This document shows, piece after piece, positions 1 through 64,000 of a DNA stretch of 64,000 nt (position 1 is its first letter; each line of letters opens with the position of its first letter). A program made the position numbers and the translations under genes. The notes under the pieces were generated by a model, which saw only the letters and a program-made list of their open reading frames with translations, made no database searches and had not been told where the DNA came from. The stretch is from assembly GCA_027596075.1 (NCBI GenBank), contig JADGJC010000086.1, forward strand, positions 1 through 64,000, written 5' to 3'. The stretch comes from Rhizophlyctis rosea (lineage: Eukaryota > Chytridiomycota > Chytridiomycetes > Rhizophlyctidales > Rhizophlyctidaceae).

Positions 1-15
1 TCCATCCACCCCAAC

Positions 16-1809
16 TCATCGATCCTCCGCATCCGCACCACCCGCCCCCTGCCCCGCATACCGCCGCTTCGCCTTCCTCCGGATCGGAATCTTGATTCCC
101 TGATCCGCAAAGTGTTTGGAAAGGTCCGTAGATTCTGATATAGCCGATGAGACAAACGAACTCTGGCAGAAACGTTTGCATCGAATGAAAACGCTTACCT
201 TGCATCCCAGGCCAATCTCTCGCGGTGTACGCTGTAAATACTTGCGATACAGCTGTACACACCTGTGGTGCCGCGCGTTCTGTTTGACCGGAATATATGC
301 TGGAAAGGCAATTGGCGTTAGCGGGATGAAGTGGGGATCCCAGATCGTGCTTTATCCTTTCCCGTGTGGGACAAAAGATGTCGCCATCACACCAGATGAA
401 CGAATGCAACAAAGAATGAAAATTGCGCTGAACTAACCAGCTCAAATCACTCATGATCAACTTCAGTCGGAACTTCCCCTCAATCCGAATGCTCAGATCT
501 GGAAACACAAAGTATGCCCCTTTGCTTCCACTCAGATCGGTAAGGAAATGACAGCTGCTGACCAGACTTCCAAATAGCGACCGTTCCCATTTGAAGGATT
601 CCGTTGGTGGACCGTATGAGTAGGTTGACGTTGGTGCGTTGGTGCTTGTCGCGGAGGGTGGTGTAGGAGTAGACATGGCGAGGGAGTGCGACGAACCCAC
701 CCCATCCAGTGACGACATCATGGATGCATGACTCAACCCATGTCCATCGCTAGCGTGTTGTTCTGATGGATGTCCACCATGAGTCAACTGCGGTCCCCCA
801 ACCATATCCATACCCATTCCCATAGGTACATTCATCATTCCCATCCCCACACCGTCAACTCCAAACCCGGTCCCGCCCCACTCCTCACCCTCCACGTTTC
901 CTGTAGGCCCAACGGATATCGGTGTGCCCACTCCCATTCCCTCCACTGGATCGTTCCATGGATTGTTGCCGAGTACCGAAGGTGGAACAGCGACGACTCC
1001 GTGATCTTCTTTACCATCTTCTGATAGGAGAGTAGCGTGAACAACCATGCCGGAGACATCCCCCAGTGATGTTAGGCTGAATCATTCAGAAAGCGGGTCA
1101 GGACAGAAACTTGGTGTGTGAGGCTTTGCTGACAAATGGACGCCAACTTGCCTGGTGTCGACCTCCCCTTGATCCTTCACAGCCGCCAATTGTACAATAA
1201 CGCAAGGATCGATTGGTCGTCGATTTAGTTTCTCGCCTCCGAATCCACAGCAGCGCGCTCGTTCTGGTTGTTGCCGGATGATGAGATGATATCTAAGAGC
1301 AAATGATAATATTTGGTTAGAGATGGGCAAGGGGGGCTAGGAGTGCATTGATTTCATCTTCGGCCAACCGATCCGTGGTGCGGCATACCCATCCACCTGC
1401 TCATGCAACTGCACTTTCTCATTTGACTCCACAAAGTGGCCATCAACCACGAATCCATCCAAAAAACGATTGCAACGCACAATCGCTCAAATACCTCCAC
1501 AAATGCTCACCTTTTGGATCCACTCGCACCACCTGCATTACCAGGTACAACCGACTTGCCAACCGCCGCTTCCCACTCTCCCAACTTCAAGCTGGGCCCG
1601 TCCGTCATCCCTGCCAACTGCGACAAAAGGTGGTGATGTCCGCTCAGGTCGTCCGGTGAAATGTGCAAGCGACCGTGTGGTAACGGTAAAGTAGTATGCA
1701 GCGCGTGAATTGAAGCCCTCTGTTGAGGATCCGGCGTGGGTGTGGGTGTGTTGTCGGGATCAGGTGTTATTAGTGGTGGTGTGGGGGGTGCTGAATAGGG
1801 ATCAGACAT
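16..1809 (-). CDS. Velvet-domain transcriptional regulator, VelB-like (5 exons)
   Basis: Velvet proteins are nuclear, NF-kappaB-like DNA-binding regulators that couple fungal development, spore maturation and secondary metabolism, usually as VelB-VosA or VelB-VeA dimers. I join exons 1511-1809, 1152-1292, 438-1076, 199-299 and 16-134, giving 432 residues with all phases consistent. The N-terminus (about 100 aa) is Pro/Thr-rich. The velvet core opens with YHLIIRQQPERARCCGFG and RPIDPCVIVQL, continues with SLFGSLVSSCHFLTDL, GAYFVFPDLSIRIEGKFRLK and VFTAYTARDWPGM, and ends with STDLSKHFADQGIKIPIRRK before a short basic tail. A Met/Gly/Ser/Pro-rich insert of roughly 110 residues splits the core, as is known for VelB, so VelB is the closest subtype. 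The second intron (1077-1151) needs a GC donor. The start is the first ATG of the N-terminal exon. Family assignment is firm, subtype moderate. Confidence 0.9.
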
Positions 1810-2971
1810 CCGGAATGCAGCGTGGAAAGTTGGTTATTGAAGACCCGACAAAAGGTGCTGTGAGCGTTGCAAAGCCTAAAAGTAATTCCGTGAAGGTAAA
1901 GCGATAGGTTGCGAATTAGATACTTCGGTAGATAAGGTGATCGTGTTCCAGACCGAGTAGGACCTGAGTAGCTAAGCTACAGCCCAGCAGTGCGAAACAA
2001 ACACGCGCGGCACAGCATACCGTCCGCTCGGAGAAATAGACAATACGGGTGTGGATATGAGTGGCTGTATATTCAACGGAGTGTTTGTCCAGACACACTC
2101 TGGCTGTGGTAGCTTTGACTAGCAAGGTCTTCTGTAAGCCGGGAATGTCGTGTGCACAAGATGAGCACAATTATGTAAAGTGATCGTGGCGTGCGAGTGA
2201 TCCTGGGACAGGAACCGATTTACATGCGCAAGCAGTCGTGTTTATGAGTGAAGAATTGGTTGTTAGTAGTGTTATGGGAAGTCGTTCAAGGTGAATATAT
2301 AGGCGACTCAAGTGCAGCGTGAGAAAGCCATGTTTATTACCTGTCGATTGCTACCGGTAAAAAGGTGGTGTGCGGGGGTGTGTGTGGGAGTGTGTGCGGG
2401 AGTGGGAGTGTCAGTGAGAAGCGAGTTCTGTTTCAGTTGCCAGAGACAAACTCGCTCACTCTCACCAGTCTCAATCAACCCCCCCGCCGAACTCCTTGCT
2501 CCGAAAAGGCTTCCAAGGAGCCCGAGTTGTTGGATAAAAGAACCCGCCCCGATTGATTCAACCAACGCTCGCAACTGACAACAGCCCCCTCACAAATTGA
2601 AAAAAATGGGCATACAGTCGTGCACGAAAAGGTAACCTCAACACACGGGTATCCCCAAGTCTCAAGGCGACCGAACGACCAGCTCGCGGTTCGGCAATCT
2701 TGACCGATGGATCTTTTGGAGTTACAGGCGTCCTCTGTGGTTAGGTAGTACAGCCTGCACTGAGCGACCCCTTGGAAATTGGAGTCGATGACTGTAAATG
2801 GTGGGCGTGTACCGTTACCACGTAGCACATAGGATCTAGGTGCACGGTTCTGGAGGAGTAATCTGGACACAAATGGTTGCCCGTAAGTGATGACAGTACA
2901 ACTTATGTAAAAAGATCAGGTCCAAAAAATGACCAGCTCAAAAACTCCTTGGTCTGGTGTGTTCTAGTCTA
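1810..2971. other. Intergenic, no gene supported
   Basis: This is the upstream flank of the velvet gene. It holds a GT-rich simple-sequence stretch around 2362-2420 and short open frames on both strands with no recognisable family. A minus-strand open frame at 2475-2870 contains several cysteines and could be a second exon of the small secreted-protein candidate to its right, but no splice junction could be settled. Confidence 0.4.
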
Positions 2972-3268
2972 TTAACTAGACCATGATGCTACGCCCATCT
3001 CCTCCCCAATTTCATTAAACAACTCAATTCCACGATTGATTTGCGTATCCCATCGCAGGCAGTCCAAGACACTGCATCGCTTATTCAGCTCCACCTGAAT
3101 TGGTATGGAAGAGGCGGCTAGCGGATTGACCGCCGAGTGTCCATGGTAACCAACCTGCCCGAGCAGCTCCATCAATCCATCGCGCTCCTTCGCTGCAATC
3201 GGGCTGTTACATGCGAGTGTCACTAACAGCAGGAGTATCCCAGTGCCGAGATGGACTATGAGGCTCAT
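2972..3268 (-). CDS. Possible small secreted protein (first exon)
   Basis: The open frame begins with an ATG followed by a textbook signal peptide: MSLIVHLG, then a hydrophobic run GILLLLVTLAC and a likely cleavage site near SPIAA. After that come about 70 residues with the pair NKRC...LDC. As an uninterrupted frame it ends at 2972. A downstream exon using an acceptor near 2899 is possible and would add more cysteines, but the donor phase does not match convincingly. No homologous family is recognised. The evidence is only the signal peptide plus an open frame, so this may be spurious. Confidence 0.3.
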   Translation of the reverse strand: MSLIVHLGTGILLLLVTLACNSPIAAKERDGLMELLGQVGYHGHSAVNPLAASSIPIQVELNKRCSVLDCLRWDTQINRGIELFNEIGEEMGVASWSS

Positions 3269-4906
3269 TCATGGTCTGGCTTGAGCTGTCCGCCGACTCT
3301 CCCCGCCCTCCTGATGAATGATCATGAAATCCCTATCCGCTAATCAAACACGAGGGTGTCTTCCATTGAACCAACGTGACCAAACGTGCCCACAACCCCC
3401 ACGATGGCCCCACTCCGAAAATCTGACGCACTCTCTGACGTTTGGCCCACCCACCTCCTTCTGCTAAGTGAACGACTATGTTCTGTTGACTTCCATGAGA
3501 AAGGGATGCAACTTTTTTTTCATGCTATGGCGCATATGCGGCATATGATTCAGAGGTCTCAGACATGAACACAGGTCTTGAAAGCAACAAGGAACTCTTT
3601 GTGTTGCTTGAAGTTTGCGTGTGCGACACTTGCACAGCAAAAGCACCCATATAAGCTGCTTTGGTGGCAGATTCGGTCTGGTAAAGTGATCTTCACCCGG
3701 TTCTGTCCAACAACCCAAGCGATGCTTTGCATGTGCACGTCTCGATTGGACTGACAGGACATATTACCGCACGGTCCAACATGATGGATACGTGACAGTG
3801 TTGTGCGAGGTTATCAATAATTGGGTCAGCTGGACATTGACCGGAATCTGCATCTTAGGTGATTGAGGGCTATCTGCTATCATGAACCATCATAATGAAG
3901 ATGGTTACCACAGTGAATCGGATCTGTGTTGCGCCAAGTCTTCCGAGGACGGCCATCACCTCCCCATGGGATGACGAATTTGATAGAAAAAGTGGTCAAA
4001 ACCATCCATATCACATGTTCCCTGGATTGCCTGGAACATCTAGAGACTCTTTTTGCACCGCCATCATCATCAACAACGTCCATCAATTCGCCAGTCTGAC
4101 AGACACTCGCTCACTCTCAACTCTGTCACTACTCTCACACATCCAAATGCCTAAACGGATTCCCTTTCCCAAGTGCCCCTCCCCCCACGATGGACCCTTG
4201 GGGCCCTTTCTGCATTGCTCATTCCCCATGCCACATCGGGCTACAAACCATCTTTGGTAATGTGTGTATTGATTTCTTAATTTCCAGTGGTGTATGATCG
4301 AAGGACATGTGTCGCGGTGACGCCAATCCTTCGTGAGTGGGCTGCAGTGCATATAGTGCCAATAACTGGGATTGGTCACCGATTTCCCGGAACTCGGCCA
4401 AGCCCTGTATGCATCATCGTGTGGGATGGCAACGCGTGATTCATCGTGACTATTGTGGTCACCATCCAGAACACAGGGATGTTTGGCCGATTCATCAATC
4501 GGGAATCGATCACTTGTTGATGTGGCTTGTACAATCTGAGTCAATCCGACGGACTGTCCCCAGCTGGCCGGCCCCTATGTCATAACGCGCTAGGGCGGCC
4601 GGGGGGTCCGGAGCGGACGGACCGTGAATGACTTTGTTTACATTTACCCTCCCAGTTATTAGCCACTTGCCTGATGCCACCGGGACGTACCATTTTTTTA
4701 CACACATACAATTTGACCCCCCACGTACTTTTCCCACAGCAATGATGGAAACATCTGGGTGCCACGTTTCTAAAGTCGAATTGACCAGAGAGTTTGAATC
4801 TGCAAAGAAGTGTCCGCACTGAAATGCCATTTTTTGTGCAGTGGATGAGTTGTCTCCATATGTAATGACGAGCTTGAAATTTGAATAAATAATACTATTA
4901 CAGAGA
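3269..4906. other. Intergenic, nothing recognised
   Basis: Only short overlapping open frames on both strands are present, none with a recognisable domain, signal peptide or convincing splice structure. The right end adjoins the decayed Merlin transposase, and part of 4560-4906 may be its non-coding 3' flank. I could not identify terminal inverted repeats. Confidence 0.4.
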
Positions 4907-5657
4907 CTACATCTCCCGATTCTCAATCTGTTTAAGGTGTTCAATGAACATACTAAATGCCCACCTCTTATCGCGCCTAATGCCAACATATTGCCGTCGC
5001 CATAGATATTCTGCCAATCTATCCGCGTTTCAAACCGTGAGGCATCTCCGCTTTGACTGGCCTCCATCGTCCTTCAATTCCATTTGTATGAGCTCCCTCA
5101 CTGTTGAGAAACTCTTTGGAATGGTTGAATGCTGGTCCTTTGATAAATCCGTGTTGAGCCAAAATGGTTCCGCTATATCCTTTTCATCCATCCGTGAGGA
5201 GTACTGTGCCTGGTGCTACATACTTAATAATAATGTCCGTCAGGGTTGCTTCTGTCCTATCCTCTACTGGCACAAAAAACATCCTAGTCGTCCCACGTTC
5301 AATTCCCCCAACTACCCATTGTCCTTCCACCCTATGACCTCTATTGTACTTGCGCTTCCCAAATTTACTTTCATCAATCTCCACCACCGTACCCGGACCG
5401 CCAATCTTCTGAAATTTCAGATCCTCCACAATCACACTACAGACTTCCCTACAAAAATCATATATCAAGCGCACCGTATTGTCACTGCCAATCCTCAACT
5501 CTGCTTGTGCGCGGTCCACCGAATCTCCCATAGTCCAATGATAAATGACTTTTGCTATGGTCCCCAAAGATAGACGGCGTCCTTCCAACCAAGTGTCCCT
5601 CCTTATTGAGCATGAATACCCACACTTCCCATCGGAGCAAGCCCACTTACATCCATC
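4907..5657 (-). pseudogene. Merlin / IS1595-like DDE transposase, degenerate
   Basis: This is a cut-and-paste DNA transposon enzyme of the eukaryotic Merlin superfamily, related to bacterial IS1016/IS1595. An N-terminal zinc-ribbon-like segment (CKWACSDGKCGYSC) is followed by a helix-turn-helix region and the hallmark GGPGTVVEIDESKFGKRKYN with the first catalytic Asp. Next come a GGIERG strand, the second Asp in LLTDG, and, beyond an in-frame TGA (5184-5186), the third acidic residue in NGIEGRW. The C-terminal hallmark LAEYLWRRQYVG lies in a shifted frame after a TAG. The TGA sits exactly where the family has Trp (TDGW). The copy therefore has at least one nonsense codon and one frameshift and should be inactive. 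Terminal inverted repeats were not located, so element ends are unknown. Confidence 0.85.
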
Positions 5658-5706
5658 TAATTTATTGTCGTTGTCGTATCTAATTGGACAGCAAGAACAC
5701 CCGCCG

Positions 5707-6333
5707 ATGCAGGTTTATCCGGTGGAGGTTACCCCGCACGAGCAGCAGGCTTCCTCAAACACCAACCAGAAGCCATCATGTCAGTTTACCGGCTGGTTCC
5801 TCGACCACTGGTTACACTTCCCTGGAATGAGTGAAGACACCATCAACTTCATCTTCCCCGAAGACCAAACCAAGCTGGCCCGGGCTCCTTGTCAGCAAGC
5901 CCAAACCTATTGGTGACAGCCCCGTAAGCGTTGTCCCACACGGTCAATTCGTCAATGACCTCGGTCGCATGGGTCTCTTCACAGCATGGGTTCACAACGG
6001 CACCATCCTCGACGTCCTTACCAACTCCCCCGGTCTATCCGCCACGGTCCATTCCCTCCCATACGAGGCCCGCTACCCCGCCATTCCGCCATTCCGTACA
6101 AGCCTCTGTTCTTGGAGTACCTGTACACGAAGCAGTTCCCGCCCACAGTGCTGGTCAACGGAGCGGTTGATAATGTCGTGCTTCCCGTTGAGAGCGTACA
6201 TACGTCAATGTTTGAGTTGCCAGGTGCGAACCCTGGGTTGACTGAGCCGACCGAGGTGCCTGCGGCGGGATCAAACGACAATTCGATCCAGGGAGAAAAC
6301 TTCTTGTTGCAATATTTGAAGAAGCGTAAATAG
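5707..6333 (+). pseudogene. Alpha/beta-hydrolase-like remnant, two frame changes
   Basis: Three open segments read as one protein in successive frames: an N-terminal part with WFLDHWLHFPGMSEDTINF, a middle part with VVPHGQFVNDLGRMGLF and a C-terminal part with PPTVLVNGAVDNVVLPVES ending at a TAG. The last motif resembles the strand-loop carrying the catalytic Asp in alpha/beta hydrolases; no nucleophile elbow is visible, so the assignment is tentative. The second frame change coincides with a perfect 8-bp direct duplication at 6080-6095 (gccattcc twice). Dropping one copy joins RYPAIP to YKPLFLEYL. The first change is near 5880. It lies immediately upstream of the Merlin transposase, on the opposite strand. 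This is probably a disabled gene, or two assembly errors. Confidence 0.45.
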
Positions 6334-6656
6334 TATAAGTTATATTTGGACATTACTACATATGTACAGATATAATCATATACACTAAGTAATAAAGCCA
6401 CGATTCATCTATTACGTCCCATTTGCGTTGCGATGATATGTTGTTCTTGCTTCAGGGCGTGGTAGCATGACCAGAAACGTCTCATCAAAACAGATGCATG
6501 TTGACCAATGTCGTGATTCTTGATGGACGCTCGAGCTCGGTTTTAGTGTTATGACGAGATGAGACACTGAAATCCTAGTACGTTCAGCATAGACTCCTTT
6601 TGCACCATACATACATCGCACCTGTATGACCACCAGTACATTTCCCACCTCTTCAA

Positions 6657-7473
6657 TCACTGTATGGTCTTTGATTGTTGTGCCGCGTGACTAAGATATG
6701 CATTCCAGCCAGTAGCTATGGTATTTACAACCAACGATCTGTAGTTGACGGGGACAACGTAGAAATTGACGAGTTGGACAGCTGGCCATATTTTGTAGTT
6801 ATTGGCGAGAGCACTGGGATAGATCTAATGGTTGACAGGAGTGGTTGGGAACATGCAGTGATAAAGGACGCCGGGCAGCGTGTCCCGTGTTATGAATGAT
6901 GCTTATCACCTGCTGCAGTTGAGAAATGATGGCATCCCATGATTTGCCTTCTAGCAAACTTGTGCCGATGAAGAAGTACGCGATGAATGAGGGTGCGAAG
7001 ACGACTTGATCGATTGCCACTCGTGTAAATAGGGCTGGGTGATATGGGTCAGCATGGGTAGCTGGTGCATCTCTGTGCTATCAACATGCCTTTTATGGGG
7101 CTTTTTATTGTAACTATGTTATTCAATGCCCTATACCACGTGGCGAAAATCGGTCCCTTTTGCATAAGTCAATGATGGTGGACTATTTTGAAGACGTTGT
7201 TTTTGCCAAAACATACTGCAAACACGGTTCCAAACAAAGCCATCCTCCCAGTCCGGACAACATCATGAGATGCTGCGGTCTTTTCCTTGCTTTCTATCAC
7301 TTGCTGTGCGATAATGTCCCCCGTTGCAAAGAGGACGCCTGACCAGCGCGAATTAACGTTAGGCGGCAACCAGTGAGTGCGAACACCCAAGCACAGACCT
7401 CCCAACCTGTTGTAACAGACTGAGCCAGTATGGGACTACGCGTCAAAAAAGAGTGGTAGGCAGCGAAGACCAT
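6657..7473 (-). CDS. Mpv17/PMP22 family membrane protein (5 exons)
   Basis: Mpv17/PMP22 proteins are four-helix proteins of the peroxisomal or inner mitochondrial membrane with suspected channel roles (yeast Sym1, human MPV17, PXMP2). Exons 7407-7473, 7217-7338, 7090-7156, 6910-7034 and 6657-6824 give 182 residues, the normal family length, with every junction in phase. Landmarks in order are YHSFLTRSPILAQSVTTG, VLFATGDIIAQQ, RTGRMALFG, GPIFATWYRALN, AIDQVVFAPSF, and the family signature WPAVQLVNFYVVPVNYR followed by ATGWNAYLS. The third intron (7035-7089, 55 bp) is only in frame if it uses a GC donor (AG|GCATGT); it has a good CTGAC branch motif. The gene is divergent from DENND6. Target organelle cannot be read from the sequence. 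Confidence 0.9.
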
Positions 7474-7831
7474 TACGCTTGATAGACGAAGTGGAAATGT
7501 CAATATTTGCTGCCGTGCAGATGAGAGTGCAAGATGGTGGGTAAGTGGCCGGTATCTCATTGGGTATTTATATGATTTTCGTGGGACCCATCTGATGTGA
7601 TGGGCGATAACAAGCCACCAGCCACCGAAGGGAGAGGGTGGAGCTGCTTGCTTGTGGTTTCCTCCCTCCTCCAGTTGTCGTCACTCTCTGCTTTCCCATG
7701 CAATACCAATCTTATATTGCGACATTGGCGTAGAAGACCCAAAGTCTATCACAATAGCGCGTATCCGTCGACGCAGAACAGAAGGCAGCAGATATATTGT
7801 CACTAAAGTCCCGTCCTTTTCGGTTGGAACT

Positions 7832-10800
7832 ATGCCGGAAGCGGGAGCGCCACTGGACAGTGGGAGCGAGTCCGAGTCAGGTGCGCTCAACACCATCTCA
7901 ATAGGATCGGTCCCCAGTGTAGTCAAGCCCGCTGTTCTAGTCAGTGAACCGGACACAGAATCAACCGCCACGAGTGGGGAGCTGTCAGGAGCAGGTCGGC
8001 TGGGCAACCCATCGCGGCATCGATCGGACGAGCGGACACCAGGAGCAGAGCGATCGGCTGGAAATAATGGGGAGGAGGTTGACGATGGAGCACCTCAAGT
8101 TGAGCGTCTATCACAACGGCGACGGACATTGTTCCGCGGGGACTCGGCTGACGAGCTTTTGACGCGTTTTGCCTCCATGAAGGCGTTCCCCTCCGCAGAC
8201 AGTGACCCTGACCACGCTCCGTCCGCAGATGGACTTTTAAGGCCAGCAGCCCTCCAATCCACCCCATCCTTCATCGGTAACCGGTCGGCTCCGAATCTGC
8301 CTAGCATTACTGACGGTCGATCGGAAAGCGTGGGCAATGGTCTGGACAGAATAGCGGAGGGTCGGGAGGATTCGCCAACTCGTGGGAAGGATGTGGAAGA
8401 GAATTCTGAAATAAGGCCACTACCTGGTCGACGCGCCACCACCAGCAACTTCAGACTCAGTGGTGCCGATGAGCAGAAACGCGCGAACATAGCGGCTGCC
8501 ATTGATGCTGCGAAAGCTCTACCTCCCCATCCCTCCATCCTCTCTCCCCAACATACCTTTCTTCTCACATCTCCCTTATCATCCGCTGGCGGTCCTAATC
8601 CTCTAGACGAAAGTCTTCTCAGTTTGAACCTGGGGATGTTTTGGCAGTGGGTGTTGTGTTTTTGTGTGGTGAATTTCGATTTGGAGCTTGGGCAAGGCAA
8701 GTCGGGAACGTGCGAGAAAAGCAGTCGCTGCGTGGCACGCTGACAGTCCAAATACAGCCTTGGAATATATCTACCCACCCATTGATTTCTCCGAAGATGA
8801 AAAGAAAAACATGTAGTTATCCAATGCCACCCAAAACATATAGCGATCATATAATAACATCAATCATACAGAGCCTTCTCCGCATTCCCCGACTCGAATT
8901 CATCAGCACATTCCGGCGACAACACATTCACTTTCCGCATGCGAAGCGGCGTCTTCACACAACAGCTCTATCTTACACAACAGCCTCCTCCTCTTGCAGT
9001 ACCATTAAACGGATCGTTGCCACGATCACGGGGACAGATGTTGCCAAATAGTCAGGGAGCAGGCTTGCCGGTTGATACAGATGGGTACACATATGGGTAT
9101 GTGTTCTTCAGACAAAAGCGGGATGCGGAGATTCGACGCGGTTTCTTTCAGGTGAGAATCAAGCTTACAGCGTGTATCATCAACCGTAACGCAATATCGC
9201 ATGACATTCCTTCTTCTCGTACTGACAAATCGCACGTCATAAACAGAAATCGTTAGTTGTACTGTCGCCCCATCCATGGCCCGGATTATGGACGAGCTTG
9301 GTAGGCAGTTTGGGACGGGCGTACATGGATGCTTTCATTGAGGACCGACAGAATGATACAAATACGGCAAAGACACTGTTGGAAGCTGCATGTTTTGATA
9401 TTGCCGCATGGTGAGATGGGGTTTCGTTCTTCCGATTGGCATGATTTTGAGGAAACGACTGACGACGAAGACTGTCGATATAGGCCTGCACCACCATCCA
9501 CACTATCACCAGAAGCCACCTACTACTCCATAACCCTCAACCTCCCTTTCGTCGGCAAAATGATCCGCTGCTCCTTCCCACCAACCGCCCGCTTTCCACA
9601 ACTCTTCGAATCCCAAATCCTAAACCCATTCGATAATCCCAAACAAGTGACTCTATGTTGTCCAGGCCGGTTTTACGACCTGTTTGCTCGGTCGTTGGAG
9701 ATGTTGTGGACGTGCTGGGAGTTGATGGTGATTGGGGAGCCGATTTTGGTGGTTGGGGAGAGTCCGAAGGGGTGTAGTGATGTTGTTTGGAGTTTGATTG
9801 AGCTGATCAAGCCGGTAGGATGGAAGAGTTGGTTTTTGGGTGGATCTCAGAGGTTGACGAAAGAATTGATTAGATACCGTACGGCGGAGACTTTCGTCCA
9901 TACTTCACGATTCAAGACTCCGATTTTAAGGGGATTGGAAACCGAATACGGGTATGGAATGGGAATGAAGGATGCATGGGATGTAATTTGACTGACGTGA
10001 TCTATGGTTTAGCCACCACCGTCAGCTACTGTTCTCGGCGCAACAAATCCCGTGTTTACCAAAGTTTTGGAGCACTGGCCGCATGTTGCAAAAGTCGGAA
10101 GAGCGGGAAACGGGAGTTGTCCTGCGGTAGGACATGCTGGAGTGTCGCAAAGTGGATCAGCTCAATCTAGTCCGTGAGTTGATTTTATCTCATTTGTTTT
10201 GTGCGTGGACCGCCAATTCAACACGCATCTGTTGCCGGACAGTAGGACATCCCAGGAGCGACCCCAGTCCCAAAGCCCGGTTCCTTCAATGTCAAATATG
10301 AAGAGTATATTGTCGTTTGGAAAGAGTCCGAAGATGGAGAGGGCGGGGTCAGGATCGAACGCTGATTTGGCGGGAAGGGAACGGACCGAAGCGTTCATTG
10401 AGGTGGGATCGTGCATTCCTGCGATCTGTTGATTTTATGGAGATGAACTTAAATTTCCTTCCGCGTAGAGTATAGCGACGAAGCATAAGCCGTTTCTGAT
10501 GAAAGATAAGAAGTTGATTAAGGAGGTGGTGGAGAGTTCAATAAGAGGGAAAGCAGGTGGGTGATGGTGGCAGTACGCAAAACACGTCGATCGCGTGAGT
10601 GGCCTTGTTGATCCAGAAGTCTTTTATCAGCTCCGGTGCTGGATAACATGCTGCGACGACATTTCATGGACCTCACCGAACGGTTCTTGCAACCGTTGAC
10701 ACGGCATTATGACGGATGTGTTATAGGCAATCCCATGCAGATGTGAGTTGATACGCTGGGTCCTGGCCATGCATATGTTCACTTGCGATATTATATGGGA

Positions 10801-11802
10801 GAATTGACGAATTCTTGCGCATTTGAAAGGACACTATCAACACTTCGAAGTAGACCTGAAATGAAACCTTTCCAACAAGACTCCTTCCTCAAAACCATTG
10901 AACAGACTGGTGGGTAAATTTTGCAATTGGCTCATACATCAAGGTGAATTTCCCGCGCGCAATGTTTCTGACAACGCCTTTCCAGCACCCAACCTCCCCG
11001 TCCCGTCCCGCCGCTCCATCTCCGACCTTTACCGACAATTCCTAAAATCACCCAATTTTGCAGCATGGCTGCAGCATCGAACATCCGAAGTGTATCGGGA
11101 GTGGCGGCGGCGATATTTGGACGTTTTGTGCGAGAGTGACATGGAAGGGTGGGCAAAGGGAAGAATGGAAAGGGGTGGGGAGGTGGAGGTTGTGGATTTG
11201 TTACTGAGGATAAGAGATGAGTTGGTGCGTCTGGACCATCCACGCGTTTATTGATCAAAGTCAAAGTAATTCTATCCCTGTGCGCGAACCACTGACATTT
11301 ACTTTTCCAGACCAAATACGCACCTTACTTTATAATCAACGATGACGATAATACAATCCAATATACATACCCGCCGGGCACGGACGTCGAATCGTCCACA
11401 TCACCCGGGCGATCACGATCAGTCTCAGTCCCACCACCACGAATAAACTCATACAACTCTCCCACATCATCACCAAAGCCCGTCTCATCCCCACTAGCAA
11501 CCTCCCCAACACCTCCCTTATCATCATTATCCACCACTACATCACCCACCTCTTCACCCTCCACCGGACAAAAAGGAGAAATGTGGTTAGACCTTTCGGG
11601 CGCGGGAGTGAAAGGGTTGATGGCTACGGTGGCGGGGAGTGGACATAACGGACAGCCGGCGAGTCCGGGACCCGTTGGGGTTATGGGCGGGGTGGTGCCG
11701 AAGAAGGAGCAGTATGCAAAGTTGAGGGCGCAAGTGGAGGTTTTGGTGAGGATTTTGCCGGAGGATCTAAGAGGGAGTTTGGGGGTTGGGGGTGTTAGGT
11801 AG
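7832..11802 (+). CDS. DENND6 (FAM116)-type DENN-domain Rab GEF, 13 exons
   Basis: DENND6 proteins are guanine-nucleotide exchange factors for endosomal Rabs (Rab14 in animals). Exons are 7832-8696, 8758-8812, 8872-9151, 9247-9410, 9484-9814, 9874-9951, 10013-10173, 10243-10402, 10469-10556, 10631-10742, 10830-10909, 10986-11224 and 11311-11802, summing to 1,034 residues with all phases agreeing. About 270 Ser/Pro-rich residues precede the uDENN start (CVVNFDLELGQ, YIYPPIDFSEDEKK, FPDSNS). Next come YVFFRQKRDAEIRRGFFQ, the cDENN core (NPKQVTLCCP, LMVIGEPILVVG, DFRPYFTIQDSDFK, LGATNPVFTK, HWPHVAKVG), the dDENN region (NMLRRHFMDLTERFLQPL, FLKSPNFAAW) and the typical C-terminal LRAQVEVLVRILPEDLRG. 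The first intron needs a GC donor. About 90 low-complexity residues sit before the C-terminus. An ATG further upstream is possible. Confidence 0.93.
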
Positions 11803-12323
11803 TTGTGGAGAGAGCTTTTTTAATCGAGGGATGGGGATTTCCAGGACTTTTTTGATTCCCCAGTTCGGGCATGAGCTGCACGTCGCACGGTGATGCAATT
11901 CTGTTTGGAGCACGTACTTACATGTAACGAAAGTTTCAATACAAGCCCACATCCATGTTGATCACCTGAAACGTTGCACTTGACCGCAGAACATATGGGG
12001 AATCGGGAGCCGATGTTAGATTCCAACGTTCCTTTTTTCATGTGAGCAACATCGATAAATAATTTAGCACCGTCCAAGCGTTTCACATGAATTTAAGGAA
12101 GAATCTTGGGATCGAAATAACGTGTGGCTCGACGCCCATATCAAGTGATCACCCAATTGGTGAAAAAAACCTTATATTCATTGCAAAACCTCGCAAATCG
12201 TGGAAGCTAAGCAAAGGCGTGCTTCACGGTTTTTACTAGCCAATCTTTGGAAGGCGGTTTCAAGTTAAGAAAAAGAGAAGCACGAGCTCGGCTTTAAAAA
12301 TTCCTGCCCGCCCCCCCCACCCC

Positions 12324-12600
12324 CCAAAACTCCTGCTGGCATTTGGCTTCGGCCCAGTACATTGTCATGCGGCTTGGACTCACTGAAAAATCACGGTGAC
12401 CCAAAACTCCTGCTGGCATTTGGCTTCGGCCCAGTACAACCCCATGCGGCTTGGACTTACTGAAAAAGCAAGGTGATGCTGTGGAAACATACATTTGCCA
12501 AAAAAACGAAAAAAAAGGCCCAGTACATTGTCATGCGGCTTGGACTTACTGAAAAAGCACGGTGATGCTGTGGAAACATACATTTGCCAAAAAAAAAAAA
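12324..12600. repeat. Short tandem repeat array, about 3 diverged units
   Basis: Units start near 12324, 12401 and 12517 (the last lacks its first bases). They share the core ggcccagtac, then catgcggcttggact, actgaaaaa and, in the last two, gatgctgtggaaacatac. Periods are about 77 and 89 bp. Units end in A-rich tracts. No coding potential or terminal inverted repeats were seen. It lies next to duplicated tRNA sequence. Confidence 0.8.
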
Positions 12601-12601
12601 A

Positions 12602-12708
12602 ATCGAAAAGGGAACGCAACGTATCGAACCAGTGCCTCCTGAGTGGATCAAAAGGAAAAATCGAAAAGGGAACGCAACATATCGAACCAGTGCCTCCTGA
12701 GTGGATCG
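12602..12708. repeat. 58-bp tandem duplication including the tRNA-Thr 3' end
   Basis: The block beginning atcgaaaagggaacgcaac and ending gtgcctcctgagtggatc occurs twice, at 12602 and 12660, with one base different in the shared core. The second copy continues into the intact minus-strand tRNA-Thr; the first stops after the last 17 bases or so of the tRNA and is a truncated copy. Confidence 0.8.
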
Positions 12709-12762
12709 AACACTCGACCTTCTGCTTACGAGGCAGACGCACTACCACTGTGCTAAGAAGGC
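12691..12762 (-). tRNA. tRNA-Thr (anticodon CGT)
   Basis: The reverse strand folds into a complete cloverleaf of 71 nt plus discriminator A. Acceptor stem GCCTTCT pairs with AGGAGGC (one G-U), D stem GCAC/GTGC has loop AGTGGTA, anticodon stem TCTGC/GCAGA has loop CTCGTAA (anticodon CGT), and T stem GAGTG/CACTC has loop TTCGATC. No intron is present. It decodes ACG. CCA is not encoded, as expected for a nuclear gene. Confidence 0.9.
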
Positions 12763-12978
12763 GATTTGTGTTACCTTTAGTTTTGTATTGTCATGACAGT
12801 TTTGAAAAATCGCAAATTTAAGGCATGGTTCCAATTCAGCATCCATTAAGCGATGTTGTGAGGCTTTCCACCAATGAGCACCCATACACAGAAGCAAGCG
12901 CAATATGTTGCTTGCACTGCACTGTATCAATCTCAGAGAGGGTATTCAAACTAGAACTATTATTGCAGTATGTCTTAT

Positions 12979-13189
12979 CTTAGCACAGTGGTAGTGCGTT
13001 TGCCAAATTGAAATGAATGGTCAGGTCATTGGTTTAAGATTTCCTTAGCACAGTGGTAGTGCGTTTGCCAGATTTCAAGGAAGATAAATCCGACCGTCCC
13101 ATTTGGTTAGAGTTCATTGTTAGCACAGTACGTTTGCAATATTTGGTAACCCATCGGCTGACCCTTAGCACAGTGGTAGTGTGTTTGCC
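12979..13189 (+). repeat. Cluster of four tRNA-Thr 5'-half fragments
   Basis: Four copies of the tRNA-Thr 5' half lie at about 12979, 13043, 13120 and 13163, all on the plus strand, opposite to the intact gene. The shared string is ttagcacagtggtagtgcg then tttgcc, that is, position 7 through the 5' side of the anticodon stem. The third copy has lost ggtagt. None has an anticodon loop match or a T arm. Spacer sequences are unrelated. Confidence 0.8.
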
Positions 13190-13383
13190 CCCCTTCAACC
13201 ATGAAAACTTCGTGGAGAGGTGAATATGACAGTGCTTTGGGAAGATTTTTCAAGCCTGAGTATGCAAATGAACACACGTTTTAGCTCATCCGCACCAAAA
13301 GTCCACATGATGCCGCCCAGGTGCCAAAATATATTACCCACCAGTCTGAACGCCCACGTTCCACCAACCAAAAGATAGATCCG

Positions 13384-14371
13384 TTACGCACTGCTCAGCC
13401 ATTCCAAAGCACCAGGAACCGCCCTCCAAGCCCAACACCCATCTTTAGCATACACCTTGGCATCAATTTCACCCCCTAGGCTAGCATACTTTGGAATCTC
13501 ACTGATATCTATGAACCGCCTATCCAGCAACATCTGCTTCACCGCAGGATTTTCGCTCATCGCCGCAGCAAGAACCGCATCTCTAGAGGCAGCACTCAAC
13601 CTCCCTTGACTAAAACTATTGCACGCATGAAGGGCATGACCCCAAGCATGACTGGTCCCACCACAATCCGCATACCGGATCAGGAGAGGTTCCACCGCCG
13701 CATCATCAACAGCAGGAAGCCAGATGAAAAGGAGGTCACGCATGCCCTGGTTGTCTGATGGGTTCAGGCGCAGGAGTTGCAAGGCCTGCTCTGCAGCCTC
13801 AGGATACCTGCCCAATTCAGCCAAAACAAGAGATCTGTTCTGGAGGGCACGGAGCTAACCTCGGTTCTCTGTAACGCCCCAAAACATCAGTTGTGCCGTC
13901 CTAGCTCCCGGGTACTCTTCTAAAGCGCAGCGAATGGCAGTATCGAACGACTCCAAGGCTCTTTGCATATCGCCAGTTTGCGTACGGTAGTAGTCTCCGA
14001 TGAGGTTATGGGCATCAGCGGCTGGGTAGAAGGTGAGGGCACGTCGGGCAAGGTGGAGTTTCTGTTCAGGATTGGGTTCGTCAAAGGCGGTGAAGATAAT
14101 GTCCATGGCTTTGCCCTTTGGAGAGTCCATATCATAGAAGAAGCAGCCGGAGAACCCGAGGCCATTGTTGTGTGGCTCGTTGGAGGAGGTGGGGGTGGTC
14201 CACTTGCAGAGTTGCTTATGGGCAGTCCAGTGTGCGCGTTGACAGGTAGGGGAACAGTATCTCAGGACCTGTCACAGAGAATATCAGTCAGCGATCTTTC
14301 AGACCAATCGAAGGTCACTTGTTTGTGGAATGGTACGCTGTGCTTACCTTGCAGTTCCCACACTTATTCAT
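13384..14371 (-). pseudogene. MYND zinc finger + TPR protein with in-frame amber codon
   Basis: A 24-nt first exon (14348-14371, MNKCGNCK) splices to a long second exon (13384-14268). Together they form a MYND finger with CGNC then RYCSPTCQRAHWTAHKQLC, the usual zinc-ligand pattern. TPR-like helices follow: LHLARRALTFYPAADAHNLI, MQRALESFDTAIRCALEE, LRALQNRSLVLAELGRYPEA and LLRLNPSDNQGMRDLLFIW. This MYND-TPR combination is usually a protein-interaction module. A TAG at 13855-13857 falls in the same frame between ENRG and LRALQNRSL, in the middle of a conserved helix where relatives have an aromatic residue; the rest stays open to 13384. No intron with acceptable phase removes it. It is either a recent nonsense mutation (TAC/TAT to TAG), a readthrough codon or an error. 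I call it a pseudogene with caution. Confidence 0.65.
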
Positions 14372-14852
14372 CCTGGGGGCTCAGTTCTCGCACCCAGGGG
14401 CGCAACACAAGTCAGTGGAGTTGTTTTCATTCGTCATTATGGGGATTTGCTAACCAGCTTTTACGTTGAATTATTGAAGAGCGTGTTGTTGATGGCAGAT
14501 CGCGTTGCGTCGAAACAAGATGGAACACAGATGGAAATGGAGCGGGTGGGAGCTGGGCTGGCAATCTGAGAAGAACGTCATGACCGCGAACCGTCGTGTG
14601 GCTTGGAGGATGTAAACAAATTGGATCCCAAATTCCACCAATGATGCACGAGGGTCCATACAGCTGTAAACATTCATATCAACGGTTTTGGAACCCCAAC
14701 AACAATGCCACGAAGTCCGTAATTCAAACGATAAGCATCATCAAAACACGATTACAGAAGACCCTAATACAAACTAGCTATCCAAAACAAAATACAACAA
14801 AACTATATGCGTAAACACACCCACCCTCCCAACAACGAAATCCCCACCCCTC

Positions 14853-17800
14853 TCACTTCCCAACAAAACACCCAACCCTAACAGCAATATTCTTCCCCAT
14901 AACAACACTAAACCCATTATCAAACACAACCGCATACACCCCTCTCTTCCCACTAACGTCCACACTCCCAACCACAACCCCTTTCTGCGAATTGACTTTA
15001 CTCGGTGGAACAATGTACGTCGATTGGGGTCGTCCTACGGGCATTGGCGAGTGTCCCACCGTCGAGCTATGCGGTGTCGTAGCGCTAAGGAGAGGTGACG
15101 CAGCGGTGGAGGAGGGCGAGGACGACAACAAGTCAACAGACGGGCCAGCTTCATGCTGTGGTTGCACGTGTGGTTGATGCCCGTTGCCCGCGGCCGTTGA
15201 GGACGACGCCGACGACGATTGAACTGGCGGTGCATGAGCCAAAACAGCCTGTCGAGTGGCCGCAAGACGGCTGGCCAGTTTGGCCGCAACGGCGGACTTG
15301 GGTGCCAAAGCCGCAGCCGCTTGCAACGCCGCCGCTCCCACCGCCCCCGCCGCAACCGCCGCCACTGCGCTATGTGGTTGTCCAACAGGATCGGTACTAG
15401 TGCTTTCTGCTCGCCTACCCATATGCGGCGAAGTGCTTCCCGATCCAACAGGTGACGGTCCGTCACTTCCACCAGGCGTCTTGACCGCAGCTGCAAGACG
15501 CTCAGATAATGACGGACGTTTTGACAGAGCCGTCCCACTATCATCTGCACTGAGGGTGCCCTCCGACCTTGCCCTTGGTGGTTTTGGTGGTGGCAGTTGC
15601 TCCACATCTACTTCCGCTGTAGCCGGAGCCACTACTTCCTCTTGCCATGGATTGTGGGTCGGATCCGCTCTCAGCGCCGCGAAATCAGATGACTTTCTCG
15701 GCCTGGGAGGAACTGCTGGACGGGGAGGTGGCGCATCCGGCTCATCCAAGATCGCTCTCCGTTCCTTTTCCCCTCCAGCAGCCCCCTCCAACGAATCCCG
15801 CCTTCCCGTCACAGTCGCCTCCGTAGTCTCCGCCATCGCATCCGCCAAAACAGCCACGCCAGGTTCATCCTTCACCAAATCCCCAACCTCCTTCGCCTCC
15901 TGCGCGACGAGCCTTTCCGCTTCCTCGCTATCCGACACATACTCCGTCGTCCCCGCCGAAGCAACCGTCCGGAAACTCTCCTCCGGGCCGCCCATCCCAT
16001 GTTCATCACTAGTATCCTCCACCAACAACAACGGCGGTACTACACCCGAACCCCTCTCCCCGCGATCCCGACTCTCAAACGGAATATACAAAACCCCAAA
16101 CATTATGTCATACCCGCCCGTACTGAACTCCCATCTCAAAACGCCCTGTTCCTCATCTTCCCCACCTGTATCCAAACTCCCATCCCAAACGACAAAAAAC
16201 CTCGAAAGGGCCTTCCGCGGAATCCCAATTTCGCCTCCATACCACCCAACACCAACTCTCCAACCCCGCATAGGACCCTCCTGAACGGGCACGTCAACTC
16301 CGGTTACCGCAACCCGATACGCCACACTCTTGTTAACCTTCTTCGCGACGTTCGTTCCATCCCATACAAGGACGAACGTCCCATCAGGGAGGGAAGATAC
16401 GAGCGTGTCGCCCCTCACAGGCCGCGCATGGGCATGCACGGTCGCCAGCGGAAACAATATTCTCGTAGCAGATTCACCAATCTGATAAGGCAACAACGCC
16501 ACTACCCCCTCCTTCCCCTCATCCTCTCCAACCTTTGGCCTAAACAAAACCGAGAACTGCACTCCCGCATCGACGCGACAAGCCCACTCCCACCGCAATG
16601 CAACACAACTTCCAAACCTACTCCTCACAAAAGGCACTTCCACCCGTACAATATCCCGAGCAGGCACAATCTTCTCCATAAGCTCTAACCTATCAAACTC
16701 CCCAGCATCAGGCGGCAACAACCCACTACTACTCCCCAATCCCGCATCTCCACCACCAACATCCATCTGCGCTCCAGCACTCGCAAACGCCAAGGACTTG
16801 CCCCACGTTGTCGCCCTTCCCGCCAAGGACCTTTTCGACGAAGTAACCGTACTGGCGGTATCGTCCAAAATGATCGTCGCCGGGGCACTGACCGGCGTCA
16901 CGCTGCCGTTTGCAACGGCAGGAGTAGCAGGCGCTCCCAACCCACTCTCCTCCTCCTCCAATGGACTAACCCCACCAACAAACCCTGCATCCTCTTCCTC
17001 CTCCCTCCTCTCCCTCTCCTTCTCATACTCACTATCATCCTCGCTTACCTCCCCACTCCCCGCATGCACCAAAGGCGCATTGACACCGCCCGCACCACCA
17101 ACCCCCAACCACCCTCCAACCCTCTTCCCCTTCAAATAAGTCTGCGCCGCACTCCCCAAATAACTCCTCAACTTCTCAATCCTCTTCGCATCCCCATCCC
17201 CACCACCCCCACCGGACAAAAGACTCGCTCCAACTCCAAACAACTTCCCCTTCCTAGCAGCCAGTGGCGGCGTGCCCTCCCTCGCCGCCGCCATGGACGT
17301 CAGATTGACCAGCTCCTCAATAAATCCTTTCACTTTCCTGATCCCGTCCGTGGAAATGTCAAGTCGCGATATGTCGGGAGCAAGTTGCGACACCACCGTG
17401 ATCTTGCACGAGTTTTCGGGATCGGTCGGGATGGGCTCGATGTAGTAACCGTAGAGATACACATTCGATTGCGGGTGAGTTGGTGGCGGAGTAGACGAGT
17501 GTCCAATAGAAGCTGCTATCGGCGCTGATGTGGGGCCAGCACTACCCGCTAGGGAGCCATTGGGTGGCGTGCCAGTCCCAGGACTTTCGCTCAAATCCCC
17601 AGCAGTCTTCTCCCTCCCAAGCGTCATGTTACTGGCCGCCTTTCGAATCGGCACAGGTGCACTACGAGTTGACATTCCACTCCGAACGCTCAAATTATCC
17701 TCACTCGCGATCGTATTCAAGCTTCCCTCCTTTTCCGTTTCCAGGTCTCCCTCCTTCTCAACACCGACAGGCATGGACGCAACGGATGCAGTGTCAGAGC

Positions 17801-20216
17801 CTTTCCCCTCCACACCACGTTCCAGAACTTCATTCTTCGCACCATCCGTTATGACTCCGCCAACGCTGCGCATAACAACAATATACGGCTCCAGCATATG
17901 GACTGGAATGCCCTCCCCAGCCGCGGCTGCAGCTTCCATGAGCGAGGCTGGAACTTCCTGCATTCGGCGTTTGACCTCGAAAACAGTATATTCTTTTGTT
18001 TGCTTGCCAAACTGAAAACTGGCTTGTCGTATTGTGCGGGAGTCGTCTACGGCGAAAAGGGTGAACAAGGCTTGCCATGACAACATATCATGGTGACATC
18101 ATACCAAAATGATGGATTGTGTTAGATCCTATGTAAGCCTCTTCGATGTGACGATTGTGCTCAGGGTTTGACAACACCTGCCCACGAGGATGTCATCAGA
18201 TTTGGGTCGAACATATAGAGACGCAAACATCCTCACCGAAAACACCCTCTCTGCATCACAAGCGACAACGACCGTTCCTCTTGCAACTTCCGCACTTTGG
18301 CCGCCAACCGTGACCCTTTTCCTTTGAAGCGTTACTCCAGCTCGAGTCCTGACAGTTTTCCATTGCCCATGCTCCTTCTCGTTCTTGCCTGGTACCTCAC
18401 CAGTCGCAGGGCTCGAACCGCCAGCACTTCCACCAGAAGTTTCACCCGCGACCGGACTCGGTGCAGCCGCACTAATCGGCTTCACCTCGCCCTTTGCATC
18501 GCCGTCCGCCTCTCGAGCAAGAGTAAGGAAACTAGGCACAAGGGTGCCTTCCAACTTATCCGCCTCCGGAAGCGTCAAACTGACGCGCTGAGTGATTGGG
18601 AAAGCTTTGCCGCTCAGAATATCACCTGAGAACGTGCTAGCAGAATTAGACCGACGAAGCAGTGGCGCGCCGCGAGACTCCCAAAGGCGGCTGGTGGTGG
18701 ATTTCTTATCGGTAGAGGATGCGGACGAAGATGCGGACGCAGCGGCTGCTTTGGCTGCTTGCTCACGGGCAAGCACGTCCTGATATATGGTCCAAAACCA
18801 TCAATATCGGAAGGCGATAAATGGCCATTGATCGAAACACAACAAGCAAACTCACCTCCAATTTGGGTGTCATCAAAGGCATGAAGAAGGTACGCCAACT
18901 AGGCAACACCCACATTTCCAAGAAGACCTTGCGAACAACGCTAGCCAACAACTTGTTTACCATATCACGGACATATTCGCTGCCTCGTACTGTTATGGGC
19001 GAGTCTACCCGGAATGTCGCCCCAGGGTCTTCTACAAACGCGATACCAATCATATCAGCGTACCGCGTCGAGGGGCAGCGGACACGTACCTGTATCAGAG
19101 CAGGTGGTATTCTTAGTATTCAAGTCGCGTCAAGAACGAAAAGTGCCATACTTACACGGCCCGATAAGGCACTAAGATAAACTCGAACCGGTAGCTTAAG
19201 GCCGCCTGGCAGGGTCGTCTCGATAGCTATACTCGCCCCACCTTCATACGTTAGGTCCACCTCAGCTAGCTGCATTGTGCAAAACGGAATTGTTTCAGGC
19301 TGTTGCCAGGATTGTCCGTTTCATTGATAATATACGCACAACTGCCAAGTCATCTGTAATGCCCTTCAAAAGTCTTACGCCATGGACACGAGGTGCATGC
19401 TCTCCGAGTGACAGATCGGTGATCTCAATGTGTGACTATTTTTCACGCAAATGTGTTAGCTTGCGTTCATCATCTTCGATGATGTGGTTTTACATTCCAC
19501 CCTTGGAGCAATAGGACACCCACCACAAACGAGTTACCCTTCAACTTCAAGTTGATCTTCTCATTCGTATTGTTCTTAAACTTTGTCTTGAACAACTCGC
19601 TGCCCCTCAATGCCAAAAAGAATCTCTGCACAGCCACGTTTACCCAATGAGAAGGTTCCGTCGGTCCCACCGCAACAGGTTCGTTTCGAAAATGTGGAGA
19701 CGCAGCGGCAGGCGATGATAGTTCGTCAGCTGTGCGTTGCGAGCGAACTTTATCCGTGGAGGGAGGCGGTGGCAAAGGCTTGTCACCTTCATCTGGTGTA
19801 AGCGCATTCTTCAGGAATCGAACAATATTCTCAGGCCAAGGTTCAACGTGTTCTTGGATAGGCTGAGTACGCGGCGTGTCCTTCTCCTTATCCTTCTTGT
19901 CGAGTTCCTTCTCGGCGGCACCATCCTTCTCCTTCTCGGCAAGGCTTTTTGCCATTTCGTTGACTTCTTGGTCGCCAGCTCTGACTTCACCGGGGGCACT
20001 TGTCCCGCTGACACGACTGGCATCGTTAATTCCGGGCGGGAAGTTTTTGGCGAAGGATGGGCGGTCACCCTCGGATGGCGGTATAAAACGACGCGTTGGG
20101 TCGAACAAGGGCAGCACATAGCGGTATATCAGAAAGGCTTGCGCAAAGAGCACGACAAATATGCCCATCACCATGCCCCGAAGGTAGTCGGGCGCTACAA
20201 ATAGGGGTCCGCTCAT
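14853..20216 (-). CDS. Large SMP-START-GOLD lipid-transfer-type protein
   Basis: Exons 19524-20216, 19340-19435, 19156-19269, 18856-19089, 18237-18779 and 14853 to about 18090 encode roughly 1,640 residues. Residues 1-40 include a membrane anchor (GMVMGIFVVLFAQAFLIYRY) like that of ER-resident tether proteins. After a charged linker, an SMP lipid-binding module spans about 185-375 (SHWVNVAVQRFFLALRGSEL, IEITDLSLG, EVDLTYEGGASIAIET, RVRCPSTRYADMIGIAFVED). A START-like region follows (VRTRAGVTLQRKRV, VDDSRTIRQASFQFGKQTKE, YGYYIEPIPTDPENSCK). Then come GOLD-like strands (IVRVEVPFVRSRFGSCVALR, GTFVLVWDG) and a second GOLD-like module begun by GVLRWEFSTGGYDIMFGVLY and finished at the C-terminus by GVYAVVFDNGFSVVMGK, with about 300 disordered residues between. 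Role (inference): lipid transfer at ER contact sites. The 18090-18237 junction is unresolved and could hide a TGA, or two genes. Confidence 0.75.
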
Positions 20217-20893
20217 TTCGGTGGTTGTTGCCTGCCAGCCGTCAGAACCGTAACGTCAGTTGCCACTCAGCGTATTTTTACAAACGCTGACCAATACATA
20301 CGCTGCGCCAGAGTATTGTATACGCGTGCTCCCTATGTGATTCCCGCTATCAGTGCATTAGATTGTTAGTTTTGTGTGGGAACGAAAATAGTCCGCTTGT
20401 CCCTTCCGCCTCCACATCCAAAGTTGGTGATGTCAACAGTCACGTGAAGGATTACTTAGACTTCAATCTCACACGTGTCTGGTTGTGAACATCCCGCGAA
20501 TTTTTTCAAATCCCTGGAAACCAAAAAATTCACAAGAAAGAAAAGAAGACTCAAACAGAGACATAAGGGGAAGCATTCCATCATCATTCCCGCATGGCTG
20601 CGTAACGAATGCATGGGGCCTCTCAAGTCAGGCAAGATATGGAGTACATTGCTTCAGGCAAACTGAAAGTGAGCTGAACCACTTGAACCGTGGCGTTAGA
20701 ACTGGTCAAAAAGTTTGAAAGCGGCCAACACGATTGCCATAGACGAATGACTTCCTCAAAACTGCCACAGCACCATTCGTCAAACAAAGGGACACATCGG
20801 AGGGAAACTGCCAGAAACCGAGAAAAGAAAGGGACACATTAGAGGAAAACTGCCAGAAACCGAGAAAAAAAAGGTTGGGAGACAATGTGTGAC
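20217..20893. other. Intergenic, nothing recognised
   Basis: This is the upstream region of the SMP-START-GOLD gene up to tRNA-Cys. It contains a degenerate direct repeat near 20788-20872 (gggacacat followed by gaggaaaactgccagaaacc twice, about 40 bp apart) and A-rich tracts. No gene is supported. Confidence 0.4.
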
Positions 20894-20965
20894 AGGACTG
20901 ACCCGGGATTGAACCGGGGACCTATCGATCTGCAGTCGATTGCTCTACCACTGAGCCATCAGTCC
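20894..20965 (-). tRNA. tRNA-Cys (anticodon GCA)
   Basis: The reverse strand gives a full cloverleaf. Acceptor stem GGACTGA pairs with TCAGTCC, with discriminator T as usual for tRNA-Cys. The D arm is GCTC/GAGC, anticodon stem ATCGA/TCGAT has loop CTGCAGA (anticodon GCA), and T stem CCCGG/CCGGG has loop TTCAATC. No intron or encoded CCA. It is isolated, with no protein gene within 600 bp. Confidence 0.93.
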
Positions 20966-20984
20966 CTTGTGCTGCAAGTCTGGC

Positions 20985-23930
20985 GTAATATATCAAAGAA
21001 TAAACAAAGTCAAGGAAAAAAGGAACAAGTTTGGGAAGATTGGGCCAGAAGATGCAAGAAGAGCGACGGAGGGCAGCCATAGTCCACGCACATTGCAAGT
21101 GCATAAGTCATCGCTTTTGTGTATATGTTCGTTTTTGTTGTGCTACAAGTATCCGATAGGTTGTACAATTACAAAGGAGAAATCGAAAAGGAGCAAATTT
21201 GGGAGATCCAGCCGAAAGACACGTGGAGAACATGACAGATGGCAGCGAAAGTATACAAACATTGCAAGTGCGTGAGATCCCACTAAGAGTGTCATAAGGA
21301 ACGTTCTGTGCGTTGCAGCTAGTTGAAGGTCCAAGTAAGAACTTTCAGCAGCAATGAAACCACAAACTTCAGGTTGATTTGGTTGGTCAGCATATCCCGA
21401 GAAATTGACGGAAAGTGAGGCATCCACAGTTACAAAGCGGATTACGGCTGGTAAGAAGTGGCACACTTTGCTTAGAAGTAGCGACACCGTCAGTCAAATG
21501 CAGTCCATTCTCCACAAGGCCGAGTTCCAACCGTTCCGAGTCTGGCTTGCCAACCCGCACGGCAATGCAGTAGATAGTGACTTATGGACCGCGTCGAGCC
21601 CAAGCCGCTTAGTAGGTGTTTTCATCCATGACAATTGGTTTTGTCTCATGATATTTTTTGACGCCCGATATAGAGACACAAAAGGCACATGGTGGCGCTT
21701 TCCTTTATGGGCCCGCATCAGTGGTGGCGCCTGCCGTTTTTGGTTAAATTGCAATCGGAGGCGCGTTGCGATCGGGTGATGCACACGTTCCGTTTCTTTT
21801 TTGGTTAAATTGCAATGCTCCGAGCCAGCCCCCCCAGCCAACGTGGCCTGTGATGCATTGATTCCGTTATTAACATGTTCAGTGGCCGGTGCTGTGCAGT
21901 GGTGCACGCAAGCACTTTTCATTATGGTCCTTGTAAGCTCAAACGACAAACCGCAGCAAGTCGCACATGTTTCAACTAATAACCGAGACTCTAGCTGTTT
22001 TTTTGACTGAGTAAGGACTCCTTGAAGTTGTGGCATTTTTGATCACGGAATCAATGCGTCGGATGCAACCCAAGACATCGATGCCCTGTAGTGCTGCAGA
22101 CAAGCGTTTCCCACTATGGTGTTCCCAAGCCCAAACGACAGACGGAAGCAAGGCGCACAAATTTCAATTAATCACCGAGACTGCAGATGTATTTTTGGGT
22201 GAATGAGTGCCCCTTGAACTTGCATCATTTTGATCAGGGAATCAATGCACCTGACATCCATCCGAGAAGGGCGCGGGCTCGTTGCAGTTTAGCCAAAAAG
22301 GGAAGGTGTACAACGCGATGCGTTGCCTCATGCTTTCAGCTTTTGACTCTGTTGCCTTTTTTGGCAAGTGTACCAAATAGGGTATGCGCCTCTTGTGTCT
22401 CTCTGTATTGGTCGATTTTTTGACCAGGTAAATTCCGCTGGTTTGGGCCGATGACTTTGGCTGGAATAGCAAGATTATTTTCATAGGACCCTGAACGCGT
22501 CTGCTGCACCACCCATCTGCAATTGCAATCGAAGCCAAGCGTCAAATCAACAAGTCTGACGGGCGGTGAGTCCGTGGCTGCGGTGAGGGCTAACCGAATG
22601 CGGCCAATGTGTCTCAGTCCTGACACCGCAATTTGTCACTTTCCTAGTGTTTCAAACTGAGCGACATTCGACACCTTTCAGAGACCTCGCAGGATCCAGC
22701 TAATCCTCCACGCCTAACGATTGAACTTCGGATTGCAGTCCACAACCAAATATCAAATGTACAATGCCCGATACCACTAAAGTGCAAGGCCAAGGCTGCC
22801 CATCGCATCATCAAAGCACCCTCAATGCCAGCATGGTCGACAATGTGAATATCCAGCCCCTCTCGACCACGCAAAGCGAAATAAATTTGTCGGAACCTCA
22901 ACAAACGTCAGGACGACGCCAATCAGACGGAAATTTCACTAACCCATCCGCAACGGGAAACGTGGCGCTTCCCAAGTCCAGCTCGAGACGTCATCCCCAG
23001 ATATCGAAGTTCCTGACGGGGTAGAAGAGATAGATTGTAGTGGCAAGATTGGCAGGAAGAAGATGAAGACAGACGATAAAATTGACCAGTAGAAGAAACG
23101 CAGCACGTTCAATCGTCTCCATGATAGAATCATGGAGCAGGTACAAAATCTTTCTAAGAATGTGTCGCATGCAAGTGTATCTCCTCTAAATTTCTGAACC
23201 ATTCTCCCATAGGCATGGAACCTGACGCGCCAGACAAGGGCAGAAGTTCTCGTTCTCGTCGTTCCGGAAGCCGGCCACGGACTCAGATATGCGACACCGA
23301 AGATCCAGCCGTTCTTCATGTGGCACAAGATGAAGCACTCGATTCAAGTTTGTTTGAATCATCCCGTTTCACTTCCCCACAAAGGCGACTCGTCCCAGGG
23401 CATTGCACACGCGGGCGGTATGGGAGGGATAAGAGGTATCAGTCAATTGGACGGCATTGCGGATGATGTGGATGACTCGGATGGGGGAAACAAAGAGTAC
23501 ATTTCGGATGGGACCGATATTTTTGGGACTGTGTTGCTGAGATGATAAGTAGCATACACAAACTAATAGACTTTTTGGGTTTTGCGATTATCCAATAAGT
23601 TGTACAAGTTTAAAGGAGAAATCGAGTATCGGATACGCGTGCGTGTTGCTGCTGTCCAAAAGCATACAAAAGCAATCACGGAAAACGGAGCCAATTTGGG
23701 GTAGATTTGGCCGAAAGACGCGTGCAGAATGACAGCTGGCAGCGAAAACGTACAACCATTGCAAGGGCGTGAGCTTCCACTGATACTGTCATACAAGCGT
23801 TGTATGTGTTGGGAGACACAAGTTGTTTTTCAGCTACTCTTAACTCATACAAAAACCGCAAAAAAGAAATTGGGAAAGGGAGCTTATTTGTGGGAGATAC
23901 CGCTGAAAGACGGCGAAAGGGCGGCGATGG
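20985..23930. repeat. Dispersed, diverged repeat family (about 4 copies)
   Basis: Copies are near 20995-21110, 21145-21280, 23580-23800 and 23870-23940. They share diverged blocks such as ggttgtacaa, aaaggagaaatcga, a G-rich 'gaaagac' block, gacag.tggcagcgaaa, acattgcaagtgcgtgag and ctgtcata. Similarity is patchy and no intact open frame or terminal repeat is visible. This is probably an old transposon or duplicated gene fragment; origin unknown. Confidence 0.55.
21929..22247 (+). repeat. Two diverged tandem units, period about 198 bp
   Basis: A block starting at about 21929 and one starting at about 22127 align over 120 bases: aaacgaca.ac.g.agcaag, then cgcaca..tttcaa.taat, accgagact, a T-rich centre, ctccttgaa or cccttgaac, and finally tttgatca.ggaatcaatgc. 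Neither codes for anything recognisable. Confidence 0.65.
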
Positions 23931-25119
23931 CAGAACCGGGTAAAGAAACGACAGAGTTTGGGTCGGTGTGCGTGGTCAACTCTGGAGTGAAGAACCAACA
24001 GGAAATAAACAGTTGTCTCCATGACGAAGAGCTTTTCAGTGGCTCCGAAGTACCATACACGCTCAGTAGGTCATGACCTACATTCTCCCAACGGGCGTTT
24101 TGCAACAGTCCATCTGACGCCGGCTCCCTCAACCCGCACCGCAAGGCGTTATATAATGGCTTACAGCGCGCATAATATCCAAGCTGCTCAATGAACTCTT
24201 GAAAAACATGACTTTTGTCACCGACTAATCTCCCTGAGTTTGAGAACCGGTAGATCACGTTAGGACAATGGAGAATTCTTCGATGGGACCCGGAACGCGT
24301 TGGCTGCGCCACATGAGTCGGGGATGCAAGTGGAATTCGGGCAGGGAGGAAAGGATATCCATCGAAACCATGTAGTATATGGTGATGTGCAGACTTTCCT
24401 CATAAAAATGTGAAATTCCTTTGAGTCAGGCGAGAAGGTCTTGGTAAAAGAGGCCTCGTGTTCAAATGGCGTATACAGGAGAATGATTTTTCCTCCAGCG
24501 TTGTATGTTCCAATATGGGAGGACTTGTTCTGCGCGTTGATGTGTCCCATACACTACTTCAAGCGGCAACACGCGTAATGTCGAAGGATTTAAAAGACTG
24601 CCATGATGTTATGGTCTTCTGGCTTTGACTTGTCTAGAATCCAGATGTGTTGACTGCAGGGAACCAAACGCGACACTTGTGCCACATTGTGGGCCGCAAA
24701 GATTGCGACTGATGGGCGATGGCTGACGGCTCAAAGGAGTTCAAAGGGGAGGCTGAGTTGCACGAACATTGGAGGTTGGGCAACGGGCAGCATTTATCCT
24801 TCCTGCTTGACTCATTGTTTTGCAAGATAAAGTGTTTCTCAATATCTGAGAACAAGTAACAGACTAGGCTCGGGCCTCAGTTAAGCTGGTAGGTGATTGA
24901 CGCCGAAGTGCACGACTCAAGGCACTATTCTCAATGCCATTCTTGCAGGATTTTCTTGTCCTTGTGGGGAAGCGGTGCTAACGATCCCGCGCCAACCACT
25001 CCTATCTGCGCCCTGTAAGCATGAAGGTTCGATTATGAATACCTAAATCCCTTCAATGTTCTTGCTCGAGTGCTAATTCTCAAATTCACCACGGCTCCGT
25101 GTTCGTTCCTTCCCCAGAC
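22250..25119. other. Repeat-rich intergenic region without a supported gene
   Basis: Short open frames occur on both strands (for example 22764-23024 and 23215-23466, Ser/Arg-rich) but none has a start, splice pattern or domain I can support. A segment near 24105-24185 resembles 21500-21610 (caacccgcac.gcaa), indicating further decayed duplications. Confidence 0.4.
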
Positions 25120-27244
25120 ATGAGCGCCCACATCAACGGTCTTTCGCACCTTCCCACTTTACACCAACCACTCGACATCCACTTCCACACTATCAAAGGG
25201 ATTTTTCGCACTGGTGGTGATGCCGAGCTTTCAAAACTTCTTAAATCCGGGAGTGTCAGTCCCCGTGCCACTCTAATGTACAGGCACTGCAAAGACATAC
25301 TTGACGACTGTTCCCACCCCGCGTTTGATGACGAGCGCAAAGTATCTTTGACAGCCATTGCAACGTACTTGAATGAAGGAGACCTTGTGGGGAGACTGTT
25401 GGCATGGGATGCGCTAGCAGGCGCGGATGCTAACGTAGTGGAATTCTTGATCCGGGAATGGCGTTTGATTTTTTTGCGTGGACAGATATAGGCAAAGAAG
25501 ATGGGGTTGTGGGCGATGCAATAGTGCTAGCGGCGACTCTTGGTCACGCAAAAGTCATCGCGGAGATCGTCAGTGCCAGCTATGAGGCCGGATTCGATAT
25601 TGGCAATTCAACAACTCTGGACCTGGAGTCACGCATCCTCTGTAATGCGCTGAATGCGGCCACAACAAATGGGCATCTGCACGTTGTGAAATGCCTGCTC
25701 GAATATGTCCAGTTCACCACGGATGTGCAACATGACGGGAACATTCACCCTCGGGAGGAAACGGCGTTGATTTTGGCGGCCAAACGGGGAAGGCTGGAAA
25801 CAGTAAGGTCCTTGGCTGCGGAAGGTGTGGATTTCGAGAGGGATGGGCGGGAAGCGCTCAGAATTACAGCAGTCAACGGGCACTCAGCAGTGGTAGAATA
25901 CTTTTTGAATCAGCATAACTTCTCCACGGAGGATGTGAAGAGCGTCCTGGACACCGCGGCAGATCATGGACAGTTCAAAGTAGTCGACCACCTCCTACAA
26001 CACTACAATCTCGATTCGGGAGGTCGTTGTGAGCACTGCAATCAAATGGGCGCACGTCCGAGAAACGAAGCGCTCGTCTTACATTACCACGTTACGACTT
26101 TTCTTACTCGCTGGTGTTTCGCCTGGTCCGGTGCCATCATACGAAGAAGACGCGAAGAATTTCAAAGCTGCGATCGTGAACGTTCTACCTGCCGCCTACC
26201 TTCATCGCCAATTGGACATGCAGAAACCAACAGAGTGAGCACGCGTACTTTATTAGGTACATCTTCTCTGTATCCTTGCTGTGATTTGGTGAGGCACGTG
26301 AACTGATTCAATTAACAGCTACAGAGTTAGCGCCGACCAGGACGTTGCAATAGAATTGAGACACCAGCTTGAAAAGCACTTACGTCAAGTTGATCCACTA
26401 AGTCATGTCTACCTTGACAAAGAGTGCCTCAAGAGCGCAGATGATTGGGAGGAAGGCTTCATGCAGGGACTTTTGCGATCAAAGGTATCCTTATTGACGT
26501 TTACTAACTGGCATTGGACATTCTGGCTCATCACGTCTCTCTCTCAGGTCATATTACTGTTATGCTCCGAAAAGTCATTGGAAAAACTTTCTTGGGCCCA
26601 CTTGACTCCGGATAATATGCTTCTAGAGGTCAGCTTTCATTCCATTGGCAGTCGGAAGCCAACCCCAACTTGATACATACATAACGTTGTTCCTTCTTGC
26701 AGTGGGAACATGGCTTAGAATTAGCAGCCTCAAACGCAGCCAAAGTGCTGCCAATTTGCTTGCCCTCTCCCACCGGAGCACCCTTCGCATTCAAGCTGCC
26801 GAGCGAGTGCCCCAAATACCGCCACGTCCATGCACAGAGCTTGCACCGGCGGACTGTCCGTCAAACCATGACGGACATCCCAAGATTACGGGGGAAGTTC
26901 CTGAAAAATCGGGATGTCGCAAGCGTCAGGAGGTAAGTTCTTTTGTTTCTGAATTTGCGAACGGGGCTTTTGAAGCATGGTGGAAAATGTTGATCAGAGC
27001 GACAAATTCTATCTCTTGCAGCGTCGCACAAGAGATCGTGAGTGAATTCGGAAAACCTCATCCAACACTGAGGGATAGTGAGTACGGTTCTGAGATCTCA
27101 TTGACTGCCCATTTGGATGCTGTGGAAAAGGCGATAGCTGGCTCTGAATTGACGTTGTGCTCGGATGTGATAGAACGGTTGGAAGAGATCTTGGCGGAGG
27201 TTAAGCAAAGGAAGACAAAGCTCATAGCAGGTCGGGAAGAATAG
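25120..27244 (+). CDS. Ankyrin-repeat protein with C-terminal TIR domain (frameshifted)
   Basis: TIR domains act in immunity and NAD+ signalling; many are NAD+-cleaving enzymes. Ankyrin repeats fill the first exon (NALNAATTNGHLHVVKCLLE, ETALILAAKRGRLETVRSLA, EALRITAVNGHSAVVEYFLN, DHGQFKVVDHLL). Exons 26319-26484, 26548-26628, 26703-26931 and 27022-27244 then encode a TIR domain: DYRVSADQDVAIELRHQL, VYLDKECLKSADDWEEGF, KVILLLCSEKSLEK, NMLLEWEHGLELA (Glu in the usual catalytic segment) and KVLPICLP. A 65-residue helical tail follows. Four introns of 61-90 bp have good GT-AG sites and matching phases. The first exon changes frame twice: at a T7 run (25469-25475), where one more T would join the frames, and near 26011-26024. 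The TIR exons are intact. It is either a recently disabled gene or has assembly errors. I start at the ATG at 25120. Confidence 0.7.
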
Positions 27245-27882
27245 AAGTGGACGGCGCTGTATAGTAGCAGGGACAAGTCTTGATATGGAAGTTCCGTCCG
27301 CAGGGAGTGATATTGAAGGCGATGATCCCTCACAAAGTAACAGTGCCGAGATGTACAAATAACATGCTTTCATCTGGGCTACACTTGAGAATCCAAGGGC
27401 AAGAACGCCCATTCCAGTCTTCAGTCTTCATCAACGTGAAGCCAGCCAACACGGAACAACTCCTCTTGACCACAAAGTGCGCAAAACAACCTCGAAAAAT
27501 GTCATCATCATGCAAATCCCGAATTTCACACCCTCAGAGCGGCGTTTCCGCCCATCACCGGCGGTTTGTGAAAGCAGCAAAACCACGTCAATGATGCAAC
27601 CTTTGCCAACCAGGCCACATCTATCAATCGTAGCTAAGCTCCTGTAAGGGCGCTACCCATTTAATTGTAAACATACATTGTAAACATACATGTAAATCAA
27701 TAATCCCAGCCTGGACAGTTCCACATTTTGAACACGTATCGAAGCATCTGCTGTCTGTGAAGCATTCAAATAGACAATGCCAAATTCACAAAGATCGTCT
27801 TAACCATATCAATTTGACGTTGGAGACCTGCTGCACAGCAAAGCTGTGAGCTGTCCTGTCATACCGCTACACCAAACCCAAC
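27245..27882. other. Intergenic, nothing recognised
   Basis: This is a convergent region between the ankyrin-TIR gene and a minus-strand hypothetical gene. A small duplication, taaacatacattgtaaaca, occurs near 27668-27690. The reverse strand of 27840-27885 has a D-arm-like string but no cloverleaf. Confidence 0.4.
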
Positions 27883-28779
27883 TCACAGCATCAATCTATC
27901 TACAAAAAGCTTGAACGGATTGCGCGGCGCCAACCCAGCAAACCCATATTTCTCCAACATCTCCACCTCCACCTCATCCGTTTTACACCAATCCCAAATC
28001 ACCCTAAATACATCCTCCTCACACCTAACCAAAATACTCCTCCTCACATCATCCCTCACACCCCCACCACCCCTAGCCCTCAGCCTCACCAACAGCAACA
28101 ACCTCAACACCTCCTTCCTCGGTCCCCTGACCGCAGCCCTGGTAACAATCCTCGCTGCCTCAACCCACGGCCTCACACACCCCCAACACCGCGGATCCTT
28201 ATCCACCGGCGCATGAACCCGCAACTTACGCATAAGCTCCACATACTGCTCCGAAGTAATAACAACGGGCAAATCAGCAAGGATATGAATAGGTTCGACG
28301 CGTTCCAGGACGGGTTCAAGCATTTCGAAGCGAGATTGGTACCCGCTGTGACGGGTGGAGTGTTGTTCGTCACGACGGGCCCAGCAGGAGATGTATTTGT
28401 GGATTAGTGTATATGGGGAGGGGATGAGGTGTTTGAGTATTGGTTTGGGGAGGGAGTGGAGGGCTTTGAGGACGGGGTCCATGCGATTGTTTGTACGGGC
28501 TTCGCAGATGATGCGTTCAAGTGGTAAGTATAAATTCCAGACGGTGCTTAGTTGGAAGGCCTGGGGAGCGTGTTGCTGAATGACTTCTGCAGTTGTCTTG
28601 AAGGCCTCTATGAGCATTTCGGGGGTTGCTGTGGCAGCAGTGGCGTGTTCGAATGTGAAAAAGGCGTGCGGGATCAGTTCACGGGCAACGAGGTCTCTCA
28701 AGGTTGGTGGTGGGCCACCAGCTCGTTTCGCAGTGGTCGCAGGGGGCTTTCTTTGTGGAGCATGAGTGATGGTGAGCAT
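27883..28779 (-). CDS. Hypothetical protein, single exon
   Basis: I use the ATG at 28777-28779, giving 298 residues; the frame is open a further 36 codons upstream, but that stretch looks like 5' leader. The protein is helical-looking and basic, with conserved-looking elements such as TLRDLVARELIPHAFFTFEH, STVWNLYLPLERIICEAR, KPILKHLIPSPYTLIHKYI, DPRCWGCVRPWVEAARIV and FRVIWDWCKTDEVEVEMLEK. There is no signal peptide, membrane segment or metal-site pattern I can name. A single CxxC is present in CWGC. Length, sustained frame and codon use like neighbouring genes argue that it is real. Function unknown. Confidence 0.65.
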   Translation of the reverse strand: MLTITHAPQRKPPATTAKRAGGPPPTLRDLVARELIPHAFFTFEHATAATATPEMLIEAFKTTAEVIQQHAPQAFQLSTVWNLYLPLERIICEARTNNRMDPVLKALHSLPKPILKHLIPSPYTLIHKYISCWARRDEQHSTRHSGYQSRFEMLEPVLERVEPIHILADLPVVITSEQYVELMRKLRVHAPVDKDPRCWGCVRPWVEAARIVTRAAVRGPRKEVLRLLLLVRLRARGGGGVRDDVRRSILVRCEEDVFRVIWDWCKTDEVEVEMLEKYGFAGLAPRNPFKLFVDRLML

Positions 28780-29197
28780 ACTTGGGAAGTTGACGCAGGT
28801 TATGCTCGTTACAGTCGTTACTCCTTTTACTGGCCACTCGTTGAAAAGAAAATGATAAAGGAATTGGAGAAGGAAGTGAGAACACATTGGACAACAAATG
28901 GGTTGTGTGCTTTGTGTCCAACTGGCTTGTTGACTGCGTGTGTGACTGTGCGACGCCAGGGTTCAGGGCGCGACTGGCCCAAGGACCCTTCACACATGCA
29001 AAGCATTCATGTGTTGATAGTATGACATAATGGCACACTAAGAAAACAATATGGCACTTCCAACTGGCATCATGGCCCAAAGTCAACATAAGTATTTACA
29101 TGTACAGCATCTGCCCAAAAAAGTCCACACCGCAACCTTATATGAAACAAACAGCCCTTTCTCCCCAGCCCAGGCCCCTTGTTCCCCAACACCATAT

Positions 29198-31490
29198 TTA
29201 CATAGGCCGCGCACCGGGCACAGCCATCCCAATCATAGCCCCAACACCCACAACCACCCCCGCCCCAACCAACCCATAACACCACCTCTTCTTCCAAACT
29301 CCATCCTCTCCAACCGCATTCAACCTTGCATAAAACGCAGCTGGCATAACAACACTAACCGCCACCGTAAAGATGCACCCGATCAATGCTAGTACGGTAT
29401 CAAAGTGCGGGAGAAGGAATGGCACAAGGGCGGTCAGGAGGACAAGTGCAACGCGTGTGAGGATGTAGCGCGCCATGGTGGGTGCGGATGTGGCGCCCAT
29501 TGGCGATGGTGAGTGGGAGTGGGGATCTGCGCTCAGGGCTGATATGGACGTTGAAGAAGAGGCTGAGGAGAAGTAGCGTGCGAGGAAGGCATCGGCGGTT
29601 TGTGAGACGGGTGCAATGGTTAGAGCGTACTGGATGTACAGCGAAGGGTTAGCATTCAAAACCTCACAACTTGCTGCGATTCTATGTAGTCATGATATGA
29701 CGCACCTTTGGCACCGGGATGAAACAAATCAACCAAGTTGCTACAACATTCAACATCTGGTTTGCTCCGGGAAGTGCCGCAATGTTCATAGTGATCTGAT
29801 GGGCAGTGGTTAGACTGTGATCACTGGTCAAACAATGTCCAATGTCATCCCAAACCTACCTCTTGCAACGTCTCGTTTCCAAACATAAGATACCCAACCA
29901 CCGCCACGGTAAGATACAGCACCAACGCAATTCCGAAGCTAACGTTCAGCACAAATGGGTAGCGTGATTTGTCCTTCATGTCCAGGTAGATGTTCGGTAG
30001 GACTGCCAGGGGAGTCGCCAGATCAGCCCACCTGAATGACTCCTGTATCCGAAACGACTCTTAATCTCACCAGCATGCCCAGCAAACCCAGCCATAACAA
30101 TCCCAATCGCCAAACTGATCGACGCCGGATTATCGGGGAACATGTGCGTTGGCATAGGATCCGAAATGGATCCAGGTGCATGTGCGGTTGTTGTTCCATT
30201 ATACAAAATGACCGCAATGAGATTCAAGGAGCCGACAATGCCCACCAATGACGCATCTGAAGTGGTCGAAATGGGAAGATGTTTCAGAATTCCCAACAAA
30301 AAGCCCAACAGTCACCACAAAGAAGCCAACTATACTTACAACTAATCCACGTCAAGTTCTTCACCAAACTCGCCCCCACACAAATCAAAAACGCCACCCC
30401 TCTAAACCACTCTACCCCCACACCAGGGAAAATAGCCTTCAACGAATCCTCGATCAAAATCACAAACGCAACACACGTGAACACCAACTCCGTCAAAAAT
30501 ACAACAGAAACTAACGTCCTAGCTCTTGGACCGTAGGCCGCTTCACCTAAATCGCCATACGATATGGCAGGGAGGCCTAACTTCGTACAGGCGTCCAAAC
30601 ATTTCGCAAGAAGGTGCCCCGTAACATTCGTAATGAGTGCCGTAAAAATAACTATCGCCAATCCCGGAACCCACCCCGCACATCGTATCGCGTACGGAAG
30701 AGACAAGAATCCAATCCCAATGAGGAGATTCAATGTATTGAAAATTGAAGAAGGCACACTCGACGTGCCTTCGATCACTTTAGGTTGATGAGGATCAATG
30801 GGGTGCGGTGTTAAGAGGTGAGTTGTTTCCGAGGGTTGTTTGGGTATTAGGTCTTGCCGGTGGGTTGGGAGTTGTGGGCGGGGTGAGGGGAAACTGATGG
30901 TGGTGTCGAAGCTTAGGCAGGTCATGGTGCGGGTGTAGGAGTTTACCCATGATTGGGCGACGGTGGGTTCTATGGGATGGCTTTGACTGGGGGGTTGGTG
31001 AGTTAGGTGCGTGATGTCAACAACTGTAGGAGCTTCCGTTCGCATCTCACCTAATGAAACGAGGCGGTACGCTGTTTTTGGGAGTGAGGGTATGATACAG
31101 TCTCTGCGCAGGGTCCAGCGGTTGCCTCATCGTCATTTTCCCACGCATCTCTGACGCCGAAATCCCAGGTCCAGCCCCATCCCCGTCCCCATCCTGATGC
31201 TCATCCCCACTCTCATATTCCTCCTCCTCCTCCCGTATGGGCTGCGTCTGATGCTGGTGCTTATGATCATGCCAATGCATGTCCTCTTCCGCAAACTCAT
31301 CGGCCGCATCGCTAGACGATGACGATCCCCCATTATGAAGCGAGCTATAGCTTCCAACAAAGGCCTGAGGCGAGACGTTTCTCTTCCGTCTCGGAGGTCT
31401 CGGAGACGACGGCGACGGAGGACTTGGGTAGACGCTCACCACAATGCTAGGGACAGGATCGTAGGAACTGGAAGCGGACATGATGACCAT
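29198..31490 (-). CDS. Vacuolar-type amino acid transporter, AAAP family (AVT1-like)
   Basis: AAAP/AVT proteins are 11-helix transporters that exchange amino acids across the vacuolar membrane. The membrane part is encoded by 30340-31045, 30071-30256, 29860-30002, 29706-29795 and 29198-29629, all in phase. It opens with the family signature SSIFNTLNLLIGIGFLSLPY, then helices AIVIFTALITNVTGHLLAKC, VVFLTELVFTCVAFVILIED, SLVGIVGSLNLIAVILY and IGIVMAGFAGHAVLPNIYLD (the GHAV.PNIY motif), ALVLYLTVAVVGYLMFG, ATWLICFIPVPKYALTIAP and three C-terminal helices. An acidic N-terminal exon (about 31160-31490, MSASSSYDPVPSIVV) probably belongs to it through a donor near 31160; otherwise translation starts at the ATG at 31045. 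A cytosolic acidic/His-rich N-tail is common in AVT1 proteins. Substrate cannot be told. Confidence 0.85.
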
Positions 31491-34400
31491 ACAGCGCGGT
31501 TTCGCGGCGCAAACGGGCTGGGAGTGCTAATGAAAGACTGAATTTGAGAATATATGTATTTCATTTCTGCACCTCCAGCAATAGAAAAACGATTCCTTGC
31601 GTAGGGAGTGTAAGGGTCTCCCACCGGCCTTCTCACATGGGCCGACCTGGACGCGTCTCCCATCTAAGCCACGTCTGATTCCTGGGCCGCTTTGCACCGA
31701 TTTCAACCTTATCGTTGGCACCAGAAAAAATCCGATTTTTCGGCCATATGAAAAAACGACCCTGAAGCTCCTTGGAGGTGTCAATCTCGGAAGACATCAA
31801 GCGCAAACTGCGCAACGGCATGACCCTCTTGCCCTGCTGACTCCACCTATCCCCATCACCATATGCGCGGTGTTGATGAAAGGAAGGAGGGTGAAGGGCG
31901 ATAGCGGTGATTGTCGGTGTCAGCTGCCTCAAACTCCTCATCAATAAAGCAGATCAAACATTGTCGAATCTTGACAGACAGATCATATCATAGGGCTGTT
32001 TCATTAAATGTTTACATTGGCTGGGACAGGTCTCCTTGCGTCCAATACCTAGTTTTTTACATGATGAGCTGCTATGTTGGAACCAAATTGCGTACATCGA
32101 AAGCATCTCACAGAACCCTACTATAACCTCTTCATGTGGTGAGTGCGGGAACGCCAGCTGGGTTTAGCAACACCAGTATCGCAACTTCTTCTCTGTTTTT
32201 TTTTGACAGACTCAACAGAATTTGGCACATATGGTGGCAAACACATCATAACTGCCCCAATAACAAGAAAATCACCGTCTGATAGGTTTCTGCGCTGTTC
32301 TTCTGCTTGACAACTCAGTACGAGATGATGCATGTCAATTTGTCGAACGGGTGACACCATTTTGCGACAACCAGATCGTTGCAGCATCATATTTTTGCCT
32401 TTTTTGGTCAATACATGTTCAAGGCCCATTCTTATGAAGTACGTCAAGCATCCGATGCTGCCCATGGTACAGAATGATGTCGTTGGCGACGCTACCCAGA
32501 GAGGGAACGGACCTGTCCCAAGTTAACAGACAAAGTGGGAATGGCAGTCAGTCACAGCGAATGTCTGTTGAGCACTTCGCTCTCCTCCTGGCTGGTGCCC
32601 ACATTACATGCATAGTGTCCGGATCGTTTTCGATCAATCTCAAATATGTGAACATGGAAGACGAATGGCGGTCAAAAGGCGGAACAAAGAACTAGCGCGG
32701 CAATGCCACATTCAGAAAGACGTGTATGTCCAATGATGCAGAATTTACGATATTAGAATCAGACTCATATAGTTCGGTGCCTTCACGTGGTTACGAAACC
32801 CGGCAAGCCGTACGCGTCATACTACACAGTCGATACCAAGACTCCACAGTTCGTCTCCCATCTGAGTGGATTCAAGAAGTGTCCTGTGAGGTTATGATGG
32901 GGTTCAATTGAACGATGAATCATCGGAACGTGTGATGCTCCTTCCACAGCAATATAGCCATTGGTGCATGTTCTGGATGTTGTCCACTAAGTCTTTTTCC
33001 TTCGAAGTTGTTGTTATACTCTCAAGTTGACTGAGCTTCAACATATGAGGACCAGCTCATGAAATGTCTATAGCGAAACACTGTGAACAACTGCGCATGG
33101 ATCAAATAGTCAGAAGCAAACAGACACATGGATACACCTGCTTTTGCAAGACATCGGTACTCATATCCCAAATTCACGCGTATCAATCGGGAAAAAGCAT
33201 GGTGGAACATTCCCAACTTGAATGTGTACGTCGAGGAGACCAGAGCACCAGCACCTGAATGGGTCGGAAAGAAGCAACAAGTGCAATAGTGGACGGAGTT
33301 GAGGACAGTTTTTTATTTTGTGCATTCTGTGCAGATGGCCATTCTATTTGCGTTTGAGAGCATCGTTTCTCTCGCTGGCCTAGTTTACTTAGTTTGGCCC
33401 GAACGCGAGGGTCCGAGGCTCAGGAGTTACCCAACAAAGTGAAGAAACCGGAACTTCCAAAAGGAATATTCTTCCGTGGCTCTGCTGGCCTCCTACTTCA
33501 TGGCTAACTTTTCATTGCTTTTTTTGGTGCTCAATATCGTTGACTCTCATTGGATCGCACAAGCAGCTTCCGAGCACGGCTTTATCCCCGGTGTTCACTG
33601 AAACTCTCGAGAATGAGCACGCCACCGCTATTGGAAATTGCGGTCATCCGTATCTCAAATATGTAAACTGAAAGACGCATTGTACCGATCAATATTTTTT
33701 GTGCGCAGCCAAACCGGGAAATGACCCCTTCTTTGACCCCCGCCAAACGCAAGAAGAATGATTTCTTGTCCTCAATAGAGAGGTTGTATACCCTGTCTGC
33801 ACAACGATTGTCCAAAGCAGCCTCAACTGCAGACTTACAAGATTCCAAGGTAAAATCAAATAACGCAAAAAGAAAGATCAGGAAGGTCGCGTATATTTCT
33901 GTACAGGGAAGGTGTCATGCAGGAAGGACTGCATCGCGGATATTCAGGTCCAACCGGCCCAGCGGTGAGGTTTGTCAAATTAGAAATCATATGATAAATT
34001 TCACGCAGAGGCAATGACGCGGATTCGCTTTCAAAAACAATTGTGAATGACGAAGCTTAACAACTGGTGTGTCCGCATATGTCGATTTTGCATGCTATGC
34101 CGATGCTTTGTGACGAACCAACGAGTTTTCAACTCCTTGGCCGCCGCAATGAGTCGTGCGGTGGTGAGCATATCACGGAGAAAAAACCGCACTCACCCAC
34201 AGAACAGGAAGATATATCATCTTCGCAATTGTGTGAGCACATTTAGCTCCTCCAAATCTGTGCTGTCTTTGAATAGCGCTGTGTCTTGAATGCATGCTCA
34301 TTACCCAGGTGTTCTCTTTTTTCATTCCTGAGCTTCCTGCTTCGAAAAAGGAAGAGGCTGGCAACATCATTGCGAACAAATGGGGGAAGCGACGCCGCCG

Positions 34401-35540
34401 GATGGCATATTTCATCACTGAACTGCCTTTTCCACATTTGACGTTATTGTCAGCTGAGACTCATGGACTTGCGTAGCCCTGACATAGCATTGCTTTATTG
34501 CCTTCAGTTACCCATTCTTCAACCAAAGCGTTCCACGGCTAATATTCGGACATATAGCTTGGCGTTGCCAAGTTCAGCGGATGCAATTACGTGCTTTCCA
34601 TCCGTTCATTGACGGGCTGCCCTTCCTTGGCTTCGTGGTTACTGTATATCTATATGATGGTCATGTATTGGTAAAGAGCACCTCTTCCATTCTCGTGCAG
34701 CGCAGCTCCACAATCCCCGCTGCTATCTGAGGCATGCAGACTCCATGTTTTTTGCCCTTCTTGTTGACTATTTTAGCCGCAAATGAGCCTGCGGAATACA
34801 CATACCTCTTCCAAAGTTTCCAACATCCATCGAAGCCTCCATAGCAGAGTTTTATTTTTCACATTGACATCGGCAACATCAAATACGTCTAGCCTGAGCC
34901 ATGCTGTCCAACGTGGTCAAAACGTACAAGAACGTTTATACGGGCATACGGGCCTCTCAACGCGGCCGCGTCGGTTCAAAAAAAAGGCGGAAGCTGCTCA
35001 AAGATTACCTAAAGACCTTGAAATATTGCAACGTCTCTTTAGGCCAAAACTGGGCCGGCGATGCTTGTTTTCAGCAACGAACACCATCTAGGCAAGGTTA
35101 AGGATTGAGATCTTACGGACTACGTCGCCCTCATATGTGAACCATATGTACATCCACCCGGCCTGAAGATTCTGCGCTAAACTGTGGAAGAGCACGCATT
35201 GGTCTGAATGCATCGATTATTCTCCACTCCCGACATTGTGTGCACCCATGTTTTGCTCTTCGTTGTTCAGAGTTGCATGCTGGCATGCCTCCATGGCATC
35301 CCGGCGGAAAAGCTTATTACAACCTGCCTACGCTATTATAGCAACTACTCGCCACCGTCACGACACCTACTCATAATACTTCGAACGAGAAAAGCAAAAA
35401 GTCATTGGTCTCTCTCTGAGTCAACACCGAGCACACAAGTGTTAATGCTATTGGCCGGATTGGCATCTTGAATACTCAAACCTTGAGCTGCTTTCACGAG
35501 AAAATCTACCTGGCTAGAGTTGCCGTTCGAGTGATTACAC
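31491..35540. other. Gene-poor region, nothing firmly supported
   Basis: Apart from the first few hundred bases upstream of the transporter, the region has only short open frames. A plus-strand segment at 33721-33850 is Lys/Ser-rich with a possible donor after gattccaag, and 34901-35101 is very basic (SKKRRKLLKDYLK), but neither extends into a gene. Short strings recur (atctcaaatatgt near 32637 and 33650), suggesting old duplications. Confidence 0.4.
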
Positions 35541-35789
35541 ATGGAAAAGGAATATGATGCGCCGAAACTGAGAACAACTTCCGTGGACTTGCGTTGGGAG
35601 TTCCTAGATCATGACCCCTCATCTCATCGGCTTTCATACAGCTTGACACATGCTTACCCAAATACTCTAAGAAAAAACCTCCCCCATTCGCATGAGGTAC
35701 GCACTCAGCAGGAGGTGTTATACCACCACCATGGAAAGCTATGGAAGTTACGAAGGGGATTTTCCGGCCAACACCACCACACTAGGAGG

Positions 35790-37240
35790 TCTTTTGGTTG
35801 ATCCATAGATGTACCGGTACTTTAGACATTCGTGAGACACAAAAAAAGAACATCCTCATAGAAGTGGTCATTTGCTGACGGTGAGCTCCATTGAGGAGCA
35901 CCTACTTCCAATCTGGAGCCAACTGAATATGAACATTCAGAGTATGATCTCAATCATACAACATCCTGCTTACGGATCACTGTCATGAGCCCGTGCATCT
36001 GTCAACAAAGCCAATCTACAAAGCAAAAAAGGGAGGCGCATAGCAAACGTGTCAGTCCGATCAACGTCAAGCAACGGAGGAAGCTAACGGAATGAACTTT
36101 GAACCAGAAATTCCTAGTCTTCCCTTCACAAACAAGGGGACAATAACGCAAAGGGTCATCCTCCAGCCCATCATCGGAGTGTGAAGAAGACAGCAAAAAG
36201 TCCTCGGGCCCACCTTGTAGCTGACACCAAGCACATGTAAACTACATGCCGACGCAATCAGTCCATATCGGTATCTCACCAGACAGTGCAGGCGGAAGTT
36301 CCATGTACAGATGTATCTGGCTGCGGTTGCTATGTGTCCATGGATCCAGTGAATATAACGCGCCGAAAGTTGCAAACTCACAATAACATTCATAGACTTC
36401 CACTGAACGTTCCCACATGATGCTGACAGAGATGTGACCGATTCTTTTTCACACCGGGGTCCATACTCTTTCAGCATGACATTGGATACCCTAAAAGGAA
36501 ATTCTTGCTTCTCTGATGGGCTGCTACCCCGTCAGGATGACACAAACCATCATGATAGGTGTGACTGGTGTGTATGAGAGACGTTCGCCGGCTGACACCC
36601 CATCAGTGGGGGGTCATATAGTTCATCCAAGGAAGATATACCAACCTGCTTTGAACACCCTCGAGGCACAAAAAAAGAAAAGCGTATGAAGTGTTCAATT
36701 GCTTATATGATTGCAGCCTGTCTCCATTGAAGAGCACGACCTCCAATATCAAAAATAAACGGCACCTGTTCACAAGAAATACAATGATACGATCACTATA
36801 AAGATGGATGTATCCTGCGCAGCAAATATCTCCTGCCAAAGAAGTAACTCCACAGAGCGCAAAAGGGAGCGAAATGGGGAAACCGCCACAGTCCGACCAG
36901 CGTCTAACATCAAAACAAGCTGTCACTGTAAAAACCCTGAAATCATAATCAATGAAGTCAAAGCAGACGATAACGCAAAGAGTTTCACCCTCCAGAAAAT
37001 CATGCAACGAAAAAAAAAAGGACGATCAGCTCCACACGGAAGTCATGCTTATTGGTTTTGAACGACCAACGACACGCCGTATCCATAATGCGAAGATTGC
37101 TTCAATATCCATTACCTCTCCTAATGATGATTCACCAAAGGGGGGCGAATCAATCAGAGTATTGAAACATCTTCCCCTCGTATCAGACCGCCCATCTACC
37201 ATACATCCCCGCAAAAAAAAAAAAGGAAAATCCAACGAAC
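35790..37240 (-). repeat. Degenerate duplicated coding-like units
   Basis: The segment 35790-36160 resembles 36610-37000: gttgatcca/gttcatcca, gaggcacaaaaaaagaa, ctccattga.gagcac and a.taacgcaaag with c.ccctcc match in order. On the reverse strand both read as related peptides (for example VVLFNGDRLQSY against VLLNGAHRQQM, and a Phe-rich stretch FLFLC/FFFC), so the source was probably a protein gene now broken by stops. A third partial copy with FFFLRGC may lie at 37026-37235. Confidence 0.5.
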
Positions 37241-38044
37241 CCGCCGAGATGTACGGTGTTCAACACCCCACTCAAAGTTTGGTTCACCCATGCATAATGG
37301 ATATGCGGTTAATTCCTTCGGCAAAGCTTCGGATACCACTGCTCACTTCTGGCACAAAGGATCATTGGAGATGATGCCCCCCCTAAATTTCTACTTAAAT
37401 GAAGCGTTCCCAAAAGAGAAAAAAGGAAAGCAGTTCAGAAAGTGAATTGTTTTCGAGGTGTCGTTCAACGACTCAAACAACCGTTGGCCATCCTACATCA
37501 GTCATCAGTGCAAAACAGTCACATCGTCCGAATGTCCCTGGCGGTCCTTCACGAGTCACCGCATCATCCAACCATGATTCATCCACATGAGACTGCGACC
37601 TGTTGAACACGCAGGAAGAAAAAGGTATACAAGTCACTGATCACGGTGTGGGATGGTCTGACCCATCAGCATACCCACTGCACTCCGACAACTTCACGCT
37701 ACGCATACAAAAATTCGTAACCCGTCAAGTCGTCAGTCGTCACCAAATGTCTCCGCCGCTGTGGAGATCTGTCTACGAGCGGGTGTCACTCAGCTACAGG
37801 AAAATACCCGAATTCAAGCGAAAAGACGTGACAGGGGTGACCGAGGAGAAAAGGGCAACACGATGACCATCACGCCATGCAGCAAACAAAACCAAATTTT
37901 GAATTCGACTTTCAGCGCCACAAAAACCGGGTATCACCCCATTCGCTATTTAACAAAAGCATACATTCCCCCTTCCCCCTCCACACACCCACACATGTTC
38001 TTCCCATCATAGCTACACACCACCCTCCCATCCTCAAAACCCCC

Positions 38045-39223
38045 TCACGCAAACCCCCGAATCCTCTCCCCCCCAAACGCAGTCCCCTCCCTATAAAGCC
38101 CCGGATGCTTCGTCCTCCCATGACGATTCATATCATGCTTCCTCGAAAACGCCCGTCCACACCACCCACAAGTATAAGGCTTGTGACTCCTATGCTTTGC
38201 CGCAAAATGCGCTTGCAGATTATACCTCCGATTGAATGTTTGAAAACACCCAGGTTCGGGACACTGCAGGAGACCATCGACTTTCTCGACATGTGCCAGA
38301 GCGCGAAGGGAAGGTGGTGAAAGTTGCGGTGGGGGGTCAATGGACATTGGGGGAAGCGTGTTTGGGTAGGGTGTTAGGGAGGGGGAGGAGGCGCGGCGGG
38401 AGAGGTAGTGGGCGGTGTCGTCGTCGGTTGGGGAGTGGTGGGGTGGGGAGTGGTGGCGCGGGAGTTGGAGTGGTGGTGGGAGTAACGGCACGTGCGGGGC
38501 GAAGAGGGCGGCGATGGAATGGTATGGTGGGGATGTTCGGGATGGGAAGTCCACCACGCCTACGCTTGCGTCCTCGAGGGCGCGGAGCGCGAGTTTTTGC
38601 TCTTCTGTCAGGAGGGTTGCCAGGTGGGCTGCCATTTCGTTTGGTAGTGGGAGCGGTCGCAGTTGAGACGACGGCCCTCGCTCCTCCACGCCCAATGCAC
38701 TCAGCCATTCAAACCCTTTTGGAAGCGATCCCCTTCTGCCGATGTCGTGTCTTCCTTCGGTGGCGCCTTTCTCGTCGGGTGATTCATTGCTTTCTTGACC
38801 GCTCGAGGCCTCCCCGCCATCGCTTTCCGTACTACCTACTATCCCGCCTTGCATCGCCGTCAGTATTTCCGCGGCCGCCATCTCTTCTTCTGACACACCG
38901 ACAAAGCTCTTCCCAGTAGGAGGTTGGGTATCGGGAGCGGGGGCGGGGGCGGCCTCGGTAGTTGTAGGAGTAGGCAGTGATTGCCTACGTGTCGGTGATC
39001 GTGAATGCGGTGATCGCGAACGTGATGGACGCTTCACAACGGGTGCGGGCTCGTCTCGCATATCATGTTCAGGAAGATCATGCTTGTATGCCGTGGGCTG
39101 AGAACGTAACGGTGACGGCGGGTCTGGCGATCGCGAACGTGGTTGAGGCTTCACAATTGCGGTGTGCGCGTCTCGCGTGTCGTATCCGCAAAACTCATAA
39201 TCGTATCCTTTTGCTTTGTCCAT
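38045..39223 (-). CDS. C2H2 zinc-finger transcription factor, two fingers
   Basis: A single exon of 392 residues from the ATG at 39221-39223. The first 320 residues are disordered, rich in Ser/Pro/Arg with SR-like stretches (PRSRSPDPPSP, SRSRSPHSRSPTRRQS). Near the C-terminus are two tandem C2H2 fingers: CPEPGCFQTFNRRYNLQAHF with HRSH (C-x4-C-x12-H-x4-H) and CGWCGRAFSRKHDMNRHGRT with KH (C-x2-C-x12-H-x4-H). The linker between them is HKPYT rather than the canonical TGEKP. This is a nuclear DNA-binding regulator by family; targets unknown. The architecture (long disordered N-terminus, two C-terminal fingers) is common among fungal stress and calcium-response factors, but I see no docking motif that identifies one. 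Confidence 0.85.
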   Translation of the reverse strand: MDKAKGYDYEFCGYDTRDAHTAIVKPQPRSRSPDPPSPLRSQPTAYKHDLPEHDMRDEPAPVVKRPSRSRSPHSRSPTRRQSLPTPTTTEAAPAPAPDTQPPTGKSFVGVSEEEMAAAEILTAMQGGIVGSTESDGGEASSGQESNESPDEKGATEGRHDIGRRGSLPKGFEWLSALGVEERGPSSQLRPLPLPNEMAAHLATLLTEEQKLALRALEDASVGVVDFPSRTSPPYHSIAALFAPHVPLLPPPLQLPRHHSPPHHSPTDDDTAHYLSRRASSPSLTPYPNTLPPMSIDPPPQLSPPSLRALAHVEKVDGLLQCPEPGCFQTFNRRYNLQAHFAAKHRSHKPYTCGWCGRAFSRKHDMNRHGRTKHPGLYREGTAFGGERIRGFA

Positions 39224-40845
39224 TGTTGCACGTGATTGTGTTGAGAATTGGTGTTGTGCTTGAACTGGAGTGCTTGTTCATGAGATTGCACTGCTACACT
39301 GCGCGTCCTCCCTCAACGCCTGCCATAGTGAGATCAATGGATGACTTAGAAAAGTGGATTCAGGTAATTGCATGGACTTTGGAAAATTGATCCCGTCCAG
39401 CGAACAGGTGCTATCACTGTCCTTTCCGCTGATTGCCGTAACACGTGCAGACTAGTGCACGCGTTATCGGGTCCGCTTCGTCTCCAGCAACACACTGTTT
39501 CCCTGCACCAAAACAGCTCCCCACTTTTCGAATCCCGAGGTCATTTTTCCGAGCATTTCATCCACTCCCTGGATGCCGCATGCATCTGCGCACGCTCTCC
39601 ATCTCAGAGCGTGTAGATCCTTCTTGCATATGATTCCCTCTATTAACCATCTGAGAAGTCCTTCAATTCTCGCGAGCAACGCGCTCCCCCAAGTGTTCAT
39701 CTCGTCTAACCACTCAGATCCAATACCTCAATCAACAAACGCATATCACGTGCTTTTCCCCATGGAACGACCTCAAGCAATGCATAAAATGGTATTTTCC
39801 GGCCGCTTCACTGGTCATTTCCACCTCCCCATCTGTGTACACCCAACTCACCTACTCGGTTTCAGCACTATACTATGCCAGGCGACTTGTATACTTGGTT
39901 TGCTTAGTCGGAGTAGTGGTATCCTAAGTTGGACTATCCGACCGGGTTGTTGCGGGCACGTGATGATGCTCGTGCGCTGCGGCTCTTCTTACGACTGCGC
40001 AGTGTGGGAAGTTGAGTTAGAACGTGTATATTGGTACTGAGGACACAAGCGATATAGAAGTGCACGCGAGAGCATACGCCAAGTGTCTGACATATGGGTC
40101 ATGTGGGCGGGAAACAGTGCGCAGCAAGTGATGACTGGTGCGCTGGTTGACGGGTCTCTTGGGGTTGGTGCTCTTACCTTGGCGAGACAAGTGACGATGG
40201 GTTGTCCTGAGTATTGGGCTAAAAGGTTGTATACTCCAGTAGTTAACGGTAGCGTAGTTCAGACGTGTATATAACGGGGGGTGTGTTGCTGCGGAATTAC
40301 ACTGCTTTCCCACGGTAAGGAAATGGGAGTGTGTGTTTTCCTCCTCTCTTGCAGTCTTGCAGGCCTTGTTGCCACTTTGCGCATGCTCCCCCCAACCGCG
40401 CAGCCCATTCATCATCTGGCTTAGGTGATGTTTCGAGGGACATTCCAAGTGGCGCAGTGGGATGAAAAGTTTGACCTGGCAGATGCGGCTGACCCTACGC
40501 ACTTGCCCAATCAGGGTGATAGTGGGAACACAGAACTGCGCAGCCCCGCAGCAGGTGGTGCAGTTGGGCATGGCATGTGGCACGCAAATATAGAAGTGGC
40601 GTGTGTGCTTGTGTAAGCAAATCGCTGGAGAACGGCACAGTCACCAGGATGTTAAGTGCATGGGTGAGAGAATACCCACTGTTGCAGACCTGGGTTGATA
40701 CCACTCCACGTGCAAAAAACACATTCAACATCTGCTTGAAATTTACATATCAACAGCAACCTAACAGCTATCCGAAACTGCATGCATACACACAAACTAG
40801 AAGCACAAAACTACTCGCACCGCACACCACCCCCTACAAAACCCA
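39224..40845. other. Intergenic, promoter side of the C2H2 gene
   Basis: No gene is supported. The string atatagaagtg recurs at 40055 and 40589 next to short G/T-rich segments, hinting at a decayed duplication. Open frames here are short and on conflicting strands. Confidence 0.35.
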
Positions 40846-42022
40846 TCACGGAATCAACCCCTGCTTCCTCAACTGCTTAGCCTTATCCTTACACTGCTGC
40901 GTACTAGGCTTCATCTCCCTCCCCACAGCCTCACTCACTGCAACCCAATTATTACTCCCACTACTCAAATGCTGCGCTTTCGCTTCAGCAATCAACACAT
41001 CAATCGCCGGTTGCGTCCATTGAAAGTTGCTGCGTGATTTGCTGCTGCTGCGGGTGGTGGAAGGTGGGTTTTTGGTGTCTGGTTTGGATTTGGTGGTCTC
41101 GGGGGTGGACGGGGAGGTCTTCCTTTTGGTGCGTGTTTTGGTGGTTGGTTTGGCTGCGGAGGAGGAGGAGGAGGAGGCTTTGGCAGAGGAAGGAGACGAG
41201 GTTGCCGTCAATGTGGTAGTTGGAGTGCCAGTTTTGGGACTTTTGGTAACCACCGAAGCCATGGCAGCCTGCTTGGCCTTCCGAGGATGCCTTTGAGGCG
41301 TAGCTTCGGGAGTTGGAGGTGCATCGCCGGATTTGCCTTCGCCAGAGGGAGCGGAGGCGCCTCCTTCGCTGTCCGAGCCGTTCTCCTCTTTCTTGGGGAC
41401 GGCGATCGAACCACGACGCTTCTTCATGGGCGGGCTTTTCGGAAGCGACCCGGCGCTGGAACGCTTAGCGCGGGTTTTGGCGATGCTGGAGACGGCGGGT
41501 TCGGGTGTGGGCTCTTTGAGTTCGGCGTCGGGGGAAGGCATGTCGGAGGGTTTGGATGGGAATTCTGTTGGGGTCAATGGAAAGACGGAGGGTGGTCAGC
41601 TGTCAATTAGAATCATTTGACCGACGTGCGAAGACAATGCGACAGTTGCAGTTTGAACTGAATATATCACGGAATATAACCACCGCACGCAGAACACACA
41701 CCTTCCAAGCTCCCCTCAGCATCTTGATCATCTCCGCTGCCCACATCGTCCGGAGCCGTTCGGTCTATGGGAGCAACAGAAGCAAGAACATGAGGCAAGG
41801 CGCCATCAAACGCACACAGACGAACCAAGTCGCCAGTGATCAAAGCAACCACCAACCCTCACCTTCCTCCTGAACCTCCTCATCCTTCGACTGCGACCTA
41901 GTCTTAAGCCCGACCGTCTCCTCCCTCACATCCTCCATCTGACTCGGCCCTCCGTCCTTCTCCGTCGTGACGAAAGTTGCGATTGTTTCCATTTGGGCTG
42001 TATTGTTGGGGGTTGCAGACAT
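40846..42022 (-). CDS. Basic nuclear protein with C-terminal SANT/Myb-like domain
   Basis: Exons 41863-42022, 41702-41764 and 40846-41564 give 313 residues, in phase throughout. The N-terminal 240 residues are disordered and charged, with probable nuclear localisation signals (PPMKKRRGS, KTRTKRKTS) and Ser/Thr/Pro-rich tracts. The C-terminal 58 residues look like a divergent SANT/Myb helix bundle: FQWTQPAIDVLIAEAKAQHL, NNWVAVSEAVG and STQQCKDKAKQLRKQG, with the spaced tryptophans and the 'QC..K' of trihelix/SANT proteins. It is probably a DNA- or chromatin-binding protein. A related gene lies head-to-head to the right. Both introns have GT-AG ends. Confidence 0.75.
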
Positions 42023-42815
42023 ATTTTGTTGTGGTGTGTTGGTATGGGAAGGGAGATATGGAGAGTTGATAGGGAGTTTGTGAGGGAGGGAAGAGAGTTT
42101 GTTGCGATGAGAGGGGGGTAGAAGAGGCTTGTACGAGGGGGGTGTGTGACTTGAGTGAGATGATTGACTTTGCGTTCTCAATGCCATTTCCCAGGCAGAG
42201 TCAGTCCAAACCCCCCGTTTTTCCCAGTTGCAACCAGTCATCAGTAATATCGTGGACATTGAGTGATTGCTGGGCCACCCACCCTGCTCCAATTACTTCC
42301 AACCCTCCATTCCCCCTCGATGTGTCCCCCTCTCTCCGACTGCGCTCCCTTTCATTCCCGTCCAGGTCCCGCACCGTCCCGTATCATTCGAATCCATCTT
42401 GAGCAGTTCCACGCATTTTCATCACGTGAGTCACTGTGCAATGGCCATGAGCGAAAGTTGGGGGACAGTGTGTATGTATCGCCCTCACTCAATTCGCAGC
42501 ATGGCAGATACATCAGCATAGCATGTGAAAGGGGAAAGGGTTCATTTGGGACGCGCCCAACATCCCCTCAAATGGGGTCCGAAATCTCGGTACCCCAGGT
42601 GTTTCACTCGAGGGCAATGCTTCCTGATGTTTTGATGTTTCAATTGTCTCAGACCAATGATTGCAATGCAAATTGACGCGTCAAAGGGAAGGGGGAAGTC
42701 TCATGATGGGTTGCCTCCCCACCATCTGAGTTACCCCCCTCCAATGATGCCTTGTGATTGAGAGATCCCCACTCATCGTGGATTGCTTGGGTTGCCTCAA
42801 TGCATTATGCGGTCA

Positions 42816-42823
42816 TATATATA
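42816..42823 (+). promoter_or_regulatory. TATA-like element
   Basis: A tatatata run lies in the shared upstream region about 170 bp before the ATG of the plus-strand SANT-like gene. Position fits a core promoter, but fungal promoters often lack functional TATA boxes. Confidence 0.3.
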
Positions 42824-42994
42824 CTCAACGTCGCGTTCATGTCCGTGATTTTCCCACCCTCATCAACAATCCAGTTCCTTCGTTGTTTCAATAGTTACTG
42901 CCATTTATTATAGACTCCTCAACACAATTGTCGAAACAGCGGTCGTTACAGCAAGCAAGTTTCCTTTACAGCGAGTGACATACACAACAGAACG

Positions 42995-44291
42995 ATGGAG
43001 TTGACTGGTGCGTTTGATGGTTTGTTGACTATCGGACGGAAAGCTCGCCATATCATCGTGCAAACGAGTTTCCTGTTCACCTCTCCCTCTTTCCTATGCT
43101 CTTCCCAACAGACACGTCCACCAAACCCAAACCCTCCAGCACAATCCTCATGCTCGACGCTGAAAACGAAATCGTCGAAGTCGAAAGCGGGACGAAGGAC
43201 CCGGCGGCGCTGAAGCCGACACCCACCAAAGTTCCACCGGAGATGACAGCAACAATTGAAGAACAACATACCATGGTCGTTTCGTCGGTGTCTTCCTCCA
43301 CCACTACCGCCGTTTGGACGCGCAAAGAACCGGAAGAGAGTGGGCGGCCGCCGACGAAACGGAGGAAGACGAGTTCGTTGACGGTTCCGAAGGCGGCGGG
43401 GAAGGGGAGGGGCGGTGGGCGGGCGGGTAAGAAGGGTGGTGGGNNNNNNNNNNNNNNNNNNNNNNNNNNNNNNNNNNNNNNNNNNNNNNNNNNNNNNNNN
43501 NNNNNNNNNNNNNNNNNNNNNNNNNNNNNNNNNNNNNNNNNNNNNNNNNNNNNNNNNNNNNNNNNNNNNNNNNNNNNNNNNNNNNNNNNNNNNNNNNNNN
43601 NNNNNNNNNNNNNNNNNNNNNNNNNNNNNNNNNNNNNNNNNNNNNNNNNNNNNNNNNNNNNNNNNNNNNNNNNNNNNNNNNNNNNNNNNNNNNNNNNNNN
43701 NNNNNNNNNNNNNNNNNNNNNNNNNNNNNNNNNNNNNNNNNNNNNNNNNNNNNNNNNNNNNNNNNNNNNNNNNNNNNNNNNNNNNNNNNNNNNNNNNNNN
43801 NNNNNNNNNNNNNNNNNNNNNNNNNNNNNNNNNNNNNNNNNNNNNNNNNNNNNNNNNNNNNNNNNNNNNNNNNNNNNNNNNNNNNNNNNNNNNNNNNNNN
43901 NNNNNNNNNNNNNNNNNNNNNNNNNNNNNNNNNNNNNNNNNNNNNNNNNNNNNNNNNNNNNNNNNNNNNNNNNNNNNNNNNNNNNNNNNNNNNNNNNNNN
44001 NNNNNNNNNNNNNNNNNNNNNNNNNNNNNNNNNNNNNNNNNNNNNNNNNNNNNNNNNNNNNNNNGCTCCTCCCCACCCCAATCAACCACAACAGCAACAG
44101 GCTGGACATGGGACGCACCACGCACCGAAGCCCTCCAAGTCGCGACCGCCAAACACGCAGAGCTGAAAGGCAACGACAAGTGGGATGCGGTCGCGAATGA
44201 GTTGAATGAGAGGTGGGGTGTGTCGGCTAAGCAGTGTATGGTTAAGTTTCAGAATTTGAAGAGGAAGCCGGGTGGGAGGGGTCAAGTTTGA
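42995..44291 (+). CDS. SANT/Myb-like protein, paralogue of the neighbour, interrupted by gap
   Basis: A 13-nt first exon (42995-43007, MELT) splices at 43112 into an acidic/basic disordered segment (STILMLDAENEIVEVESG, PPTKRRKTSS with a nuclear localisation signal) that runs into an assembly gap at 43444-44064. After the gap, in one continuous frame, comes a SANT-like C-terminus: GWTWDAPRTEALQVATAKHA, NDKWDAVANELNERWG, VSAKQCMVKFQNLKRK. Spacing of Trp and the QC..K element match the protein encoded at 40846-42022, so the two are probably diverged paralogues arranged head-to-head with about 970 bp between start codons. The gap length of 621 is a multiple of three, but the true missing length is unknown. 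Likely chromatin or DNA binding. Confidence 0.7.
43444..44064. other. Assembly gap (621 N)
   Basis: A run of N inside the SANT-like gene. The left flank is G-rich (ggcggtgggcgggcgggtaa) and codes for a Gly/Lys-rich tract, so the gap is probably a GC-rich, hard-to-sequence low-complexity stretch. Confidence 0.99.
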
Positions 44292-45120
44292 GGTGGGATG
44301 GAGGGGAGGAGTAGGGTTGCATGGGAGGAGAGTTGGGGGTGTGCGTTAGGTATAGCTGTTTGTGTCTTTCTTGTGCTTTCTGCTGTGCATGCAGTGCCGT
44401 TTCTCGTCGAACGTGTTGTGATAGCTCAGTAGTTTCCAAAAAAAGCAATAGATTCCACCATGCAATACCAAATCAGGGCAACATTGATGATATATTGTGG
44501 TTACGGCCATACCGAACATTGACAGGGAGTAATCTACGCGACGGTACATCCGTTCCCAAAGCTTCAAGGTTACCGCGTCTACAATCTTTCTGTCGTGATG
44601 AACTCCTACTGTCTCTACGAACCTCCTCCACGCCACTGTGTCCACACACGAACCCAAAGCATCGCAAATATCTTCCAACCCAATACTCCGCATCGTCCCA
44701 CGAACTCCACTAGATAGCATCCACCATCGTCGTAGGAAACAGTCCGCAATAGGTCAACACAATCTACATGATTCCTGACGCAAGGGTCCTACTCTTATAC
44801 AATCCGTTCGGTGATCCATCCCCACGATCGGCCGTAAATCCCCTCCATCCTTTATGTAAACCTAAACAAAAGATTGTAAACAAACACCAGTGCAAAACTG
44901 CGCCGCTGACCCCGATGGTAAAAACGATATGATGGCAAAAATGATATGGTAAAAACGAACCCCGTTCCACTCAAATATAACACGCGTGAGCAGCATCCCC
45001 TCCTTCCCGACCTGTCAAACTCATCGCGCCTTTTCTGCTTCCCCCCTTTGCCAAGGCTACTCAGACACACTTACCACGTCAGCTTAACTCTGTCCCCCAC
45101 TAGCCACACAGCCAGCCCAT
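44292..45120. other. Intergenic, nothing recognised
   Basis: Short overlapping open frames only. The string aaaaacgatatg/aaaaatgatatg is repeated near 44922-44950. The right end is the upstream flank of the first tandem small-protein copy. Confidence 0.4.
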
Positions 45121-45523
45121 ATGCCGCACACTATGCAACTGACTACTGTGGCCGTCGCTACCCGCCACTCCACAAAACTTGACCTGGGACGTCATACAAC
45201 ACCTATGAGAGATATAAGTACGAGCGTGCACGAGAACGGGTCTTTCACTACCCCAAATCCCCACAGTATGGTCAACACCCCACCTGCTGACATTGCTGTC
45301 ACAACCCATCAAATCATCTTTACCATGGCGTCAACCACCAGTGAGATCTAGGCATGACCACCAGCACCTGCAAAAGCACTCATCACCATACAAAACCCCA
45401 TTTTCTGCAGAAGAACGTATCGCAACCTGCCTCCAAGGCCTCGAAGCTGCCTCTCAGAGTCTTCTGGCTAGCTCAGAACGCGTGGAAGCGACAGCAAACG
45501 AAAGTGTTCAGTTGCTTGCGTGA
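45121..45523 (+). CDS. Small coiled-coil protein, tandem family copy A
   Basis: Exons 45121-45340 and 45411-45523 give 110 residues. The N-terminal exon reads MPHTMQLTTVAVATRHS and is Thr/Ser/His-rich; the second exon is a predicted coiled coil (ERIATCLQGLEAASQSLLAS, SERVEATANESVQLL). Intron phase 1, donor gtgaga, acceptor ttctgcag. Two related genes with the same layout lie at 49173 and 50609; shared features are the MPxxxQLT start, a TT...IS...HEN...T block and a phase-1 intron before the coil. I do not recognise the family. The opposite strand of exon 1 is also conserved and hydrophobic, but in this copy it is broken by a stop, which favours the plus strand. Confidence 0.5.
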
Positions 45524-46749
45524 TATCAGGGAGTCGTTCAACATTCTGGTCATGGAAGGAGGCATCCGTGGCACCAGCGGAGCCAGCGGCGACCGCAATC
45601 GTCGTGGCGGCACGGCCAACATCCAGTTCGAGGATGTTGCACCTGGGACCGGTGAACGCGCTCCTGTGAACGAAGCCGTTTCGGCCGCTCGAGCTGCTGA
45701 TGTTTGAATGGTCTTCTTGTGTTGACGCTGTTGAGCTGTTAAGGTACGTTGTTGGGCTTGTTGGAGTGTGTAACCCTGTGTTGTTGGGGTTTGTCTGTGA
45801 CTTCAGGATGCTCTGATTGCGCATATGAAGTATATGATCCAACTGTCTCAGCTCACCCAAGCCCAAACAGAACCCGTTCCCGGCTGTTCGAAAGTTCGAA
45901 AGCGCGAGCTCGCCTGCTCGCTGTTTGCTTTGCTTATGCCTAGTAGTAGACTAGTAGTCTTGTAAAATACAGTGCCTCCATTTGCTCGACTTCTTTTTAT
46001 GATGCTATCATGATGCTTTTGACAGTTGGGGTTATGTCTTTGGCAGTTTTGAAGGCGTGCGAGTGAATAAGCTATACTAACGGATTCCGAGGAACAAGAC
46101 ATCACTTCGAACAGGAGCAAATTGCGATGCTCCCACAAACCCGACCTTTTCAAATCCCCACTGTCGCACCTCTTCCAGACTATGTTTCGCCCAGTCCACT
46201 ACAACTCGCACGCTGCCCCCACACAGGCGCCATACCGTCGTCCCATTTCCCACAAACAGTTGGGTTAGATCACATCCTTGTCACGATTTCGCGGCGGTCA
46301 ACAACAGCAACAGCAACCACCACTAGCAAAACAACAGCGTCAGTCCGTCGAACACTATCATAAAACTCAGCGCTCCTTTGATTTCTCCCTCCTGCTGTGG
46401 TGATGCTGACCTTACACGATGCTGAAGAACCTGCGAGACGGACCAAAGGTTTTGTCGGGTTAGTTGATGTTTACATGGGCAAAGTGTCAGCTGGGTGGTG
46501 TCCTCCTCGGTCTTGTCTTCACCGAAGATATCTGACCACTTCGCCCGCTTCTCCCCCTCACAATCCACAGCAGCGCGTGCCTCTTGTCTCCAATCCTTCC
46601 TCGCATACCATGAAATAGACTACAACACTAGCACCAACACTCACCCGACGCCAAAGTCAAAGTCAAAGGCTGGATGAAGCCCTCCATCGAAGACCAAATT
46701 TAGTCTACCAAAGCCGACTTCAGCAGCTAGCTTTAAGGCCGAAACATTT
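45524..46749. other. Intergenic, nothing firmly supported
   Basis: Directly after copy A a plus-strand frame reads Gly/Arg-rich (GGIRGTSGASGDRNRRGGT) to a stop near 45707; it could be an alternative end of copy A through a second intron. Further right there are only short frames. Confidence 0.35.
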
Positions 46750-47745
46750 GCTTATGAATGCGCGGCAAGGGTGCGGCGGAGGACTTTCAGAGTATTCATG
46801 ATGGTACGGCGAAGAAGATGGCGGTGGAGTATTGTATAGGGAAGGTTGATCCGGATGGTGGGTGCACTATGCGACACATTTTGCTTGATCGCAACCGGAT
46901 CATTCGTCAATCACGTAGTTTACATATGTTTCCCCAAATACCACAATTTGCCATCTTTCATCCTTGCCATCCAACCCTGAGAGCTCGCTCGCTTTGAAGA
47001 GCAGTGATGGAGTCCGGATAGAATTGGGTGCCCATGTCGACGGATACATCGCGCAGGTCGCTCACACACGCTGGTAGTGGGAGCAAAGGTTTGTACGAGA
47101 TCCTACATATCATCTATGTTTCTACTACTCGTCATGTACTCATATAACCGATCGACCACAGGAAAACCCCATCACTGGCCCCAAAGCCTACGTAATTCAA
47201 GCCCCCTACACCTCCATCGAAGCCGCCATCCGCCTCCTCCGCCCCGGCAAAAACACCACCAAAGGTACCCGAACAATCCAAAAAGTCGCTGAAGACTACA
47301 ACTGCAAGCCCGTCGAAGGCATGCTCTCCCACCAACTCCTGCGCAACGTCCGCGAGGGCAAAAAGCAAATCATCCTCATCTCCGACACCGAAAAGAAGGA
47401 GGTCGAAACCCACACCTTCAAAGAAGACAAGGTCTACTCCCTCGACATTCTCTCTCCTCAGGTCTCCTCAGGCGAAGGCAAAGCCAAACCCCTCGAGACC
47501 CGCACCACAATCTACAGCGCAACCCGGACGTCAATTACCGACTCAAGATGAAGACCTCCCGCGCCGTGTTGGGCAAGATCAACTCCAAGCGCGGCACCAT
47601 GGTGTTCGAATTGAGGCAGTTGGAGGACGAGGAGAAGGGGGCGTATGGTTATCATTGAGTTGGCGAACCATCCGCTTGTTACTTCTTATGGTGTGCTGTA
47701 CGAGAAGGTGGACGCGCATGTTGCGCATTCATGGGGAGAGTAAGG
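46750..47745 (+). pseudogene. EBP1/PA2G4-like (M24 fold) pseudogene
   Basis: EBP1/PA2G4 proteins have a catalytically dead methionine-aminopeptidase fold and bind ribosomes and pre-rRNA. Matching blocks occur in order: TICHLSSLPSNPESSLALKS, DGVRIELGAHVDGYIAQVAH, LVVGA, an intron (47090-47161), AYVIQAPYTSIEAAIRLLRP, VAEDYNCKPVEGMLSHQLLR, VYSLDILSPQVSSGEGKAKP, ETRTTIY, RNPDVNYRLKMKTSRAVLGK and IELANHPLVTSYGVLYEK. Frame changes are needed at about 47062-47070 (an extra AC in CACACACG), 47514-47520 and 47646-47655, and the N-terminus is not recognisable. The intron is retained, so it is not a processed copy. It ends where EBP1 would continue, so it is also truncated at the 3' end. Assembly error is the alternative, but three indels in about 600 bp favour decay. 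Confidence 0.8.
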
Positions 47746-47807
47746 TTGCTTTTTTGGTGTTTGATACTTTGGTGAGTGGTGGCTTGATTCTCTTTTTTGA
47801 TGTGCGG

Positions 47808-48197
47808 ATGGTATCGCGGGAAGCCAGATCGGCATCAAGCTCGAACACGAAACTTATCCCACCAAATTTCCTCCACCAGTTAATATTCGTCGCCCTCGCC
47901 GTCCTCCTCTTCACCTCCTTCACCTGGTCCAACCGCTACACCGAAACCGACGTCATCCGCATCTTCGAACCAGCCCTCGTGAAATGCATCGCGATCCTCG
48001 GTGTATTCATGGCGGTTGTGGGCGTGGATTACATCGGAGCATTCGCGCACAAGAAACTGGCAACAGGCGTGGATGCCGTGCTGTTGTGGCCTGTTGTTTT
48101 GGCGGCTATTGTGCTTGACTTTTGGGAGTACAAGACGTTGCATAGTTCGGGGTTGGAGAATAATTCAAGTAATGAAGTGGTATTTGTCGGGGGCTAG
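47808..48197 (+). CDS. Small multi-pass membrane protein, unknown
   Basis: From the ATG at 47808 the frame gives 129 residues with three hydrophobic spans: LIFVALAVLLFTSFTW, IAILGVFMAVVGVDYIGAFA and AVLLWPVVLAAIVLDFW, separated by charged loops (NRYTETDVIRIFEP). The frame is open upstream to 47655 and adds a fourth hydrophobic span (VFDTLVSGGLILFFDV), overlapping the tail of the EBP1 pseudogene, so the true start is uncertain. No family is recognised. The sustained hydrophobic periodicity and Pro/Asp-containing loops make chance unlikely, but no homologue is known to me. Confidence 0.45.
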   Translation: MVSREARSASSSNTKLIPPNFLHQLIFVALAVLLFTSFTWSNRYTETDVIRIFEPALVKCIAILGVFMAVVGVDYIGAFAHKKLATGVDAVLLWPVVLAAIVLDFWEYKTLHSSGLENNSSNEVVFVGG

Positions 48198-49172
48198 TAA
48201 GGAGGAGATTCGGTTGCAGGTTTGTACCATGGAACGTTCGTTTGTTGCGTGAGGGGGACCGCTAAAGCCTCATCTGGTCTGGTTTCTGTCCACTAGTTGA
48301 CGTGCTGTGGCTACTTCAGCGAGCTCGACAGACCTTACACTGACGAACTATGCGAAGGTTACATCAACACCGCCCGACAATTCCACCACTCCAACCCTCA
48401 GCCAAATCTCCTTCGCCATCTCCCGCTCCTCCACCGCCATCACCTTGCCCATCTCCTCCATCTTCACCATCATTGCCTTCCCCGCCCACATCAGCTCCCC
48501 ATCCTCCCCACCGTTTGGTTGTAAAACGGGAAGAGGAGTATGCATACCGCGGATATGATACACCACAAGTGTCCTTTGAACTTGGTGGGCTTCAGGGTTG
48601 TGAACCGATTGTTCTCCATTACCAGGCACTTATGTGGATCCTATGTTTCGTCTTCAACAGCTCTTGAAATTTCACAAATCACACTTGAAGTTCAAGCACC
48701 TTCCAGCATGTTGGTTCTGGCGGGGAATGTGTGAGGGGAAAGTTGTCACTCAGAAGGGACGCCGTAATGTATGTGGGCGCTGAATCGAAACATCAGACCT
48801 GTGCTCAAAGCGTACACGTTGGACATCCTACATTGCCTTTTTGACCTGCCCATTTTTAGATGCTTGTGACTTGCTATTTTGTTCATGATGCATGCTTGCA
48901 CCGTAATCCTCACCTGGTGTCTTACCATTCAACAGAACAAGAAGGTGCTGCTGCAAAGGAGGAGGCTGCGGAGGGGGACTATGCCACGTTCAATATGATG
49001 ACCACATAAGCCCATGTCTCTATTGCTGCTGTGGGAAAAGTACGTGAGGGGTCAAAATGCATGTGTGTAGGAAAAGGGTACGTGATGTCCACTTCCACTT
49101 CCCCCCATTTCGCTGAAGCTCACAAAACACCAGTCACACATCTGAACGCTCCATCACCCCTTGTCGAGCAGT
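48198..49172. other. Intergenic, possible lost exons
   Basis: Two short coding-like stretches occur on the plus strand: a Ser/Thr-rich one at about 48307-48530 and an Ala/Glu-rich one at 48937-49008 (EGAAAKEEAAEGDYATFNMM then a stop). They could be terminal exons of the membrane protein gene or remnants; no splice path is convincing. Confidence 0.3.
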
Positions 49173-49675
49173 ATGCCCCACACCACGCAACTGACGCCCA
49201 CAGCTACTACACTCGCGATCACCCACCACTTTACAGGAATTGGGCCGGCACCTCGCACAACACACTCTGAATCATATATAAGCAATAATGCACACGGAAA
49301 TGAAATCTCCATCACCTCCTCCACCACTCCACGCAATTGCGGCATAACACCGTCGTCCAAAATGCCCGCATCGACTCAACAGGAACAGGTAAGGAAAATC
49401 AAATACGTATCACCTTCTTGCAAAACAAAACCGCCAAAGTCAATATTCACCAATCTCAAACCCCCTTCTTTCTTTTTCGGGCAGGAACCCGCTTCGACTC
49501 CACAAACGCCAAACTCGATCGCAGCATCAAACTCCATGAAGAAATACTCAAAAGATTAACCACACCCGGTGTTTCCCATAAGGTTGACGACACTCGGAGG
49601 GCCCGGAGGCAGGGGCGGATGGCGGGGATTTGGTTTGGTGATATTGGACCTCCTCGATCGATGATTACCGGTTGA
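49173..49675 (+). pseudogene. Tandem family copy B, frameshifted
   Basis: Exon 1 starts MPHTTQLTPTATTLAITHH and runs to a donor at 49389; the acceptor is at 49484. Exon 2 encodes a coil (RFDSTNAKLDRSIKLHEEIL) that is in frame only with a phase-1 junction, as in copies A and C, but here exon 1 ends in phase 0. One small indel in exon 1 therefore separates the start from the coil. In the annotated frame the product would stop at 49559 with a non-coil tail. It is either a recently broken copy or an error. Confidence 0.5.
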
Positions 49676-50608
49676 ATAAGATTCATGTTGGGGAGTTGAC
49701 GTGGGCAATCGAATGCAGAGGGGAGGGAGTTGGACCGTGTGTGTTCTGCAAGGAAACGGTCAGTTTCTACTCGTTTCTGGCACTTGGAGTCCTACCTTAT
49801 GGTGGCAGAAAGGGGCAGGACCGAATGCATAATATTGAGAGATATCCGGGGGCTACCGTTTTCTTCTCCCATTTTCCCAGGCGAGATATCAGTTCAGTTT
49901 TCGTTTCCACCGTAAAAAAAATCACCCTTCGTGTCGATTTTGGAGTGTCGAGCTTTTACACCTCGAAGACGTTGAGGACCGTCACCGTTCCTAATCAGTT
50001 ATAAATGGAGTGAGACGACGCACAATCCACTGCACAAACATCCAGATAGTGCTTGTCGCCTTTACAAACCATGGGTCCAGCCCCAACCTTACAGTATTGG
50101 CGAAATGAGAATAGGGTATTGTAGCAACCGGTTCTTGACCCTTCACATCTTGGTATGAATCCGGGGAAGGATGGTCATATTAGATTTGGATACGACCAGT
50201 TTGATTGAGTTACATTTGGAATTGAGGCGATAGTTGTTTTCCGGTGGAGAATACATCTGGTGGGGCTCACTAGGTAGCCTGATTCTGTGACGCGAGGGTC
50301 CCATAGGTCCAAAAGTTATGCTGGATCAGTCTTACGTCGTCCTGCACTTCCACTTTTAAGACCGAGCTGTTGTATTCACGTACAACCTCGAAACGTCGCA
50401 AATAACTTGCCAATGAACTCAATTCGCATCGCCTTACATATGACACTATTGTCATGAGAAACTCAGTCAGTTTCCAAAACTGCGCCTCTGATGTCGCCCC
50501 TTCTCAAGTAAAAAACCACAGTCAGCACCTTCCTGCAGTTTACCTCAATTTGTTTCTTCTAACTTCTTCCTCCGTTGCCAAACTACCTCGGTCAACCATC
50601 CTCCACCA
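49676..50608. other. Intergenic between tandem copies B and C
   Basis: No supported gene. One plus-strand frame at 49672-50004 is open for 110 codons without recognisable features. Confidence 0.35.
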
Positions 50609-51333
50609 ATGCCGCCTGCGATGCAACTGACGAGCGCAAGTACTACGCTTGTCACCAAAGAATCTGTTTGGGGACCGCCCACAACGACACTCACCGGAGA
50701 TATAAGCAATGGTACACACGAAAATGCAACTTCCATCACCCCAACCTCCCATATCTCCCATATCTCCTTCACCGCCTTGTCCCCCCGCTGCACACCAACA
50801 ACCCACCAACTCAACGTCGTTATGGACCAGAGCATTGACAGAATTGGTAAGATGTTAAAGCATCACCGCCTGCAACAGCAAAAAATAATCCTCACCATAC
50901 CATAACCCCATCTCTCCTTCCAGATGCGCGCCTCAACAGTATTGAAACCAAGCTTGACGCCCTCCACACCGATTTGAAACATATAATCGCACTTCTTACA
51001 CTGATAGCATACAACACATCAAGGTTTCGTCGCAACACGTCAAAGTCTCGTCACAACAAATCAAGGTCTTGTCACAGCAAAACAAGATCTCATGGTTCTT
51101 CAACCGCCTTCTCCCATACCTCCACCACCCTCGTACTATGTCGTAGACGACCCGCAACCATCAGTTTGCCCGGACACTACTACCCCAAACGGAGGAGGAG
51201 ATGGGGCCTAGCAGCAGACCTGCACTGTGGCGGCATCCAACCAGGGGTTACTATTCACCAGGCTGGGCGTGATGAGGATGTCAAGGGTACCAGTCGCTGG
51301 GAAGTGAGCGTTACAGATCGGCGAAGTCCATGA
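50609..51333 (+). CDS. Small coiled-coil protein, tandem family copy C
   Basis: Exons 50609-50846 and 50924-51333 give 215 residues with a phase-1 intron as in copy A. The N-terminus is MPPAMQLTSASTTLVTKES, the shared DISNGTHENATSIT block follows, and the junction forms a heptad coil (MDQSIDRIDARLNSIETKLD, ALHTDLKHIIALL). The C-terminal third is Ser/Arg/His-rich (NTSKSRHNKSRSCHSKTRSH) and is absent from copies A and B. Function unknown. On the reverse strand exon 1 reads as a hydrophobic peptide, but the plus-strand reading alone keeps ATG, splice sites and coil together. Confidence 0.5.
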
Positions 51334-51670
51334 AACCACCAACCCGCATCACACATGATACTAGGGATCTAAGTTCATAGGCTGGTGTCAAGGTAGTATC
51401 TTGGTGATAAGAAGGAAGGCACGAATAGTGAGAGTGTTTGGACATCCGTTTCGCAGCCTACCACGGATGGTACTGTCTATCTCAACACGTGAATCTAAAA
51501 CACGAACCCATCTCCCGTATGTCGTGCGCTTTAAGGAAGTCCACTCCAATGCCCCATACACCGAGGAATGACACAGAGGATCGGTACGGATCAAAGTCGA
51601 CGAACGGTCTTGTGCCGGGAGGTTGCGCGTGAGCTTGATATACAAGACGGTTGCGTTTAGGTCTTATAAG

Positions 51671-52151
51671 CTAGCAGATGAGTGCGGCAGTGGCGACGGG
51701 CAATATGACAACAACAGCGCAGCGAAGCGGGAACGAAGGGGAAGAAGTCCGGCCTGCAGACGAGAAGGTCCGGAGGGAGGTTGTGCCGACGTATTTGTCG
51801 TCGTTGTCAATGGAGAAGCAGGCTGTGGAGTGCAAGAGTTTAATGAAATCGTCGCCGACCAGGAATCGCCGCAAACTTCACGAATTTCCATCCGACGAGG
51901 TAGTTCCCCAACCCTACCTTGCGACGGAAGTAAACTCTTCAACGGCGGCGGCCCAATGTTGACGTTTTCCTCCTTTGGTAATCTGAAGAGGGAACAACTA
52001 CCAGAACATTGTTCACCGACATAGAAAACGTGGATGTGGTGTTGGTTCCCCGGCTGTATGTGCCAGCGTAGGGAATTTGTGCCGTCCACATTGGGGGAGA
52101 GGTGCAATTGGTGGCGGCATATTGGGAATAGCTGCAATTGGCGATTGACAT
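51671..52151 (-). CDS. Possible two-exon hypothetical protein
   Basis: A candidate first exon starts MSIANCSYSQYAATNCTSPP at 52151 and has several N-glycosylation-like sites; a donor gtagttg follows VNNVL. Downstream frames on the same strand end at 51671 with a hydrophobic tail (CAVVVILPVATAALIC). Which frame and acceptor are used cannot be settled, so this is a weak model with no family. Confidence 0.2.
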
Positions 52152-55100
52152 TGTAAGTTTTGATTCGATGTACGGGATTGATGAAGTGTGGGAAGCTGAC
52201 GGCTGGACGGGGATTTATGGCATGTGAGGTCTGGGTGAGTGTTCTGCCTGATGATATGTTTTAGGACGAAGTCTTCATTTGCTAGAAGCACGACAGAGTT
52301 TTGTTGACCCTGCCAACTGTACTACCGGCAACTTTTTTCCAGCTCCTGTTCTGATAGCAGCTTCCGTAAAGTTTGGAGTTTTGACGGCATCGTCTGCGAC
52401 ACCGTCGCACCAGGAGCGAACCCCTTAAATCCCTTCTCCTAAACAAAAGCAGAAGCAGGTAGCAGGCATACGTCTAGATATGGTTGACGGGATCTGATGT
52501 TCCAACTCCATCAAAATTGTGCATGTTACTGAATTTGAGAGGCACTGCTGCACTGCATTTGTGAGGTCAACAAGTTGGCTTGAGAAAAGGACCCTCGCGT
52601 CATTTTGAGCGCATGTGGACCCGACAGATGCGTTCCTGATGAATTTGGAATCACATACTCAATGCAGTGCAATGAGCCAGACATCCTTGTCGTTCTTCCT
52701 TACAGCAAGAGATGGAGCTTCCAAACATGGTTCATCTCCCACTTCTTCGCGCTGAATGGCTTCCATTGAGATGGGACCGAGCGGATCTTCGTCAGATGGA
52801 GCTCCTCCTGCATGCACAGCAAACACTTGCTGGTGAGCTCATCTGTCATGGCTGTGTTCAAATCACACCGAACGACAGTTCCTCATCACTTTCGCCGCAT
52901 AAATCCAGCGGGTCAACTACAGTGACTGAGCCCGCCGATCCGTACGATTTATTTTTATCCCTTACTTCATGAACCAGGTCCTTGATTCTTCACTCTGACA
53001 TATCAAGACACGCAGCACGCGCATCATACGTTCCTGAAGAAATTACCATGTTTGTATTTTCAATCAGAAACAATGGAGATTTTAAGCGAGTGGAAGAGCT
53101 CCCCGTTCCATCTTCCAGGCCGCAATCTTCTTCTTGCCCTCGTGGTTTTCAATTTTGTTGGATGTCCTGCAGGATCAAAACCTGACATGCAATGATACTT
53201 CTGCCTGCATCCACATGGTAAATGCAATTAATTTTGATGCAACCAACAAGTTAGTATGCTATCCAATTAGTCACTCAGACCGCGTCGAACGACGCCGGAA
53301 AAAGAGTTCATGTCGAAGGTCTACAAGCCCCAAGTGGAAATGGATTTTCATGCCCTTGGCGTTGCAATTCAAACGGCTGATGCTGAATGTATGAAGAGAG
53401 ATCGAGATTGTTGATATGTGGAAGGCTTTCATGGTTGCCACCTGCCATTTGAATCAGACCCACGTAGCAATACGATATATTTGACGAGAATCAAAAGCGA
53501 AGCTGACGGAAAAAAATGAAATTCTCATCTAGCATCGGTCGTTGAAGGAGACTGGCATAAAGATTCTCCCGCAAAAGCATGCTCGTGGGGTTCCGAAGTT
53601 CGATGTTGACTGCACGCCCATGGGGAAATCACATCTCTGTGCCATGCGAATCAGAGTCCCAGAAACCACAAAAAATGTAACGAAAAGAATTACGCCGTAG
53701 TCAAGAGTTTGTCCCGGGCTGAATGTCCTTCGTAACGACAGTTCTGCTATTTTTTGTCACGTAGCAAAATGGAGGATATCAAAACACCGTGCGCACTGGA
53801 ATGCAACCATAATGTGTCTCCTTGTTTGAACACCAGTGGTGATTCGTCAGAATGAAGAAAAATAATCGATGAGTTCGCAAAAAACGAAATTGGAGAAAGG
53901 CTATGGAAGAGGAAAGCAAAGCGATGTCAATTTCCGTTCGTTGACGCTACTACCTTGTTCTGCCACTTTTTCGCATACATCAGAATTTGATAAGAGAACT
54001 ATAACAGACATGAACTGTGTCATGAAGATGAGAGAGATTCACATGTGCATGATCATTACATAGGATCTTGATGGGCGAAGTCAGCCGACATACACACTCC
54101 CAGTTCGATCGCACTACCTTGTCACTTCAGCGTCGGAACCTTCCGTAGGTTTGGCCGCAACCAGTTGTTAGTGCTTTGTAAGTTGACCAGTTGTCGCCTT
54201 GTCGTGGAATCCAGCGCGAATTGAATGAGGCACAAAAAGTTCGAGGAGAGGCCTGCCTCAGAGACGAACTCCGAATGTTAGAGAAGTCCTTCTAGCAAGA
54301 TGACTTGCTACATATCGAATGCCATGCTTGTCCTCATTATGTAGAATGGAGGATGACCCACTATATGCTCTTTGTTTACCGGCTTCTTATTAACCTGTAC
54401 GGAAACTTTGATTATGGCTGCATGGTACAAGGAGGTGAATGGCATCGCAAAGGAAAAAGTATTCAGTGGCGCACGATTGAGCATCTTTGCCATGGACGCC
54501 TCAAAATCCCCGGTGGCGAACAGATCTCCTGATCCACTGTTTGAGGATGGCACAAATCAGTTCCTGAATGCGATGGACTGTGTAAGTGCTGCCATGTGAC
54601 TTACTTGACCTTATGAGTACATTTACAGGAGTCATTTGGAAACGACATGCAAAGAGGGAAGTGAACTTGTTACACTTGGAGTTTATCGCGGGTTTCATTG
54701 TTAGTCCAGTAACACCGATAAAGTCGCCCATAGTTCGTGGAACCTCTTGCGCACTTCCAGTCAAAAAGAAACAACACCGCCAACAGATGTGGCTGGCTGT
54801 CGTGTATGATCTTAAGAAAAGGCCCTTGCAGGACATTGGGTTATGTCAATTGGTGTTGAGTACATAGCTTGAGAAGATGGAAGGGGGCAACAATGTAAAT
54901 CGCGTGAGACGCAAAAAGTAACGACACGCTGTGAAGATTGTTCAGAAGTACCGCCGAGTCCTTGCAGACTTGAAGTCTATCATGCCACCAGGCAGTTGCA
55001 GCTCCTTATAGGCATGTATGTCAGCCCGTCAAACGTTTAACCTGTGGATGACCGAGCTTAGATGAACGATCCGGCACAGAAAAGAAAGTTGGTTTACTTC

Positions 55101-56786
55101 AGAAGGATAGGAAAATGTCGCCACGCCTCAAATCCTCTCTCCTCATGGAAGTGCAATAAGTGAGAAGATCTGCTATAGCATGGCATTTTCATTTTCACGG
55201 TCAGTTTAGGACAGAGTCGTAGAAGCATTGAAGAGGACTCCATTCAGATAAGGCCGTGGTTTCAGAAAATTTGCATACAGGATAATGGACTGTGAATATG
55301 TACGTGGAAACACTGCGTCATAGTAACCGATACTAGGCAGCTTGCTGGTGCAAAAGTAAGATAATGAAGCCGAAACACGGCGTACGCACATCTCACTGTG
55401 GCAAAAGCAAGCTGCCCATACGAAGACAAATAAAGCACAGATGTATTAAGACTGGAAGCGAGAGTAGATCACAACGACATTCGCTAACGGCAGAGGTCAA
55501 GGTCTAGGAGCGCCGAGGAAGTCCGAGTTGTGAAGAAAAGGTGAGAGAAGAAAAATGTGGGACCTGTCACCAAGGCTAGGATTTCAGGGACTATTTATAA
55601 TAAAAATCACATGGATGTCGCGTTGGATTAAGTCCTTAAATGTTTACCTAATAGTACGTATCTAATTACTGTATTTGGGAACCATGCAACATGATTCGGA
55701 CATGCGCATATATGCTCGCGTGCCGCCGTGACGATCGAATGTGGCGTTGATGAGTGTGTTTGACTTTTGGGCAGGAATTCTTTGTTAGGGATCCAAATTG
55801 TCGGTTGTCGGAGTGTGAGAAAGAAAGGCAAGGCACGAAGGGACACGGAAAATACCACACACTTTCACACCACACTGCACTCTCAGCACCCACGTTCATC
55901 CGCATAGGTGCATAGCACTGCATATGTATGTAAGGCGGCTGGCACTCTATACTCAGTGGACTAGTACATAGGACACACGCGACTGAGTCCGGTTCATATA
56001 GCACACTACTAGGCCAGAATTGAATAGGGGTCGGTCTGGGCTGGCGGGGTCATCTCCTAAACACTACTCCCTCTACATCCTTTACCGCCTTTCGCTTTTC
56101 CTTTCCCGAAACCAGTCTCACACCTCGTTCATATCGGTATGCCGCTGTTAGTGTGACTTAGACCCCATCTATATTGGTTACGATAAACGCCACACTTTAT
56201 ACGATATCAAGTGGAACTACTCCCAAACACAAGTTTTTGGCTGCATCATATAGTTTTCCATTCACACGCATACACATATACATAGTACGCAGAAAATATA
56301 CCCTGGTGAGTACCTCGAAATTTGCAGCGCCCGCTGTCAGATACATGCACAGTTCTGGGTGATCGATGGGTTATTGGGCGCGAAGCGCCGATGTCTTGCG
56401 ACGGAACGAGCTGTAATTGCCGTGCAGAGCTGGGAGCGCGGAGCGCCAATTTTGAGTTCTGGCGAGCGGAGCGATCTGTGTAGAGCTGGAGCGCGGAGCG
56501 CTAGTTTCAGTCTTGTGAGCTGTGGTCAACGGAAATGGAAATTGAAGGAGATTGGTGATGGTGGGAACGCCTAGATTTTTCTGTATTGGCCTTACTGATT
56601 CATGAGACATTCTGACTCGTGCATTGGTAGCGTGGGAAAGGAGTAAGATTTTGGACTCGGATGGACAATGCAGTCACGTAGATCGTTGAGCAAAATGTGA
56701 AACTCGATGGCAACATAAATTCTCATAATCTCCTTCTGGCCAGTAGCATTTCACATTAGCACCCAGTAGTACATACACACACAATC
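52152..56786. other. Gene desert with degenerate sequence
   Basis: More than 4 kb without a supportable gene. Coding-like fragments appear in inconsistent frames, for example at 54372-54599 on the plus strand (EVNGIAKEKVFSGARLSIFA), but stops interrupt them. The texture is like 31.5-37 kb, suggesting decayed duplicated genes or transposons. A cluster of GC palindromes lies at its right end. Confidence 0.4.
56377..56501. repeat. Cluster of short GC-rich palindromic repeats
   Basis: Four near-identical short hairpin sequences occur within 125 bp: ggcgcgaagcgcc (56377), gagcgcggagcgcc (about 56430), gagcggagcg (about 56464) and gagcgcggagcgc (about 56489). Each has 4-5 bp arms around a 3-base purine loop. 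The surrounding sequence, including agagctgg, is partly repeated too. No coding role is evident. Confidence 0.7.
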
Positions 56787-59700
56787 ATGACTCGCCGTTC
56801 CCGATTTCAATACCAATACCAAGCACCATTCCACCCGCAAACCGTCCCGCGCGATGTAGCATACATCAATTGCCGTGGAATAAAGTTCCGCGTCGCGCTT
56901 CCCGTTATTGGATTGTTTCCGGAATCTGTACTTTGTCAGATGTTTAGAGACGGGATGATACCCTTTCATAGTATTGTGAACGGGAAGGAGACTCCATATT
57001 CGGTGTACGCCACGAAGCAGGTTGCGCTGATGTATCTGCAATGGCGGATGGATGAGATCCTGAAGATGAAGCAGACTGGCGGTACACCTAATGGTGAGTA
57101 AGATAATGCAACATGCGAGGAGTGAACGTGTAGGGGACAAGGTGGTGGAGGGGGATGCTTTCTGTCTTGCGCAAGCCCACTTTGCGGAGGTGAAAAAGCT
57201 TTCTTACCAAAATTCTTTTCCCCTGGGAAATCGTAGAAACCACTCCATCCGTTCTACAACAAAATGGTGCAGAAGAGCCTTATTATTCAAATGACGACTT
57301 CGACGATCATAGCTTCGACCATCCCGATTTCGCGTCCCCGGCAGATATTCACCGACCATCCAACCACAAACCGTTCTACAACCCACTAGAATACAGTCAT
57401 CTTTACGACCGGAACGACGTCGACCACTGGAAGTTCGTCGAGTGTGACTTTGATCCGGAGCAGTTTGTGTTCTTCATGGGCAAATTCAAGGAGCAGTTGC
57501 AGAGGAATGAGGAGGTATTAATGAAGCCTACACCGGAGATTGTGCCTGCCACCAACGGAGTTGCGAATGATTCTGAGGGTGCGGATGGGTGGAGAGCAAC
57601 GGGGAAATTACTTGAAAGTCCTGATCATGTTAGCCCCACGCCGGATAATGTTGCGGCGAATGGTGTTATTTCGGAAGGGACCGCCGAATCAGGACCGAAA
57701 AATGGGGAACGTTCACGCGCCGAGTCAGAAGAACCTGCACCATCGCCCGATGATGGCGGCCGGTTTGGAAAACGACGGAAAAAGAGCTCAGCGGCAAAAG
57801 GTTCATCGAAACGGTCATCGTCAGCGTCCATTCCACCCGACAGCCCGCTCTCATCCAGACCCTCAAAATCCTCCCTTCGAGATCTTACAGTACCTACCTC
57901 CCTCCTCCGCCGTATCTCCTCTGGTCTTGTCTCCATCAAGCAGCTCCTCGCCGGAAGTCCAAGGCACGACCGAGCATCAAATATTGATCCTGCTTTAGAC
58001 AATCTCGACATGAGGAGACGGAGCCTGACGCCGGCGCCTGGGGACGGATGGGTGGGGGATATTGTAATTTTGAGGGAAGAGCTGGATTTTTATCCAGTCA
58101 TTTCGACGGAAGTTGAGCTTGGGGATGGAGAAACGGATGAAGTGAAGAAGTCTTGGAAGGGGCGGTGGCGGAGACGGTTTAGTACGAAGGGCAAGGAGAG
58201 CGAGAAGGATTTGGGTGATGGTGGTATGGAGAGTTTGGAATCGGTTATTAGTGCTGCTGCTGCTGAACGACGGTGGATCGCGAAGACGATTAAGAAGGAG
58301 TGTGGGGAGAGGTTGAGGGATCATAGGATTGTTGTTAAGCCGTATGCCGAACGTGGGGTGGATCTATTCAATGTGACGGAGGCGATTAGACAGGGGCTTA
58401 GTGTTCCGAGCGTTGTCAGCAAAGGCACGGGGTCGGGAACAGCCACCGCTGCATCGTCCACAAGTAATATCCCTTCCGCCTCCGAACCACAAGCACAGCA
58501 ACAATTGCAACCACAGTCCCAACAACCGACAACACAACAGCAGCAACAAGAACAATCCATTCTCATCATCCGCCCCACATCCCCATACTCCCTCCTCAAC
58601 CCGCCAAAAGTCTCCCGCCCCCTCATGGTAAATGAACTCCCAGAACAACTAATGCACACGCATCTCCTCCAAGCTCTCCAAACCCTCACGCCAGATCTAA
58701 CATCCGACCGCACCTGGGACTTCCGCAAAGTCGACGACCGCCTTCCAAAAGTTTCGAGCGTCGTCATGCTTCCGACGCGGCCGTGGGAAGAGGTTACGAG
58801 TTTAGTGCAGGAGGAAGGGAAGAAGGTTGAGGAGGATGAGGAGGAGAGGAGGCGGAAAGCTAGGGAGCCGGTTATTGAGATTATTGAGGAAGGGGTTGGG
58901 GAGGAGAAGGAGAAGGAGGGGATTAAGGGGAAGGGGAGGTTGAGTTGGTTGAAGTGGGGGAGTCGAAAGAGTTTGGAGGAGAAGAAAGTGGGTGGTGGGA
59001 AGGAGGATGGGGGTCTTGCTGTGCCGGAGGCGGGGAGTCGGGAGGGAGAAGATAAGGATGTTGGTGGTGGGGAGCAATCTGCATTGGAGCCATCGCAGGA
59101 AGAGCAACCGGAGAAATTCGTAGTTCTCGACATGGAAGAACCGACCCTGGAACCCGCCCGTGCACAGACACCAACTCCTAAACCCGAAACTCCGCACCAA
59201 GCGGCGTCTCCACCAGCAAACTCATCCTCCTCCTCCCCACCGACCTCTCTCATAACACAAGTCCACGACCCCTCCGAAGACACCACCACCACCGCCCCAC
59301 CACCACCCGCACCCTCCCAAACTAACGACCACATCGACTCAACCGCCCAATCCATGCTCCACCTCCTCAACCACCTCGTTGGCAAACGCCCCGTCCGCAA
59401 ATGCTGGTGGGAATGTTATAAGATTACTGTTGATATACCACTTTACCCCGAGCAGGTCGAGTCAGCAGCTACTACGCCGGCTGCGGCGGGGGTTGGAGAG
59501 GACGTTGTTGGGACGGGAGGACAGGCGGTGGGGAATGAAGAGGATGTAGATAGTATTACGCCTGCACCAATCGTGAATGGCACGTCATCTTCCACTACTT
59601 CTTCTTCCTCGGAAATATCACCTCCGCCGGGGGATGACGTCAAACCCGGTGGTGGTATCGACGCCGCAGTACCACCCTCTTCATCGTCGTCTAGTAGCGA

Positions 59701-59893
59701 GAAGGAGAAGGAAAAGGAGAAGGCGAAGGCGGGGAAGTTATCGATGAGTACGAGTGTTAAGCGGAAGTTGGGGTTGGAGAGGGGGGGGAGTGCTGGGGGT
59801 GGTGGATTGGTGGCAGGTGGAGGAGGAGGGGGAAGGGTGCAGGTTAAGGTTTGGACGAGGCGGACGTGGACTTTGGAGTTTGTTAGTTTTTGA
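56787..59893 (+). CDS. Large BTB/POZ-domain protein with disordered middle
   Basis: Exons 56787-57093 and 57237-59893 give 987 residues (phase-1 intron, 143 bp). The N-terminal 100 residues look like a BTB/T1 fold: RDVAYINCRGIKFRVALPVI, LFPESVLCQMFRDG and YATKQVALMYLQWRMDEIL. A second conserved-looking block follows (HLYDRNDVDHWKFVECDFDP, EQFVFFMGKFKEQLQRNEE). The centre is long, charged and low in complexity (Ser-, Gln- and Lys/Glu-rich), broken by ordered pieces such as GWVGDIVILREELDFYPVIS and ERRWIAKTIKKECGERLRDH. The C-terminus has RKCWWECYKITVDIPL and ends VWTRRTWTLEF, a terminal signature I associate with fungal BTB-type proteins of unknown role. BTB domains usually mediate dimerisation or cullin-3 binding; which applies here is unknown. 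Confidence 0.8.
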
Positions 59894-60488
59894 TGAGGGT
59901 GTGTGTGTGTGGTTGTCGGGCTCAGTGGGTGGGGGGTCGTTGGGATGTACGAGGTAATGATGATAATTGGTTGGTGCCGATGATAATGATGGTGATCATG
60001 ATGATGGAGGGTGTATTCACACCCATGCATTATGCGTAAACGACAAGTTTTGTCACAAAAACCCAAAATAGTGTTTTTAGAGAAAGGGGGTGCCGCGCCC
60101 TTTTCTTCTTGTATAATAGTGTAGATCTTTTTTCCGTCTGTCTCTTTCCTTTTTCTCCGTTTTGGTGGTTTTTTGGTGCTTGTATGATGATTTTTTCAAG
60201 TTTTTTTTTGGTAATGGTAATATACTTTTCTCTTGACTGTGCAAAAATAATTCACTGCTGTAGGTAATCTTCGATTCGGGCTTGAAATGGCAATCGTCAT
60301 GGTATCTGGATGAGCATATTTAGCCAAGTTGTCGCTTGGATGTTTGAGGAACTTACTTTTTTGGATCTTTTTTTTTTCCTCTTGACTTGACTGAGGCAGA
60401 GCACAAAAACAGAGTCAAAGCAGGTGTTTAATCGGGATTGGAACTTCTCAACAGACAGCATGATTTGTTTTGCTTCCCAATGTTGGCT
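59894..60488. other. Intergenic 3' flank of the BTB gene
   Basis: T-rich tracts and a gtgtgtgtgtg stretch occur just after the stop; no gene is supported. Confidence 0.4.
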
Positions 60489-61190
60489 CTACTTGATACC
60501 TGGCTTTATAGGAGATGCCAACAAGGAGGTGCTGAAGGGATGGAAAACATTAGAAGGAGGGTTCCCTATTGGAACTGTTTGCTCACAGACTCCATTTCTG
60601 TGACAATCTGAGAAAAAGAGACGACGACAGCACTCCACCGTAACCACATAGCGTGATTGGTCATCCGGTGACCAAAGCATACCCACCCTGCGCATCAGGA
60701 GCTTCTGTGTAAATAGCATACATCCATGATCCCATTCAACATCTCTCAAGTCGACATTGTCCGGATGGCATGGGTCATACTTTTCAAGAGTAACGGCATC
60801 ATCTAATGGTGATCCGTCCATATTAGACAGCGACCTGCCCGGCCAAACACACTTGAAGAAAAAAAAAGGAGAGAAATACCATGCGTTACGATCAGGTGGG
60901 ATGGTCGATAAACCTATCGACACACTCAGCACTCAACAAACTTCAGACCAACTGAGCTGCATCGCGTCGTCACATACGTCTTCTCCAACATCGAGATCCG
61001 ACGACGAGCGATACCACTCAGCTGCGGACTCAATAGGAAGACGACAAAGGAGAAAAAAGAACAACGGAGACCAATTACAACCATCACACCGAGCCAACTC
61101 GACCTTCAGCGCCATGGAGACCGGAATGTCACCCCATCCCTCTCAACAATCATACATTCCTTGATCCAAAAGGAAGCACAAAAAAGGGAA
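60489..61190 (-). repeat. Degenerate coding-like units with Phe-rich motif
   Basis: On the reverse strand two open segments (60489-60932 and 60933-61115) carry similar motifs after A/T runs: SPFFFFKCVWPGRS and SPLFFFLLCRLPIES, each followed by an Asp-rich stretch. The same pattern appears around 36.6-37.2 kb (DFPFFFLRGC). This points to a dispersed, decaying family. No intact gene is visible. Confidence 0.35.
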
Positions 61191-61399
61191 CCAGATGGGA
61201 AAGATGCATCATGCAGTTGAGTAGTTGGATTGAAGTGGTGACTCGCTTTCCAATTGCTCATAATCGCCAAGTCATCGGTGCCGTACTTCCACCTATGTCC
61301 TTAGCATGTCATAAAACATCTGAATCATAGTACTGCTAGAAAAAGCTAGGAAAAAAAGAAAAAACAGCTTTCAGACCGACAGCAGGAAGGTTCCGCACG

Positions 61400-62148
61400 A
61401 ATGAAATCAGACTGAAATCCTTCCAATTTGCCCTTCTTGTGCCAACCCTCGCCAGGAAGGTATTCTGGGACGGATTTTTGATGAGAAGTGTTTCGCAACG
61501 TTCTCCCTCCCAATTTGTCTTCCTGACGCGGTTTTGGCCTGGAAATCACCGCAGTCGCTGGAAGGGAAGGACATCCTTTTTGCAAAATTCAGGAAGGGAA
61601 ATCTCTCGGAGTATGACATCATGATTTGTAACTTGTGTAGATCAATCACTCGCACGGGGAAGGTCCCGCTATGTTTCTATGAGTGGGCTGCATCGTTTCA
61701 AGGAATCAGATGCAACATACAGGGAAATGTTCTGGTGATTAAAATAGGTCCCGCAGACGGAATGCGTAATTGGAACGTTTTTGATCATGAATCGAAGACG
61801 CTTGCCTTCTCAACCTGGGGGCAATGCTGAAATACAAAGGACGGATGCTCCATTCTTTTCCCGCATGCGTCGCAAATGGTATCAGCTGAACCAAAAAGCG
61901 AAGGAGACCTTTCCGGGGAACCACATGCTGTGTGTTGCAATGCCACGTTTTATTGAGTCGCCCACGTGCAGACATTGGTGGCATGTTGGTGCGGTGAAGG
62001 TTATGACACTGTTCTCCTGCGAAAAGCGCCCTGACTTACTATTACCAAAAAGGGAAGAGAAACCCAGCTTTCCCCGTAAGTATTGGATTGGCGACAAACG
62101 AATCGATATCCTTTGTGATGAAGCGGCCCCCAAGATTTGGGGAAGGTA
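61400..62148 (+). CDS. Unrecognised coding-like locus, two frames
   Basis: One frame reads continuously from about 61440 to 61830 (GRIFDEKCFATFSLPICLPD, SLEGKDILFAKFRKGNLSEY, DIMICNLCRSITRTGKVPLC, WAASFQGIRCNIQGNVLVIK). A second frame reads from about 61781 to 62149 (FFSRMRRKWYQLNQKAKETF, RHWWHVGAVKVMTLFSCEKR). The composition looks like real protein, including paired Cys and Trp, but start and splice sites were not established and I recognise no family. It may be an orphan gene or a remnant. Confidence 0.3.
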
Positions 62149-62785
62149 ATTGTGCAGTGCGCGATTGAGACAACATACTGTGGCGCAGGATGCAATTTAT
62201 CGGTTTCCGCATCAGCAGGGGTCCGTGCCGTTTTCCCTACTCAAACTCCGACTCAAAGCCCTCCGTCCAATGATGTCTGTGACTTGTTTGCTTGATGATT
62301 CACGCCACTGCCCGGGGTCCTCTTGGTCGCGTTGCATGCATGTTATTCCGCATACGGCGTCTGTGCTCTGGACAGGAGGTCCTGTTATGAGAGATCCAGG
62401 CCCCGAGCTGTGCTGAGATCATGAGAGGCACGGATGTATGACATTGGTGATTTGTGATCACGATTACCATGCTTTCATATGTTACTTGCATACCGAGGGT
62501 GACATACCGGTGGAACGCATTTCGAGGGGGCACGGCAAAATCGCTGGTGGGTAAGTGTGCCTAAGGACCGATCCATTTTGCGCTTCACCACCCGATGCGA
62601 TGATGATGGGACGGAGTACTTTTCTTTCCCGTCTGCTCTTCCCAACCCCAAAGGGAAAACACACGTTTCTCATTGACGCGTTTGAACAGATGGCTCGAGG
62701 CATTCGGGCCACTTGCGGGAGAGGGGGTTGCTCGAACCGGGTCCTTCACAATGATGATAATCGAAGGGTCCCGCGTTCGCGCGGT
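62149..62785. other. Intergenic, nothing recognised
   Basis: This is the upstream region of the terminal secreted-protein gene. No gene or RNA is supported. Confidence 0.35.
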
Positions 62786-62791
62786 CGAATT

Positions 62792-62800
62792 TATATAAAG
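62792..62800 (+). promoter_or_regulatory. TATA box of the secreted-protein gene
   Basis: The sequence tatataaag is a near-consensus TATA box, 161 bp upstream of the ATG at 62961. A CT-rich leader (62850-62960) with several tcactctacc-like strings follows, as is common around fungal transcription starts. Confidence 0.5.
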
Positions 62801-62960
62801 ACTTGGCTGTCGTGAGTTGCTTTCAGTAACTTCCGCAAACTGTATCCTGTCATCAACTCCGTCAAAACCCTTCCCTCTCATCAGCCGCAATCCTTTCCCT
62901 CTCACCCATCTACATAAGAGCGGGCCTCCAAAACCGCGACCCACCCCCAATCACTCTACC

Positions 62961-64000
62961 ATGTCTCCTCCAGCGCGTCCAACGCTTTCCCGCTCTCTCG
63001 TCTTCACCGTCCTCCTCTACGCCTTGGTCTGCTCTTTCGCCAAACTGGTTGCAGCTCAAAACAACAATGGCAACAACGGCAACAGCAACGCGAACAACGT
63101 TACTGCCGCCGCCGCTGCCAACGACCAGACCCTGGTATGTTTGCGTTCTGCGTGCCGTCGATAGATGGGAGGCCTGATATTCATGTTCATCATCATCATA
63201 TTAGGTTCCAGATGGAATCGGCAACATTCAACCGTTCCCGCCGTCATCCTTCTGTCAAGACCAGAACTTGCCTCCCGCGGATGGCACACAGAATAAGAAC
63301 GGCGACTGCTCGGATACTCCTATGGGTGCAAGTATGTATCTCGCAATCAATTCGGTGATTAATGTCCGCCGATTCAACGCTGACACCCTCTCCTTCCCAC
63401 CAATCACACAGTCCCCGCAACAACCAACATGGTCTCCTCTCTAATCTTCCAACCCTCCTCCGGCTCCACGGTGGACGCCTCCCAGGACCTCACCGTAAAA
63501 GTCGACCTCCGCAACCTCAAAACCGGCTTCTTCTCCGACGCCCAAAAGCAATACTACCTCGTCCCGCAAACCCTTGACAACACCGGCACGATCCAAGGCC
63601 ACTGCCACATCACCATCCAGCGCCTCGCATCTTCCCAATCCGCCCCCGACGCGCAGAACTTCGACTTCTTCAAGGGTTTGAACAACGAGGCGCCTGATGG
63701 GAGGACATTGAGCGTGACGGTGCCGGGTGGGACGTTGGGTCAGGACGGGACGTATCGGATTTGTTCGATGAGTGGGGCGTTTACGCATCAGCCGCTTTTG
63801 ATGCCTGTTGCGCAGAGGGGTGCGCAGGATGATTGTATTCGTGTGAATGTTGTTAATGCTGGTGGGGGTGGGAACAACAACGGCGGCGGGAACAACAACA
63901 ACAACGGCGGCGGCAACAACAACGGCGGGGGAAACAACAACAACGGCGGCGGCAACAACAACGGAGGGAAGCAAAACGCCGGCGGAAACAACGGAGGTAA
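62961..64000 (+). CDS. Secreted fungal protein with Asn/Gly-rich tail (runs off edge)
   Basis: Exons 62961-63134, 63205-63331 and 63411 to beyond the window. A signal peptide is present (RSLVFTVLLYALVCSFAKLV, cleavage near AAQ). After an Asn/Ala-rich linker comes the core of a widespread fungal extracellular family of unknown function: SSFCQDQNLPPADGTQNKNG, CSDTPMG, ATTNMVSSLIF, STVDASQDLTVKVDLRNLKT, YYLVPQTLDNTGTIQGHCHI, FDFFKGLN and GTYRICSMSGAFTHQPLLMP. The final visible part is a repetitive Asn/Gly tract (GGGNNN units) continuing past 64000, so the C-terminus is missing. It is probably secreted or wall-associated. Junctions are in phase (0 and 1), with introns of 70 and 79 bp. Confidence 0.85.

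What the first reader, a model, noticed from the sequence alone, without database searches (positions are those of the whole stretch)
25120..27244. Fungal ankyrin-TIR protein, immune-receptor-like architecture
TIR domains are scarce in fungi. Here a C-terminal TIR domain, with the SYR-like start, LDKECLKSADDWEEGF and a Glu in the NMLLEWEHG segment, follows ankyrin repeats. In plants, animals and bacteria such a sensor-plus-TIR layout is typical of innate immunity. A 65-residue helical tail after the TIR is unexplained. It could be part of a fungal NAD+-depleting defence or allorecognition system (inference).
Basis: partly seen in the sequence, partly recalled or inferred. Interest (0 to 1): 0.75.

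Follow-up and report, generated by a model that had tools for sequence, protein, structure and literature searches.

The report
Chytrid ankyrin-TIR immune-receptor-like gene, broken copy
A soil chytrid fungus carries a family of genes that join an ankyrin-repeat sensor to a SARM1-like TIR domain, a build typical of immune receptors; the copy found here is one member whose sensor part is out of frame as assembled.

The parts
25120..25488 (+). N-terminal coding piece, ATG at 25120, frame 1, one ankyrin-like unit near its end (by eye); open until the stop at 25489-25491
   Evidence: Pfam found no family in this piece on its own
25434..26040 (+). Ankyrin-repeat piece, frame 0 (first frame change lies in 25434-25488, second in 25984-26040)
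   Evidence: Ank_2 100.5 bits, Ank 42.3, Ank_3 39.9; best bridging introns score -0.33 and -0.30
25984..26206 (+). Last ankyrin/linker piece, frame 1 (third frame change lies in 26180-26206)
   Evidence: reads like the paralogues' linker (by eye); no GT-AG intron can join it to the next exon
26180..26256 (+). First TIR exon: linker, conserved W-C block and strand betaA (NWTCRNQQSEHAYFI)
   Evidence: tblastn with the paralogue block, E 7.9e-07; joins in frame to SYRV
26257..26318 (+). Intron, 62 nt, GTACAT...ACAG
   Evidence: score 3.16
26319..26484 (+). TIR exon: SYRVSADQDVAIELR...LDKECLKSADDWEEGFMQGLLRSK
26485..26547 (+). Intron, 63 nt
26548..26628 (+). TIR exon: VILLLCSEKSLEKLSWAHLTPDNMLLE; the last codon, 26626-26628, is the candidate catalytic Glu
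   Evidence: family profile aligned with SARM1; invariant in A2 and A4
26629..26702 (+). Intron, 74 nt, at the position shared by 23 of the 26 class-I TIR loci held
26703..26932 (+). TIR exon: WEHGLELAASNAAKVLPICL... to the end of the TIR
26933..27021 (+). Intron, 89 nt, GTAAGT...GCAG
27022..27244 (+). C-terminal tail (helical by the paralogue model) and stop codon
   Evidence: leave-one-out profile 15.7 bits, best of 197 scored shuffles 8.1; helices 720-754 and 762-790 in P0004

Best explanation
This is one copy of an ankyrin-repeat - TIR - helical-tail gene family of the chytrid Rhizophlyctis rosea. SHOWN by sequence and prediction: in intact members the ankyrin stack leads through a linker with a conserved W-C...H-FI block into a SARM1-type TIR with the catalytic Glu in place, followed in most by a helical tail. 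INFERRED mechanism: the ankyrin stack binds a microbial or non-self ligand, or guards a host protein, and holds the TIRs apart; on binding, the tail and TIR-TIR contacts assemble the TIRs, which cleave NAD+ (depletion, or a cyclic-ADPR-like signal) and trigger regulated cell death or defence. The same TIR module, with a shared intron position, also sits on NACHT receptors in this genome. SHOWN: the copy in the window has an intact TIR-tail part, but its ankyrin/linker part is out of frame three times as assembled. INFERRED: it is more likely a decaying family member than a working receptor.
Against: No enzyme, expression or phenotype data. The structure is of a paralogue; window TIR identity to paralogue TIRs is 36-49%, depending on the pair and the call. 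By single-sequence phmmer the window TIR matches no PDB chain at E <= 10. Four residues before the Glu, SARM1 has Trp where this family has Asn. The window copy is out of frame upstream. The ankyrin ligand is unknown. Two ankyrin-TIR loci (L014, L046) lack the conserved tail and P0001 barely passes; the TIR tree does not unite all ankyrin-TIRs.
Confidence: 0.6

Rival explanations
1. The gene is intact and the three frame changes are assembly errors; the window copy is a working full-length ankyrin-TIR protein.
For: The pieces are long and open in their own frames and still carry ankyrin and linker sequence; all splice sites of the TIR part and the tail are kept; one of the three zones holds a long homopolymer run. 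A frame break also shows in an HSP70 gene of the same assembly (C294), so indel errors or broken copies occur elsewhere.
Against: Three breaks within about 0.8 kb. Among the HSP70 matches only C294 stood out by eye as a break without room for an intron; two other loci (C225, C344) have stops inside matches that I took for introns without checking. Paralogues P0002 and P0004 are annotated full length in the same assembly. Two of the three zones lack long homopolymers.
Confidence: 0.35
2. The TIR is a scaffold (MyD88-like) and not an enzyme; signalling is by homotypic TIR contacts.
For: Some animal TIRs work this way (recalled). The Trp four residues before the Glu in SARM1 is not kept.
Against: The best PDB matches of the profile are NAD+ hydrolases (SARM1), with tir-1 further down, and the Glu is invariant in 15 of 15 and 32 of 32 rows.
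Confidence: 0.2
3. The family has a non-immune role, for example a SARM1-like metabolic or developmental NAD+ switch.
For: SARM1 senses metabolites (recalled); the ankyrin ligand is unknown. The paralogue's ankyrin stack also resembles the RNase L sensor, which binds 2-5A.
Against: Several divergent copies in one genome, a broken copy, and the same TIR module on NACHT receptors fit a receptor repertoire better.
Confidence: 0.2
4. Bacterial contamination or a chance overlap of an ankyrin gene and a TIR gene.
For: Ankyrin repeats are very common here (851 first-look candidates, 150 scored).
Against: Four spliceosomal introns in the TIR-tail part; single open frames across ankyrin and TIR in L028 and up to betaA in L019; the same TIR class in other chytrids.
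Confidence: 0.02

Closest known systems
SARM1 / C. elegans TIR-1 NAD+ hydrolases
   Same: C-terminal TIR behind a helical repeat sensor; best PDB match by profile and among the best TIR matches by fold; Glu and FISYR start aligned
   Different: Sensor is ankyrin, not ARM; no SAM found; helical tail after the TIR; activity untested
Uncharacterised ankyrin-TIR proteins of oomycetes (mentioned in PMC9153377, section 6, read)
   Same: Ankyrin repeats fused to TIR
   Different: Other kingdom; sequence kinship and domain order not compared here
Chytrid TIR-NLRs (PMC9815663: TIR reported in NLRs of Chytridiomycota, passage seen; here P0005 of Chytridium lagenaria)
   Same: Same TIR class, 38% identity over 97% of the P0004 TIR region for P0005; within R. 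rosea a shared intron position
   Different: They carry NACHT and, in P0005, WD40; the window gene shows no NTPase domain
HET-domain allorecognition proteins of filamentous fungi
   Same: Described in print as remotely TIR-related and cell-death-inducing (PMC4986451, PMC10197012, passages)
   Different: Pfam places the window domain in TIR_2 and lists no HET; HET matches occur elsewhere in this genome (34)
RNase L
   Different: Effector is a nuclease (recalled), not a TIR

Membership tests
TIR domain superfamily | Profile match over the curated cut-off | tested here: met
   TIR_2 41.5 bits, cut-off 28. PF01582 has 0 matches in the genome at E <= 0.01
TIR domain superfamily | Flavodoxin-like TIR fold | tested here: met
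TIR NAD+ hydrolases (SARM1 type) | Catalytic Glu | tested here: met
   Family profile aligned with SARM1 Glu (identity of the SARM1 residue recalled); the window codon is 26626-26628
TIR NAD+ hydrolases (SARM1 type) | NAD+ cleavage | not testable with these tools
   Needs an assay
SARM1 orthologue | ARM repeats and tandem SAM before the TIR | tested here: not met
   Pfam finds ankyrin repeats, no ARM or SAM
NLR (NACHT/NB-ARC receptor) | NACHT or NB-ARC domain in the same protein | tested here: not met
   Pfam shows only Ank and TIR_2 families in the window pieces and in P0001-P0004
HET domain protein | PF06985 match | tested here: not met
   No HET match for the window pieces or P0001-P0004
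R. rosea ankyrin-TIR family (this work) | Ankyrin repeats, W-C...H-FI block, class-I TIR | tested here: met
R. rosea ankyrin-TIR family (this work) | Continuous reading frame | tested here: not met
   Three frame changes in the window copy
Oomycete ankyrin-TIR proteins | Sequence kinship with them | not tested
   Known only from PMC9153377; none identified in my searches

The most novel reading that the evidence does not exclude
An early-diverging fungus runs a full TIR-based immune repertoire: one SARM1-type NADase module mounted on interchangeable sensors (ankyrin stacks, NACHT receptors, NB-ARC-TPR), with ankyrin-TIRs forming a fast-turnover, NLR-independent sensor-NADase class that differs between strains and leaves broken copies such as this one.
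Probability: 0.4. Interest if true: 0.8.

Novelty: new variant of a known kind. Interest (0 to 1): 0.5.

Why it matters
Fungal immunity is framed in the papers I looked at around NLRs and HET domains of filamentous fungi; a 2014 survey found no NLRs in chytrids (PMC4986451, passage). A chytrid genome with 48 TIR places, 26 with a NACHT-type domain just 3' and at least seven ankyrin-TIR loci, offers a tractable, SARM1-like sensor-effector family for testing whether NAD+-based immunity was present early in fungi. The single window gene matters less, because it is a broken copy as assembled.

Tried and rejected
First gene model rejected: I took a donor at 26235, which dropped strand betaA and made the TIR look truncated; tblastn with the paralogue block found betaA in a third frame. 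The TIR alignment A2 and the tree still use the window row without betaA.

Ab initio joining of the ankyrin pieces by introns was rejected: the joins score below the real introns and delete ankyrin-like sequence.

Frame changes in L014 and L027 looked similar, but introns with scores as good as real ones exist there, so I do not count them as broken.

First structure of P0004 with 4 sequences had TIR pLDDT mostly below 50, and the 50 rows shown of its Foldseek search held no TIR; it was replaced by the 32-sequence model, whose 50 Foldseek rows do. Full-length SARM1 and TIR-1 matches have rmsd 26-30 and are not read as a match of the whole architecture.

Neighbouring open frames in the window (10 of 26 listed were scanned: amino-acid transporter, zinc finger, GOLD_2, seven without a Pfam match at E <= 0.01) gave no functional link.

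Not found in print: searches showed no title or abstract start that describes a fungal ankyrin-TIR family. They cover open PMC papers only, and some lists were cut (15 of 28 papers, 15 of 148, 10 of 16). PMC9153377 section 6 was read whole and other passages of it seen; PMC4986451, PMC9815663, PMC10197012, PMC4102429 and PMC7075850 were seen only as passages.

Full report
What was checked. The finding spans 25120-27244. Stop-to-stop frames show three overlapping coding pieces upstream (25120-25488 in frame 1, 25434 to about 26040 in frame 0, 25984 to about 26206 in frame 1) and then a spliced part.

The TIR part. My first model used a donor at 26235 and lacked the first strand. A tblastn search with the corresponding block of paralogues found NWTCRNQQSEHAYFI in another frame at 26195-26260. 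With the donor at 26257 (62-nt intron) the reading from 26180 to 27244 is open for 258 residues...NWTCRNQQSEHAYFISYRVSADQDVAIELR...YLDKECLKSADDWEEGFMQGLLRSKVILLLCS...DNMLLEWEHGLEL... and a C-terminal tail. Pfam gives TIR_2 41.5 bits (E 2.2e-10, cut-off 28).

The upstream part. The frame-0 piece matches Ank_2 at 100.5 bits; the 123-residue first piece matches nothing in Pfam by itself. The frame changes were tested as introns. The best candidates score -0.33 and -0.30 for the first two, against 2.85, 3.12, 3.16 and 6.46 for the four introns of the TIR part (the scoring is my own). The third change has no usable acceptor at all. As assembled, I see no spliced full-length protein. HSP70 matches were scanned by eye for similar breaks; C294 shows one without room for an intron, and stops inside matches at C225 and C344 were taken for introns without checking. 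That is a weak control, and pseudogene versus assembly error stays open, with pseudogene favoured.

The organism. A search with the window TIR region gave 4 proteins at E <= 0.01 among 1875 candidates, all Rhizophlyctis rosea: P0001 (HK097_002214) and P0002-P0004 (HDV00 locus tags). The contig lengths of P0002, P0003 and P0004 (12291, 26966, 120230) equal those of C576, C383 and C7 of the window's genome. R. rosea belongs to Chytridiomycota, Rhizophlyctidales. My gene finder gave 757 residues for L019, the length of P0002.

The family. P0001-P0004 carry ankyrin repeats and TIR_2; P0003's TIR_2 is 25.3 bits, under the cut-off of 28, the annotated protein lacking betaA. L014 also carries both. 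With L028 and L046, whose ankyrin part rests on tblastn with a generic consensus and, for L028, the window ankyrin part, this makes at least seven ankyrin-TIR loci in this genome: C620 (window), C576, C383, C7, C346, C63, C249. In L028 a single open frame runs through ankyrin repeats into the TIR, and in L019 one runs to betaA, so the fusion does not depend on my splicing. Scores against profiles built from the tails of window, P0002, P0003, P0004 and L028 (the tested one left out), with the best shuffle: window 15.7 v 8.1, P0002 18.4 v 4.1, P0003 10.3 v 6.8, P0004 24.1 v 7.1, L028 19.1 v 8.1; of the three never used for the profile, P0001 4.7 v 3.9 (shorter tail), L014 0.2 v 4.8 (fails), L046 no score (fails); 179 to 200 shuffles scored each.

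The company it keeps. Merging the places gives 48 TIR places. From I left out ten of 48 rows, nine with E from 0.002 to 7.7 and one further row of the window gene, and the rows overlapping places already in; all of them lie at loci in the merge. These are matches at E <= 0.001, not 48 verified genes. NPHP3_N/NACHT has 29 matches; 27 have a TIR 5' of them on the same strand within 3 kb, at 26 distinct TIR places; the two without are on C30 and C157. That both lie in one gene was confirmed by Pfam on predicted proteins only for L021 and L053; L058 has NB-ARC plus TPR, its TIR_2 at 22.7 bits being under cut-off. HET has 34 matches. Of the 26 held class-I loci, 23 have GT directly after the LLE codon; C99, C10 and C330 do not, which suggests that the ankyrin-TIR and TIR-NACHT genes share one ancestral TIR module. 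A tree of 26 TIRs (four partial slices, L015, L024, L031 and L035, left out; P0005 and P0006 added) clusters the ankyrin-TIRs more than shuffles (0 of 500 as low) but needs 3 changes, and 0% of 200 bootstrap trees unite them; L046 sits with the non-ankyrin L012. Outside R. rosea the same TIR class appears in Chytridium lagenaria (P0005, with NACHT and WD40) and Synchytrium microbalum (P0006, a kinase-TIR-WD40 model that may be a misjoined annotation), as a TIR-only protein in Rhizoclosmatium globosum, and in unnamed metagenome or EukProt sequences (30 proteins at E <= 0.001 among 3111 candidates). None of these showed ankyrin repeats in the precomputed Pfam column as displayed, but that column is cut for P0005 and P0006, and the length limits exclude long proteins.

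How it most likely works. Ankyrin stack as sensor or guard, TIR as NAD+-cleaving effector, tail as a possible oligomerisation aid: the anatomy is shown, the activity and the biological role are inferred. Defence or allorecognition is favoured over a metabolic role because of copy number, divergence and the shared module with NACHT receptors.

Known or new. TIRs in chytrid NLRs are mentioned in PMC9815663 (passage); ankyrin-TIR proteins of oomycetes in PMC9153377 (section); a small group of fungal TIR-NLRs in PMC10197012 (passage). A fungal ankyrin-TIR family was not found in print in the searches named under Tried and rejected. I therefore call it a new variant of a known kind.

Noticed in passing
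own genome, 26 places: NACHT (NPHP3_N) domains in this chytrid almost always follow a TIR: 27 of 29 matches, suggesting TIR is its main NLR effector.
   Followed up: partly
own genome: 34 HET-domain matches in the same chytrid genome, next to the TIR repertoire.
   Followed up: no
L021-L024, L030, L043 N-termini: By eye, an N-terminal ubiquitin-like or Crinkler-like stretch precedes the TIR in several predictions; Pfam names none of it in the two tested, L021 and L043.
   Followed up: partly
L015 (G000:C330): A Ras/Rho-like GTPase (Pfam Ras, 135 bits) lies just 5' of a class-I TIR; fused or only adjacent is not settled.
   Followed up: partly
L048, L051: Class-II TIRs followed by what look like Sel1-type repeats (by eye).
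   Followed up: no
P0005 residues 1-60: The Chytridium lagenaria TIR-NACHT-WD40 protein begins with what looks like a SAM domain by eye; it is not among the 25 of 55 Pfam rows shown.
   Followed up: no
window 42946-44291: Six overlapping open frames of 272-426 codons on both strands; the longest has no Pfam match. Unexplained.
   Followed up: no
window 12323-12762 and 20782-20965: Both tRNA genes found in the window (minus strand) have tandem arrays at or just beyond their 3' end.
   Followed up: no
G000:C294:33147-35125: An HSP70 gene with adjacent pieces in different frames beside a second HSP70 match on the other strand: broken copy or assembly error.
   Followed up: no
P0001 v P0002-P0004: The four ankyrin-TIR proteins returned from two R. 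rosea assemblies are each alone in their 90% cluster, a hint of turnover between strains; strain divergence was not measured.
   Followed up: no
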